From positions 66,636,732-66,700,731 of the forward strand of contig NC_080044.1 of assembly GCF_012489685.1 (NCBI RefSeq): 64,000 nt of DNA. Direction: 5' to 3'. A program made the position numbers and the translations under genes. The notes beneath the pieces were generated by a model, which worked only from the letters and a program-made list of their open reading frames with translations, was not told the DNA's origin and ran no database searches. Source of the stretch: Lotus japonicus. Its lineage: Eukaryota; Streptophyta; Magnoliopsida; Fabales; Fabaceae. Below, in pieces: positions 1 through 64,000 of the stretch; the first letter of the stretch is position 1; every line of letters begins with the position of its first letter.

Positions 1-890
1 TATTTAGATGCTCTATTTAGTTATGTTAATTAAACAATCATATGTCCAGATCTTTTTGTTGAATTCGTATCTTGAAGGGTGCATTTAGATAAAGTGTGTC
101 AGAATCGACCAAGGCCTTGATTCATGGGCACCATGGATTGATCAATTAAAAGACATGAAACTTGATGCTATCAATCAAATGAAACACTTCAATTGATTTT
201 TTGTCCGGATATAATATATTGTTCGTACACTAATAAACAAATTCTAACACTGTTTTACCATATTATATACACGTGTAAGTGCAGCCAAATCGGTAGCTTA
301 TGTGTCATTTGTCATGCAATGAATGTCTGTTATTGAGTGATGGAAATATGGATTGCCCAAAGTACCGAACATTGCATCCATGAATGGGTAGCGTGACTAT
401 TTAATAATTCAGTAGCATTTTTCTCCCAAACAAATTTAAAAAGTTGAAATTTCATAAAAAAAAAATTAATTCTACCTGAAATTGAGTTGTTGAATTTTTA
501 ACTACGAGTTGTAAAATATAAAAATTTAATTTGAATTCAAGAAGTTTTGTAAAAAAATATATATACATATGATCGAGAAAGTAAATAGATTTTAAATATT
601 TTCATGTATTCATTGTGACTCATTCACAAAGTTTTTTTTATTCTCATTTAATTTTCACTTATTTTTTCTACATATCTCTCTTCTTTATACATCATAGTAT
701 TATTTATTTTATATCATTTTTATTCTATCTTCCCGTTGTACCAAAAATATCATTTTTCTTCATTTCTTTCATTCAGTGCATGAGATCAAGTTGTAAATAA
801 AAAGTTTCAAAAAAAAAAGTCGTAAACAACAACTTATTGATACAATGTGGAAAATACAAATTAAATAATAGGTATTTATAATTTAATTAC
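1..890. other. AT-rich intergenic DNA, no gene seen
   Basis: This stretch is very AT-rich with homopolymer runs. I see no conserved coding sequence, RNA gene or delimitable transposon in it. The one longer open frame, at 615-800, is Phe/Ile/Ser-rich and typical of chance translation of T-rich DNA. Confidence 0.6.
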
Positions 891-900
891 ATAATATGAT

Positions 901-1092
901 TCATCTTTTTCCTCACTTGGTTTTTTTTCCATTTTGGGTTTTTCCCTAGTAAGGTTTTAATGAGGCATGGTCTCTAAGATGCTCTTTTAAAGGGTTTTTT
1001 TGTTATATGTCACAGTTTCCCATTGTCATGAGAGGGTTGTTCTCATGAAAGTTTACATTATATTCAATAAAGTTTTATGCTGTCAAAAAAAA
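901..1092 (+). mobile_element. LINE-like 3' end with short A-tail
   Basis: The segment contains CTAGTAAGGTTTTAATGAGG, which recurs almost unchanged in the 3' regions of the two L1 LINEs near 8480 and 9390. It ends in an A-run at about 1085-1092. No coding part remains. I found no convincing target-site duplication, so both borders are approximate. The orientation follows the A-tail. Confidence 0.5.
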
Positions 1093-1201
1093 TGATTAAC
1101 TCTAATGATAAAAATAGAATATCCTCACTAAAATCTTGATTCTAATTCTTACATGCAAATTTTCATTCCAATAAAGGTGGTTTAAATAAAATTATATCAA
1201 A

Positions 1202-1333
1202 GGTGATTTTACTCTATTTTAGTATATCAATAAGAAAATTTATAAATTAAAAAATGAAAAATTTTATGAATTTTTGACCAACTTATCTTGATTTTTATTG
1301 GCCTCACCTATAATAGAGTTAAATCACTCTCAT
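1202..1333. mobile_element. possible small inverted-repeat MITE
   Basis: GTGATTTTACTCTATTTTA near 1203 and TATAATAGAGTTAAATCAC near 1311-1330 are imperfect inverted copies. They flank about 130 bp of AT-rich DNA. The layout fits a small non-autonomous DNA transposon. No clear target duplication was seen and the superfamily is not assigned. Confidence 0.35.
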
Positions 1334-1419
1334 GGGTACTAAAATAGCCTCGTATAGACCACAAACCTTAAAAGAGAACAATTTTAAAAAGAAAAATAGC
1401 ACACAGTATCTTTTTATGA

Positions 1420-1670
1420 AAAGAATGTGTTCATAAATATAGGTAACTTAAAATTTTGATGAACCATTTGATTCTTTTTTTCTAAACTACCCTCATATTT
1501 AATATGTGAGATATAATGAAATTTCGAGATATTAACTTAGAGAGAAATTCATATAGGAAATTAAATAAGAGTAATATAGAAAAACTAATAATAATTATTT
1601 TACAAATTTATCTCTAATAATTACTACGTTTCTTAATGAAAGAGAATTAAGTAAAAATAATTTTTATATA
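1420..1670. mobile_element. degraded Stowaway-like MITE
   Basis: Between about 1483 and 1660 the sequence follows the interior of the intact Stowaway element at 56113-56405. Shared stretches include ACCCTCATATTTAATATG, a GATATTAACTTRGAGAGA block and TTTACAAATTTAT, in the same order. The terminal CTCCCTC motifs are lost, so this is a decayed relative. Borders are approximate. Confidence 0.5.
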
Positions 1671-1899
1671 TAATATTGTACATGCTAGCCGCCAAAAATG
1701 TTTTCACACTAAAAAATACTGTGTGTGCTTTCATTAATAGGTTATTCTAACTTATTCCAAGTTACTCCTTAGATGTCTTTTCATTAAATAAATTTATTCA
1801 ACTTTTTATTCAGTCAATAAATAGGGTTAATGATTGGATGAAAAATTAAATTAATGAGATGACAAAAATTATTCGACTAAAAAAATTGAAAGACTCAAA

Positions 1900-2235
1900 T
1901 TAAGTGGAAAAAAAAACCTAGAGGAAATCATCCGGTCGAGTATTGTGCTAAAGAGACCAAAGTGTTACTATACAATTTCTTTGTAAACTTCATTATATCA
2001 AATATAATTTTATCCAACATAATGTACCAAATTATAATCCAAACAAATTGAAATACTTAAAGTAAGGTAAAAAAAAACAACTTGAGGAATTAAAATCATC
2101 CGGTCGAGTATTTTGCGAAAGAGGCCAAAGTGTTACTAAATAATTTCTTTGTAAACTTCATTATATCGAATATAATTTTATCTAACATAATTTACCAAGT
2201 TATAATCCAAACAAATTATGAGTACGAAACGTTAT
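1900..2235. repeat. tandem duplication, period about 168 bp
   Basis: Two adjacent copies share ATCATCCGGTCGAGTATT, CCAAAGTGTTACTA, TTTCTTTGTAAACTTCATTA and TATAATCCAAACAAATT. The anchor CCGGTCGAG occurs at 1932 and again at 2100. The copies differ by scattered substitutions, so the duplication is not recent. No coding role is visible. Confidence 0.8.
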
Positions 2236-2627
2236 ATACTAAATTAAATGTAACGATTATAATTTATTCTTCACATTTTTCTGATCAAAATCGATTGACT
2301 TTTCCTTTAGTGTTGGAGCGGTGGTCTATCTTTTGGCCTTCGAGATCTTGTGGTCTAGCTATTTGATCTTTTAGTTCTTAGGTTGGCTTACTTTGTGATG
2401 GGTTATTTATCTTTTGGTTGGTTGTAGGGTTTTTTTTATGTATTGCTTTATGATTTTTCTTCTTCTTTGAGGACTGTCCTTCATTGTACGTGGGTGATTA
2501 GCTTTTTGTTGTTACTAATCATCATTTCCTACATTTTCTCCTTGACAGCTTTGTTTTGAAAGTTGTAATTAGTATATTATTTTACTTTCTTAAAAAAAAC
2601 TATAACAGAAACATAAAATTCTATACA
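2236..2627. other. non-coding DNA, possible LINE 3' remnant
   Basis: A G/T-rich stretch (about 2300-2580) ends in an A-run at about 2592-2600. This resembles the 3' untranslated tail of plant L1 elements, but no protein similarity or target duplication supports it. No gene is seen. Confidence 0.35.
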
Positions 2628-2636
2628 TATTTTTTA
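2628..2636. repeat. 9-bp target duplication of the MULE (left)
   Basis: TATTTTTTA is repeated exactly at 3991-3999, directly outside the inverted ends of the Mutator-like element. Confidence 0.9.
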
Positions 2637-3990
2637 GGCTTAATTCCAGTTTTCGTCCCTGATCTATTACGTTTGTGCGATTTTAGTCCCACTATTTTAA
2701 AACGAGCGATTTGCATCCCTCATGTTTGTGCCGTCAACGATTTTAGTCCACACGTTAAATTATGGACGGAAATAGGTGACGTGGCATATTCATTAAATGA
2801 TGTGGCACCAGAATGTATTTCCAACTAGATAATAAAATTGTTAAAACATAAATTTATAAAACAAATAAATAAATAAATCAAAATATTAATTAAACCCAGA
2901 AATCCATCACCACATCTTCTTCTTTTGTTCTTTTTCTTCATCATCATCTCCATCACCCTTCCTCATCTTCTGCTTTATTACAGACAAGAAAATTCCCAAG
3001 CCCACCCAACCTCTTCAGCGTCTGACGATTCATCCCAACACCCGCAACACCACCACCATCAACCCCATCTCCACTGTCTAATTCTTCACACCGCACCACC
3101 ACCCCCATCTTCATCTTCTGTTTCTTCACACCGCACCAACCCCACCACCACCTCCAACCACATCTTCACTGTCCGCAAACCAACCCAAAAGTTACACAAC
3201 AATCCTCAAAACCCCAGTTTTCAACAACCCAATCCGCAAATCCCAGCTTTCAGCCAAAATCGCACAACCACAAGAACCGGACCTTCAGATCCACCACTAA
3301 CAACCACAACCACAATATCAGAACCCATCACCGTCGAGACTCAAAACCCCATCTGCTTCTGCCACCGTCGTCCTCTATTTTCTTTCTCGGACCCACGATC
3401 TGTCTCTCTCTCCCTCCCCCGAACCCTGTGCCCGAGCCCTGTGATGAGGGCGTGATGAGGGATGCAGATCTGGTAGATGAGTGGAGCAAAATTTCTCTTG
3501 GTTTGCATAGGGTGGAAGGGAGATGAGGTTTTTTTTTTTCTTTCTGATTTGGGGTTTACATCTGGGTCATGGGGTTGGGATGTAGAAGAGGAAGAAGAAG
3601 AAGGTTGGGTTCTGGGTTGGGATGACAGTACGTCTGAAGGAGGAGAAGAAGAAGAAAAACAAGAAAGGAGAGAGAGGCTGGGAGCGTGAAGGGTAGAGGG
3701 AGATTGAGGGTTTTTTTATTATGGTTTATTGTTATTTGTTTTTTTATGTTTTATTATATGTTCTGTAATTTGTTGTAAATTAAATTAATTTATAGTTAAA
3801 TATGTGGTTGCTTAGTTGGAGTGCCAACTCAACTAATAATTGCCACATCACCCACTTCCGTCACATTTTAGACAGATTGACTAAAACTGTTGACGGTACA
3901 AATATGAGGGATGTAAATTGCTCGTTTTAAAGTAGAGTGACCAAAATCGCACAAACGTAATAGATCAGGGACGAAAACTGGAATTAAGCC
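2637..3990. mobile_element. non-autonomous Mutator-like element (MULE)
   Basis: The element starts GGCTTAATTCCAGTTTTCG and ends with its reverse complement. The inverted repeats extend about 120 bp inward with a few mismatches. A perfect 9-bp direct repeat, TATTTTTTA, flanks it at 2628-2636 and 3991-3999. A 9-bp duplication with long inverted ends is diagnostic of Mutator-like transposons. The 1354-bp element has no transposase. Its centre has a C-rich half (about 2925-3450) and a purine-rich half (about 3477-3690), which is unusual for this AT-rich window. It must be moved in trans. Confidence 0.92.
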
Positions 3991-4127
3991 TATTTTTTAT
4001 GAATGAAAATGAAGAAAATGTGAAGCAATGAGATGGCATGTTGGCGTGACAAGGAGGTCTATTGTAACAGGCTAGTTTTGAGGGTGAGGACCCATCATTG
4101 AACCTTGCTTCTCTGTAAACCTTTGTT

Positions 4128-4146
4128 AGGACATGGTGGGTCCCTT
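4128..4146. repeat. 19-bp target duplication of LINE 1 (left)
   Basis: AGGACATGGTGGGTCCCTT at 4128-4146 is repeated exactly at 8672-8690, right after the A-tail of the LINE. It fixes both ends of the insertion. Confidence 0.95.
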
Positions 4147-4175
4147 GCAGATGAGGGGGAATCAAAGGTGAATCA

Positions 4176-7100
4176 ATGATAGTATTAAGCTATAATGTGA
4201 GGGGGCTTGGTAGTAGTGTTAAGCTGAGAGCATTAAGGGAATTGGTTCTGAAAGAGAAGGTGGACATGTTACTTCTCCAAGAGACTAAGTTGGAAGAGGT
4301 TAACCAGAGAATCTGTAATGCTATATGGGGCAGTGATGAATGTAGTTGGTGCTATAAAGCTTCAGAGGGTAGATCTGGTGGAATTTTATGTATTTGGCAG
4401 ATTGGTAAATTTAATATTCTTGATAGTTGCGTGGGCAGTGGCTTTGTGGCAATGAGGGGAAAGATTATTGAACAAGATTTGGAGTGTGGAGTGGTGAATG
4501 TTTATGCTCCATGCAATGCTACTGATAAGAGAAGACTGTGGATGGAAATTAATCAATGGGCTGATCGCACTAACTCCTCTTGTTTATGTGTTGCAGGGGA
4601 TTTCAATGCTATAAGGAATTCAGAGGAGAGACAAGGATCTGCAAATGGAGTGTCTCAATGTAGACGAGAGATGGATGATTTTAACCAGTTTATTTATGAT
4701 TTGCAGTTGGTTGAGCCTCCTTTGGTAGGAAAAAGATTTACCTGGTACAGATCTGGTGGACAAGCATCCAGTAGACTCGACTGATTCCTTTTGTCTGATG
4801 ATTGGGTGTCTTCAAGGCCTAATGAAATGCAAGCTGTATTAGACAGACATTTCTCTGATCACTGTCCAGTTATACTCAGGGGTACTACTCGGAATTGGGG
4901 ACCAAAACCTTTCCGGGTTCTGAACTGTTGGTTTGAAGACCATAGGTTTAAGGAGTTCGTTGAGAAGGAGTGGAAGGATATTCAAGTGACTGGTCTGGGG
5001 GCATTTGTAATCAAAGAAAAACTGAAGGCGCTGAAACTAAAGTTAAAGGCTTGGAACAGTGATTCTTTTGGTGATGTTAATCGCAAGTACAAGGAGATAG
5101 TGGAGAGAATGGCGGTTTTGGACAAGCTGTTAGAGGAGAGGGAGCTATCTGAATCTGAATTGAATCAGCGGAAAGAATTGCAATGTGAATTTTGGAAATC
5201 AGCGAGGTTCAGAGATTCTATTCTGCATCAGAAGTCAAGATGCAAATGGACCCAAGAAGGCGATGCCAATTCAAAGTTTTTCCACTCATATATTAATCGA
5301 AGAAGGCAATCAAACAGGTTAGTGGGACTGAATATAAATGGTAGCTGGGAAGAGGATCCAGTGAAAATAAAAGAAGAAGTGCGAGTTTATTTTGAGAACA
5401 AGTTTAAAGGGTTGTCACGAGAGTCACCAACTCTGGATGGCGTTCCTTTTAGCCAGATTGGTGAGGAGGACAAATTGCAACTGGTTGCTAAGTTTTCGCC
5501 CCAGGAGGTAAAAGAAGCTGTATGGGATTGTAGCTGTGAAAAGAGCCCTGGCCCAGACGGTTATAATTTCAGGTTTCTGAAATCTTTTTGGCACTTATTT
5601 GCAAAAGATTTTCAACTGTTGGTGGATGATTTCTTTGAGAAGGGGTATTGGCCGAAAGGATGTAATTCCTCATTCATCTCACTGATCCCCAAGAAGGAAT
5701 GCCCGGAAGGTCTTGCTGATTATAGACCTATTTCATTGGTTGGATGCGCCTATAAGGTGGTGTCTAAAATTCTCTCTAACCGAATTAAGAAGGTTCTCCC
5801 TTCTGTGATAGATGCTGGTCAGTTTGCGTTTCTGGGAGGAAGAGGATTATTAGATAGCGTGGTGGTTGCTAACGAATGGGCCCATGACGCAAGGATGAGA
5901 AAGAAAAGCTCAATGGCATTTAAGGTTGACTTCGAGAAGGCGTACGACTCTGTAAATTGGGAATTTCTCTATTATATGATGGCTAGGATGAACTTTGATG
6001 ATAGGTGGATCACTTGGATTAGAGGTTGTTTAGAATCTGCGAGAGTCTCTGTGTTGGTCAATGGGAGCCCTTGTGGCGAGTTTGGCATGGGAAGAGGTAT
6101 CCGCCAGGGTGACCCTATTGCCCCATTCTTGTTCTTAATTGTGGCGGAGGGTCTTAATGAACTGCTAAAACAAGCTGTGCGATTGAATAAATTTTCTGGG
6201 TACAAGTTCGGTGATATGGAAGAGGGGGTGGCAATTTTACAATATGCAGATGATACTCTGTTTCTTGGAGAGGCTACTAGACAGAACGCCTTTACTCTAA
6301 AGAGTATTCTAAGGTGTTTTGAACTTGCTTCGGGATTAAGCGTTAATTTTCACAAAAGCAGTCTGGTGACAGTAGCAGTGGATTGCAGAGAGGAGAGGAT
6401 ATTAGCAGCTATCCTTAATTGCAGGATCATGAATATGCCATTCTTGTACCTTGGTATACAGGTGGGAGGTAACCCACGAAGACTACATTTTTGGGACCCG
6501 ATTCTGGTTAAGCTGAGAAGTAGGTTGTCTATTTGGCGGAGGAAGAATTTGTCATTCGGAGGTAGAATCTGTTTAATTAACAGTACTCTTTCTTCTCTCC
6601 CATTGTTTTATTTATCCTTTTTTAAGATGCCGTCGGGTATTATTAAAGAGTGCCGTAAGATTATGTGTAATTTCTTATGGGGTGGTGTGGATGAACATCA
6701 GAGGAAAATAGCTTGGATGAATTGGGATGGAGTATGCAAACCAAAGGAGCTAGGGGGTCTGGGGATTAAAGATTGGAATGCGTTCAATTTGGCATTACTT
6801 GGGAAGTGGAGATGGAGATTAATGAAGGAAGGACTTGTTCAATTTGTGGGCTAGGGTTATCAAGGTTAAATATCCAGACTTGTTTGAAAATTTTGGTAGT
6901 TCTCAAGGTGCCGGTCACTCTATCTGGTGGCAGGATATTTGTAGATCATGTCTTGATCCTACAGGTGATGGCTGGTTTGAGGTAGCTATGAGTAGGAGGG
7001 TGGGAGACGGGAATGGGGTGAAGTTTTGGACAGAGAAATGGATAGGAAATGAGACTCTGAGGAATGCATACAACAGATTATTTTATTTATCAATTCAGAG

Positions 7101-7872
7101 TCATGCGTATATTGGGGAAATGGGGAGTTGGGAGGGTAATTCGTGGTCTTGGAAGCTGTCCTGGCGTCGCCAACTCAGAGGAAGGGAGAACAACATGTTG
7201 CAGGGGCTTCTGACAAAGTTAAATCAGGTTAATCTTAGACAAGGGGTGGCAGATAAATTGCTGTGGCTTGATAATCCTGATGATGGGTATCTTGTGCGTT
7301 CGGCCTATGCCTTTATTAAAGGTTTTTGGAATCTATCTCCTGAACCTACCTTTAAGCATATTTGGAGAATGTTTGTGCCTGCTAATATTAAGACGTTTGT
7401 ATGGAGAGCTATGTGGGATAGATTACAAACCAAAAGTAACTTGGTGCGGAGGGGAATCACTTTTGATAATGAGGACTTGAAGTGTATCTTTTGCAGAGAT
7501 TCAGTGGAGTCAATGAACCACCTTTTATTTACTTGTCCGTTTTCTTACTATGTGTGGTGTAGAATATATAGATGGCTGGGTTTTGAAACTGTTTTACTAG
7601 ATGATTGCAGGGTACACTTTCTACAACACTCACTGAATAGATGGAAAAAGAAACAGAAACGGTGCTGGAATGCAATCTGGGCAGCGGTGGTATGGTCTAT
7701 TTGGTTAACTCGTAATAATGTAGTATTCAAAAATGATAATGCGGATTTAGAACAGGTATTTGAGTTGATTCAATGGCGTGCTTGGAGCTGGATTTCTGCT
7801 TTTGAAAGGGAATTTCGTTGTTCCATGTTTGAATGGAAATCTGACCCTGGGTCCTGTGTTTCTCAAGTTTGA
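4176..7872 (+). pseudogene. LINE ORF2: endonuclease + reverse transcriptase, broken
   Basis: ORF2 encodes the enzyme that nicks the target and copies the LINE RNA. In order it shows an APE-type endonuclease (4176-about 4890; SYNVRGLG, QETKLE, AGDFNA, RLD then SDHCPV), a reverse transcriptase (about 5540-6500; SLIPKKE, DYRPISLVG, FEKAYDSVNW, RQGDPIAPFLF and the catalytic YADD) and a C-terminal zinc-finger region (about 7350-7570, with CIFCRD). No RNase H follows, as in many plant L1 lineages. Two lesions are visible. A TGA at 4782-4784 is in frame with the continuation at 4791. A single-base frameshift lies at about 6830-6845, where the reading moves into another frame that ends at 7872. It is therefore not expected to be active. 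Confidence 0.93.
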
Positions 7873-8619
7873 TGCGGGTTTGTGGCTGTGAGTTTTTTAT
7901 TTGATAGGGGGCTGGAGGTTGCAGGGTTCTTTTAATTGTTTCTGTTGATTTATGGTATTGGAAAATTTCTTTGTTTGAGGTAATTAAGTAATTAACTTCT
8001 GCTTTGGCTCTGGTTGGATTGATAGTCAAGATGGAGGGTGAGGTTGGCAAGGATCATAGGGACTTGGAGCTTATGTGCTGCTGATTTTGGTTGAGCAGAG
8101 TTGGATCTTTGGCTTAGAAAAGTTCATTCAGAGTGCTTGTCGTTTGAGGGTTGGACAACCAGTGTATTTGCTGCATAATTTTGCCAAATAAAGGAGGAAT
8201 TGATTTAGTGCTCAATGCTATCTTTGATATAGTGACCTGTTCTACTTTGTGTATAGCATGTGGGAGCCTAATTGTTTCATTGATTTCGTTGCATTCTTCC
8301 AATAAGGATTTTGCTTGATGAAGACTTAGCTCCTGGAAGGTCTGGCATTTGGTTTTAGGGGTGGGTTTTAGTGTGGGATTATTTATCTCTTTGTAAACCT
8401 CCTTGGAAATTTTTCTTTGGCTTTATAAATTGGGTACTCTTTTTCCTTACTAGGTTTTTCCATGTGGGTTTTATCCTAGTAAGGTTTTAATGAGACCCCT
8501 TTTGTAAAGCCTTTTTTCAAGGAGGTAGTGGGTGGGTAGCCTTAACACTAGTAGGGTCTTTGTCTTTGTACATGTTCTCCTCTTGTTCTTTTGCTTCATT
8601 TTCCTTTTTGTATTGGGTT

Positions 8620-8638
8620 GAAGTACTCCTTGTATTTC
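8620..8638 (+). other. conserved 3' stem-loop of L1
   Basis: GAAGTAC-TCCTT-GTATTTC forms a 7-bp stem (one G-T pair) with a 5-nt loop, about 25 nt before the A-tail. The same 7-5-7 architecture recurs at 9537-9555 and 17426-17444 in other L1 tails, so it is probably the RNA element recognised by the LINE reverse transcriptase. Confidence 0.6.
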
Positions 8639-8846
8639 TCTTCAATATATTTATAATTGCCTATAAAAAAAAGGACATGGTGGGTCCCTTACATGTGTGC
8701 ACATGCGTCTGCTGGTGTGAGCAAGCGTGCGTGCACCAATCACAGCCGTTTTATTCTACTGTTTTGTCGTTTCCTCGATCAATTGTTTTTGCTAATGCTC
8801 AGCAAATTAAAACAAAAAACGAAAAATATTACTGATAATTAGTAAT

Positions 8847-9586
8847 ATTATGAAGAGGTGGATCCTGTAGGAATGTTTATCAGGCAAGAGTTAAGGCGTG
8901 GGTTTGGTACAAGGCGAAAGGGAGAAACTTTCACCATGCTATCTCTGAATGGTATGGTGAGCCAATCTTATGTCTTGATGGTCTTTAATTTGATAGCATG
9001 AGCTGCCAACATAGTGGAATTTTTGCAACAGTGCTCTAATGTCTTTTGAAGGTTAATTGATGGTTGGACACCTAGCTGGTTTTTTGCGTTTTTTTGTCAA
9101 AGGTTGGAGGAGCTGGAGCTGTGTTTTTTTATCTTTGAATGATGACTTGCTTGGTCTCTGTTCCAAGGCTTGTGGGCGGATTCTAGTTGGATTGTTAATG
9201 TCTTTCTTATATTGTATTGGCTCTTACGGGTGGTGGTAAATTTTCTGTTGGATCTGGCTTTGGGATTAGTGGTGTTGTTGAGTATGAAGTCACTTAGCTT
9301 TTTGTAATCTCCTTGGAGTTTCATTCATGGCATTATAAAATTAGTACTCTTTTTCCTTATCTAAGTTTTCCCAAAGAGGTTTTATTCTAGTAAGGTTTTA
9401 ATGAGGCTTGTTTTATAAAGTCTAATTTCAATGAGGCTTTGGGTAGGTTAGCTTTGGTTTTGGTTGGGTCTTTTGTCTTTGTTCATGTTTATCTAGTTTT
9501 CTCTCTTCCTCTACATCTCTCTACTTGTATTGGGTTGAAGTACCCCTTGAACTTCTATTCAATAAATTCTTATTGCCTATAAAAAA
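8847..9586 (+). mobile_element. second L1 LINE, strongly 5' truncated
   Basis: A 16-bp duplication, ACTGATAATTAGTAAT, lies at 8831-8846 and 9587-9602 and encloses 740 bp ending in an A-run. The 3' part (about 9295-9580) parallels the 3' untranslated region of the neighbouring LINE, with TAGTAAGGTTTTAATGAGGC and the terminal stem-loop. No long coding frame remains. This is an independent insertion about 140 bp downstream of the first LINE's target copy. Confidence 0.9.
9537..9555 (+). other. conserved 3' stem-loop of L1
   Basis: GAAGTAC-CCCTT-GAACTTC has the same 7-5-7 layout as the loops at 8620 and 17426, with one mismatched pair. It lies shortly before the A-tail of the truncated LINE. Confidence 0.55.
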
Positions 9587-9602
9587 ACTGATAATTAGTA
9601 AT

Positions 9603-11107
9603 TTGTCCCTTTTGTCATGTGAATCTCTACTTCACACCGTTCTTGATTTCTATGTATTTATGATTTCTTTTTTCTTTATTGTCAATTGACATCTCACAAT
9701 TACTTCAAAAAGAGAAGAATGAAGAGAAGAACACATCATGACTTAGTTCTGATGAGTCAAGTAAGCGTTCTTAAATATGAGTTAGTGATCAAGGCATCGT
9801 GGTTGGGAAGATGCAAGTTCTGATATGACTTGGGATGCCCATGATTCGTTCGGAAGGGATGGTACATACACCCTCCCTTAAGATTGGAGCTAATAAGCGA
9901 ACAATGTGTTGTTTTCATTATGATTGGACCTAGACTCGAGGTACTCTAGTTAAGGGAGACACACGTCTTGATATGATTTGGGAATATTCCCCCTAATCCG
10001 ATCAAGCAAGAGATTACACAATCCTTTAAGACTGGAGCTAAGAATTGAATATGCTTAAGTTGTTTTGGTAGACATAAATTAGGCTTCACAAAGGGGAATG
10101 GTTAGCCCATATTTATTCGAGTTGGGTTATGTGGTGGTTTTTTGAACATCAAGAGCTAGTTTGATTTCTTTTTGTTGGATGGCACTAATCTCCATGTCAC
10201 GTCTCTTTGCATTGGTGGCGATCACAGCGTTGGGGAATGTGTGCCATTTGAAATATCTAATGTCTTGGTTGTTCAAAAATATCCATGTTGACCATTATTG
10301 TTGCCATTGCTTTCATTGTAACCATTATCTTGACGATTACCCAAAATAATAAAAAGATCTAATATTCTTCTAGATTGTGATCGTTTACACTCTAAACTAA
10401 CTGAATTCATAGTGAAAGGATAGAAAAATAAAGGCAAAAGATTGGTTTGTTGTTTCAAACGCGATTATTCCATAATTTACGAAAGCAATTATAAGAAATG
10501 TTGTAAATTTATAGTGAAATGCACTAGGGATTCAATTTATTCAACCTCCTTTATATGTTTCTACCCACCTTAGTTATACATATGAGTTCTATTAAATCTG
10601 TTCACAATGTTATGCATTGTTGTCCACTTATCAAATCTTTAGTTAAGCGCTTCTTCTAATTGATTAATGATAACCAATTCTTTAGTATCTATTATTAATT
10701 AACTAGAGAATAAAACTAATTTAATTTTAGACAATCATAGGCAAATAATTACCCTTATTCCTAAGAAGCAAAGACCATTGTCTAATTCTTCCCGAAATTT
10801 CTATTCCAATCAAGTAGCAAAACAATCTATGGACAATGAATTTATACAAAACATAAAAGGAATTTACTGTGGATAACTAGGTCTATCACGTACACCGGTG
10901 ATTAAGTAAAAAAATTGAAAGTGTGATTAAGTAAAAAGGAAAAAACTTAATCATGTAAGAATCATAACATTACTTATCCTTACTTCAAAATCAAATAATT
11001 ATGTTTTAAGGACCAAAAATTAAAAAAAATTCCACCGATCATTTTAAATTAAACTGAAACATGTTTAACCCATGCAATATAAATTTGTGCATGCCATTTT
11101 CATTTTG
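9603..11107. other. intergenic DNA, nothing assignable
   Basis: About 1.5 kb without a recognisable gene or a transposon that I can delimit. Short open frames at 10161-10349 and its antisense have no family features. Confidence 0.5.
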
Positions 11108-11113
11108 AATATG

Positions 11114-11241
11114 TTTTTTTTAAAGGCAAATATTAGTTGTTAGTGAATTAGTTATCCTCAAGGTTTGAACCTTGTACCCTTCACTCTTTATTACAACCAA
11201 GACTTATGTCCCTAGCTCTTACCACTTAAGCTACCCTTTTA
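11114..11241 (-). mobile_element. tRNA-derived SINE
   Basis: On the minus strand the sequence reads TAGCTTAAGTGGTAAGAG, an A-box-like start, then a degenerate B-box in AAGGTTCAAACCTTG. It ends in an A-run that appears as T's at 11114-11121. AATATG flanks both sides (11108-11113 and 11242-11248). A second member of the same family sits at 19475-22022. SINEs are non-coding and use LINE machinery for copying. Confidence 0.75.
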
Positions 11242-11248
11242 AATATGT

Positions 11249-12779
11249 GATCACTGTTTGAAGTTTGAACATAGAGAAATGGTCGCACTTATGTTGTAGG
11301 AGGGAGGGCCAATATCCATGTCATTAATAAAGCATATAAGAGCTAGCCAATCCACATTGTATTAAAAAGAGTTTGAAGAAAGCGTAAAATGTCTAAAAGA
11401 AGGCAGATAGGATTGCGACAAAATTTCTGGGACGCATGCATACTGTTGCTTCCCTTGATTTTCCGAAGCACACATGAACTTGTAACCTCTGGTCCCATTC
11501 CATGACTTGTCCACAAAACCCTGTCCTCCATGGCTTTCCTTCATACATGTCTCTTTCTTCAATCTATTACTTTCTTGGACTATGTCAACCTTTTGATATT
11601 TATTTATTTTCCCTAAATAGCAAAGCAAACACTGTAAATACTTATCCCCCTTTTTATATAAAATTAATAAGTATAATTCAGATTCTTTTATGTCAAATGA
11701 TATAATTATGATGTAAAACTTAGTATTTATCTCTTTATTATATGTGAGAGATAAATTCAAAATTTCCACATAATTAAGTAATGTTTTAACATGATTAGAT
11801 CCTGATTTGCATGTCCATCACATTTTCTTCTTAGCTAGCCTAAATTTCCCAGAGTTGATGGATTTATGTGTCAGTTAAAAAAGCTATTTTTGATAGGAGG
11901 AGCAAAGTTGGACAAAATGGGAAAAGCGGAAAAGTAATATTGGTTATGTTGTTTGTAAGGCAGATTAATATATATTGTGGGGAAAAAGTGAAGAAAAAGA
12001 TAGCTATATAGGTAACAATAGTTTTGATTCGGGGAAGAAGAAAATGAAAGTTGAGAAGAAAGAAGAGGTAACACTAGCACACACACTCTTGAAATTAAAG
12101 GCCCATGTGGAGAGCATGTGGGGATTGCATTGCATCGTGCTCTTTTATGTGTAAGGCAATGCCAAAATCCCAAATGCCCGGGAATTCGAATTCTTGTGGG
12201 ACCTGACGAACTCATATCACCATGTTTTGCGGATCCTGCCAATTTTCTCTTTTTTTCATTTTTTTTCCAGTGCTAATTAAGATATTTCATAACCGATAAT
12301 ACTAATTTCTCACTTTACTAACAGCGGAATAAACAGTAGAGACTTATTAATAAGTTTTATTTTTCATTCACAAGAGGTATGAATCAAACTTTCTACACAT
12401 AAACAAATAAGATCATCAACCACATGAGTAAATTAACTAGTGTAAGATTGTTTTCAACAATTTTCGTATTAGCAATCAGCGAAATGAGAACAATCTATGT
12501 GAAATTTAAGTTGAGATTTCAGATTCAAACTTCTCTAAATGCAATTGCTTAAAATCTTGGTAAAAAGTATTCTCGTGTCCTATAGTAGTTACCACTCAAA
12601 TAGGATTGACTAGAGTATACATGCGTTTTAGAAAAACACAAGAACCCTGGCTAGCAACGTTCCTTCTATCCATCGCCAGCTAAATGCAAACCATTGTATA
12701 CATGCACACCCGCATATGATTTGGTTTCTTAATTAATGCTAACTTTTTTTAATGTATACTCTACTACGCACTGAATATA

Positions 12780-12814
<35 letters not shown>

Positions 12815-13900
12815 GTATGGTTACATTACTTAATTTGATTTATTAGCCTCATTCAAACTGTCTACATCGATTAAATTTGAAGTCTTTGTTGGCTTAGGAT
12901 CATCGTATATTTTATCGCAGATACGTATATATGTACATCTCTACATTTAAAAAAAAACATTTCTACTAGATCTATTTATTATTTTTTTCTTTTTAATTAC
13001 TTTAATTTGATGAACACTTATATATGTTAGCCATTGTTCTTGAAAAATAGCTAATCAAGTGGTAAAAATTGAAGAAAATATGAATTGAGAGAAAAAAGTT
13101 CATGATTCAATTCGTGAAAAATGTTTATCTTTTCGATGTACCAAAAAAAAATATGTTGGCAATCACTTGTGGATTAAAGTTGGGGTTGCCTTGGCTTGAC
13201 AACCAATAAAGCATGTTTACCGCATTCTAATTCCAACATTCCACAAACGTGTCAAATCAAAATTACTGTATGAGATTGGTTAATTACCTTTAATTCCCCC
13301 ACTATTTTCAATTTTTATAGATTCTATCTTAGTAGTTAACAAAAGGAATGCAACATGAGAGATCTTTTTAATTATGATTTGAGAACAAGCCACATGCATA
13401 AGAATTGTATGGTAGCCACTTTTTCGCATGAGAACCATCCCCAAATGAAAATGGCAAATGTTAACAAGAACCACCCCTCACTATTTCTCACCACATGCAC
13501 CATCAATTCCACCTGAAAATTCCATCTCTATATCCCATATTGCGCCTTATATACCCTTCCAAGGTCTTGATCCTGCCGCTAATAATTTTTGTTTCTTGAA
13601 TGAATAGAACATTAGGCTTCTCTGCGGACGTTCTAAAACTGTCACAAATTGATGTTGTGGGTGTCTTGCAAAGTGGGCAGTGGCCGATTCAACCATGTAA
13701 AGCAATTAAAATGTATTATCTACACTACACCTATTAATATTATAAAGCAAACATACACGTCATTATTAAAGCATGTTGGATGTGTTTACCTCACTAATTA
13801 ATGCAATAAGATGGTCTTCCACAATCAAAGCATCCAAATTGAATTCGTAGAACATATAAATGGATAACATGATGATGAAAGAATACACCCCAAATACACA
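11249..13900. other. intergenic DNA with low-complexity tracts
   Basis: There is no supported coding gene. The region holds a (TA)n microsatellite at 12781-12811 and a candidate hairpin at 12114-12176 (see findings). Minus-strand open frames at 11362-11769 and 11871-12242 show no domain features and are rejected as genes. Confidence 0.5.
12781..12811. repeat. (TA)n microsatellite
   Basis: About fifteen TA units follow ACA and precede CACGTATGG. It is a simple repeat with no other feature. Confidence 0.9.
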
Positions 13901-14255
13901 TTATCGATCGATCCTAGCTAGCTTGCTAGTTGTTAATTATCACAATTAATCAGGGAGTTTTAGTCGCGGGCCAGAGGCACATTGTTTTGGAGCGAGTCGT
14001 ATTTAGTGAAATTTGTTTGTATTCAAAACAAAGATACTGATGTTAGGTTTGCCTTGCATTAAGGTTACCTTTATTCTTCTTTACCACTAATCTAATTGCA
14101 TTTTTCTTCTTTAATTATTCCCTTTGGTTTGGGTAGTGGGCCAGCCTCTCCATGTGCCAGCATGTGCTGTGTCTCTCTCTCCATGGCCCACCACCTCATC
14201 TTTCTAGCACATAAATTCCTTCCAAGCACATTCTCCATCTTCTCATTCACCCTCT

Positions 14256-14290
14256 CTCTCTCTCTCTCCCTCCCTCTCTCTCTCTCTCTC
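14256..14290. repeat. (CT)n microsatellite upstream of the bHLH gene
   Basis: A CT repeat interrupted by CCCTCC lies between the probable promoter and leader of the bHLH gene. CT-rich tracts are common in plant promoters and 5' leaders. A TATA-like TATAAACA follows at about 14328. Confidence 0.75.
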
Positions 14291-14327
14291 ATCCTGATCA
14301 TGCTATATACTACTTTGCTTGGATCTA

Positions 14328-14335
14328 TAAACACT
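14328..14335 (+). promoter_or_regulatory. candidate TATA box of the bHLH gene
   Basis: TATAAACA lies about 640 bp upstream of the ATG. It would be only about 80 bp upstream of a good splice donor (AAG|GTATGC at 14413), so transcription would start shortly before the proposed leader intron. This is inferred from motif and spacing only. Confidence 0.4.
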
Positions 14336-14412
14336 CCATCACTCACCAAAACTTGCTCAATTTTTTTGTTTCACCATCTTCTACTCAGTCTCTCTACAAG
14401 AATTTCAGCAAG

Positions 14413-14974
14413 GTATGCCTTCATTTTTTTATAGTTGCTTAAATGTTTCCACCAGCTAGAAAACCCTAGCCAGCATGTCATGTACATATCAACCTCTTAT
14501 AGTTTGTTTAACAGGCCGGGCATGGTTTTCACTTTTTTGCTCCTTTTGCTCAACAGTTATATGGCATTTGTTTGTGCCTAAGTTTTTGTACTCTCTCTTG
14601 TTGGGTTACTACCTTTGTGCTATTATTAATTCAATTTGGCTTAAAAAACATATCAACCTCTTATAATTTGTTTCTTTCTTATAGTTTGTTTTGAAAATTG
14701 ATTTATAGTTGATTTATAATTTGTTTAAGTACTTTCTTATAGTTTTTTTTTTTGAAAAAGTTTTGAGTGTCTGTTTTGATACACAATTACAAATTGCAAT
14801 GAAATTAAAATTGTGCAAGATAAAAACAATTTTCTTTAACATTTGGAACTGTCGATCATGATTTTGATCTCGTTGTGCATCAAAACATGCATTGAGTTGT
14901 GAATAAAAATACCCAGATACTAGCATACTATAATATACCAAAGAGGAACTCATTCCCATAATTTTTTGGAACAG
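14413..14974 (+). other. proposed 5'-leader intron of the bHLH gene
   Basis: A strong donor (AAG|GTATGC) at 14413 and an acceptor (TTTTTTGGAACAG) ending at 14974 would remove 562 nt. The CDS would then start 2 nt after the junction. A LINE tail with a long target duplication sits inside. The intron is inferred from splice signals; no transcript evidence is available. Confidence 0.5.
14510..14647 (+). mobile_element. short L1 LINE tail in the leader intron
   Basis: A 26-bp direct repeat (14484-14509 and 14648-14673, one mismatch) starts ACATATCAACCTCTTATA. It encloses 138 bp that end TTAATTCAATTTGGCTTAAAAA, resembling the other L1 tails in this window. The element is cut to its last portion and has no coding part. 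The repeat itself is direct evidence for target-primed insertion. Confidence 0.85.
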
Positions 14975-14975
14975 G

Positions 14976-15527
14976 ATGCGTAATATGAGTTCTCTTAAGC
15001 AAGAGTTTCTCCGAAGGTGGATTAGGGGTCTCAGAAAATATAGCTCAAAGAAGAAGGACATGAACTTGTTGGAGAGAAAGAAGGTGATAAAGCTGTCTGC
15101 AGATTTAGCCATGGCTTCCACCAGAGACAAAACCACCCACTGGAGCCGAGCCCTTATTGCCAACGCTTCCAGGGACAGCGGCGGCGGCGGCGACAAGGGC
15201 CTCCCGGAACACCGCCTTACATGCTCGCCACAGAATAATATTTCTTCACCACCTTGTAGGAGACATAGGATGAGAAGCAGGAAGATCTTGATAAGAAGAA
15301 ACCGTACGGCTCACAGAGGAAAGGAAAAGGTGACAGCGAGTTTCATTGCGAAGCGACTTGTCCAGAAGAGAACACGAAGGCTCAAGAGTCTGTTACCAGG
15401 TGGAGAATTCATGGATGATGTGTCTTTGGTTGAAGAAACCCTAGATTATATACAATCCCTTCGAGCTCAAGTTGAAGTCATGAGGTGTCTTGTCTCTGCC
15501 TCCGAGCTCATAAAAAATCCTCCGTAA
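14976..15527 (+). CDS. IBH1-like atypical bHLH transcription regulator
   Basis: The 183-residue protein is encoded in one exon. The C-terminal 57 residues form a helix-loop-helix: a basic first helix (KRLVQKRTRRLKSLL, about 124-138), the loop PGGEFMDD and a second helix (VSLVEETLDYIQSLRAQVEVM). The His-Glu-Arg set needed for E-box binding is absent, so it should dimerise but not bind DNA itself. The N-terminus (MSSLKQEFLRRWIRGLRKYS, then LSADLAMASTRDKTTHWSRALI) matches the IBH1/IBL1 type. That family antagonises activating bHLHs and the PRE/ILI1 HLHs in brassinosteroid- and gibberellin-controlled cell elongation. ATG 14976 is the first in frame; Met4 is an alternative start. An intron in the leader is likely. 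IBL1 is the closest match I recall, but orthology is not proven. Confidence 0.85.
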   Translation: MRNMSSLKQEFLRRWIRGLRKYSSKKKDMNLLERKKVIKLSADLAMASTRDKTTHWSRALIANASRDSGGGGDKGLPEHRLTCSPQNNISSPPCRRHRMRSRKILIRRNRTAHRGKEKVTASFIAKRLVQKRTRRLKSLLPGGEFMDDVSLVEETLDYIQSLRAQVEVMRCLVSASELIKNPP

Positions 15528-16559
15528 ATATGATATCTCTTCCATGGATTGTCTCTGCATCGCTGTTCACCGCTTAATACAAGCACCCGTGCGAGGTGAT
15601 TAGTCATTACTGTCAGGGATGGATAATTATCAGAAGAAAAAAAATCATGTGTAGTGTTTAGCTTTTTATACTATATGTTTTATTTATATGTATTAATTTG
15701 TTTTGTTTTTTTTATAAATTTCCATCTCTTCACACTTTCTCTTTGGAAGCTAGAAGTGATGGAGAAAAAGATCGAGGCGTTCCTATACATATACATCAAG
15801 GCAATGTACAGTGGAAAATATCATATACGTAAGTGAAGTTTTTATAATTTCCATCATGATTCGCGGATGTTATATTAGTATAATTCGATTCACACACATA
15901 TGTATGATCGTTAGTGTATGTATTTATGCTTTATATCTTTGATTTCCCTCCTACTTTCTTTCAAATAAAAGTGAGGAAATTGATAATACATATTGTCAAC
16001 CAAATTGATGCTTTACAATAATAATGCATCAAATCAAATAAGGTAGCTAATTACTACAAATGCGGATTGTGTTTTCGCGTCAATAGTACCATATGATATA
16101 TAGAGGTAATGGAGTATTGATTATCCAGGCTGGGATGTTTTTTTATAGTTGATTTAATTTTGGTGAAGAAACATGATGCAGATTTTGCATTATATCGAGA
16201 GGTTTATTTGTGAGAGAAAAAAATATCGTGTTGACATGCACCCATTTCTTATATACATTTAACATGCATTTAGATAAATGAGTCAAACAGTTCGGAGAAG
16301 CCCTCCACACTCCCTTTTGAAGTGCAAATAGAAGTCTGTAACACATTAGTTTGCTGTCATGACACCCACTAATTAGCTACAAATTGCCATAACAATAGTT
16401 GATTGGTAACCAATGAAAACTAGTTCAAAAGCATTTACAGTATTAATCATGAATGCACAGTTGAAACCAAAATTGGCAATTAAAATTGAGTTTTGATTCA
16501 TTCACACCTTTATTTTATTTTCATATCAATTTCACTTCATTGTTCTATTTATCCATCTC
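15528..16559. other. 3' flank of the bHLH gene, no further gene
   Basis: AT-rich DNA follows the stop codon. It probably includes the 3' untranslated region. No further gene, terminator motif or delimitable transposon is seen. Confidence 0.5.
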
Positions 16560-16569
16560 TTCTTTCTCT

Positions 16570-17008
16570 TTTTTTTTTTATCAGCAAATTATAATAGTAT
16601 AATAGATGGAGGCACTAGGGGTGCCCCAACCCATGTACAAGAAACAAAAAAAGAAAGAAAAAAACAATACCCAGCAGAGATTTCAGGGATATCCAATCTC
16701 TAGATAAAAGCTACTAAGAACTAACAGCAGTTATAAGTGAGCCTGCACATAAAATAAACCACTAGTTTAAACACAAACGAGCTCAACAGTTCACCACAAA
16801 AGTAGGAAATAGGAATATAGTAGGTGTTCCTCAAACCGCTGTTCAAGCTATCAAAGGCTTTCCAAACAGATTAGCGGATTAGAAGCCCACTCGTATGGAG
16901 AGAAGCAAAAATCTTTAACTCTTCCTTTAAGCCACAACCAAGATTTGTGTTGTATCGAATCCAAGGACAAAGAGAATTCTGCTATTTCACCTTGGAAAAT
17001 TAACCTGT
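16570..17008 (-). mobile_element. 5'-truncated L1 LINE 3' end
   Basis: TTCTTTCTCT is repeated at 16560-16569 and 17009-17018. The T-run directly after the left copy is the A-tail of a minus-strand insertion. The 439-bp body has the GC-richer, non-coding look of L1 3' ends (for example GGAGGCACTAGGGGTGCC near 16611) and no open frame. The target repeat is pyrimidine-rich, so chance matching is somewhat easier than usual. Confidence 0.7.
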
Positions 17009-17417
17009 TTCTTTCTCTATCACATCATCATCAACATCATATCTCTTATTTCTCCCTCATTTTTGCTTTACTCTCTTAGGTGGAGATGAAAATAAATTGT
17101 GAACAAACACTTATTAATTTTATCGGACGGATTAGTCTACAAATTTATATAGCACTCATTTTACACCAAATTAAATTGACAATTCTTTGTTGAAATTTAG
17201 GTGCCGCCTTACATATATATGTTTTCACTAAGAATCAGAGGAGAATTTAAAATCTAGTCTTTTTTGGTATTCGTCGTTAAGCCATGTCGCGCGACCATAT
17301 ATATTGAACGAGATCGCTTGCTTTGATGTAAGACACTCGCCTTAACGGAATAAGCCCAAACCTCCTGGTCCATCTATATATCAGCTGCTAGGCCCGAATT
17401 CGACGATCGTTATCTAG

Positions 17418-17472
17418 CTAGGATTGAAGCACTCCTAGTGCTTCTTTTAATTCAATTTGCTTATAAAAAAAA
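17418..17472 (+). mobile_element. very short L1 tail insertion
   Basis: About 55 bp contain GAAGCAC-TCCTA-GTGCTTC, a perfect 7-bp stem, then AATTCAATTTGCTTATAAAAAAAA. GTTATCTAG before it (17409-17417) and GTTATTCTAG after it (17473-17482) look like a target duplication with a one-base difference. Only the extreme 3' end of a LINE was inserted. Confidence 0.6.
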
Positions 17473-18094
17473 GTTATTCTAGTCCACAAGACACCAAATC
17501 TTAATTAGGTATTAAGCGAAGGGTCTTTTGGACTGCATCAATCGATGTTCTTCAAACCTTGCCATTCTACGGAGTACGAACCTCACCCATTCCAATCTAC
17601 GAGCCCGCAAGACATCAAGCCTTAAGTATTATAGCAAAGTGTGATGTATTGACTACATCAACCAATCGATGTTCTTTAGACCTCGCCCTTCTGCGGTTCT
17701 CGCTCATTACAATCCCTCAAGATATCAAGCCTTAAATATTGAGGCAAAGTATGTCTTCTAAACATGCATGGAGGAGAAATGTTCTTCTTAATGCAAAGCG
17801 AGAATTCCAACTTCGCATTTAGCTGTCACTCCCTAATTAAGATTGGACATATCAAGGCGAAGTATACTCTCCCATTTGACAATGTGCACAACGCATATTA
17901 ATAAGGGTGTGTTTTTACACACCTTTTGGCTTTCCAATGTTATTTGTTCTTGAGCATTTCTCAATACTTAAAGTAATGATTAGTGATAAATTTAATTTAA
18001 AACCCTTAACACAAAAAGTTATCACGCTTTTTATGAGATGAGCCCAACTGAGTATTTACCTCTGATAGTAATGACTAATCTTATCGCTAGTGTT

Positions 18095-18207
18095 CTTACT
18101 AAGCGGTAAACGGCTGACCATAATATGTGTTTCATTTCCATGAGTGGGAATCAGACTCACAACCTCATAGTTAAGGAATAAAATGAGCTAATCACTACGC
18201 CACACCT
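18095..18207 (-). mobile_element. probable tRNA-derived SINE remnant
   Basis: Read on the minus strand, GTGGCGTAGTGATTAGCTCA resembles a tRNA A-box region. GGTTGTGAGTCTGATTCCC resembles a B-box about 50 nt later. The sequence differs from the SINE at 11114, so it would be another family. No target duplication was found. Confidence 0.4.
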
Positions 18208-18209
18208 TA

Positions 18210-19466
18210 TAGTTAATAATTAGTTAACCATGCTTTCGATAAGACACAACAACTCGCGATTCAAGCCCACACACATGGCTTGGGATTCAGACAAAGCTCC
18301 TACATAAATGGATTAGCGTTGCTTCTTCCTTCACTTCTAAACACTTTCACCATAATGCTCCTTACTATCATTGTTGTTGCGTACACTGTCTTCTCCGACG
18401 TCCTTTTTGTTGATAATTCGAGTGTGAGATTAAAGTTTCACATTAACCTTTTTTTTGAACAACAAAAAATGATTTTATTTAAAAGATAATTTCTGAGAAC
18501 ATCACTCTCAGATGAGATAAAGGATAGATACAAGATCTCCAACACATAACAAAATTCAAATACCCAACTCCCATTAGCAAGAAGATCTCCACCACCAATA
18601 ATACCCAAAGAAAGACCAAAACGGTATTAAAATAAATTCCCACCACAATGGAAAACCAGATAGACAAGAATCCCACACACAAAACATAAAACTTTCATCC
18701 TCCAATTTCTAAGAGATCGATGTGACCCCATAAACCTAATGTCTTAAGGTTTTGAGTTAAAATGTGGCGTTGATATATCTTGGTGTCTTGCTCCTTGGCA
18801 CAAGAGCTTTCCTATCTCCCCCAACACTTCTGCCTTTCGTTCTCCAATTTCTGATGAGTTCCTCTACAACAAACTCTTATTTTCACTTGTATTCCTCTCC
18901 TGCGTGCTAATACCATAACAGTTGGATGAGAACAGAAGAAACAGAAAATGCAATAGCTTTTAAAATGGTTTTTCTTCATGTGAAATTTTTTATTTTTATA
19001 CAAGCACGTATAGGGTTCATCATGGGTGGAAATCGCACAACCTTCGGGTAGAGCTGATATTGTGATAATTAATTAATTTTAACAATTTTTTGCGTATCAC
19101 CATTCTTTCTAAGATGAAAAACTTATAAATGACATTATCTTACAAAATTATTTTGATTTATCATATAAAAAAATAGTCCATTTGGTAAGCTATAGACCAG
19201 ACAAATACCAGACTAAAGAGATAAGTAATTTTCAACCGTAAGCGTAGAACTATAGGTCAGTTGCTTTCCAAATTGCAATCACATGATATAGGATTAAGTA
19301 GTAGCCAAACCTCTTGACTTTGACCCCCTTCAAACTGTTGTTGCTTTACAGCTATTTGTGCCCCATTAGCAATAAACAACAATAATGATAGCATTATCAT
19401 AATTAACCATACTTTCATTGTTATTTTTGTTCATCGATGCGACGATGCCTACTTGCTTTTTGTTAT
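18210..19466. other. intergenic DNA, possible LINE remnant
   Basis: There is no supported gene. A T-run followed by a C/A-rich stretch (about 18451-18720) has the look of a minus-strand LINE 3' end, but no target duplication or protein match supports it. Confidence 0.35.
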
Positions 19467-20185
19467 ACTCTCCAACCTAATATATTTTGTTATAGATAAA
19501 TATTAGTTGTTAGTAATATTAGTAAATTAATCCTCCTCAGGATTCGAACCCTGGACCATGGACCCTTCATCAGTGGCGGAACTATGAATTATTTTGAGCA
19601 TGGGCGAGATTATGTCTAAGTCTAATTACCCACACCTGATATTTGACCTAATATTTTAAATTGCGGTTGCAGTCGCAATTTCAGGTGCTGCAGTTGCGGG
19701 CATTACGGTGTTGCGGTGTGAATAACGTGTTGCAATAACAAATATGTGATTTGCAACTTGCAAGAATATAACAAAATAAAAAATATCATGTAGTTAATAA
19801 AAATAAATAAATGTAATCAATTTTATATTAATTTATTTTTTTCCAATTTCCCTCTATCTTTACCTCACGTTCCTTCTTCCTTCATTTTGAGTGATTACAT
19901 TCATTCCAAAATAGACTAAACTCCATTCTAATTAGGTTCAGGAAATGTTTCCATTCCTAATTTTAATTAGACTAAAAAATAGAAAGAAAGACAAATTCAA
20001 ACAAACACAAAGAAGCCATTGAAAGAGAGATACCCAGAAGGGATGCATAAGAGTTGGAAAGAACAAGAAGAAGGAAAGAAAGCTTTTTGCGTGTAGAGAG
20101 AGAATGCAATGAATGAGCAAAAAGTGACGGCAAAAGTTGGTGTCATAATATATGGAATCAGGGTCACTCACTCTGGAAATACTAG

Positions 20186-21357
20186 GGTAGCGTTTGATAG
20201 ACAGGTGGGAAGGGAACGGAACAGGACACATGAGTTTCGTTCTGTGTTTGTCATGTTTTTAAGATGGAACAGAACAGGACAAAAAGCTCCAGGAACAGGA
20301 CACCTTGGTTCCCTGGAACAGGGTGGAACGGAAGAGAACGGAACGAAACACTCTCTTACAACTTTTGCAAGTTTAAAAATACCCTTAATTTATTTTTGAA
20401 ATGTTATGTATCTAAATAGTTTAAAATCACTTCTAAAATTGAAAGCACTTATTATATTTGTAGACAAAGTTAGATGAAAATCTACTATGTCAAAAAAATC
20501 ACTTAAAATAAAATCAATTATTTTTTCAAATGTAAAATCACTTGTTGTAAGCAATGATAAAAGAGTCAATTAGAGTGCGTTTGATTCAACTTATTTTGAA
20601 AAAAATCACTTTTAAATCAAAAAAATCACTTTTAAAATCAAAAAAATCACTTTTTAATCAAAATCTCGCTTTTTGTGTTTGTTTCAGGTGAAGCTGAAAA
20701 CAGATTATTTGAAACAATTACTTTAGCTTATTATGAAAATCTATGATGATAGATGAGAGGAGATAAAAAAAGTGATTCTAATTAGAGTAGTCAAACAAGA
20801 ATCAACTTAATTAAAATATAATCAATTATTTTTTCAAAAGTAAAATTTGTTTTTATAAGCAATGATAAACGAGTCAATTAGAGTGCGTTTGATTCAACTT
20901 ATTTTGAAAAATCACTTTTTAATCAAAAAATCATTTTTTAATGAAAATCTCACTTGTTGTGTTTGTTTCAGGTGAAGCTGAAAACAAATTATTTGAAACA
21001 GTTACTTTAACTTATCATGAAATAAAAAAGTGATTTCAATAACATACTAAAACAACTTAAACAATATATAAGTGATTATTTTTAAGAAATAAGTGATTAT
21101 TTTAAAGAAATAAGTTATTATTTCATGAAGTAAGCAAAAACAAACGGTTTCTATGCAAAATGCTCAATTGAGTTCAATTTGTTTTCCTCAATCAAATATT
21201 AAACATGCAGGGTTATATATGTAATCAAAATCATGGTTCTGTTCTATTGACTTGAAGTTACCAAATACAACACACAGAACATTATTGTCTTGTTCCATCC
21301 TGTTCTGTCCCTTTCCGTTCTGTTATGTCCCGTTCCGTTCTGTCACCAAACGCTACC
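20186..21357. mobile_element. inverted-repeat element nested in the hAT element
   Basis: GGTAGCGTTTGATAGACAGG at the left and its near reverse complement at the right (…CACCAAACGCTACC) delimit 1172 bp. Both ends carry repeated GGAACGGAAC/GTTCCGTTC motifs. The flanking triplets are TAG and TAC, so a 3-bp target duplication is only partly preserved. GG…GTTTG ends suggest a PIF/Harbinger-like origin, but this is not certain. There is no transposase. Confidence 0.7.
20505..21045. repeat. diverged tandem duplication inside the nested element
   Basis: GCAATGATAAAAGAGTCAAT at 20551 recurs as GCAATGATAAACGAGTCAAT at 20859, an offset of 308 bp. Downstream, GAGTGCGTTTGATTCAACTT and GTTTGTTTCAGGTGAAGCTG are also shared. 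The copies differ mainly in the number of short ATCACTTTTTAATCAAA units. Confidence 0.8.
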
Positions 21358-21776
21358 TACGCGTTCTTGCCAAACTAAGTACACCTGTCATCTAATGTTT
21401 TTATTCTTTTTTGAAACAAATTAAATGATGATTTATATTTCTTTCCTAATTCTCTAATTGTCCTCTGTTGTCTTTCTCTTCACCTTACCCAAGTCCCACA
21501 TCGGCTTCTCACTTTTGCCTCCCCAATGTTACACAACTTTCCTCTTTCTCTTCACAGTGGCCGACCACTAGCTACTTCAAGTCTTCACCCACCACGGATC
21601 TACACACAAGATTACAAGAGGTTTTGCTGAGATCTACATGCAAGAAGAGAATTTTTTCAGGAAACAGAGCAATTTGGATCTAGAAATTGAAGAACAGATG
21701 ATGAAGGGAAAAATGGTTCAAAGGGAAAGGTGAAAAACTTCTTTGTGAGAACCAATTCAGAGAAGATACCCTCACT

Positions 21777-21842
21777 CACTCTTCACTCACTCACTCACTC
21801 ACTCACTCACTCACCCACCCACCCACCGCTTCACTCACTCAC
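21777..21842. repeat. (TCAC)n microsatellite
   Basis: TCAC units, partly changed to CACC, run through this stretch inside the hAT element. Confidence 0.85.
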
Positions 21843-22030
21843 CCATGACCCACCCCCACCATCCACAGCGACACAACCCTGTCTGTCTCCCTAAATTTTG
21901 CCCTTTATCTCTTCTTTTAAATTTTTGGGTAGCCCAGGCACGCCAGGCGGTGAATCTGTCCCTGCCCTTCATCCTCCAACCCTTATATCTCTAGCTCTTA
22001 TCACTTGAGCTATCCTTCGAGGACTCTCCA

Positions 22031-22800
22031 TCTTAATATCAACACACAAACTGAGCTGTTGTCCAGCATTCTAAAACGGTTTTAGAAATTTAAACTATTT
22101 ATCACACTTATTTTAATCTATAACCTTATTTAATATATTTTTCACTTATCATCTTCTATTTTCATTTAAGATTTAATTTATATGCTCTAACAGTGTAAAT
22201 AATTTTACATGTGCATCCAATCACATCTCTTTATTTTACATTTTAAATATTTGTATATTGAAATTTAATTATAACATTGTCAAATGTTTATTATTATTGG
22301 ATGATCTTGTACGTACAACTCTTTTATATTGTTTATATACAGTCATTAAACTCTTGCACGTGTCACAATTCTCATCAATTATTTAACCAGTAATTAATAT
22401 AATTCAACTTTTAATAAGAATATTTCAATTGAATTATATATCAATTGATGAACTCTTAAACTTAAACTGTGTGCGTTATCTTAGATAACAATTATTTTGA
22501 AATGGACTAGATATTGCACAACTTTAAGGTGTGTTTGGATTGGGTCACATGGCAATATAACTCAAATCTATATGAACCCGACCCAATTTGACGGTCAAAA
22601 CTCGAAATGATTGGGTTTAGGTTTGGTATAAGTGAAACTCATACCCGAACCCAAACAATATATATAAGAAATTACAAAACTAATCTTATATATATTAAGT
22701 TAACAACTTGATTTGTTAACAAATCAATCATATTTAAATAACAAGATACCATGTTTTTTTGAAAAACATAAAACAGTTTTTTCACAATAAAATAATACAA
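22031..22800. other. intergenic DNA, nothing assignable
   Basis: AT-rich sequence with no gene, RNA or bounded repeat that I can support. Confidence 0.5.
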
Positions 22801-22805
22801 GTGTC

Positions 22806-22920
22806 CTCGAATGATAGCTCAAGTGTTAAGAGCTAAGTGACATATGGATTGAGTGGGAAAGATTCATGAATTATTTCCTGGACGGTGCAATTTATCTCTC
22901 TGATGTAAAAAAAAAATAAG
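22806..22920 (+). mobile_element. tRNA-derived SINE
   Basis: GATAGCTCAAGTGTTAAGAGC is an A-box-like head close to that of the SINE at 19475-22022. It is followed by a degenerate B-box region and ends GATGTAAAAAAAAAA. The A-tail sets the plus orientation. The body differs from the other SINE after the head. No clear target duplication was found. Confidence 0.6.
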
Positions 22921-23499
22921 TTTCATTTTGTTTTACAAAAAACAAAATTATCTATGCATCAAAATATGTTAGAACATTAGTCTAAAGCTACAACAAGTTT
23001 GGATAGACGTTTAGGTATGAGGGTTCGGGTCTTGATTTTTTTTTTAGATTTAAAAAGGTAAAACCCGAGCTCAACCCGACCGTTGTCATTCACTCGCTGA
23101 AGATCTTGGTGAACTTTTAAGTGTGATTGGTAGATACTAGATAGTAAATCAAAGGCTATTTGCGTAGCCCACAACGTGTCAACTTCGGCCTAAAGTGCGG
23201 CAACTGATAGTATAAAGCGTTACACAGGGAGTGAATGTCCCAAAAGACCAAATTGTAGCCCAATAGACTTGTATTTATGCAGCTTCCATGATTGTATTAT
23301 TTTTCACCACCCCTCTTTTCTATTCACATTTCACTATCCAATTAATCTTTTGAAAAGTAATTTCTGAAAAGATAAAAAATTCCCAAAAATCAATAATATT
23401 TCAGGAAAATAATATTTTCAATGGTATCGTTCAATGATAAATTATAAAAATTGATTAGTTAATGTTTATTCCTGAAAATATTATATTAAGACATGTTAG

Positions 23500-25246
23500 A
23501 ATATGCCAAAATTTTGCAATAAAGCAGGGAAGGTGTGCTTGGCAAAGGCAGTGCTCACAGCGATTCCTACATACGTTACTCAGACAGTATGGCTACCACG
23601 CAAGACAACTCAATTGATCAATCAGTCGGTGCGGAACTTCATATGGTCTTCTCGCACATCAGATAGAGGGTGGCATTTAGTGGCATGGGATAATGTTCGT
23701 AGAGCAAAGAAGGATGGCGGTCTTGGTGTGAGGGACGCGAGTTTAGCTAATACAGCAGTGCTTGGAAAGACAATTTGGTCCCTTCTTCACTCCCCCCAGA
23801 AACTTTGGGTTCAAGTTCTCTCGCATAAGTACTTGTCTACTCACTCTGTCATGAGTGTTTCTGCTACTCCCTCTGCGTCATCGTTGTGGAAGGGTATTCT
23901 GAAGGCCAGGGATGTGCTTCGCGACGGTTTTGTGTTTAAATTGGGTGCAGGGGAAACTTCGGTTTGGTTTACCGACTGGTGCGAGCGAGGTGCAATGGGT
24001 AGGGAGGTACCGTTTATTAATATTGCGGATACAGCGCTGCAGCTGAGGGATTTAATCCGGGATGGGCACTGGGATTTGAACGCGCTGTACACTCCCATGC
24101 CGCAGGAGTTCCAAGACGCGTTGCATGAGGTCCATCCGAGACTGAATCCAAACTTGCAAGATGTGTGGACTTGGCAACCTTGTCCCACAGGAATGTACTC
24201 TGCTGCTTCAGCGTATTGGTGGCTTAATAAACCAGGTATGGGGCCTCACTTAGTCTATGATTGGAACCGGGTCTGGAAGTTACGGGTGTCGGAGAAAATA
24301 AGGATGTTCATGTGGCAGCTTCTACATGATGCGACTCAAGTTAATGCTCATCGTTATCGCTGTCATCTTTCGCTATCCCCGCCGTGTGTGCGCTGCTCTC
24401 ATGGCATGGAGGATAATTTACATTGCTTGCGTGATTGTCCACATGCCAGGGAGGTGTGGCTTCGGTTTCAAGCTCCAGTTTGGCCAGGTTTCTTCTCCAA
24501 CACGATTCAAACTTGGGTTCAACGTCAGTTGCAGGGTGCTCATGCAACGTTGTTCGCAGCTATCCTTTGGCGTCTTTGGAGATGGCGCAACGAAGCTGTC
24601 CTGGGTGACGGATTGTGGACGGTGCAGTCGGTGTATGAGGCAATAGTTCATGATATGAAGGATTATGCTTCATGTTTGGAGGGTCAGGTATTGCATAATC
24701 TGTTAACAACTGCCAGGGCTAAGTGGTGGAGACCGTCACCTGGTGCAGTTTCGTTAATGGTTGATGGCGCTTACAGCTTGGAACACAACCGAATGGGAAT
24801 GGGAGGTTTAGTTCGTGATGAGGATGGAGTGTGGATAGGCGGATTTTATGCTGGTGCAGGTGGTGGTGATTCTCTGTTGGCAGAAATCCAAGCGCTGCTC
24901 AGGGGATTAAGGTTCAGTTGGAAGAAGAGTTGGAAGAAGGTGAGCTGTGGAGTGGACTGTCTTGAGTTGGTGCAGGCATTAGGGAAGGATAAGTTCCAGT
25001 TTCATAAATATGGGAGTGCGTTGTTGGAAATTCAATTGATGATCTCAAGGGCTTGGGAGGTTTCGATTGCATATGTCCCTCGTGAGGGCAATGCGCCAGC
25101 AGATTGTCTAGCGGGTTTGGGTGCGTCTCTACAGTGTCCAGCTACTGAGCTTGCTGCTCCCCCTAGGGTGGTGTTGCCTCTCCTGTCTATGGACATGGAG
25201 GAGCCTTAGTTTTGTTGTTTAAATTTCATATGTACCAAAAAAAAAA
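23500..25246 (+). mobile_element. L1-type LINE with RNase H, 5' truncated
   Basis: The insertion starts inside the reverse transcriptase/thumb region and ends with an A-run at 25236-25246. It belongs to a different lineage from the LINE at 4147, because it has a C-terminal RNase H domain and unlike flanking sequence. I did not find a convincing target duplication; CATGTT near both ends is too short. The left border is therefore approximate. Confidence 0.85.
23503..25209 (+). pseudogene. LINE ORF2 C-terminal part with zinc finger and RNase H
   Basis: The 568-codon open frame has no internal stop. It starts where L1 ORF2 proteins read NKAGKVCLAKAVLTAIPTYV, downstream of the catalytic YADD, so polymerase activity is lost. 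In order it shows the region after the palm, a zinc-finger block (WKLRVSEKIRMFMWQLLHD, CVRC, HCLRDCPHAREVW; about residues 255-320) and an RNase H fold (VDGAYS, about 420; AEIQALLRGL; VDCLELV; YVPREGNAPADCLA). The first Met is probably fortuitous. The open frame suggests recent arrival, but the product is a fragment. Confidence 0.88.
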
Positions 25247-25487
25247 TACCCATGTTTTCGGAACCCGACTAGGAATTGAATGAGTTGAGGTACTTATTCA
25301 ATTTTTAATGATTCGACCGCTGTTGAAATATGATCAAATAGATAATAATTAAATAATATTTATTTAAAATACATAATATATGTTTAAAATATTTAGACTT
25401 CAAGTATAGTTTTGAAAATTTTTCCACAATAAAGTAATCATTTTGTGTTTAAATTTGGGTATGAAGAAATTAGATTATTATTTAATA

Positions 25488-25810
25488 TTTTTTTTTATAC
25501 ATCGGAAGATTAACAATAAAATAAAAAGACCTAACTAACAGTAGTCATTGGCTAAAAGGACTTCCAGCTCAATATCCGGATGAACCAAACCCCAGAATCC
25601 AAGAAGAGTGGCAGCAGACCCTTTCTTAGCCAAGAAACTTGCTGCTTCATTGCAGTCCCGAGAAATAAGGCTCAGAGAAAACAAGCCAATTCCTAGCCAT
25701 GACTTGCTTAATCTCAAACAACACTGGGTAAGCTTAGTGCATCTGCAAATCCTCACCCTCTTCAAGAAGAGAAACCAAGTCAGTACAATCCACTTCGCAG
25801 CTAACCTTTC
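25488..25810 (-). mobile_element. minus-strand LINE 3' fragment with RNase H remnant
   Basis: A T-run at 25488-25496 is the A-tail of a minus-strand copy. The minus frame 25765-25535 contains SLISRDCNEAASFLAKKG, the typical end of a LINE RNase H domain (R-x-x-N-x-x-A). Only about 75 codons remain, and no target duplication was found. Confidence 0.65.
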
Positions 25811-26254
25811 GATACCAACTATATATGTTACATATTTTTTAAGGATAATATGAAAATTTACTCTAATATTTTATGTTTAATATAGGCCATAACTTTTGTA
25901 TTTAAAAGATAAGAAAAATCAAACAGTAAAAATGGCCATTGTTTCTTTTTTACTGTTAGTACATTTTTGTTTTGAGAGACATAATTTTTTTAGCAAAGAG
26001 ACATAATGTTTGCATTAGTCTGGGCCTCAAAATGGATAGTTCAAATAAAGATTTCAAACTTTAAATTTTGGGTTTCATATGTATCACTCCGTCTTCCTCA
26101 CGCCTTCAATGACAAGAGTGATCACATGAGATCTTTTCCATTTATATAATGGGAGCTATATATATCCAGCTCGTTTATTGAGCAAAACTACAAAGTGCGG
26201 TTGGACTCGAACAGTATTAATGAGATTACATGCTAATTATGGGTGAGTCTACTT

Positions 26255-26511
26255 TGTTGGAGATTAACCAGTTAATCATGTAATCAGTTAGGTTAGTTAA
26301 GGTGTTTAGTTAGACTTACTTGATTAGTAAGTGGTTTAGTTTGTTAGTGTGAGGACTTGTGTATAAATAAACTAAAGTGTAAGCACATATTGTCATATTG
26401 AATAAAATCAATTTTTCCCCCAATTTACTTTTGTTCTCTCTCGTGTGTGTGTTGTGCTGTATCTGTTGTGTGTGACTGTGTTGTATCTGTGATAGAACTC
26501 TGAACTTGACA
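26255..26511 (+). repeat. 5' LTR of the copia element
   Basis: The LTR begins TGTTGGAGATTAACC and ends GAACTTGACA. A TATAAATA-like box at about 26364 fits the LTR promoter. It differs from the 3' LTR by about eight substitutions and a 5-bp indel, roughly 3 %. Confidence 0.95.
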
Positions 26512-26512
26512 G

Positions 26513-26525
26513 TGGTATCAAGAGC
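26513..26525 (+). other. copia primer-binding site
   Basis: TGGTATCAAGAGC, one nucleotide after the LTR, matches the usual initiator-Met tRNA primer site TGGTATCAGAGC with one extra A. Confidence 0.85.
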
Positions 26526-27582
26526 TAGACCGATTCTAGGGATCTCGCCGGCGTCACAGCGGTGCGATGGCGAACTCCAACGGTGGCTATGGCGGTTTCG
26601 CCATGACTCTTCCTGTCTTGGACGCGAAGACCAACTACGATCGATGGAAGGTTCAGATGAAGGCGATTCTTGGTTACCAAGAACTCTGGGAGATCGTTCA
26701 GAATGGGTTCCAGGTCGCCGGAGAAGATGCAACCGATGCACAGAAAGCTGCATCTCTTGAATCAAAGAAAAAGGATTGTAAGGCTTTGTTTCTTCTACAT
26801 CAATGTCTCGATCCCAACAATTTTGAGAAGATTTCCAGCGTAGAAACCTCAAAAGAGGCATGGGATAACCTTGAACGAAGCCTTGGTGGTGCAGAGAGGG
26901 TGAAGAAGGTCAAACTTCAAACCATGAGGAGAAAGTACGAGCTGTTGCAGATGGAGGATCAAGAATCAATTTCAGATTACTTCTCCAGAATTCTTTCTCT
27001 CATCAACTTGATGAAGGGATGTGGAGAATCCATGACAGATTTGCAGGTTGTTGAGAAGGTATTAAGAACTCTCACAAGCAGATTTGATCATGTGGTAGTT
27101 GCCATTGAAGAATCGAAAGATCTTGAGAAACTCAAGATTGATGAATTGCAAGGCATGTTGGAGGCACATGAACAACGAATCAAAGAAAGAAGTGATCGCT
27201 CCACTGAACAAGCTTTGCAAGCACAGGCTGGGAAACGTTCCTCTGGGTTCAATGATGGCTCCAAGAAGGGAAAGGAGAAGCTCAAGAAGGATAAGTGGAA
27301 GGGGAATGACAGTTCCAGGCAAGAGAACTTGCGTTCTGATTCTGGTTCCAGTTACCACCGTGGTGAGTCTTCAAATTCACAGAATGACCAAGATTCTTCC
27401 AACAAGAAGGGCAATTATGGTGCAAAGGCAACTGGGCAGAAGAAGAAAGTAGACAGGAAAAGGTTCAATGCTGGAATTGTAAGAATTTTGGCCACTTTGC
27501 TGCTGAGTGTGCCAAGTTCCAGAAAAAGAATAAAGATGCTGAAGTGAGCATGGCTCAGGGTGAGGATTCTGATGGTCTTGAA

Positions 27583-27714
27583 CTGCTCATGGCCATCACA
27601 GAGGATGAGCAAATCACATAGGATGAGCATGATTCTGATGAGCCAGTACTGCTCATGGCTATCACAGAGGATGAGCAAATCACAGAGGATGAGCATGATT
27701 CTGATGAGCCAGTA
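27583..27714 (+). repeat. 66-bp in-frame tandem repeat in gag-pol linker
   Basis: Two 66-bp units, anchored by CTGCTCATGG at 27583, 27649 and 27715, encode acidic 22-residue repeats rich in Glu and Asp between the zinc knuckle and the protease. The premature TAG lies in the first unit; the second unit has GAG at the matching site. Confidence 0.85.
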
Positions 27715-28854
27715 CTGCTCATGGCCACCACGACCACCACAGATGGTGAACATGGATTCTATGGCTCTATGGCTTATGAATTGCTCATGGTCACCACAAA
27801 GGGTGAACATGTTGGAGAGAATGTTTGGTACCTTGACACTGGTTGTTCAAACCATATGTCTGGCCACAAAGATTGGTTCACCAGTCTAGATGAATCTACC
27901 AAAACCAATGTAAGGTTTGCAGATGGAAGCTTCATCATAGCTGAGGGTACTGGAAGGGTTCTGATCAAGAGGAAAGATGGTAAAGAGTCTTACATCTCCA
28001 ATGTTCTGTATGTTCCAAAAATGAAGACAAATCTTCTGAGTTTGGGACAATTGCTTGAAAAGGGCTATGCTATGGAGATGAGGAACAGGCATATGAAGGT
28101 CTTTGATGACAAGGAACAACTGATCATGAAGGTCCCACTATCTCGCAATAGAACTTTCAAAATTTCTATTCAAGTTGGAGATCAGAAATGTCTTGAAGCA
28201 ACTGTGATGACTGATGATTGGATTTGGCATCAAAGGTATGGTCACCTTAACTTCAAGAGTTTAGAGTTACTTAGTAGAACTGATATGGTGAATGGGTTAC
28301 CAAAAATTAAAGCTCCTAGAGGTTTATGTGACAATTGCCTAGCCAGCAAGCAAACTAGGAATTCTTTTGTTCCATTCATACCTTCTAAGACATTGAAGCC
28401 ACTTGAAGTTGTCTATTCAGATGTGTGTGGTCCTTTTGAAGTTGAAACACTTGCTGGAAATAGATATTTTGTAACTTTAATAGATGATTTCACTAGGAAG
28501 TTATGGCTTTACTTTATTAAGAGGAAAGATCAAGTGTTTGAGATGTTCAAGACCTTCAAGGCAATGGCAAAAAAACAGAGTGGTGAATGTCTTAAGAATT
28601 TAAGAACCGATGGGGGTGGAGAATATATCTCTAAGGAATTTCATGAGTTCTGTGACAAGGAAGGGATAACTCATGAGATCATTGCTCCATATACACCACA
28701 GCATAATGGTACTGCTGAGAGGTTCAATAGAACTATTCTGGATATGTCACGAAGCATGTTGAGGACTAGAAGTCTCCCTAAGAAATTTTGGGGAGAAGCT
28801 GCTTCTACTGCTAGTTATATACTCAACAGGTGCCCTACCAAGAGATTAGATGGT

Positions 28855-28859
28855 GTTAC
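28855..28859. repeat. 5-bp target duplication of the nested LTR element (left)
   Basis: GTTAC occurs directly before the left LTR and again directly after the right LTR (35244-35248). Removing the insertion and one copy rejoins the copia reading frame. Confidence 0.95.
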
Positions 28860-30047
28860 TGATAAAGGTTTTTTCCTCATTTTTTTGTACTGCTTTTGGC
28901 TAAACCTTTATGATTCAATCATAGCAAAGCAGATACGGGTTTATCGTCCTCAGAGATTGTGTGAACATCAGTTCCACTAGTTAAACATTGATTTGAGCGG
29001 ATAAAAAGATGTTTGATAAATTGTTTTTGTGATTTTCAATATAAGGAAAGCGGTAAAAGAAGGTTTACAGAGATAACAAAGAAGAACACATATTCAGAAA
29101 TGCATTCACATAATCCTTTGATTGCTTTGAACACAAAGACTTATGTAAAGGTTCGTTTCACTTACGATGTCGAGAGCTATCCACCTAACTATCCCTAGCC
29201 TAGGTGAATCTATCAGTTGGAATTCCTAGACGTAATCCCTTACCATCTAGAAAACCAAAAGGAACATTAAAACTCAAATTCTCTCTCAAAGACATTCACA
29301 ATAACAAATTTATCCTAAGACAAGGTACCCTAGGCTTGCAAATCTCCGTTGTCACCCCGGAAACTCCTGTTAGAACTCAAAACCCCACCTGTCACGTGGA
29401 AGCCCACTATTGTTCCTACCTAAGATAATCTCACCATAAGACAACTAGTTCATTGAGTGGTTTCTCTCTTGAACCGGACCCGCAATTATCTCCCAATCTC
29501 ATGCTAGTCCATAAAAATCTAACACAAATCAATGATACTTGAAGTGTAGAAAGCAAAACTTTAACACACGGCGTGACCTAAGACATAGGCATTCTACTTT
29601 CATTGATCTAAGCATACACCAACTCATATCAACCTCTCGATCTATTTATAAATTAGTGAAGCTCTTTTGATTATCAATTGATTGGTTAGAAGCATGAAGT
29701 ACAAAGAGAAACACCATACATGAAAGATTTCCATTTACATCAATAATTGAGTTTACAACAACCAAAGAACTAAGCTATAACATTCTAGATACAAAAATAG
29801 AAAAGAACATATACAAGAGATAAGAAAGGAAGAGATGAAACCCGAAGAACGGAGACGAATCCACGGCGATGGAAACTTTCTCAAGCTTTCCATAGCCACC
29901 AAGAGGTTGTCACCATGCTCCAAAGCTCCACTCTATCAATTCCTAGCTCAGGGACCCTTCCTCCATGAAGCCCAGCCTCCTCTGAATGTTTTAGGGAGGA
30001 AAAATGGTGAAGAATGGAAGAGATCTGGTGAAAAATCGTGTTCTGGC

Positions 30048-30055
30048 CTTTTATA
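30048..30055 (-). promoter_or_regulatory. TATA box in the 3' LTR
   Basis: TATAAAAG on the minus strand sits about 19 bp downstream, in transcript direction, of the palindrome array. This suggests that the array lies in U3 just upstream of the LTR promoter. Confidence 0.65.
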
Positions 30056-30073
30056 AGGGTCCAAGGCGGTTTG

Positions 30074-30308
30074 GCTCGCTTAAGCGAGCTTGAGATTCGC
30101 TTAAGCGAGAGCCTTTTCTTAACACTGAAGTACTCTGCTCGCTTAAGCGAGCATAAGTCTCGCTTAAGCGAGGGTTCACTTTCCTTCTATGCCACTGAAT
30201 GGCTCGCTTAAGCGAGAAAGAATTCGGCTTAAGCGAGATTGTCTTCCAGAATTGATACCCTCTGCCATATAATTTCGCTTAAGCGAGTAAACATTTGGCT
30301 TAAGCGAA
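30074..30308. promoter_or_regulatory. array of four 21-bp-spaced palindrome pairs (3' LTR)
   Basis: Eight CTTAAG-centred dyads are present. The centres are at 30081.5/30102.5, 30144.5/30165.5, 30209.5/30230.5 and 30280.5/30301.5. The spacing within each pair is exactly 21 bp. The strongest unit is GCTCGCTTAAGCGAGC (30074-30089); weaker ones have one arm changed, such as GGCTTAAGCGAG. Pair-to-pair steps are 63, 65 and 71 bp. The constant two-turn spacing with variable linkers suggests binding sites for a dimeric factor. Function is inferred. Confidence 0.75.
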
Positions 30309-30544
30309 ATTCTTCATTTCTTGGCCTTTTGACATCTTGTGGCACAGATCTTCATAGACTTTCTCCTATCATTGAAAACAAAAGATTAAATGTGAAAAAT
30401 ATAATAATTACTATATTTCTATACTAAAATTAAGTATTTACTAAATCAACTACTTATGGGGATAAAATAATCAACAATGCAAGCATATAGGTCAAATAAG
30501 TGCTTAAAATGATATTTAAAAACACGTAAAATTGACACTTATCA

Positions 30545-30558
30545 ACTCCCCCCAACTT
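30545..30558 (-). other. polypurine tract of the nested element
   Basis: On the minus strand AAGTTGGGGGGAGT directly precedes the TGATAAG start of the 3' LTR. This is the position of the plus-strand primer. A near copy occurs at 31241-31254. Confidence 0.8.
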
Positions 30559-33535
30559 AACACTTTGTTTGTCCTCAAACAAAAGGTAATGACTTTCATT
30601 CAAGCAGACATGGTATCTGAATCAATAAAGCTCAAACTGCATGATTTCTCTATTTTTCAAATAAGTGATCCAAGTCAGAGATGTGATGCCCACAAAAGAA
30701 AACATAACAGTGATACAAATGCACATCCACTCTGAAAATCAATAGGCATACAATCCATTCCTTTCCAACCAGGGATACTCATTCACTCAGCATTTTGTTA
30801 TGTTCAAAGTAAGGCGAGTGTTTCACTCATTTCACTAACTGAATCACATAAATGAATTTTGTTACCCGTCTCCGCAGTTATCAAGGTTGCATGTTCAATC
30901 AAGGATCTCTAAGGTCTTTGAGGGTTGTAATGTGGTTAGGCTTCAAAGAAATTTGGTTTTTCTGGATATGCAAGATACTCAACAAGCTAAGAGAGCAATC
31001 ACAGTTCAAACCATTCACAAATAATAAATCACTCTCATGCTCTTACCAACTCTCTCATTCACCTTTTTCAATTATGCTCACCCTTTCTTTTCTTTCTTTG
31101 TCAATCTCTCTTATTTTCTTTTCTTTTTTTTTCTTTCTCTTTTTTTTCCTTGCTTCTTTTTCATCTTTTTTTCTTTTCACTTTCAAGTATGTACAAATAG
31201 ATTGATACACAAACCACACAAAAATAGCACTATTATCCTTCTCCCCCCAACTTGAATACAACCATATCATGAACAAATGCTCTCTTAACCTATTCAGCTT
31301 AGGTGGGATCATTGTCTTTCTTTTTAAGCTCAAGGTTATAAACAAGAAGAAATCACATTTTTAGGCTCAAAGGGGTAACAATGGAATTTAAATGAAAAAT
31401 GTAGGCTATTTGGCTAAGTAGATATATATATGCAGAACAAAAAAAATGCCTTGATCATTTCCAAGAAATTCCATACAACAATGATAATTTGGAGACTCAA
31501 ACAAAACCAATCATGTAACACAGTGAGGATTCTCTCAGCTCACAAGTGTACAGGCTTCACTCCCTCACATGACTTAGGTTCAAAGCAATCCCTGATTTTC
31601 AAAAATTTCATGTTATGCCTATGAATTACATGTGAATTATACAATCATATCAAATTATGCTATCTTTGAGTGAAAACATCTGATAAACCCTGGAATCAAC
31701 AGTTCAAATCGCATTTTAACACATTCATGCAATTCAATTGATATTTCATCAACCATGCCATATGAAATCAGTCAGATATCAATGAAATCTATCACAAAGT
31801 GTTAATTATTCACATACTAATGTACTAAAAAGAAATTAAAAACAAATGAAAGAAGGACAAAAAGTACTCCCTCGTGATACTTTGCTTTCAGTTCAGGATT
31901 GCTCATCAAACTTCTCACACCCTCCAAGAAAATTGGACTGTCCTCAGGTCAAACAATACCAGCAACAAAAGATTCCTGCTAACAGTCACTTAAAATCAAA
32001 TTAGTCACAAAGAGGTGAAAAAATTTCTGGGGTAGTTCTCGCTTAAGCCATGGTCATTTTTGCTTAAGCCAAAATCTTCACAGAGCCAAACATAGTCAAT
32101 TTCGCTTAAGCCAACAGAATCTCGCTTAAGCGAAATTCTTTGACAGAATCACTGATCTTTCTTACACAGGTCTCGCTTAAGCCAGATAAGTCTTCGCTTA
32201 AGCGAGACTCACTAAACTTCTGCATAATTTTGACAGTTCATAACAGGGGAAATTGCCATCTTTTTACAACCTCATCCCCCAATTTCCATTTCCATCATAA
32301 TTCGACCTTCAAATTCATTCAATTGCATGTGAAACATCAATCTAAACTTGAGAGAAGCTTCAAATTAAACATGCTGTCATTAAGAACATAAGATTCAATT
32401 CAAGTTAATTTGCATGCAATTTTCACAAGTGCCATACCCAAATTTTAATCCTTTCACTTTCTAGGCCTTATAGGTGAGCAAACCTTCTATATACATCAAG
32501 GGAAACATGTGGAGAACTTAAAATCACAAATTCAAGCGCTCAATCTACAATATCAAAATATCACTTCCTAAGTACTAAAACTTTAATGACATGAACTTGA
32601 AACACAACAAACCTAGACACTAGCATACCAAACTACACATACATAATTCAAAGACACAATTACATCAAACCAACACTTATATTAAATAAACATGTTAAAA
32701 TTCAAGAGTTATGGGAAGCAACCTGCATAATTATGCAGAAGTTTACAAAAGGGACTTACTTCTTCACAAAATTCATCCAACCTCATACCTCAAAATGAGC
32801 TAAACTTAGCATCCATTCTTTTCATCATTCCATATGCATGAAAAACACTCTTTTGGACCTGTCTCAAGTCTCAATTGCAGATTGTTAGCATCAAAAGCAC
32901 ATAATCCAATTCACATTCCATTCTACATGCAAATTCAACAAGTCACACCCCCAAATTTTGATTTTATCATATTTCTTTCTTCCAAACTCATTGAACAATC
33001 TCAATATGCTAAATAACACTTGTGAAGCTCATAAAAACTAAACTTTTGGCACAACTTCACTAAATCACATATACTACATAATTTAAAAAGAGAAAACAAG
33101 CACACCAAAACACATGGTTTCCAAAACTCTTGGTTCTATCTTGATTCAAATAACTCAAAAGAGGATTTTAAACATGAAAGCATACAAAGATCATTCAAGA
33201 ACCCAAATTGAGGAATCCTTAGGAAATTTAAAAACAAAAACAAGAGAACAAGAGAAAGAAAACACAAACAACTATGCACAAGACAACACCTATATACATT
33301 ATCCTATGCATCAATTTATGACTAATGAACCTAAATTACATTAAATTCACTAGCTGATTCATTCCAAGACAGGTTCACAGAATTCCAAACCACAAATCAT
33401 GTTATAGTTGATCAGGCTACAACAAGCATTAAGAACAAGAATAAACCAGAGATATTGATACACAAGAACAGCTATGTACACTATTTACAACTCAAATCAA
33501 CATTCCACTAGCTTCACCAACATTCCCAAACACAA
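30559..33535 (-). other. non-coding interior of the nested element
   Basis: No gag, protease, polymerase or integrase similarity is seen on either strand. Visible features are a second polypurine-like stretch (31241-31254), a pyrimidine-rich run (31075-31190, plus strand) and three palindrome pairs (32038-32206). The bulk is AT-rich and unstructured to the eye. Confidence 0.75.
32038..32206. promoter_or_regulatory. three further palindrome pairs in the interior
   Basis: CTTAAG centres lie at 32044.5/32065.5, 32107.5/32127.5 and 32178.5/32199.5, giving spacings of 21, 20 and 21 bp. The arms are TCTCGCTTAAGCCA-like or TCGCTTAAGCGA-like. The pattern is the same as in the LTRs but outside them, so it is not explained by LTR duplication. 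Confidence 0.7.
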
Positions 33536-33553
33536 TCCCCGGCAAAGGCGCCA
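33536..33553 (-). other. primer-binding site of the nested element
   Basis: On the minus strand TGGCGCCTTTGCCGGGGA lies 4 nt inside the 5' LTR. It is close to the TGGCGCCGTTGCCGGGGA type used by plant Tat/Athila-like elements (tRNA-Asp-like, from memory), with one mismatch. It sets the orientation. Confidence 0.8.
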
Positions 33554-33557
33554 AATT

Positions 33558-35243
33558 TGATAAAGGTTTTTTCCTCATTTTTTTTGTACTGCTTTTGGCT
33601 AAACCTTTATGATTAAATCATAGCAAAGCAGATACAGGTTTATCGTCCTCAGGGATTGTGTGAACATCAGTTTCACCAGTTAAACATTGATTTGAGCGGA
33701 TAAAAAGATGTTTGATAAATTGTTTTTGTGATTTTCAATATAAGGAAAGCGGTAAAAGAAGGTTTACAGAGATAACAAAGAAGAACACGTATTCAGAAAT
33801 GCATTCACATAATCCTTTGATTGCTTTGAACACAAAGACTTATGTAAAGGTTCGTTTCACTTACGATGTCGAGAGCTATCCACCTAACTATCCCTAGCCT
33901 AGGTGAATCTATCAGTTGGAATTCCTAGACGTAATCCCTTACCATCTAGAAAACCAAAAGGAACATTAAAACTCAAATTCTCTCTCAAAGACATTCACAA
34001 CAACAAATTTATCCTAATACAAGGTACCCTAGGCTTGCAAATCTCCGTTGTCACCCCGGAAACTCCTGTTAGAACTCAAAACCCCACCTGTCACGTGGAA
34101 GCCCACTATTGTTCCTACCTAAGATAATCTCACCATAAGACAACTAGTTCATTGAGTGGTTTCTCTCTTGAACCGGACCCGCAATTATCTCCCAATCTCA
34201 TGCTAGTCCATAAAAATCTAACACAAATCAATGATACTTGAAGTGTAGAAAGCAAAACTTTAACACACGGCGTGACCTAAGACATAGGCATTCTACTTTC
34301 ATTGATCTAAGCATACACCAACTCATATCAACCTCTCGATCTATTTATAAATTAGTGAAGCTCTTTTGATTATCAATTGATTGGTTAGAAGCATGAAGTA
34401 CAAAGAGAAACACCATACATGAAAGATTTCCATTTACATCAATAATTGAGTTTACAACAACCAAAGAACTAAGCTATAACATTCTAGATACAAAAATAGA
34501 AAAGAACATATACAAGAGATAAGAAAGGAAGAGATGAAACCCGAAGAACGGAGACGAATCCACGGCGATGGAAACTTTCTCAAGCTTTCCATAGCCACCA
34601 AGAGGTTGTCACCATGCTCCAAAGCTCCACTCTATCAATTCCTAGCTCAGGGACCCTTCCTCCATGAAGCCCAGCCTCCTCTGAATGTTTTAGGGAGGAA
34701 AAATGGTGAAGAATGGAAGAGATCTGGTGAAAAATCGTGTTCTGGCCTTTTATAAGGGTCCAAGGCGGTTTGGCTCGCTTAAGCGAGCTTGAGATTCGCT
34801 TAAGCGAGAGCCTTTTCTTAACACTGAAGTACTCTGCTCGCTTAAGCGAGCATAAGTCTCGCTTAAGCGAGGGTTCACTTTCCTTCTATGCCACTGAATG
34901 GCTCGCTTAAGCGAGAAAGAATTCGGCTTAAGCGAGATTGTCTTCCAGAATTGATACCCTCTGCCATATAATTTCTCTTAAGCGAGTAAACATTTGGCTT
35001 AAGCGAAATTCTTCATTTCTTGGCCTTTTGACATCTTGTGGCACAGATCTTCATAGACTTTCTCCTATCATTGAAAACAAAAGATTAAATGTGAAAAATA
35101 TAATAATTACTATATTTCTATACTAAAATTAAGTATTTACTAAATCAACTACTTATGGGGATAAAATAATCAACAATGCAAGCATATAGGTCAAATAAGT
35201 GCTTAAAATGATATTTAAAAACACGTAAAATTGGCACTTATCA
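33558..35243 (-). repeat. 5' LTR of the nested element
   Basis: This LTR is nearly identical to 28860-30544. It has the same TATA box (34747-34754) and the same palindrome array (about 34773-35007). One palindrome has changed from TTCGCTTAAG to TTCTCTTAAG. As the 5' LTR it would drive transcription of the element. Confidence 0.95.
34773..35007. promoter_or_regulatory. array of four 21-bp-spaced palindrome pairs (5' LTR)
   Basis: This is the copy of the 30074-30308 array, shifted by 4699 bp and keeping the 21-bp spacing. It lies about 19 bp upstream of the TATAAAAG box (34747-34754, minus strand) in the LTR that would act as promoter. Confidence 0.75.
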
Positions 35244-37252
35244 GTTACTCCTGAGGAAGCTTGGACTGGAAGAAAACCCAGTGTTAGGCATTTGAGGATT
35301 TTTGGCTCAGTTTGCTTCAGACATGTTCCAGATGCAAAGAGAAAGAAGCTTGATGATAGAGGACAGCTTCTAATTCTCTTAGGCTATCATTCAACTGGTG
35401 CTTATAGGGCTTTTAATCCTGTAACACAAAGTGTAGTGATCAGCAGAGACCTTCAATTTGATGAACATAGAAGCTTTGACTGGAATTCAGGTCAGAATGA
35501 ACAGTTGCAGAAAACTGTGCTTCAACTTGATCCTCTTGATGTTCTGACTGAAAGTGAATCTGCTCCAGTTGCTCCTAATGATCATGTTCAGAATCCGAGA
35601 TCACAGAGACAAAGGCAGTTGCCTCAGAGGTTCAGAGACTATGAAGTTTTTCCTGACTCTATGATAAATCCAGAAGGTGATCTAGTGCATATGGCACTGT
35701 TAGCAGAAATGGAGCCAGTAGATTTGAGTCAAGCCTTGAAAGAACCTCAGTGGATTGCTGTAATGACTGAAGAATTGAACTCTATTGAAAGAAACAACAC
35801 CTGGGAGCTGACTACTCTACCTGAGAAGAAGAAATCAATTGCTGTTAGATGGGTCTTCAAGGTTAAAATGAAGCCAAATGGAGAACTGGCCAAATACAAG
35901 GCCAGACTTGTTGCAAAAGGGTTTCTTCAGAAGCATGGATTGGACTATGATGAAGTGTTTGCACCAGTGGCTCGTCTTAATACTGTTAGATTAGTGGTTG
36001 CACTTGCAAGCTTCAGAAATTGGTCTTTGCATCAAATGGATGTGAAGTCCGCTTTTCTAAATGGACCACTAGATGAAGAAGTGTATGTTTGCCAACCTCC
36101 AGGGTTTGAGATTAAAGGCAAGGAGGATAAAGTGTACAGATTACACAAGCACCTCGGGCATGGAATAAGAGGATTGACTCTTTTCTGGTGAAACTGGGTT
36201 TTGTTAAAAGCACTACTGAATTTGGCATCTACATTAAGGGGGTGAGAATTGACAACTTGTTAATTGTGTGCTTATATGTAGATGACTTATTGATCACTGG
36301 AAGTAGTGAAGAGCAGATCAGGTTGTTTAAAAGAGAAATGCAAGCTGAATTTGAGATGACAGATTTAGGAAATTTGTCCTACTTTCTTGGCATTGAGTTT
36401 GTGAAAACTGCTGCTGGTATCTTGATGCACCAGAGGAAGTATTCCACTAATGTGCTCAAGAGGTTTCATATGTTTGATTGCAATCCAGTTGAAACTCCAG
36501 TTGAGACAGGACTTGTGCTTACCAATGATGAAGTTATTGACAAGTCAGTTGAGCCAGTAGACAAGACACTGTACAGACAGATGGTTGGTTCTCTCAGATA
36601 CATTTGCAATACTCGACCTGACTTGGCTTATGGTGTTGGATTGGTGAGTAGATATATGGAGAATCCTAGTCATACACACTTGTTGGCAGTCAAGAGATTG
36701 TTAAGATACTTGAAAGGCACTCTTGATTTTGGTTTAATGTTTCCAGCAGCACATGACAATATGAGACAAGAGTTGATGGGATTTTCTGATTCAGACTGGT
36801 GTGGTGATAAGTCAGATAGGAAGTCCACAACTGGTTACATTTTCAAGTTTGGTGAAGCTCCAGTTAGCTGGTGTTCTAAGAAACAGCAAGTGGTTGCTTT
36901 GTCTAGTTGTGAGGCTGAGTATATAGCTGCATGTATGGGAAGTTGTCAAGCTTTATGGCTGCAAACTCTCCTTGAAGACTTGAAAATCATTGGTTCTGGT
37001 CCTGTGACACTGATTGTAGACAATAAATCTGCAATTAATCTTGCAAAGAATCTTGTAGCTCACGGGAAGAGTAAGCATATTGAGACCAGATTCCACTTCC
37101 TTAGGGATCAAGTGAGCAAGAATAAATTGAGGTTGCAATTCTGCAGGACAGGTGAACAAGTTGCTGATGTGCTTACTAAAGCATTGAAGAAGGAAGCTTT
37201 CTTGAAGTTTAGGAAGAGCTTGGGGGTTCGGAGTTTGAACCAAACTGATTAA
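35244..37252 (+). pseudogene. copia integrase end, reverse transcriptase and RNase H
   Basis: The copia frame resumes right after the nested element (LRIFGSVCFRHVPDAKRKKL). The reverse transcriptase begins near 35770 (NNTWELTTLP, KARLVAKGF, QMDVKSAFLNG), and the catalytic YVDDLLITG is at about 36276. RNase H follows (GFSDSDWCGD, SSCEAEYIA, VDNKSA) and ends with TKAL near 37180. At about 36149 a short deletion of about 22 nt removes a conserved stretch and shifts the frame, so the second half is read from about 36188 in another frame. The enzyme is not expected to work. Confidence 0.93.
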
Positions 37253-37259
37253 GGAGGTG
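37251..37259 (+). other. copia polypurine tract
   Basis: AAGGAGGTG directly precedes the TGTTGGAG start of the 3' LTR. Confidence 0.75.
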
Positions 37260-37511
37260 TGTTGGAGATTAACCAGTTAATCATGTAATCAGTTAGGTTA
37301 GTTAAGGTGTTTAGTTAGACTTACTTGTAAGTGGTTTAGTTTGTTAGTGTTAGGACTTGTGTATAAATAGACTAAAGTGTAAGCACCTATTGTCATATTG
37401 AATAAAATCAGTTTTTCCCCCAATTCACTTCTGTTCTCTCTCATGTGTGTGTTGTGATGTATCTGTTGTGTGTGACTGTGTTGTATCTGTGATAGAACTC
37501 TGAACTTGACA
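37260..37511 (+). repeat. 3' LTR of the copia element
   Basis: The 252-bp copy of the 5' LTR lacks about 5 bp near 37326. It ends GAACTTGACA before the TACTT target copy. Confidence 0.95.
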
Positions 37512-37582
37512 TACTTGAGGATCAATAAACCAAGATTGTATTGTACAAGAATAACAAATTTCAGGCCTTGTCCTGTCTCTAT

Positions 37583-37849
37583 CGCTACAAGAAAAGCTAT
37601 AATTAGGGTCGGCAGTTTACGAGCTAAAAACTAACGCTACAATTGATTTAGCATTGACTTGGCATCGGCGTTGTGACTCATGTTAAAAAGACTCGAATTT
37701 AACTTGTTTCGCCGGCTGTGATTCCTATTGTTGGTTTGGCCAACTTCAAGCTGACAATACACATGTGTCACGATGGTATATAAAATGATTCTAAACTTTA
37801 AGAGGTAGCGTTTTCCGTGGTCGGCGCTGATTATAAAATTTTTTGTAGA
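37583..37849. mobile_element. degraded CACTA-like MITE
   Basis: CGCTACAAGAAAAGC at the left resembles the CACTACAAGAAAA end of plant CACTA elements. The right end, inverted, reads CTACAAAAAATTTTATAATC and shares the following CGCCGAC/GTCGGC region. The outermost bases and the 3-bp target duplication are not intact. There is no coding part. Confidence 0.5.
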
Positions 37850-40275
37850 AAAAAATAACTGTATCACATGATGTACAACTTATAAATTGAAAAACTTAAT
37901 GAAATAATTTTAATGTTTGGCAATATAAAAATAGTCTTAAATACATTTACAGGAAACTTAAACCTCAAACCTTGCCAACCACCATATAACTAGGTTCAAC
38001 TATTTTTATGCAACTTAAAAAAAAAACTATTTTTATGCAACTTATGCCAAAATTGAGTTGAGCCTCTTGTTGGGCCATTATGCGAGATCCAGTAGAGCAC
38101 CTTATCTATTTAGAAGAGTGCAGAGGTTGGCCCTTCCAAACCTAACTAATAAAAGAGTCCATAACAAATCTTGTACGGATCAATCCATTGCATCCCTTGT
38201 CACCTCTTAAAAAGTCCATAAATAGGGGTAATCTCCTCTCATCATGTATGCATATATAATCCTAACCTTACTTCACCTCTAATCTTATTGATTTAAGTGT
38301 CAGAGTGCCATTTACAATTTATAAGTACGTTTATCATCATCGCTTGTGACCAATCTTGTCCAACACTCCATCGGATCTTGAGCAGCCTAACTCAAGTGCA
38401 CCTCCCTTAGTATAATGAAGTGTTTGCTAGTAACATGAACGAAATCAGCACGCCGTGAAGCAAATCCCCACAAATCCTTACTAATTAAATGACAGTTCAT
38501 TCCATATTGATCATATTTTAGTATATGTAGTTATCTACTATGTCACATATATACTCGATTAGCTTTACATTTTCTTTCCAAGATCGATGTCAAAAAGCTA
38601 ATCTTTATCGTTTTTATTTAACAAGTGTATTAATCAAGTGTTCATTATTCTAATGAAAAATGGTTAACCATAATGATACCTGTTAGATGCCTTTCATTCA
38701 TGTCAATCATACTTGTCTAGTTTCTTTCCACCAACGTTGGCCCGCGAGCATGCTAGGATATGATGCCCCCCTCTACTTTTTCTAGCTTTTTCTTCTCCTT
38801 ATTGGGGCTTATGTGGTGGCCCTGAGGAAAGCTCTATAGTCCTCTGCCAACTAGTCTTTCATTAATTTTAATCATCTCAAAATGCATCATGCTTAGCTTA
38901 AGTTTATGGCTTTCATTTAAAGATGCCTAAAAGAAAGGGGCCTCTTGAGTCTTTATGCTATCCTTCAATGCTCTATTATGGCCAGCATGTGTTTTCTCTC
39001 ATTGCAAATCTCATAGGCTAGTTTTCTACAATCAAAATGTATTTGCAAACTGTCACAATACATGTACCACCAACTGCGTCACCGACTTTTGTGGACCGTC
39101 ACAAAGTGAGAAATAGGGAAAAAAAAATAACCTTACGATTTTCTAGCCGTTAAAAATCGTCACAAAAGTGAACGTTGGAGTGATCTACCACTACTTGGTG
39201 GTACACTTATCTTTTTCAGTTTGAAAATCAAGTCTCAATCTCAAGTGTGTTAAAAATATAATCATTCATGTGGCTTTATGCAAGCCCGTTTGGGCTTTAA
39301 GTGTGTGTTAGAAAGCACCTACTATATGCGATTGTTAAACTTTATATTAGAAGAATTGGCGGCATCAATGATCGAACTTACCGCTTAGTCGTAGAGACTT
39401 TGATATAATATTAAGAATTAATTATTCCAAAAGAGGTTAAATTATTGAATAAGAATCAAATAAATGATTTTATATTATTATTTTTTAAGAATTGTATCCC
39501 TTTCCATAGGAGTAACTTCACATAATAGTCGACATGTACAATCATCTCAAGTGTAACCGCACTTTCCATGTGTGATATTGATATATATACTAAATACTCT
39601 CTCCGTTCCTTAATATAAGAACCAAGCAACCACTTCACACCATTTAAGAATTCATGCTCTTCAGAAACATTTTGGTATGTGTATGTGATATTTTCCTGAT
39701 ATTTGTCATTGGACTGTAGCAATTATACTGTAAAATATCTGTATGTAATCACTTGGTTTGCTTCAGATTCAATTTTTCATACGATGGATCAATTTGTTCA
39801 ATAACAATGATGCACATGATGCCATTTTCTTTCTGTCCACTTATGCTTTGTCCACTTTCATAAATGTAGAAAATTTAAGTATGAGAAATGAAATCTGTTA
39901 ATAATGAGTCAAGTCATGACAGTAAAAAAAAAAACAGAAAATTCGTTATATTAAGCTTTTGGGCTAAATTGAAGTTTTTCTTTTAGTTTTCTTAATGTGG
40001 TGAGAAGATTAGTGGGGTTTGTAAATCATTATTGAAAAATTTGATTCCTACATCAACTTTTCAGCTGTGTCGACCTACACCTCTCAATATCAATATATTT
40101 TCTTTTAAAAAACAAGTTTAACATATAATTATGAAAAATTGGCCTACATTTATAAGAGTTTAAAAACTATAATATAAACTCAGGATGTGACTAGATGGTA
40201 TAATCATTATATTAATATCCTGGAGACTTAGATTATATTAATATCCTGGAGACTTAACTGCTATAAATATGCATG
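37850..40275. other. intergenic DNA before the FORKED1-like gene
   Basis: No gene is seen. At about 39596-39700 a partial Stowaway-like end (CTCTCCGTTCCTTAATATAAG) is present. At 39060-39170 a GACCGTCACAAA stretch resembles CACTA-type ends. Neither can be bounded. Confidence 0.45.
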
Positions 40276-40375
40276 CATGCTTGCTTACATATATTCATAT
40301 CTGAATTTTCATCCTGTTCAATTCATTTGCAAAATAATTTGTTCTCTGAATGTGAAGATCGTACATCACATTATC

Positions 40376-43105
40376 ATGGCTTCCAATTATAATCTATCCC
40401 CTTCAGATGCACATCCTGAGACCATGGATTTTCTTTCACTTGCTTGGTGTGACTTTGCTGTCCAAGCTCTGCAGCCAGAACCACAACATGGATCAGTTGT
40501 TCTAGTTGATAATCCTATGAAGCAGCTAGAGCCTAGTAGCCCCATGGTGAGTCAACTCAAGCTGCAACTGTTCCATTTTTATTCTTATAATTAATGTTCA
40601 ATTTCTTCAACCTACTCACTTGGGCCAATTATTTGTGAAAACTTTTACAAGATGGAAAAGAGTGCTAGAATGGATGATGCAGATTTCAGGTCTCTACCTT
40701 CATGGAAGTCTAATGATATGAAGGTAAGACATCACACAATAGAAGCATGTCATCTAATGAACGTTAGAGCTTTACTTCGAGACAAAATGTGAAAAAAACT
40801 CTTCTATAAATTGTGATGAAAATTCGTTCAGATTGTACTGGCTATCCAAACACTAATACCATAATGAGAAACGACCTTTATGACTAATTTTCTTGTTGCC
40901 TTTTGTTTTATCAGTCATGGATATGGATGCAACAAGCCATGCATCCTGAATTGAATTACAATAGCTGTTTCAGAAAGAAATGGGTATGTATTCTTTTCTC
41001 TCAATCTCGCGGGGATTAAATCTTTAATTTATAAATAGTGTCTCATTTCTTATCCCGCCAATGAATTTTTGTTATGCCAAATAAAAACCACCGGAAGTTT
41101 GTTACTACTATATCTATGTCGTTGTTAATTTACATGTCAGAATTTCATCGGTAGAACAAGAAATAAGACATCATATTGAGGCAAAAGATCTTGATGGAGT
41201 CTGCATGCTAGTTCATTTGATTGAAAGTAGTATTTTTTTACCATGTAGATGCCATGGAAGCAGATCATACCATTGAAGAGTGTCTCAATAAAGAAATGGT
41301 TTAAAGAAATAAAGCTGAGGAGGAAAGAAGATCAGAGATTGCAAAGAGCAGAGGTGCATGCAGCTATATCTATAGCAGGGGTAGCAGCAGCTCTTGCTGC
41401 TATTGCTGCTGAAAATTCCAAAAAAGAGTCCAATGAAGATAGAGATGCAGCAATAGCCTCTGCAACTGCCTTGGTTGCTGCTCAATGTGCAAAAGTAGCT
41501 GAAGCAATGGGGGCAAAGAAAGAGCACCTTGGGAGTGTGATTGGCTCAGCCATGAGTGGCACAAGTCCAAGTGATATTCTCACTCTCACTGCTGCAGCTG
41601 TAACATGTAATTTTCTCATCCTCACTCATCTGTTTAAATACCTGTTATTTTATTTTAAGGGGATTTATAGATACAAGATATAGGAGCAAGAGATTTTGGA
41701 GCTAAATATATGTTATTGGTATATGGGGTGACATAAGTGTTAAACTTCCTGGCCCAATTGAATCTTGACATGGCCCTCCCCCAATAGAAAAGGCAATTTT
41801 TAGGACTATTTCATTTTTGTATATATAGATGAAGAAATTTGTTACATGAGCAAAAGGATGAAAACATCACTTCATTTTTATATTTTTAACTGTTATTGGT
41901 GTTCATGCCTTCTATATTTTATGTACCATCTGTTGTTGTTGCTGATAGACTCTGTTGGGTAAGTGCAGCATTAAAAGGAGCAACCACACTTAAAGCAAGA
42001 TCAGGATGCAAAAACAGATTGAGTGGGGGAGTCCCCATCTTGCCAATTGAAGACAACAATGATTTGGACTTTGACTTTGAAAAAGGGAGATTGATTCTTT
42101 CACAGGGTGCTGAGTTATATGTGGAAACACCAGAAGGTACATTTGTGCAACAAAAAGCCCTGCTCTGCAGTACCATAATTCTTAACTTCTAACTATAGAA
42201 ATTACTTCACCAACATATATAACTAAATAGCTTTAAGAAGGAGAATTATTAGCTATTAAGCCTTATTTGCTTTTCTAATTTATGATTGTTTCAATTGTCT
42301 AAACAGGGAGGTACATGCCGAGATCTGTGGCAGTAGTTCTAAATGGTGATGCCAAGGTCAGGATCATGATCTATCAAGTTTGACTTGTATCAATTGGATT
42401 TAAAATGAAAACATATCCAGAAAACAATCATATAAAGCTACTTTCCATTTATTGACTTATAAAATGTTTGGTCTCATGGTGAAATGCTCCAGCATCACTT
42501 ATGGTTAGAAATTACAATTCTTACCTTGTGGGTAAATTTGACAAGGATTTTAACTTTCAAGCAAATCATAAAACCAAACATGCTATTAGTTAATAGTAAT
42601 ACGCTTCCTAAGAAAATACAGGCACCTTATAATTGAATCATCTGTTCAATTGAACTTTCAATGAGAAATTTTCAATTATTGAAACTTCCATACTTGAAGT
42701 CTTTAATCTTTGAATTTGAAGTCTAGCAATTGAGCTCAGGATTAACATAAACATAGTGGAATAAATCTAGCTTTACAGGTCTATAGGTATGTCTTTTTTG
42801 TCATTCTGACTTCAAATGCAATGATCTTCATTCTAAAATTACAGGTTGTACTTGTGATGAGGAAGCACAATCTATTTAAAAGCAAGAAGGAGAGTATCGT
42901 GGTAAATCTGCATGCAGAGCTGTATAAAGGTTCAGAAGGTGAGGATGGTGGAACATGTTATCTGATTGTCTTAACAACAAGAAGAGGCACTTTCAAGCTA
43001 GACATGGTGGATGATTTCCGTCGTTACAAGACATGGGCCACAACCATCAATCATATGCTTAGGATTTCCAATTCTTTTGCAAAATATGAGCTTCAATATT
43101 ACTGA
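40376..43105 (+). CDS. FORKED1-like protein (VAN3-binding DUF828 + PH domain)
   Basis: Exons are 40376-40546, 40652-40723, 40915-40983, 41249-41606, 41969-42136, 42307-42356 and 42845-43105, giving 382 residues. All junctions are GT-AG and the frame is kept. The first part (MDFLSLAWCDFAVQAL; WKQIIPLKSVSIKKWFKEIK; HAAISIAGVAAALAAIAAE; ALVAAQCAKVAEAMGA) is the VAN3-binding region. The last exons (GAELYVETPEGRYMPRSVAV, then HNLFKSKKE … RRGTFKLDMVDDFRRYKTWA) form a plant PH-like domain. Family members bind the ARF-GAP VAN3 at the trans-Golgi network and help vein patterning through PIN1 traffic. ATG 40376 is chosen because upstream in-frame residues are not family-like. The protein is shorter than FORKED1 itself, so it is a FORKED1-LIKE paralogue. 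Confidence 0.88.
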
Positions 43106-44984
43106 AATTATATTGATCCTATTAATAAGCACTTATTTACCTTTTTGTATCCATTTGCATCGTTGTAATGTATTGGTAACTATAACATTATGTCGATCAT
43201 TCCCACTGTTGAATTCAAACTATTTGCAATCAGTCTTCTGGTGAAAGAAAGTAATTTTACATTTGTCATGTTCTGATATGATAATTGTCGGCACCAAAAG
43301 CACCTGCACATTAGCCTTGAAGGCTTAAAGTCACGCCAAAATTTTCAAAGTGTACAATAACCATCCATAGTGAGATTTAGTTCAGTATCAATAATGATTT
43401 GTAAACATACAGCTTGAGCAACATACAAGTGACAGTAACTGCCACAAAATGAGAGGGCGAAAACCTCCGCTAAACATTTTTTTTCTTAGAATTCAACGGC
43501 GGCTAAGCGCCTAGGTCGAATGGATGTGGCTCTCTAATCACTATAGAATCTATGTATAAGAGCTTTTTAGATATTTATTATAAAGAGTGTGAGTGTACAA
43601 GCGGGTGGGACAATTGAAAGAAATGTTTGTGTTGTAAAATTTTCACGTAGTATAATAATCTAGTTGTAGATAGATAATAACCATGTTTTTTTCTCCAAAT
43701 AGTAATATTGTGATTGTGTTATGATTATATTGCTGCGAGTGCTTATATAAACATGCATATATATATATATGGACTACAAATGAAAATGCACATAAGTGGC
43801 GGCTTATAACTTCCTCAAATGTCTGTGGTAGATACAAATTTAAACGACCGCAAAAGTGTATGTCTAAAACGTGTCAACAAAATATATATATTGAGTCTAA
43901 GTGTCTAACAATTATTTTTGTGGTTTTCTATGACACAATTTCTAATACGAAAAGTATTGATGAACATTCATTATTTAGAGATATTCTTTAGACATACCAC
44001 TTTACGGGGTTAAAAAAACCCCACAAAATTGTATGTTTAAGAATGCCTACCATAAAATGAATGTCTACATCTCCATACTAATTGTTGGTATAAGCCCAAG
44101 ATTTCAGATTGTAAACCTTCAAGTAGTTTGTTTTATAATTATGATTATGATTGTTATATTAAGAAACAGTCACTGGCTCAATGTGCTTTGTGTTATAGCG
44201 ATCATGCTCTGGTGACACCTTTTACAGGGACAGTACCAACTAACTAACTGGCATTTTCTTAGTGGACATTTTACTTTTCTTGCATCTCAATGCACGTTTT
44301 CTTTTAGCGACTGGAAATAGGGACATGAATGAATAAGATAAGATATGTTTTGTTTCGTTTTCTTGGTAGACAAAAAGGTTATAAGCTTCTCCAACAGACC
44401 AACGGCATGTCGACTATCCAACAAAAATATCACACAGAAACTGAGCCCATAACTTTTGTTGGGTACTTGTGAGTATGTTTTGAAGGTGACATGACAGGAA
44501 AGAAAGGAAATCTTACACTTTTTTCTTGTGCTTCCCATGTATTATACTTGGAAGAGAAGTAGTGAGGTACTATAGTTTGAGTCAAAACATTCACATAGAT
44601 TCTCTCTGTGAGCTTATTTATTTTCATTCATAAGGCTTGAATCATAAAATTCCTCTAAGAACCATCAAACATATAACACCTAAATCCACTTGAGAGAACC
44701 TACTGCAAGTGGAAAATCTCATACTTTCATGGAAGTTAGATTTTTTTTTCTTTCTAAAATTTGTATAAATTTTTAACTATATATAAATATTTAAAAGTAT
44801 TTTCCGATGGGATGTAAAAAAAAGAAAATTTAAAGGTATACATACTAAATTTCGTAGCCTTCGTAATGAGCTTCAATTTATAGTATTTACTGCACTTTTA
44901 GAATGCATAAAAACTTAAATAATAGTTAATTAAATGTATGTATAGAGTTTTTTGAATTCCCTATACATTTAGCTTAGTGATTTG
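43106..44984. other. intergenic DNA, nothing assignable
   Basis: AT-rich sequence between the FORKED1-like gene and the LINE tail at 44985. Short open frames here have no domain features. Confidence 0.5.
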
Positions 44985-45137
44985 CAAGCGAGAAGAATAC
45001 TGTTGCTGATTCGCTTGCTCGGCAATCAGCAAGAGATGCATCTCCTAGACGTGACCCCCAGCTGGTCTTTCTGCCCTACTTCTGCAGGATGCTTTAGTGT
45101 AGCCTTGTTGTTTTTTTTCCGTATGTAACCAAAAAAA
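44985..45137 (+). mobile_element. LINE 3' fragment with end of RNase H
   Basis: In the plus frame from about 44991 the sequence encodes EKNTVADSLARQSARD, the typical end of a LINE RNase H domain, up to a TAG near 45096. An A-run at about 45130-45137 follows. TTTGCAAGC before and TTCAAGC after may be remains of a target duplication. Confidence 0.65.
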
Positions 45138-45399
45138 ATTCAAGCATACAAATTTATGACTTGAATTTGAATAACAACCTTCGAAAAACCTTAATTTAGG
45201 TCTGGTCCATAGTGATTGTGAATTTTTTAGTTTTTTATTTTTTAATCTAGAAAAAAAAATGTGTTCCATAAAAATAGAGTTGGAATAATTTTTTACTCTA
45301 TTGCAATATAATTTCAGCCTAATTTTTAAAACCACAAAAATTATTGTGTGATTATAACTTTTAGTTTCAATAACATGTAATATTAGTACCCACCATCTC

Positions 45400-45800
45400 T
45401 AATGTTGTCGCTGCTACATCCATCACCATCCACCACCACCTCCCACCATCGCCTCTATCAACGTCATCTTCACTTTCTACCACCACCACCACCACCACTA
45501 CCGCCACTACCACTACCGCCACTAGGTAACACTCATTTCTACCACCACCTTCATTTCCATTACTACTTACACCATCGTCCTCCACAACCATGCCTACATC
45601 ACCACCACTACTACCACTGCCATCACCACTGTTGATGTCATAGCCTCCACTAGGTAACACCCAATTCCATCAACACCACCTCCAACATCACCATTGATGT
45701 CACTCTTCACCACTATAACCGTTGCTGCTACCACCCTCCACTAACATCATTGTCGCAGCCACCATAGCTACCGACACCATTTGCCAACACACAATTCTAC
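45400..45800. repeat. CAC/CAT-rich low-complexity region
   Basis: Degenerate trinucleotide repeats (CAC, CAT, TAC) are arranged in longer blocks; CACTAGGTAACAC recurs at about 45520 and 45649. Open frames on both strands here are repeat translations (Pro/His on plus, Gly/Val/Asp on minus) and are not called genes. It ends about 230 bp upstream of the PIG-B gene. Confidence 0.75.
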
Positions 45801-46026
45801 CATCATCGCTACCGCTGTCCTTAAATAATTTGAATCAAAATGGGCCTCATACAGCTGGCCCATGAATGAAAGATATTCATAAATTGATCTTTGCTTTGTA
45901 GACAAATCCAGAAAACATCATTCCGGGTCGGGTCAGATCGAGAAACGGGTTTTCTGGCATTTCCACCTTCCTCGTGTAGCAGAACACAGAAATCTGCTTC
46001 TTTCTTCTGATTCTCAGACTGAGAGA

Positions 46027-49000
46027 ATGAGACGAAGACGCAGCAACAACGATAACGATGCTGATAACCAGAACCCTCAACCTCCCAAATCAAACCCCTC
46101 AATTTCTCAGTTTTCACAGAAACGCATCTTCGCTTTCTGCTTAGCTTTCCGAATACTCAATTCCCTTCTAATTCAGACTTATTTCAACCCCGATGAACAC
46201 TGGCAAGGTCCCGAGGTTGCGCATCGCATCGCATTTGGGTAAGCAACGTTCAATTCAATTCACTCTTTCCTTTTCCTTCTTCCTTCATCAATTCGTTCTG
46301 ATTTGGCAGGTATGGTCACCTAACATGGGAATGGAAACAGGGTATCCGAAGCTACTTGCATCCCTTCGTCTTCGTTCCGCTGTATCGGCTCCTCGCATTG
46401 CTGCATCTTGATACCCCTTGGCTTATGGTAATGAATAAATGTTCTTTTTTACTTGTTTGATGCTATTCTTACTTCAGGTTCTAATTTTTATTCTCTTTGT
46501 TTCTTAGATGAGAGCTCCAAGGCTACTACAATCAGTGTTTTCTGCAGTTGGTGATTTGTACTTGTACAAACTCTCTGCAGTTCTATTTGGTGACCATGTT
46601 GCAAAATGGGCAGTATCCTATTCCTACTATGTCATCTGTTTTTTTAGCCTGCATTGTTATTGTGTAGGAACAGTTTTTGTTAAGCTTGTTAACTCTATAA
46701 TTTAGCTGCTTTGGTTCAATTCTGTTAATAGTCTTAGAGTAGTTAGTAGTTGTTAAAGAAGCTGTTAGTTTGTTAATAAAAGTTAGTTATGCTAGTTAAC
46801 TAACAAATAAAGATTGGTAAACAGCCAAGGGTGTAGACCACTAGAGAGCGATAAGAAAAAAGGAGAGATAAGTGATAAATGTGATATATGATGTGATGTA
46901 ATTGGAAGAAAGAGATAGAGAGAAAAAAAAAGGGTGTTCAGAGGTGTCTGTACTATTTGGGTGTACACCAATCATCACCCTTAACTAACTGATGATGTAG
47001 TTAGATGCTATATAAACAGCATCTTGTAACTAGTGAACTCAGAATAATGGAAATCATTAGTTCACACAGCTTCTGTTATTCTTTTCTCTTAGTTCTTGTT
47101 TCATCATAGTTTTAAGATACCTTAACTGTGTCTCAGCTCTTTTCGCAGTTGGGGAATTGGTTTATGTTTTATTGTTTTTCTCGAACACTGTCCAATAGCT
47201 TGGAGACTGTTCTTACACTAGTGGGTTTGTACTTTTGGCCCTGTATGAGATCTTCCGGTGAATGTTCCTCTGGTTCAAGGAAGTGGGGTTTAGTTGTTGC
47301 AGCTTTAGCTTGTGCCGTTCGGCCAACTAGTGCAGTAACATGGCTCTACGTCGGCCTGCTTGAGCTTTTAAAGGCACATGACAGATTGAAATTCATTTTT
47401 TTGGAGGTGGCTCCTATTGGGTATGTTTTGTTACCTTTTAGGGTCTTTTCATTCCCCAATTATGAACTTAAAAAGCTTTATGATTATGACATTTGGTTAA
47501 AGATGATCTAAGGATGCCTAAATCTTGTGTGTTATTTTCCTTGTGTATCCAAATAATGAGGATTTATTTAGCAAATTTTTTAATACCATGAGTGTGCTAT
47601 CAAATTAATTTTACTGCACTTACTTAAACTACAAATATTTTCAACATTTTTGCATTTGATATGTCTGTTGGAAAGTTTTCAGTCATTTTGTGTCAGAAAA
47701 TAGCATTAGCAACTGGTGGATTTAACTTTTAATTTAATTTTCTCATCTTTATAAATTCTCAAAATCTGTTTCTAATCAATTGAGAAAATTCTCAGACTCA
47801 GAAGCCCTCTTTCCTTGGATCCATTCAAAGTCCCAGTAGATTTACCTTTTAGATTCTGTTTGACTTTTCCTTCCACATGAACGTTGGATAACTTCTTTTT
47901 GTGGTAGTTCTCACATTTTACCATTTACCATCATGAAAATACAATCTGAATACTACTTATTATTTTAGAGAATGTATCATTGTTTGTTTGTCATTTTACT
48001 TTTCTGTTTTCCCTTCTCCTAAATAGTCATATTTTAGTAATAGTAACACTTTGTCTCGCCCTATCAGGACTGCGGTGCTTGGACTTACCTGCTTATTAGA
48101 TCGTTTTATGTATGGCACATGGATTCTAGTACCACTTAATTTTCTAAAATTCAATTTTCTTTCCTCGGGGGGAGATTATTATGGAACTCACAAGTGGCAC
48201 TGGTACTTAACTCAGGGATTTCCAGTCATGATCTTCTCTCATTTACCATTTTGCATAGCTGGTATCATTTCTTCCAAACAATGGAAGTTTGCTGGCCTCC
48301 TTGCATGGATTTTGGGTTTCTACAGTGTATTAGGTCACAAGGAATTCAGGTAATCAATTTCAAAAATTTATATGTGCATGTTAAAAACTACCTCGCCTAG
48401 TGGTTTAACTTGATTTATGATAATAACTACTGAGGTACAGGTTTGTCTTGCCAGTTCTTCCCATTTCTCTGATGTTCTCTGGTTATTCTTTGGCTGTGAT
48501 AGAAGATCCTGGTTCTTCTCAAAATAAAGGAAAAGTATCTTCAAAAAAGCATACCAAATGTCCTCCCAAGATGAAAGTAGCTATCTTATTTTTGCTTGCT
48601 ACCAATATTCCAATGGCTTTGTATATGAGTTTGGTTCACCAGGTATCTCTCTATTCTCATTGATTTAATGAAGAGTTAAGCACAAATCCTTTGTAAAAAA
48701 AACTAGAAGACAAAAAATTAACACATTCGTTATTTTCTTGACAGAGAGGACCTGAGGATGTCATGAACTTCCTAGCTAGAGAAGCTCTTGATGGGAAAGT
48801 GAAAAACATCCTATTCCTTACGCCTTGTCATGCTACTCCATACTATGCCATGCTGCATCAAAACCTGCCAATGCAATTTCTGGACTGCACTCCAAGGTTT
48901 GGAAGTTAGAATTCTTGAATGGCTTCGAATCTTAATAGAAACTGAAATAAGTTGATAATTCATGTTAATGTATACCATGTTCAGCAGTGAAGAGAAAGGA

Positions 49001-49328
49001 GTCCCAGATGAGTCAGACCGCTTCATGATGGACCCTGTTTCTTTCGTGACTGAATATGCAAAAAATTGGTCTTCACCCAGCCACATTGTTTTATTTGATT
49101 CAGAAGAGCAAAAATTGAAGAACTTCCTATTTTCTTTTGATTATAGAGAGGTAACTAGTAAGAGTGTACCAAGTTAATTACTGCTCAATTTACTGGCTAT
49201 TTGTCCTCAATTTTTTGTCAATTCTAACATTGGAATTTCAACCACAGGAAAAAAGATTTTTTCATGCTCACTTCAAGGTGGATCGTGATCTTCAAGCTTC
49301 TATAGTTGTATACGTCCGAATTAGATAG
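46027..49328 (+). CDS. PIGB: GPI mannosyltransferase 3 (PIG-B, GT22 family)
   Basis: Nine exons encode 533 residues: 46027-46238, 46310-46427, 46508-46612, 47137-47420, 48068-48349, 48441-48642, 48745-48896, 48985-49150 and 49248-49328. All have GT-AG borders with matching phases. PIG-B adds the third mannose to the GPI anchor precursor in the ER, using dolichol-phosphate mannose. The GT22 signature is in the first luminal loop (FNPDEHWQGPEVAH, catalytic-type Asp-Glu at 56-57), followed by YGHLTWEW. Other family stretches are RTLSNSLETVLT, VRPTSAVTW, GDYYGTHKWHWYLTQGFP and GHKEFRFVLPVLP. Hydrophobic segments alternate through the protein as in a multi-pass ER enzyme. Length fits the plant PIG-B type. 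Intron 3 carries a probable solo LTR. Confidence 0.93.
46751..47106 (+). mobile_element. probable solo LTR in PIG-B intron 3
   Basis: The segment starts TGTTAAAGAAGCTGTTAG and ends …CTTGTTTCATCA. It contains a TATAAACAGC box near 47010 and is flanked by TAGT on both sides, a 4-bp repeat. This resembles a copia-type LTR without an interior. The duplication is one base short of the usual five, so the borders are tentative. It sits wholly inside an intron and leaves the splice sites intact. Confidence 0.55.
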
Positions 49329-49694
49329 CATTCTTCATCTGATCTGCAGACTGCAGCAAACTTTTGTGACAGTCATTATCCCATTTCTTCACGTGGCTGC
49401 TCCAAAAGTTAACTGTGGTAATTTGATGTCTCTGTAATGAGATTTTGTTGTATGTCATTGTAATGCTTACCAGGAAATTTTGCAGTAAAGCTTGTATATG
49501 CCCCTTTAGCATGTGTCTAGAGATGATCTACATTTTCTTTAAGAAAGATGCCACATGATTTGGATCCTTTGCTGGTTTGGCATCATCGGCGTCTTCGTAA
49601 TTCGTATGTCTGACATATTGGCTGGATCGCTAGTTGAGCTTATATTTAATGTTCGAAGATGCTTAGTTTGTACCCCTTCCCCCTAAAGCTTTTA

Positions 49695-50237
49695 GGCTTA
49701 ATTGCAACTTTGGTCCCCGACGTTTACCAATGCCACGATTTTGGTCCCCCACCTAATTTAATTACATGAATGGTCCCCGACGTTGTAGGACGTGTGCAAC
49801 GTTAGTTCTACCGTTTATTTCTTAATGGAGGAGGCTTACGTGGACGTCCAATTTGAGAGAGAAAGGAGGTATGAGGAGAGAGGGAAGCACGTGAGTATCA
49901 CGTGACCCTTATTTGAACCCATTATACCCAAACCCCTGACCTCCCTAGAACGAAGAAGGTAACACGATTTAGATCCCTAGGGTTTCAGATTTGGGTATAA
50001 TGGGTTCATATAAGGTTCACGTGAGTTCACGTGATACTCACGTGCTTCCCTCTCTCCTCATACCTCATTTTTCTCTCCAACTAGACGTCCACGTAAGCCT
50101 CCTCAATTAAGAAATAAACGGTAGGACTAACGTTGCACACGACCTACAACGTCAGGGACCATCAATGTAATTAAATTAGGTGGGGGACCAAAATCGTGGC
50201 ATTGGTAAACGTCGGGGACCAAAGTTGTAATTAAGCC
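49695..50237. mobile_element. 543-bp Mutator-like MITE with long inverted repeats
   Basis: The 9-bp duplication AAGCTTTTA at 49686-49694 and 50238-50246 is perfect. The element starts GGCTTAATTGCAACTTTGG, and the right end is its reverse complement. The inverted arms are each over 200 bp long and nearly complete, leaving only a short centre. Both arms carry CACGTG (G-box) palindromes near 49889 and 50038. It lies between the convergent PIG-B and GNAT genes. Confidence 0.92.
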
Positions 50238-50868
50238 AAGCTTTTAGTAATATAGGTTAGGGTTGCATTGTAGTAGACTAGAATTATCACTTATTTATTA
50301 TTGTAATCAATGTTATAAAACTAAAAGCAATGATTGACTGGATTGAGGTATTGAATGGATGTTTCATTTGTGAACCTTTTTTTGTACTCTTCATTTGCTA
50401 AAAAATTAATTCCATCAAATACCCTTTAGGGTCTGTTTGGATTGGGGGGGTCATGACCCACTACCCAAGCCCATTCTTTTTTCTGGATTCTCCTCCCATT
50501 AATAGTCTTCATTCTTTCTACCATTCTAGCTGCTCTCAACATCGCTTGTGAGCGTTTCTATTCATCTTGACTTTTCAGTTACCCAAACTTGATTGATAAC
50601 TGAAATGATTCATCTTTGGTCATCTAAAAATTTCCTTTTTCTCTATACTTGTCATTAAGGACAAGTTTAAATTAATACACATTTACAATTTTAAAATTTT
50701 AAAACACATCAGAAAATAAGGTCTTACAAGAAAAATATCACAAACATTTAAATTAGAATTTTAAATTAAATTAAAAAATATTTTTCCAACATATCCATCA
50801 AGAACAATGGAACTTTACAAATTCCAATCTCACTCATTCTTTTATGAGAACATGAACATGTTGTATTA

Positions 50869-51990
50869 GGGCCCGTTTGGTGCACCGTATTAGGCTTGAT
50901 TGTATAAGCTTATACAATACGTTATGAGCTTATTAGTTGTTTGGTGATTACATCGTATTGGATTACTTTATCCATCAACCCTTCTAATACATCAAAATGA
51001 TGGATAATTTAATCCATCATCTAAAGGGAGGATAAGACCTGATAAGTTTTGATGTATTAGCAACTTAAAAATATTCCAACCCTAACCTCATTCATCCATC
51101 GCTCATCACGTTCGACGTTTCTTGCTGTCACGTTTCTGCACCCCATCTTCTTCATCGTTCCACCTTCCTTTTCTTCCTCCTCCATGGCAATTTTACAATT
51201 CCTCATCTGTTCTATTTTCTTGAACCCTTGTCTACCTGTTAGATTTATGAAAACCGTGTTTTCCCCAAATTCGCCGTTCTTTTGAAATCTAATTAGGTTA
51301 TTCAATTCATGTTAATTGTTAATGTTCCATATCTAGGTGTGACAATGTTTTCTCAATTGTTTGAGACAATTTCTATGTGTGATCCAAACCTTTTTGAAGA
51401 TGAGGCCCGTGTTACCTTTCTTGGGGTTCATGTGATCGTTTGCTGCCCATGGCCCCTGCTTGCATTCTTTTTTTAATTTTTGAAAGGAAAAATATGTATA
51501 TTAAATAGCACAAGTTCTGGTGATTTTTTTTTTTATTTGTGGGGGGTTACTGGCGTGTTCTTAGTGGGGCTTGGAGTGGATTTTGAAAGCAATTTTCACC
51601 TTCAATTGGAGACTCGTTAGTACTTATATGTTGTAGCGTTCCTCGTCCTTGGTGCTGTTATTTTGCCTAGTTTTGGTTTATTTGCCTAGTTAGTGTTCGG
51701 GTTTTTTCTTGCAGCTTGTTCTGTTGCTGCATAATTGGGGGGTGTTGTTTGTTTTGTGTTTTCTTTGTATTAAGGGTATTTTTGTACAAATATTTCTTTT
51801 TTATACTATCCATCATTATTCATTACTCCACCAAACATGATTGTATTAAGTTAAACAATACGACAAGTTATACAATGTCTCACCAAACGTTGTATAGTAT
51901 TAAATTTTATCAGGCCTTATACTATCAGGCCTTATACAATCAAGTCTAATACTATCAGGTTTTATACTATACAGCGTACCAAACGAGCCC
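50869..51990. mobile_element. non-autonomous PIF/Harbinger (Tourist-like) element
   Basis: TTA is duplicated at 50866-50868 and 51991-51993. The ends are GGGCCCGTTTGGTGCACCGTA and its imperfect inverse (TACCAAACGAGCCC). Both the TTA target and the GG…GTTTGG end are typical of PIF/Harbinger. The 1122-bp element has no transposase. Near each end, TTATACAATAC/AATACGACAAG-like subterminal motifs are repeated. The minus open frame at 51057-51305 is not conserved-looking. Confidence 0.85.
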
Positions 51991-52225
51991 TTAGGTATCT
52001 ATGATCTCAACTCTAGGAGCACTAAACTTCTCCAACAAAGACATGAGCATAATAAAAGGCAAATTAACTTGAATGGATCTTGTAATAAAATAGGAAATTA
52101 ACTTTACATTTTGGCTTTGGAATGAACGGTATGAGAACTATGAAGCAAGGTAGGAATGTTCTGAATAAATAACAAGGATAGACAGAAAACCATATTAACA
52201 CAACATACAGGGCAACACTGTCAAA

Positions 52226-55200
52226 CTAGATGTTTGTAAGACCTGTCCATAGGAGAAGTCTCCGGGGTCGATCTAGAAACCTGGCCTGCCACGCAGGTTC
52301 ATCACTTTCATATATGAATCCGCTCTTCGTGTACAAATTCTTTGCTGGTTCATTGTCAACAGCAACATGGACGTACAAATCTGTTATGCCTGAAAGACAG
52401 GTCATAACAAGTAAATTTAGTCACTTTTTGTTTTTGGCCTAGAAAAACACCAATCTTTATTGTTATGTAGAAACTAGAGTCACCTAGTTCACAGGCTCAA
52501 TGAGAAATACAGGGAAGGAATAAAGAGTAGTTAGAATACTAAATGAACACATACAGATCGCTCATAACTCGGAATCTGAATCTATATGACAATCATATCA
52601 ATAATTCACTTAAAAGAGATTAAGAAGACAGTAACGACAACTGTTTTTCATGATGACTGGTTTTTAGCATTAAAAAAAATACAAATAAAAAAACTCATCA
52701 ACATAGATAGAGCAATCAGGGGGAAGTGATGATAGTGGTGTTTAGCTTCCAAAATGGGCTTGAAGCAGTCCCAGACAATAATAATTTCAACAACTTGAAA
52801 TCCCCCTTCACTGAGACCAAAACTAAGATTGCAGCCACTTCTGAACATGAATTTTCTACCCTTAAAGAAACCAGTTTGAAAATACGGACAATAGCCTGAT
52901 CCATACAATTGTTGATCAATTTGGAAGCCATCCATTATATACAAGACCAAGATCATTAGGAATTTAACAAGGTTACAAGTAGTTAAATAAAAAATGACCA
53001 TGCCAGATTAAATCGTGGATGATCTTAACACAACAAAAGCCTAATCCCACTAAGTGAGGTCAGCTATATGGATCACTCTACGTCATTGTGCTCGATCAAA
53101 AACCAGATTATGAGGGATATTATTTATTTTTTTTTTTTGATAAAGTGGAGGGCTTAAAGCCCAAAGAAACTACACAAGCCTTGGGGTTGAAACCCCAGAG
53201 GCATCATCAGACAGAAAAAGCAGCAGGGGGGAAGGAATTTGATCTGCATCAAAGCACAGATCGGTTTTCCCATAGCAATAGCTTGCAAGAAAATCAGCAC
53301 TCTTGTTATCATTTTTTAACAATATCTTCCCAAGTTCTTTTAGGCCTCTCTCTACCTCTCTTCACAGGACTAGACACCATGTTATCAACCCTTCTCACCA
53401 GAGCCTCCAAAGGTCTTCTTTGTACATGTCAATACCACCTTAACCAATTTTCTGTCAGCTTCTCTGCGATATGTGCCACCCCAATATCTTCTCTTATCCA
53501 CTCATTGCGTATCTTATCCTTTCTAGTGTGACCACTCATCCATCTTAACATTCTCATTTCTGCTACTACAACTTTTTACTCATGTTGGATGATCTTAACC
53601 CACTATAGAAAATATAATTATATAAATATCAAGAGACACTGTATGTTGGACATCGTAAGGCATCTGAAATGAGCAAATGCATCAACTATAATTGATGCAA
53701 TCCCGTTTGGAAATTTATAATAGTCCAATATAATAGTTGTGAATATTGAAATTGTTTGAAGTGTTAAATATATGCCACTAGTAGTGCAATCAAGAATTGT
53801 ATTTAAGACTTCTCAATTATTACTGGACATCCATGATTTTGCTTGTTAGGTTCAAAGATTGGGAGAGCAAGCAAATAAATTCTTATTTGAAAATATTTTC
53901 CTTATCAATACAAATATTTGGATTTAGGACTAGGGGTTCCCTGATATCTAATCAAGTTCATCAAAGTGTCAAAAGCCTAAGAGCACAAGATCAACACAGT
54001 CAAGTACCAATTGTTTAATCTGTAATGGAAGTGAGATGAGAATAGCAATATCCATGTGGCAGTTATAAATGGTACTCTGTTTCTTACCCCAATTATGAGC
54101 AACTAACTTTGACTTTTCAAGAAGTGCATAGCCCAACCCATTTCTGAGCAACTCTCTAGCAACACATACATTACTGAGGTATGCCCTCGTTACATCAGCT
54201 GATTGAACTCCACTGACCTGATAGAAAACACTAAACAATTTGATGGACGTAACATTGTACAAATTAGTGACAACAGATGAGTAATCAATTCTTGTGTCAA
54301 AACCTGACCACCCGAAGCAAGATAACACATAAAACCCACAGGATATAGTTTTAGAAATCCAGGAGCAATGAAAAATACCTCAGGCTTCATCCCTGTAATT
54401 TCATCAGGAAGACTCAAGCACTGATTAAGATCAAGAGAGCCGACTACAATCCGGTCTTCTCCATTAGCAGAAAACTACAAGTTTAACTAAAATAAAATTA
54501 ATTGTTAAGAAAGAAGAAACTGAAAAGTGAAAACCAATCTATCGTAGACAAAAACAGAGAAAGCTCATCGGTCATCACATGAGGCAGCTTGCTTGATGCT
54601 ACTAGGATTTGAACTACAATTCTACAAAAACTATAAGGCTAAGCACAGCAGAAGGGTTTGTCTGAGTGTATGATACTTCTGAACACTAATAATAATATAA
54701 ACAAACTGCACATGTGAATTTTCTCAGCAAATAGGGATATGGTCCATTAGACAGACAAGAGACATCTTAGTGCATGTTTGAAAACTCATTCAAAAAGCCA
54801 AAATCATGGAGGACAGAAGCAACTTCCCTTAGCTTTTGCTTTTGTCCACCATGGTTTTCAAGAGTTTCGAAACATAAACTTCATCTCCAAACATACTCAA
54901 AGACATGAAAAGCATTGGCATTAAATTATCCATTGATCACACACGAATGAATAATGAATCCAGGAGACAAACAAAACAAACCTTACATGCAGAGCATAAA
55001 TCATCAGAGATGGTGGATATATGAGACAAAGGAAGAGAAGCATTTATGCAAGAGACTCTTTTAAACCCCGTTCTTTTACCCGCAACCCTCTCCTTCAGAG
55101 CTTCAAACTCACGTTCAGCCAAGTACCTCGCATGATCCTAACACAACTTAACAAACACGAATGCACCATCTTACGCTACTTGCCATAAATAAAAAAAGCT

Positions 55201-55575
55201 CACATTTTGATCACAATTCAAGCATGCCCATTAACCAAAAACGATTGTTCCAGCTAAAGTTCCAGATTTAAGAACTGAAAATTCAATTTTTGATCACAAT
55301 TGAAGCATGCCCATTAGAAGAAGATTACTCACTTGGAGTCCGAAGGTGTCAGGGCGGAGTTGATTGAAGGAACGGACGCGGAGGGAGGCGGCGGCCCAGA
55401 GCTCATCGTCGTAGAAGGATTCAGCGACGGTGAGCAACGAGGTGTCGAGTTTTTGGGTGCAAATGTTGGTGGAAATGGAAGAGGATTGGATTTGGGTTCT
55501 GAGATTGGAGAAAACGTTGCAATTGGTTGTGGGATTTGGGAACGGTGAGGAACAAAGAAAAGAAAGGAGAGCCAT
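52226..55575 (-). CDS. plastid-type GNAT N-acetyltransferase
   Basis: Minus-strand exons are 55575-55333, 55137-54982, 54474-54379, 54217-54088 and 52389-52226, giving 262 residues. The N-terminus is rich in Ser/Asn/Thr and poor in acidic residues, as in a chloroplast transit peptide. SLRVRSFNQ and YLAEREFEALKERVAGKR follow. The acetyl-CoA-binding motif A region is YLSNVCVARELLRNGLGYAL (178-197). The end reads VDNEPAKNLYTKSGF, the usual GNAT motif B. The family acetylates protein N-termini and lysines in plastids. It most resembles the Arabidopsis GNAT6/GNAT7 type, from memory and unproven. Intron 4 is 1.7 kb long because it hosts nested LINE fragments. Confidence 0.85.
53030..53585 (-). mobile_element. 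RTE-type LINE 3' fragment in GNAT intron 4
   Basis: TGGATGATCTTAAC is repeated at 53016-53029 and 53586-53599, a 14-bp target duplication. On the minus strand the segment encodes the C-terminal part of an RTE-clade reverse transcriptase (MLRWMSGHTRKDRIRNEWIR, then RRPLEALVRRVDN and KRGRERPKRTW). It ends with a TTGTTGT-type 3' terminus near 53030. An in-frame stop interrupts it. A separate L1 tail has inserted into it. Confidence 0.85.
53112..53300 (-). mobile_element. L1 tail nested in the RTE fragment
   Basis: A T-run at 53129-53139 is the A-tail of a minus-strand insertion. The minus frame next to it reads KSADFLASYCYGKTDLCFD, the end of an L1 RNase H domain, followed by a stop codon near 53172. 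It splits the RTE 3' region. Borders are approximate. Confidence 0.65.
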
Positions 55576-56100
55576 TCTTCTTCTTCCTCTGACTGTGATG
55601 GTTTCAGATTAGATTATTCATTGTTATCAGTGATAGGAAATTCAAGGTTCAACAGATAAAACAGAACTTGGTTGGTGAGTGGGTGATGTAGCATTCTCTA
55701 CTGCTTGAGAAAATATATAACTTTTTTTAGGGTTTATCTTCTTTTTCCATTAAATATATCCTGAATTATATAAGAAAAATAAATTTCTATAAGAGCAAAA
55801 TAAAAACTGAAACAACTAGTAGAATGAGTGTCGGTCGTAGGTGTTAAAAGTGACTATTTCACTAAGGTAGAAAGTTCAATCCTTAGGAGACGTATTCTTA
55901 GTACATTACGCCCGGGTCGAACAAAAAGATTTTTAAAAATACTTAACAATTAGTACATTACAGCTAAATAAATAAAGAATCCTAGTGGGAATTGAAAATA
56001 AAATAATGATAATAATAATAAGACAAACCACAAGTATTCCCTGATTTTAATAATAATTATAAAAGTAATTTTTTAGGTCTTAATCCATGTTTCTTTTAAC
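55576..56100. other. promoter-side DNA of the GNAT gene
   Basis: This is the upstream region of the minus-strand GNAT gene. No bounded repeat or gene is seen, and no promoter motif stands out. Confidence 0.4.
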
Positions 56101-56112
56101 CAAAAAATGTTA

Positions 56113-56405
56113 CTCCCTCGGTTTCTTAATATAAGTCACATTTTTTGAAAAAAAAAAATTTGTTCCTAAATATAAGTCACTTTCTAATATCTAGGAAGCA
56201 TTAAATAATTTTTTCCAAATTCACCCTCATATTTAATATGAAAGAGATTATGAACTTTTTGAATATTAACTTGGAGAGAGAAAATCATAGAAAAGTAAAT
56301 AAGGGTAGTCTAGGAAAGCTAATCATTTCCTTTACAAATTTATTGTTACTAACTACTTTTCTTAATCTAAGAGAATTTGTGACTTATAAATAGAAACAGA
56401 GGGAG
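56113..56405. mobile_element. Stowaway MITE (Tc1/mariner)
   Basis: The element begins CTCCCTCGGTTTCTTAATAT and ends with the inverse …AGAGGGAG. It is flanked by TA on both sides (56111-56112 and 56406-56407). These are the hallmarks of plant Stowaway MITEs. It is 293 bp long, without coding capacity. A decayed relative is at 1420-1670. Confidence 0.93.
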
Positions 56406-57017
56406 TAGTAAAATCTCATGATATTTTCCATGGTTATTAAAATTGGACCGGTCGGTTTGACCATTGTAACCACTAACCAGGAACCGAATTTGTGGCCGGT
56501 CTGAAACAACCACAAAACCGGACGTCTTGAAAACTGGTGGAGAACTGGGTAAACCGGGGAAAAACCGGCCAACCCTGCCAAAATCAGCGGTTCGGGAAAA
56601 AAAGTATGTTTTTTTCAGCTTTTTTGGCACAATAAACTCAGCATCATACGGTGGCAACGCCATAACTCACGCTTATAAATAGATAGATGCCATAGATGCC
56701 AAGTTTGGTTTCAAATTCGAAGTAAGCAACTTGGTATTTGAGCCCACTGAGCAGTAAATTTATGATTCCCTTCCTTGACTGATGATCCTATAGCACTGAC
56801 ATTGTATTATCAATAAAGTTTAGGTTAAGAAACAAGTAGGCAATAATCCACACCAAAGAACACCTTGTATGTCCAAAGCTAAGCAAATTCAGAAAAGAAA
56901 ATGGGCTTACCTTAGACAAGAAGATGATAAGCTAAATTGTACATATAAAATGTGATGTGAATGTACATAATATATTCAAGGTTTTGAATTCAAGAAACGG
57001 TAAAATTTAGCAAGCAT

Positions 57018-60000
57018 TCACAAATGTTGTGCTCTCCAGTCCACAGCGAAATTCCCACCACTTTCATCATCACTGGATGACTCTTCATGTCTGGACTCCT
57101 TGGTTACAACCTCAGAAGATTTACTACGCTTCGCAGATTTAGAAGCCTTTTGCTCCAATCTCTTCCTCTTCAACAACTCCACTTTCTCCCTGAAGTTCCT
57201 GTTGAAAGATTAAAAAAAGAGGATTGAGGGATGGGAGGTGTAAAGGCAATTTAGTACAGGCTAGAGAATAGAACAGATGATGTAACGAAAATGCCAAAGA
57301 CAGATAAACATACTTTTGCTCTACAGATTCAGCTTCTTCTATCATTTCAGCAGCATCAATCTGCTCGTTAAGACAAAGATTTAATCATATTCCATGTTTG
57401 TACAACATATACATCTTGAGTTAAAAAATTATGATTGAAAAAATAGCAGAGAGAATAATGATCATCACCTCTTCTTCCTCAAAACGATCATCCACCTCCT
57501 TCAAGTCCTCTTGAATCAACTTCTCAAATTCCTTGTATTCATCTCTTAAGAGAGGATTTGGAAGAAATCAACATCATTATATGTCTCAATCCATTTAACT
57601 AATGAAATTTTCCATAAGATTGAATAAAACAAAGTGTTTGCAGAACCAATAGCATAGAAGGGGGACTCTCAATACTGCACTAACAACTTAAATACCAGGC
57701 AATAACATGGCCAAAAAGAACAATAAGAAACCAGGTAAAGTCATCACAGAATGTGATTATAACAGCAGGACTAAATGTGATTGTATGAGCAGCAAACAAG
57801 GTTACTGAATACTGATGCTATGAAATAGTCTTGTTTTCTATCAAGAAATTCAATATTCTTTTTTTCACTATATATGGGCAACATTTCTACCACAAGGGTA
57901 TGTATATTTCTGTTATCTTTACTTTCATGTAAATCAGATTCATGACTGTTTAATGTAGTAGAACAGGTATAGATGCACAAACAACATAAAGTGGAACCTA
58001 CTTGATATCTGGCTTAACAGGCTTAATGCCACGTGCCCGCAAATCGGCTTCCTTATTATCAAAAAAGCCTTCCGGCAGAGCCTCTTTTACTGGCTTGGTC
58101 TCTTTATCTGCAGTCTTGTCTGATGTCTGCCTAGTCTCCATTGCTGCTTGACTACTAACCTTTGACTGTGCAGTATTATTGGCATGAAAATTACCTTTCT
58201 CATTTTCCAAGTCCTTTTCTGGAAGCAAAAATGTCAATGAAACAAAAGTTAAGTTAATATTAAGTGCTGCAACTGCAACCAATGCCATCAGGAGGAACAA
58301 GAGGTTCAAGATATGATAAAGCCCCAATTGTATCTATCCAATAATGATAATAAAAGACCACATGTTGTTCATTACATGAAATTTATTAAGACAGAAAAAA
58401 AAAACATTACAAAGGATACAGGATCATCTACATCAAAAAAAGGGGGAAAAGAAAATAAAACAATGAATTCTTTTGAGAAGTCTCACAATGACTAGAGATA
58501 TGGCCAAGATAACTCTAATATATTGGAAGACAGTCCTCCCCTCTAAGAAATTCCAAGAACAATGAAATGAATTATGAAATAATCAATGAGGGACCACTCT
58601 TCAATAAGCATCAGCTTTTTGTGGCCTACATGACCTTAGGCTATCTTTGCATTTACGTTCAGTTTAACCCCAACGAGGCAACAGACTCCCTTTCACGTTT
58701 AGGCACTTTGGAATTCATGTGCATGTGTTCCAAGAGAGACCAACCAACGTTACCAAACACACACTTAGACCTCATATTCATGTTAAACAATTTTGTGAAT
58801 CATCTTATGTCTTTCTCTCTTAGACCCGCCCATACCTCAATAGGTATTATACAATCCAACTATTTTGCTATTATTCATCCTCTTCAATGCTTCTTCCAGC
58901 TCATATTCCCAAATTCTATGGTAGAAGGTATAGTGTTGATCCTCCTCTCTAGTGTTTAGCCTATCATTGACCTAAAACAAAAGATTCCAACTGCGAAATT
59001 CCCCCCATTTAAGTTACATAGAAAGTGGAAACTCCAAGAAAAAAAAGGGAACTTTACTCTTAAAAGGTATGCATTGTAATGGTGTGAATGAACAAACTGG
59101 ATATAAATAGCTAGAAAAAAAAATGTGTCTATGAACAAAAATCACAAGAGTGGTTATGGTGTGGATGGAAGTGCAATTCTATGTATTTATATGTACAAGA
59201 ATATAAACAGAGACAATTTCATTTTTCCAAAGAAATCCTTACCAGAGCTTGCCTTTCTTGCATGACTGTCATCAAAAAAATTTGGTGGAAGCACCGACGA
59301 TGACTGAGGTTTAGGCACTTCTTGTGAAGATTGGGGCATTTTGAATTGTGAGACTGAAGGCTGTTCTGGTTTGGCCTTGGTAATTTCAGGCTTTGCATTA
59401 TTGTTTTGAGTTAGTCCTGCTGCATTTGCTTTAAGATTACTTATTGCCTGACCAAAACAATCATTCCATTAAAGTAAGCTCATTTTGGGGTGGGGTTTGG
59501 GGGTCGGGGAGGTTGTGAAACATATGTAAAGGGAAACAAATCTTAATCAGACATGCCCCCAATAAAGTTACAATAAGATCATCTAAACATGAGCAAAAAG
59601 AATTTTGAGAAAAAAAATATAATAAACCCATCAAAAGATGTTTAAATACATGTAACCTCATGCATAACATGAATGAGATTGTAAATATCCTCACCTCACG
59701 ATGCTTACGAGAAACTTGATGTGCATCCCAATTAGACTCAGACTTCAAAACAACATCACAAACCCGGCAAACAGGCTGATCAAATTCATTATACCTGTAT
59801 GCATATATGCCCAGAAACACACAAAAAAAAATAGTCACAATAATAATAGTAATAAGAAAATACAAACAAATCAGCTTGGAAATGTGCACTTCTATGCCAA
59901 GCCAAGAAAGAGGCATGTCTTAGCAGGCACATCAGTAGCTATAGGGTGCGTTTGGAAAACAGCTGAATTAAACGCTTATGGCCATAAGCGCTTATTCAAA

Positions 60001-60521
60001 AGCTATTTTGAGAAATTTATTAAAACAAGTTAAAAATAGGTCATAAATAAGCATAAGCTCTTATTCTAAGCTATTCTGAACAGCTTTGAAAATAAGCTGA
60101 AAACTACTTATAGTTAGGTCATAAGCTAGTTACATAAACTCTCTCAAACACTTGCATAACATTTATGGCTATAAGTTAAGCTCAAATAAGTTATTCCAAA
60201 CAGGGCCTTGATCACATTGCAAACTCAAACATAAACAGCTGCCAACATGTACATCAACAAAAAATGAACCAAATGAATAAAAGGGCACAACTCAATGCAT
60301 AAGCATAAAACCATGATGGACAAGTGTGTAAGTAAAGCAGCATAAAATTGACAATCCTATAAGCAGCTTGCAATCGTTGATGTTTGTGAACAGAAAAAAC
60401 AAATTGATGAATGAAGTGAATAGAGAACCAACCTCACAAGGGGAGATTCAATGCGTTTTTCCTTCTTCTGGGCATTCAATTTAGCACGAAACAATGCCTT
60501 TTTCTTAGCTTGCGCATCCAT
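57018..60521 (-). CDS. ZNF830-type C2H2 zinc-finger nuclear protein
   Basis: Minus-strand exons are 60521-60433, 59794-59695, 59447-59243, 58218-58002, 57544-57469, 57360-57314 and 57198-57018, giving 304 residues. All junctions are GT-AG and in phase. A single finger, C-x2-C-x12-H-x5-H (Cys39, Cys42, His55, His61; CRVCDVVLKSESNWDAHQ), is followed by two family motifs (LPPNFFDD and LPEGFFDN), an acidic coiled-coil (EFEKLIQEDLKEVDDRFEEE) and a basic tail with KRKRLEQKASKSAKRSK. This is the layout of ZNF830/CCDC16, a nuclear protein linked to pre-mRNA splicing and genome stability in animals. A plant homologue is reported to affect ABA and ROS responses (from memory). ATG 60521 gives MDAQAKKKALFRAKLNAQKK, the usual start; earlier in-frame Met codons are not family-like. 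Confidence 0.9.
59944..60207. mobile_element. MITE in ZNF830 intron 1
   Basis: GGGTGCGTTTGG at the left and CCAAACAGGGCC at the right are imperfect inverted ends of a 264-bp AT-rich segment. The interior has CGCTTATGGCCATAAGCG and repeated ATAAGCT motifs, seen in a common legume MITE group. The flanking triplets do not match, so the target duplication is lost or the borders are slightly off. Confidence 0.6.
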
Positions 60522-62340
60522 GTTAGTTCCTGTTCTTTGGAACAAGAGTATAGCGTAAGGGGAAGCGATTCGGAAATAAAAAGCGATTTGGAACAAGAAA
60601 ATTGTTCAAATCAAATCTACTCTATTATTACCATTACCACGGAGAACAAGGGAAAAGCCACAAAGGGGGGTTTGCCAATTGCAACCGGGTAATTTAACCC
60701 GAACCGATTGTTTTGGGCAAGGAGACGCAGGACTCACTCAACAATAAGTCCATCAAATAATTTACAATAATGTTTTCTTCATACTTGATACTTTGTTAAT
60801 ATTGGGTTGCTCTTAGTTTTGGTCTTGTTATTTTTTTCCTCATCATTTTGTTAAGCGGTTTCACTTTTCATCATAAGATTATGTTGCTTCTCTTTCCGGT
60901 TTCATATAAAAAAGGTTTTGCGTACCACTATTTTATTAAGACACTTTGATATCCAATAGTTGTGGTGGTTTCTGACCGTCACAAATTACATAATTTATTA
61001 AAAAAATTAAATTTCACAATTTGTGGCGGTTAAAAACCTCATAACTTATAGGTGTCGAGTGTGTTCGTGGTCCACAAAACTCGCAGTGAGAAGCTAGGAC
61101 ATGAGCAAAAGAGTTGCAAGGATGCTACTGAGAAAGGTTCGCGCATCCTCTCACTTGTTTTCCGTTTTTCCAAGGTACCTACAACCACTGTCATTAAAGC
61201 AATTCTCTTAATACTTGAAAATCACGTTAAGTTAAGTAGGTAGGTCTCTATAAATTTGTTTTTCATACACACCGCCCCAAATTAAACCCTAACCTAGATC
61301 CTCAAAAAATCAACTATCTACGGGTGTGCTGAAACATGTTGATTAACTCTATCGTTGTACATACGCATATTCCAGCATTCTACTATCAAAAATAGGAGTG
61401 AAAATGAGCTAAACTAGACTTTACTTAAATAGGTATGACTTATTTAAAAAATTCAAGGTCTGAATCTAACCTGTTATATGTCATTGGTTTTTTTTCGGCC
61501 TAACACTTGGTTTGATGAAAGTCTCTATATATCATATCATATGACATTCAAGTATATCAACAGATCTATTTGTGCACATGTCAACAAATTTATAAGTAAT
61601 GAGAAAAATATAATATCGTCCAAGAAAAAGTAAACAAGTCACCGGTCAGTCTTTATCTATAGAGGTTTATATGGTTAAATAATTATATAGTCTACCATAA
61701 GTATATAAATAAGTAAATAAGTATGTAATTTTTATATTATAATAGAAATTCAATGAAAAATGATAGAAATGATTTTATATTTATTTAAATAGGTCAGCAT
61801 GTTAAGCTTGCAACTTGCAAGGCATTCTAAGTGGCCTAAGTGTGACATTCAATTTCTAACTAAAAAGGCATTTCAAAAACCTTACGTCTTGTTTATTTAT
61901 TAATTTGGTGTGACTTAGCGGTCTTAGCCTTGATCCTGATGCAGGCTATGTCATAAGTCACTGTAGGCAGTCCGACCTACTTTCATCCCCGCAATAAACT
62001 GTTAAATTCGTCTCATTTTAATTTACTTCAGTTAATGTAAGTTTCGTGCTTTTTTAATTTTCATTGTTTTATTATCAACCAAATGATTGTCTTTTCGTAT
62101 AATCTATTACATTGTAGCCTTTGTTCTCCTTTTACATGTAATTGATTTCGTTTCAATTTGTTCTTCTTTCAGATTTTGCCTCTATTGCTTCCATTCTTCC
62201 AATGTACTATCTTGAAAATATGTAAGTTTCTTGCATTTTATGTACTTTTTTATTGTTTCATTGTCTCCTAAAAATGACTCTTTAGGTAAGGACAATTTTA
62301 TTTCACTTTATGCTGTTGATTGCGGGGAGGACGCTAGGGT
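60522..62340. other. upstream and intergenic DNA, no gene supported
   Basis: This is upstream DNA of the ZNF830-type gene and beyond. A short GTGGCGGTTAAAAACC-like stretch at about 60955-61040 resembles terminal parts of CACTA-type elements but cannot be bounded. No gene is seen. Confidence 0.45.
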
Positions 62341-62365
62341 TTTGTCTCCCAACATATCCGTCTCG

Positions 62366-62535
62366 AGAAAACGAAGCGAAAAGGAAGAAAATGGTGAAGG
62401 GCAAGCTCGCTCTCTCCAGCTGTGGTAAGAACCATTCTTCTAATTTTTTCTACCATTTGTTTTGTGGAAAACGAAGCGAGAGGGAAGAAATCCACAAAGA
62501 GCAAGTTCGTTCTCTCCAACTGTGGTAAGAACCTT
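62366..62535 (+). repeat. diverged tandem duplication of about 100 bp
   Basis: GAAAACGAAGCGA-GGAAGAAA and CTCTCCARCTGTGGTAAGAACC occur twice, with GAAAACGAAGCG at about 62367 and 62467. Each copy ends in a splice-donor-like TGTGGTAAGAACC. The origin is unknown; it could be a decayed exon that was duplicated. No protein family was recognised. Confidence 0.65.
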
Positions 62536-62539
62536 TTTC

Positions 62540-64000
62540 CTTTTTCCCCCTTCTTTCTGCATTTTGACTTCAGAGGTCAGACTTATTTTTCTGCAATTTA
62601 TTTTTCACATTAGGTTGTTGTCTTCTTTATTCTCATTTCTCATCTTCCACTCCAGTAAGATACAATCTTTATTCCTCAATTCAATTTTTTTTCACATTAG
62701 GTTGCTATCTTCTTTATGTTATTCCTCATATGGGTGCATGATTTCAAAAATGAAATCTTATTAAGTATCCCCGGGCTCAAGAAGTTTCTCAATATTTTAA
62801 TTCATTTAATTCTCTCCTCATACTGTTATCTCAATTGATTCTCTCCTAATTATATACTAAACCTCCCTTCTACTTTCTATTAAAAAGATATTCATTTTAA
62901 TTTTTAATTGCCAAGAATTGTCACTCATACATTTACAAGTTTTAATGCCCTCATTTTGGAAGAGCTCTCTAATAAGGTCAAATGTGACATCTTCTTTTTC
63001 ATTTATATGTGGTTATTGAGGAATTTAGTGGTTACATATTAGTAATTAATGTCAGTTAGGGAATTTTAGAGGGCATGATTAGTTAGTTAGGATATATACA
63101 AGACATTAATCCTAAATAAGTTGACAGTTTAAACATTAAATTTGATATCAATGCCAATAAAAACTTTCTACTAACCCTTTCCACTACAACAATTACAAGT
63201 ACTAACTCTCTAATAAGTCTAACTATTTTTCTTCTTTATTTGTGGCCATTCTATACACAAGTTGATTTATTGTTGAATGCATATATTGACATGAGTGAGA
63301 AAGGAAAAGACCTGAGCCAGGTGCTACAACTCATATTGAAGGGGACTAAGAGGGGGGAAGAGAATGAAGAGGAGGAAGAAGAAAATGATGATTCTGAGCA
63401 GTAGGACAACAATAGTGTTGCAAATGACTTTTCTTTTTCCTCAACTTTCTTGATATGTTGTTTTCAAGTGTTGTTTGCTATACTTAATTTAAAGGTATGC
63501 TATGAACATCATGTTATTGCATAAGAAAGTTTGAGTTTTCTTAATTTGTCTAGCCAACATTACAATGTATCAATTATATTAAATATTAATTGCGTTATTC
63601 ATGGTGAATTGACAAAGATACAACTTTATTATTGAAGAGAATTTTTTTTATAAATTGAAAGGCATATTTTATCGTACTCTAAGAGAGTAACGGTAAAGTA
63701 AATTATATCATTTTTTGTAAGTGATTGATTAGTTGGTTAAATGGTATTAGTTTGTGGTTAATTATAAGGATAGAGTGGTTAAATTAATTTGATGTTTCAA
63801 GAAAAAAGATACTCTTTTTGATTCATCAGAAAACAAGAATAGTACATCGTACCCTAATAAAAATTTAGTATTTTTCTATTGTAACGTCTATAAACTATAT
63901 AAAAGTGAAGCTTTTGCAACTTTGAGGGTAAGATGAGAATTCAATAAATCAATGCACATGCGACAATAAAATTTCTACTAACCCCCACTCAGTTTTTTGG
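62540..64000. other. AT-rich right end, possible small acidic ORF
   Basis: No gene is firmly supported. A 37-codon frame at 63291-63404 ends in a strongly acidic tail (EENEEEEEENDDSEQ) before TAG. It could be the last exon of an unrecognised gene or chance, since purine-rich DNA readily encodes Glu/Lys. Confidence 0.3.

Follow-up and report, generated by a model that had tools for sequence, protein, structure and literature searches.

The question raised by this locus is why an LTR retroelement should carry short palindromes in pairs, set 21 bp apart and ending next to its TATA box, and whether this arrangement is read by protein, folds as nucleic acid or was left behind by duplication. The analysed window is a stretch of 64 kb (36% GC, no N), C4:66636732-66700731, from a genome of 553.7 Mb in 65 contigs. 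With a probability of roughly 0.58, the array is taken here to be a cis-regulatory module of Athila-like LTR elements that offers candidate sites for paired sequence-specific dimers, a reading built from sequence comparison.

The element and its arrays

The arrays belong to an LTR retroelement on the minus strand that is nested in an older Ty1/copia element on the plus strand. The features of the window referred to in the text are the following.

28860..35243, minus strand: non-autonomous LTR retroelement (group A), Athila-like by its primer-binding site; delimited by LTR pair, ends and ORFs
33558..35243, minus strand: 5' LTR, 1686 bp, TGATAAGTG...CCTTTATCA, 99.35% identity to the 3' LTR
28860..30544, minus strand: 3' LTR, 1685 bp, same TGATAAGTG...CCTTTATCA ends
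28855..28859, unstranded: target-site duplication GTTAC on one flank, from the sequence
35244..35248, unstranded: target-site duplication GTTAC on the opposite flank, from the sequence
33536..33553, minus strand: primer-binding site, separated from the LTR end by 4 nt and complementary to plant tRNA-Asp at 17 of 18 positions
30545..30556, minus strand: polypurine tract adjoining the 3' LTR, from the sequence
30048..30055, minus strand: TATA box TATAAAAG of the 3' LTR, from the sequence
34747..34754, minus strand: TATA box TATAAAAG in the 5' LTR, from which the element would be driven, from the sequence
30075..30308, unstranded: U3 array of the 3' LTR, four pairs of GCTTAAGC cores, CTTAAG at 30079/30100, 30142/30163, 30207/30228 and 30278/30299
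34774..35007, unstranded: U3 array of the 5' LTR, same eight CTTAAG and distances, CTTAAG starts 34778 to 34998 (span 34778-35003)
32038..32206, unstranded: internal array, three pairs, CTTAAG at 32042/32063, 32105/32125 and 32176/32197
26255..37511, plus strand: older Ty1/copia element, nest of the window element, with terminal repeats at 26255-26511 and 37260-37511 and gag, integrase and RT domains

The two LTRs of the window element differ at 11 positions, and the TATA box starts at LTR position 490. The element was inserted in opposite orientation into the Ty1/copia element, splitting the integrase from the reverse-transcriptase region. Since the ORF listing gave no stop-to-stop frame longer than 117 aa in its 3-kb internal region, and since its primer site matches tRNA-Asp, the element was classed as non-autonomous and Athila-like; its lack of coding capacity makes a placement based on reverse transcriptase impossible. 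The primer sites of the window element and of the related group B, two copies of which carry TGGCGCCGTTGCCGGGG at this position, were assigned with what we take to be the plant tRNA-Asp sequence. A 241-aa frame in one group B copy gave no Pfam match. A known RNA family was ruled out as the identity of the array, as the search of 28600-35500 against Rfam returned 0 matches at gathering score. Elsewhere in the window, an open frame at 23500-25209 carries zf-RVT and RNase H-like (RVT_3) domains like those of plant LINE-type elements, and a 540-bp stretch at 49695-50237 is 87% identical to its own reverse complement and thus forms an imperfect inverted repeat.

The U3 array occupies LTR positions 241-461, upstream of the TATA box, and in the 3' LTR its eight CTTAAG (30079-30304) follow each other at distances of 21, 42, 21, 44, 21, 50 and 21 bp. 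An earlier sequence-only reading had reported four LTR pairs at exactly 21 bp, and the same four pairs were recovered in both LTR copies, one core of the eight in the 5' LTR (CTTAAG at 34977) having T for its first G. The pair-to-pair distances of 63, 65 and 71 bp given in that reading were reproduced on recomputation, and the minus-strand array, said to end about 19 bp before the TATA box, does so, with 19 nt from the last 14-mer to TATAAAAG and 22 nt from the nearest 8-bp core to the TATA box. The exactness of the spacing applies to the LTR pairs and does not extend to the internal array, in which six sites at distances of 21, 42, 20, 51 and 21 bp give within-pair spacings of 21, 20 and 21 bp. 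That arms had changed while spacing was kept was also borne out, the linkers within pairs differing in letters while their length is nearly constant. However, the 14-mer CTCGCTTAAGCGAG proposed as the core unit had to be given up: among the 14 distinct sites counted over the 3' LTR and the internal array of the window, only 4 have it intact, whereas GCTTAAGC is intact in 14/14 and all changes fall in the arms. The 14-bp palindrome was rejected as the whole unit because its arms are as variable as the spacer.

Two simple accounts of the internal array were tried and rejected. When the sites were masked, it did not align with the U3 array as an inverted homologous copy (p 0.34, against 0.07 in the same orientation), and a second promoter was not indicated, no TATA[AT]A being present on either strand in about 240 bp downstream in the two stretches checked.

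Genome-wide spacing and recurrence in diverged groups

Pairs of GCTTAAGC were counted throughout the host genome (553.7 Mb) by spacing. Exactly 21 bp was found in 675 of the 748 pairs spaced by 13-29 bp; a further 60 lay at 13-20 bp (46 at 20 bp, two at 19 bp and one each at 18 and 15 bp among the 50 listed) and 13 at 22-29 bp (10 at 22 bp and one each at 26, 28 and 29 bp). The reversed pattern, used as a control in the same genome, gave 0 pairs at 21, 13-20 and 22-29 bp, the single sites numbering 8,492 for GCTTAAGC and 7,635 for the reversed word. From the 8,492 single sites about 0.13 pairs at 21 bp are expected by chance, and the observed pairs are about 5,000 times commoner than single sites predict, with the reservation that copies of a family are not independent and 675 therefore overstates the number of independent events. 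For CGCTTAAGCG, 566 sites were counted genome-wide vs 98 for its reverse. Within the window, CGCTTAAGCG with at most 2 mismatches was matched 30 times vs 7.4 expected, and of 200,000 trials in which eight sites were scattered at random over the span of the array, 2 gave four identical pair distances. Chance was rejected as the origin of the paired sites on the strength of the window excess, the placement trials and the genome counts. The genome-wide peak at 21 bp that the sequence-only reading had proposed to look for is present, and it is seen in several diverged groups.

The groups were first looked at in 31 stretches surrounding 50 listed CGCTTAAGCG sites on contig C1 (first 34 Mb). Cores less than 80 bp apart in the 31 stretches were separated by 21 bp in 51 cases, by 20 bp in five and by 22 bp in one, and otherwise by 38 to 71 bp; 12 of the 31 stretches hold single or far-apart sites only. 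In a further set of loci, L167-L186, the share of 20-bp pairs is inflated, as they were picked from pairs at 15-20 bp. Group A members are 84-97% identical to the window element in longer pieces, and group B is about 72-79% identical to group A in the longer aligned pieces. Two putative LTRs forming group C are 71-84% identical to the group B LTR, in pieces, and one further putative LTR, array D (L185), has distances of 20, 51, 21, 42 and 21 bp and shares 71 bp of alignable sequence with group C. Pairs at 20-22 bp are kept in groups A, B and C and in array D although the spacers differ. LTR arrays are present in both group A and group B, and the order LTR array, internal array, LTR array was found in the group B elements at C1:3.006-3.012 Mb and C1:23.875-23.881 Mb. 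One core of group C reads GCTTAAGT, and in array D 4/6 cores are intact and 2/6 imperfect. The distance from the TATA box to the nearest core was 22 in group A (window), 18 in two group B copies and 20 and 21 in two group C copies, with one B copy (L134) left out and with a value of 78 for an A copy (L142) that has lost its first pair. By eye, group B contains a 70-bp duplication of a pair plus spacer and lacks part of the A array, which indicates that pair units are gained and lost whole.

What is constrained

Groups A and B were compared over two aligned regions of the array (3 A sequences and 8 or 7 B sequences). The core was 100% identical in 24+24 columns, against identities in the two regions of 27%/73% for spacers, 11%/72% for linkers and 63%/57% for arms. 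This comparison is biased towards intact cores, as the B loci were each found via one exact site, and it left out A copies with lost sites or a cut array (L112, L130, L135, L136 and L142) as well as B copies of the same kind (L123, L129 and L131, and L116 also in the second region). The bias was avoided by searching with 229 bp of U3 beyond the array, which yielded 310 candidates, of which 40 were scored and 38 lay outside the window; 24 of these 38 were taken (20 plus 4), and 26 group A sequences were analysed.

All eight CTTAAG stood at unchanged distances in 14 of the first 20 copies selected by flank. Over 24 of the 26 sequences, the mean pairwise difference was lowest in the core (0.015) and higher in spacers (0.032), arms (0.038) and linkers (0.040), and variable non-CpG columns made up 4/50 in the core vs 37/154 elsewhere (Fisher p 0.014), a sample that excludes the badly aligned copies L203 and L207. 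With L203 and L207 included (26 copies), core and spacer were equal at 0.061 and the column test gave p 0.19. The within-pair distance was 21 bp in 88/88 pairs of the 24 sequences, whereas between-pair distances vary. In the window, 15 CpG lie in the U3 sites and 0 in 122 bp of U3 spacer and linker, and the observed/expected CpG ratio was 0.12 in the internal region outside sites and 0.53 in the LTR downstream of the TATA box. As far as these alignments go, constraint acts on the 8-bp core and on the distance between cores, and the arms of the 14-bp palindrome vary like the spacer. Taken together, the core and spacer differences, the distances and the CpG counts point to selection on core and spacing in transposing lines, followed by neutral decay.

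A proposed reading by protein

The preferred interpretation may be set out as follows. The word that matters for function would be GCTTAAGC, an 8-bp palindrome, and it would work in twos, at a distance of 21 bp (range 20-22). As this distance amounts to two helical turns, one face of the DNA could accommodate a pair of protein dimers or a single tetramer. U3 would hold three or four of these units, the nearest at about 18-22 bp from the TATA box, and the internal region three more. A protein of the host or of the element would bind the pairs, perhaps cooperatively, and would thereby drive or de-repress transcription. The enhancer in U3 envisaged by the sequence-only reading agrees with this in its position next to the TATA box and was too narrow a placement, as internal arrays occur in groups A and B.

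Several observations count against a regulatory role: the equal variation of core and spacer when all 26 copies are used, the imperfect cores in groups C and D, the weaker CpG depletion downstream of the TATA box (0.53), the omission of lost-site copies from a comparison of A and B in which B had been found via the exact site, and the fact that viral and bacterial contigs with no relation to the element also contain GCTTAAGC pairs at 21-22 bp. A promoter-proximal enhancer also leaves unexplained an internal array with no TATA[AT]A within about 240 bp, and the weakly complementary outer arms described below are not predicted by a reading based purely on the core.

A bolder version would make the pairs the address label of a trans-acting system common to the diverged Athila-like groups, in which one tetrameric protein, host-derived or element-encoded, reads the 21-bp pairs in U3 and internally, switches the set on or shields it from silencing, and so lets non-coding copies be co-mobilised; this is regarded as improbable on present comparisons. 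An element-encoded binder would be the first sequence-addressed trans system for LTR elements known to us. If the binder were a host factor, it would reveal what makes these elements active. Under either assumption, the almost rigid pair of 8-bp palindromes is a ready bait for the protein controlling this group of plant retroelements.

Alternative explanations

The main rival is a role in hairpins or small RNAs. Each pair would be an inverted repeat that folds, in RNA or single-stranded DNA, into a hairpin with a stem of 8-14 bp and a loop of 7-13 nt. Such hairpins would act in the RNA life cycle of the element or simply template small RNAs of the host, a role proposed for the palindromes of maize Sireviruses, clusters of which are reported to carry an excess of small RNAs (PMC10760457); we consider this unlikely, while ranking it ahead of the other alternatives. 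The arrays fold far more stably than shuffles as RNA (z -6.2 for the U3 array and -5.5 for the internal array), and DNA folding of seven single pairs gave z -2.6 to -7.4. However, such strong folding is expected because any palindrome pair folds well. More telling is the complementarity of the outer arms of partner sites, which exceeded that of re-paired arms with p 0.0006 over 20 clusters when array membership was ignored, and with p 0.034-0.037 (16 pairs) or 0.038-0.059 (26 clusters) when re-pairing was confined to one array. For the seven window pairs, p was 0.019 or 0.041 under two scores, rising to 0.067 to 0.13 when either of two similar pairs was removed and to 0.25 for the LTR pairs alone, so that the signal in the window is weak. 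Inner arms, and the two arms of each single site, showed no excess of complementarity over re-paired arms. As outer arms match while inner and own arms do not, the unit looks like the pair, with a dyad at its centre, and not the single palindrome.

This outer-arm signal keeps the hairpin explanation alive. Against it, the core is unchanged in the 14 distinct window sites, which therefore offer no compensatory change, conservation between A and B does not extend to the arms, and the outer and inner arms of several group B pairs match by one base only; a hairpin would also have no need for 21 bp over 16 or 26 bp. An invariant window core without compensatory change fits recognition of sequence better than a stem, and together with the unconserved arms it speaks more for a protein reading two copies of GCTTAAGC than for a hairpin.

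The arrays might instead bind a protein of autonomous relatives that lifts silencing or marks copies for mobilisation, with non-autonomous copies riding along. The precedent is found in VANDALs, which are DNA transposons. Their VANC target motif YAGTATTAY is arrayed in several non-coding regions of the element, and the arrays, of one orientation and dense, evolve by tandem gain and loss and are the target of a protein that the element itself encodes (Hosaka et al. 2017, PMC5735166, as far as the available text goes). The window-type motif is likewise arrayed in several non-coding regions of the same element, one core is common to groups whose LTRs align only partly, and whole units appear, by eye, to have been gained and lost in group B; the motifs of VANC21 are arranged as tandem repeats in non-coding regions (PMC5735166, same portion). 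Unlike the dense VANC motifs of one orientation, those of the window are palindromic and paired at 21 bp, and their binder is putative. A host factor accounts for the same facts, and this explanation is judged rather improbable, clearly below the hairpin.

Least probable of the alternatives that were weighed, by a small step, is that the array is a neutral remnant of tandem duplication, its spacing inherited and not selected. Spacing is indeed inherited among copies within a family, and in the full set of 26 group A copies the core varies as much as the spacer. Plain tandem duplication, which the sequence-only reading had named as refuting its proposal, can be seen by eye for some group B pairs in the 70-bp duplication of a pair plus spacer. 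It fits the window less well, since the U3 spacers there resemble each other no more than shuffled sequences do (p 0.13, 0.29 and 0.35), with one nominal exception (p 0.0095) among ten spacer comparisons. The failure of the two window arrays to align once their sites are masked (p 0.07 and 0.34), the persistence of the cores, and of their distances of 20-22 bp, across groups A to C and in array D, and the variation of between-pair distances in the very same arrays also argue against a remnant.

Relation to known systems

In Tnt1 and Tto1, U3 contains enhancer boxes that are repeated ahead of the TATA box; these boxes are tandem and belong to Ty1/copia elements. The window array resembles them in placing repeated boxes before the TATA box and differs in both of these respects. 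The closest likeness is to the palindromic repeated motifs (RMs) of Sireviruses, also Ty1/copia elements. According to the parts of the report available, these occur in at least 8 copies per element, in clusters that mostly start 200-400 bp after the PPT/LTR junction and upstream of the TATA box and that border CpG islands, with copies in the internal region as well in nine elements and a CGG-CCG core signature in 12/13 motifs (Bousios et al. 2010, PMC2829016). The window element likewise has at least 8 palindromic sites (8 per LTR plus 6 internal), and its array lies at LTR positions 241-461 with the TATA box at 490. In contrast to the Sirevirus motifs, its core GCTTAAGC is without the CGG-CCG signature, and the element itself is non-coding, with an Athila-type tRNA-Asp primer site. 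Its sites are moreover paired at 21 bp, a fixed pair spacing not being mentioned in the portions of PMC2829016 consulted. Measured against those portions, palindrome arrays upstream of the TATA box are already known from Sireviruses, and what is new is a lineage that is probably another one, the other motif and the fixed paired spacing; such arrays would then not be confined to Sireviruses.

Legume Athila/Calypso/Diaspora elements are described, in the part of the source available, as having a tRNA-Asp primer site 5 bp beyond the LTR and ends TG...CA (PMC1142308). The window element is similar, with LTR ends TG...CA and a primer site matching tRNA-Asp at 17/18 bases after 4 nt. The strings 'palindrom' and 'TATA' are absent from the main text of the Diaspora paper (PMC1142308). 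Soybean Gmr9 carries minisatellites of other lengths, and their motif differs as far as sequences are given in the accessible part of the report (PMC3305785). Literature searches for CGCTTAAGCG or longer forms gave no plant-retroelement title among the matches listed, and those for paired 21-bp palindromes in LTRs gave no paper by title among the matches listed, which is no proof of absence.

Paired sites in viral and bacterial contigs

Viral and prokaryote contigs shared with the window element only matches of 21-34 nt (best E 5.8e-4), none of the 107 loci giving a match at E 1e-4. Among 38 viral loci that had been selected for spacings of 19-23 bp, GCTTAAGC pairs stood at 22 bp in 17 cases and at 21 bp in 12. 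The viral and bacterial pairs at 21-22 bp look like tandem repeats, and some bacterial bins contain tandem arrays. A Treponema bin (L039 5243-5418 and L072 332-507) has arrays of CGCTTAAGCG-like repeats at distances of 21 and 42 bp; BLAST at E 1e-4 did not align them with the plant element, and they are probably an unrelated bacterial tandem repeat. Ruminant-gut Bacteroidaceae bins (L040, L043, L044, L046, L056, L058, L062, L065, L073 and L074) have short GCTTAAGC arrays in which the spacings are 21-22 and 43-44 bp and the arms and linkers are peculiar to these bins; in L062, the one stretch for which ORFs were listed, no frame of at least 60 aa covers the array. Clustered GCTTAAGC sites at 14-22 bp are also present in contigs of Candidatus Staskawiczbacteria (L045 5702-6139 and L061 3539-3603).
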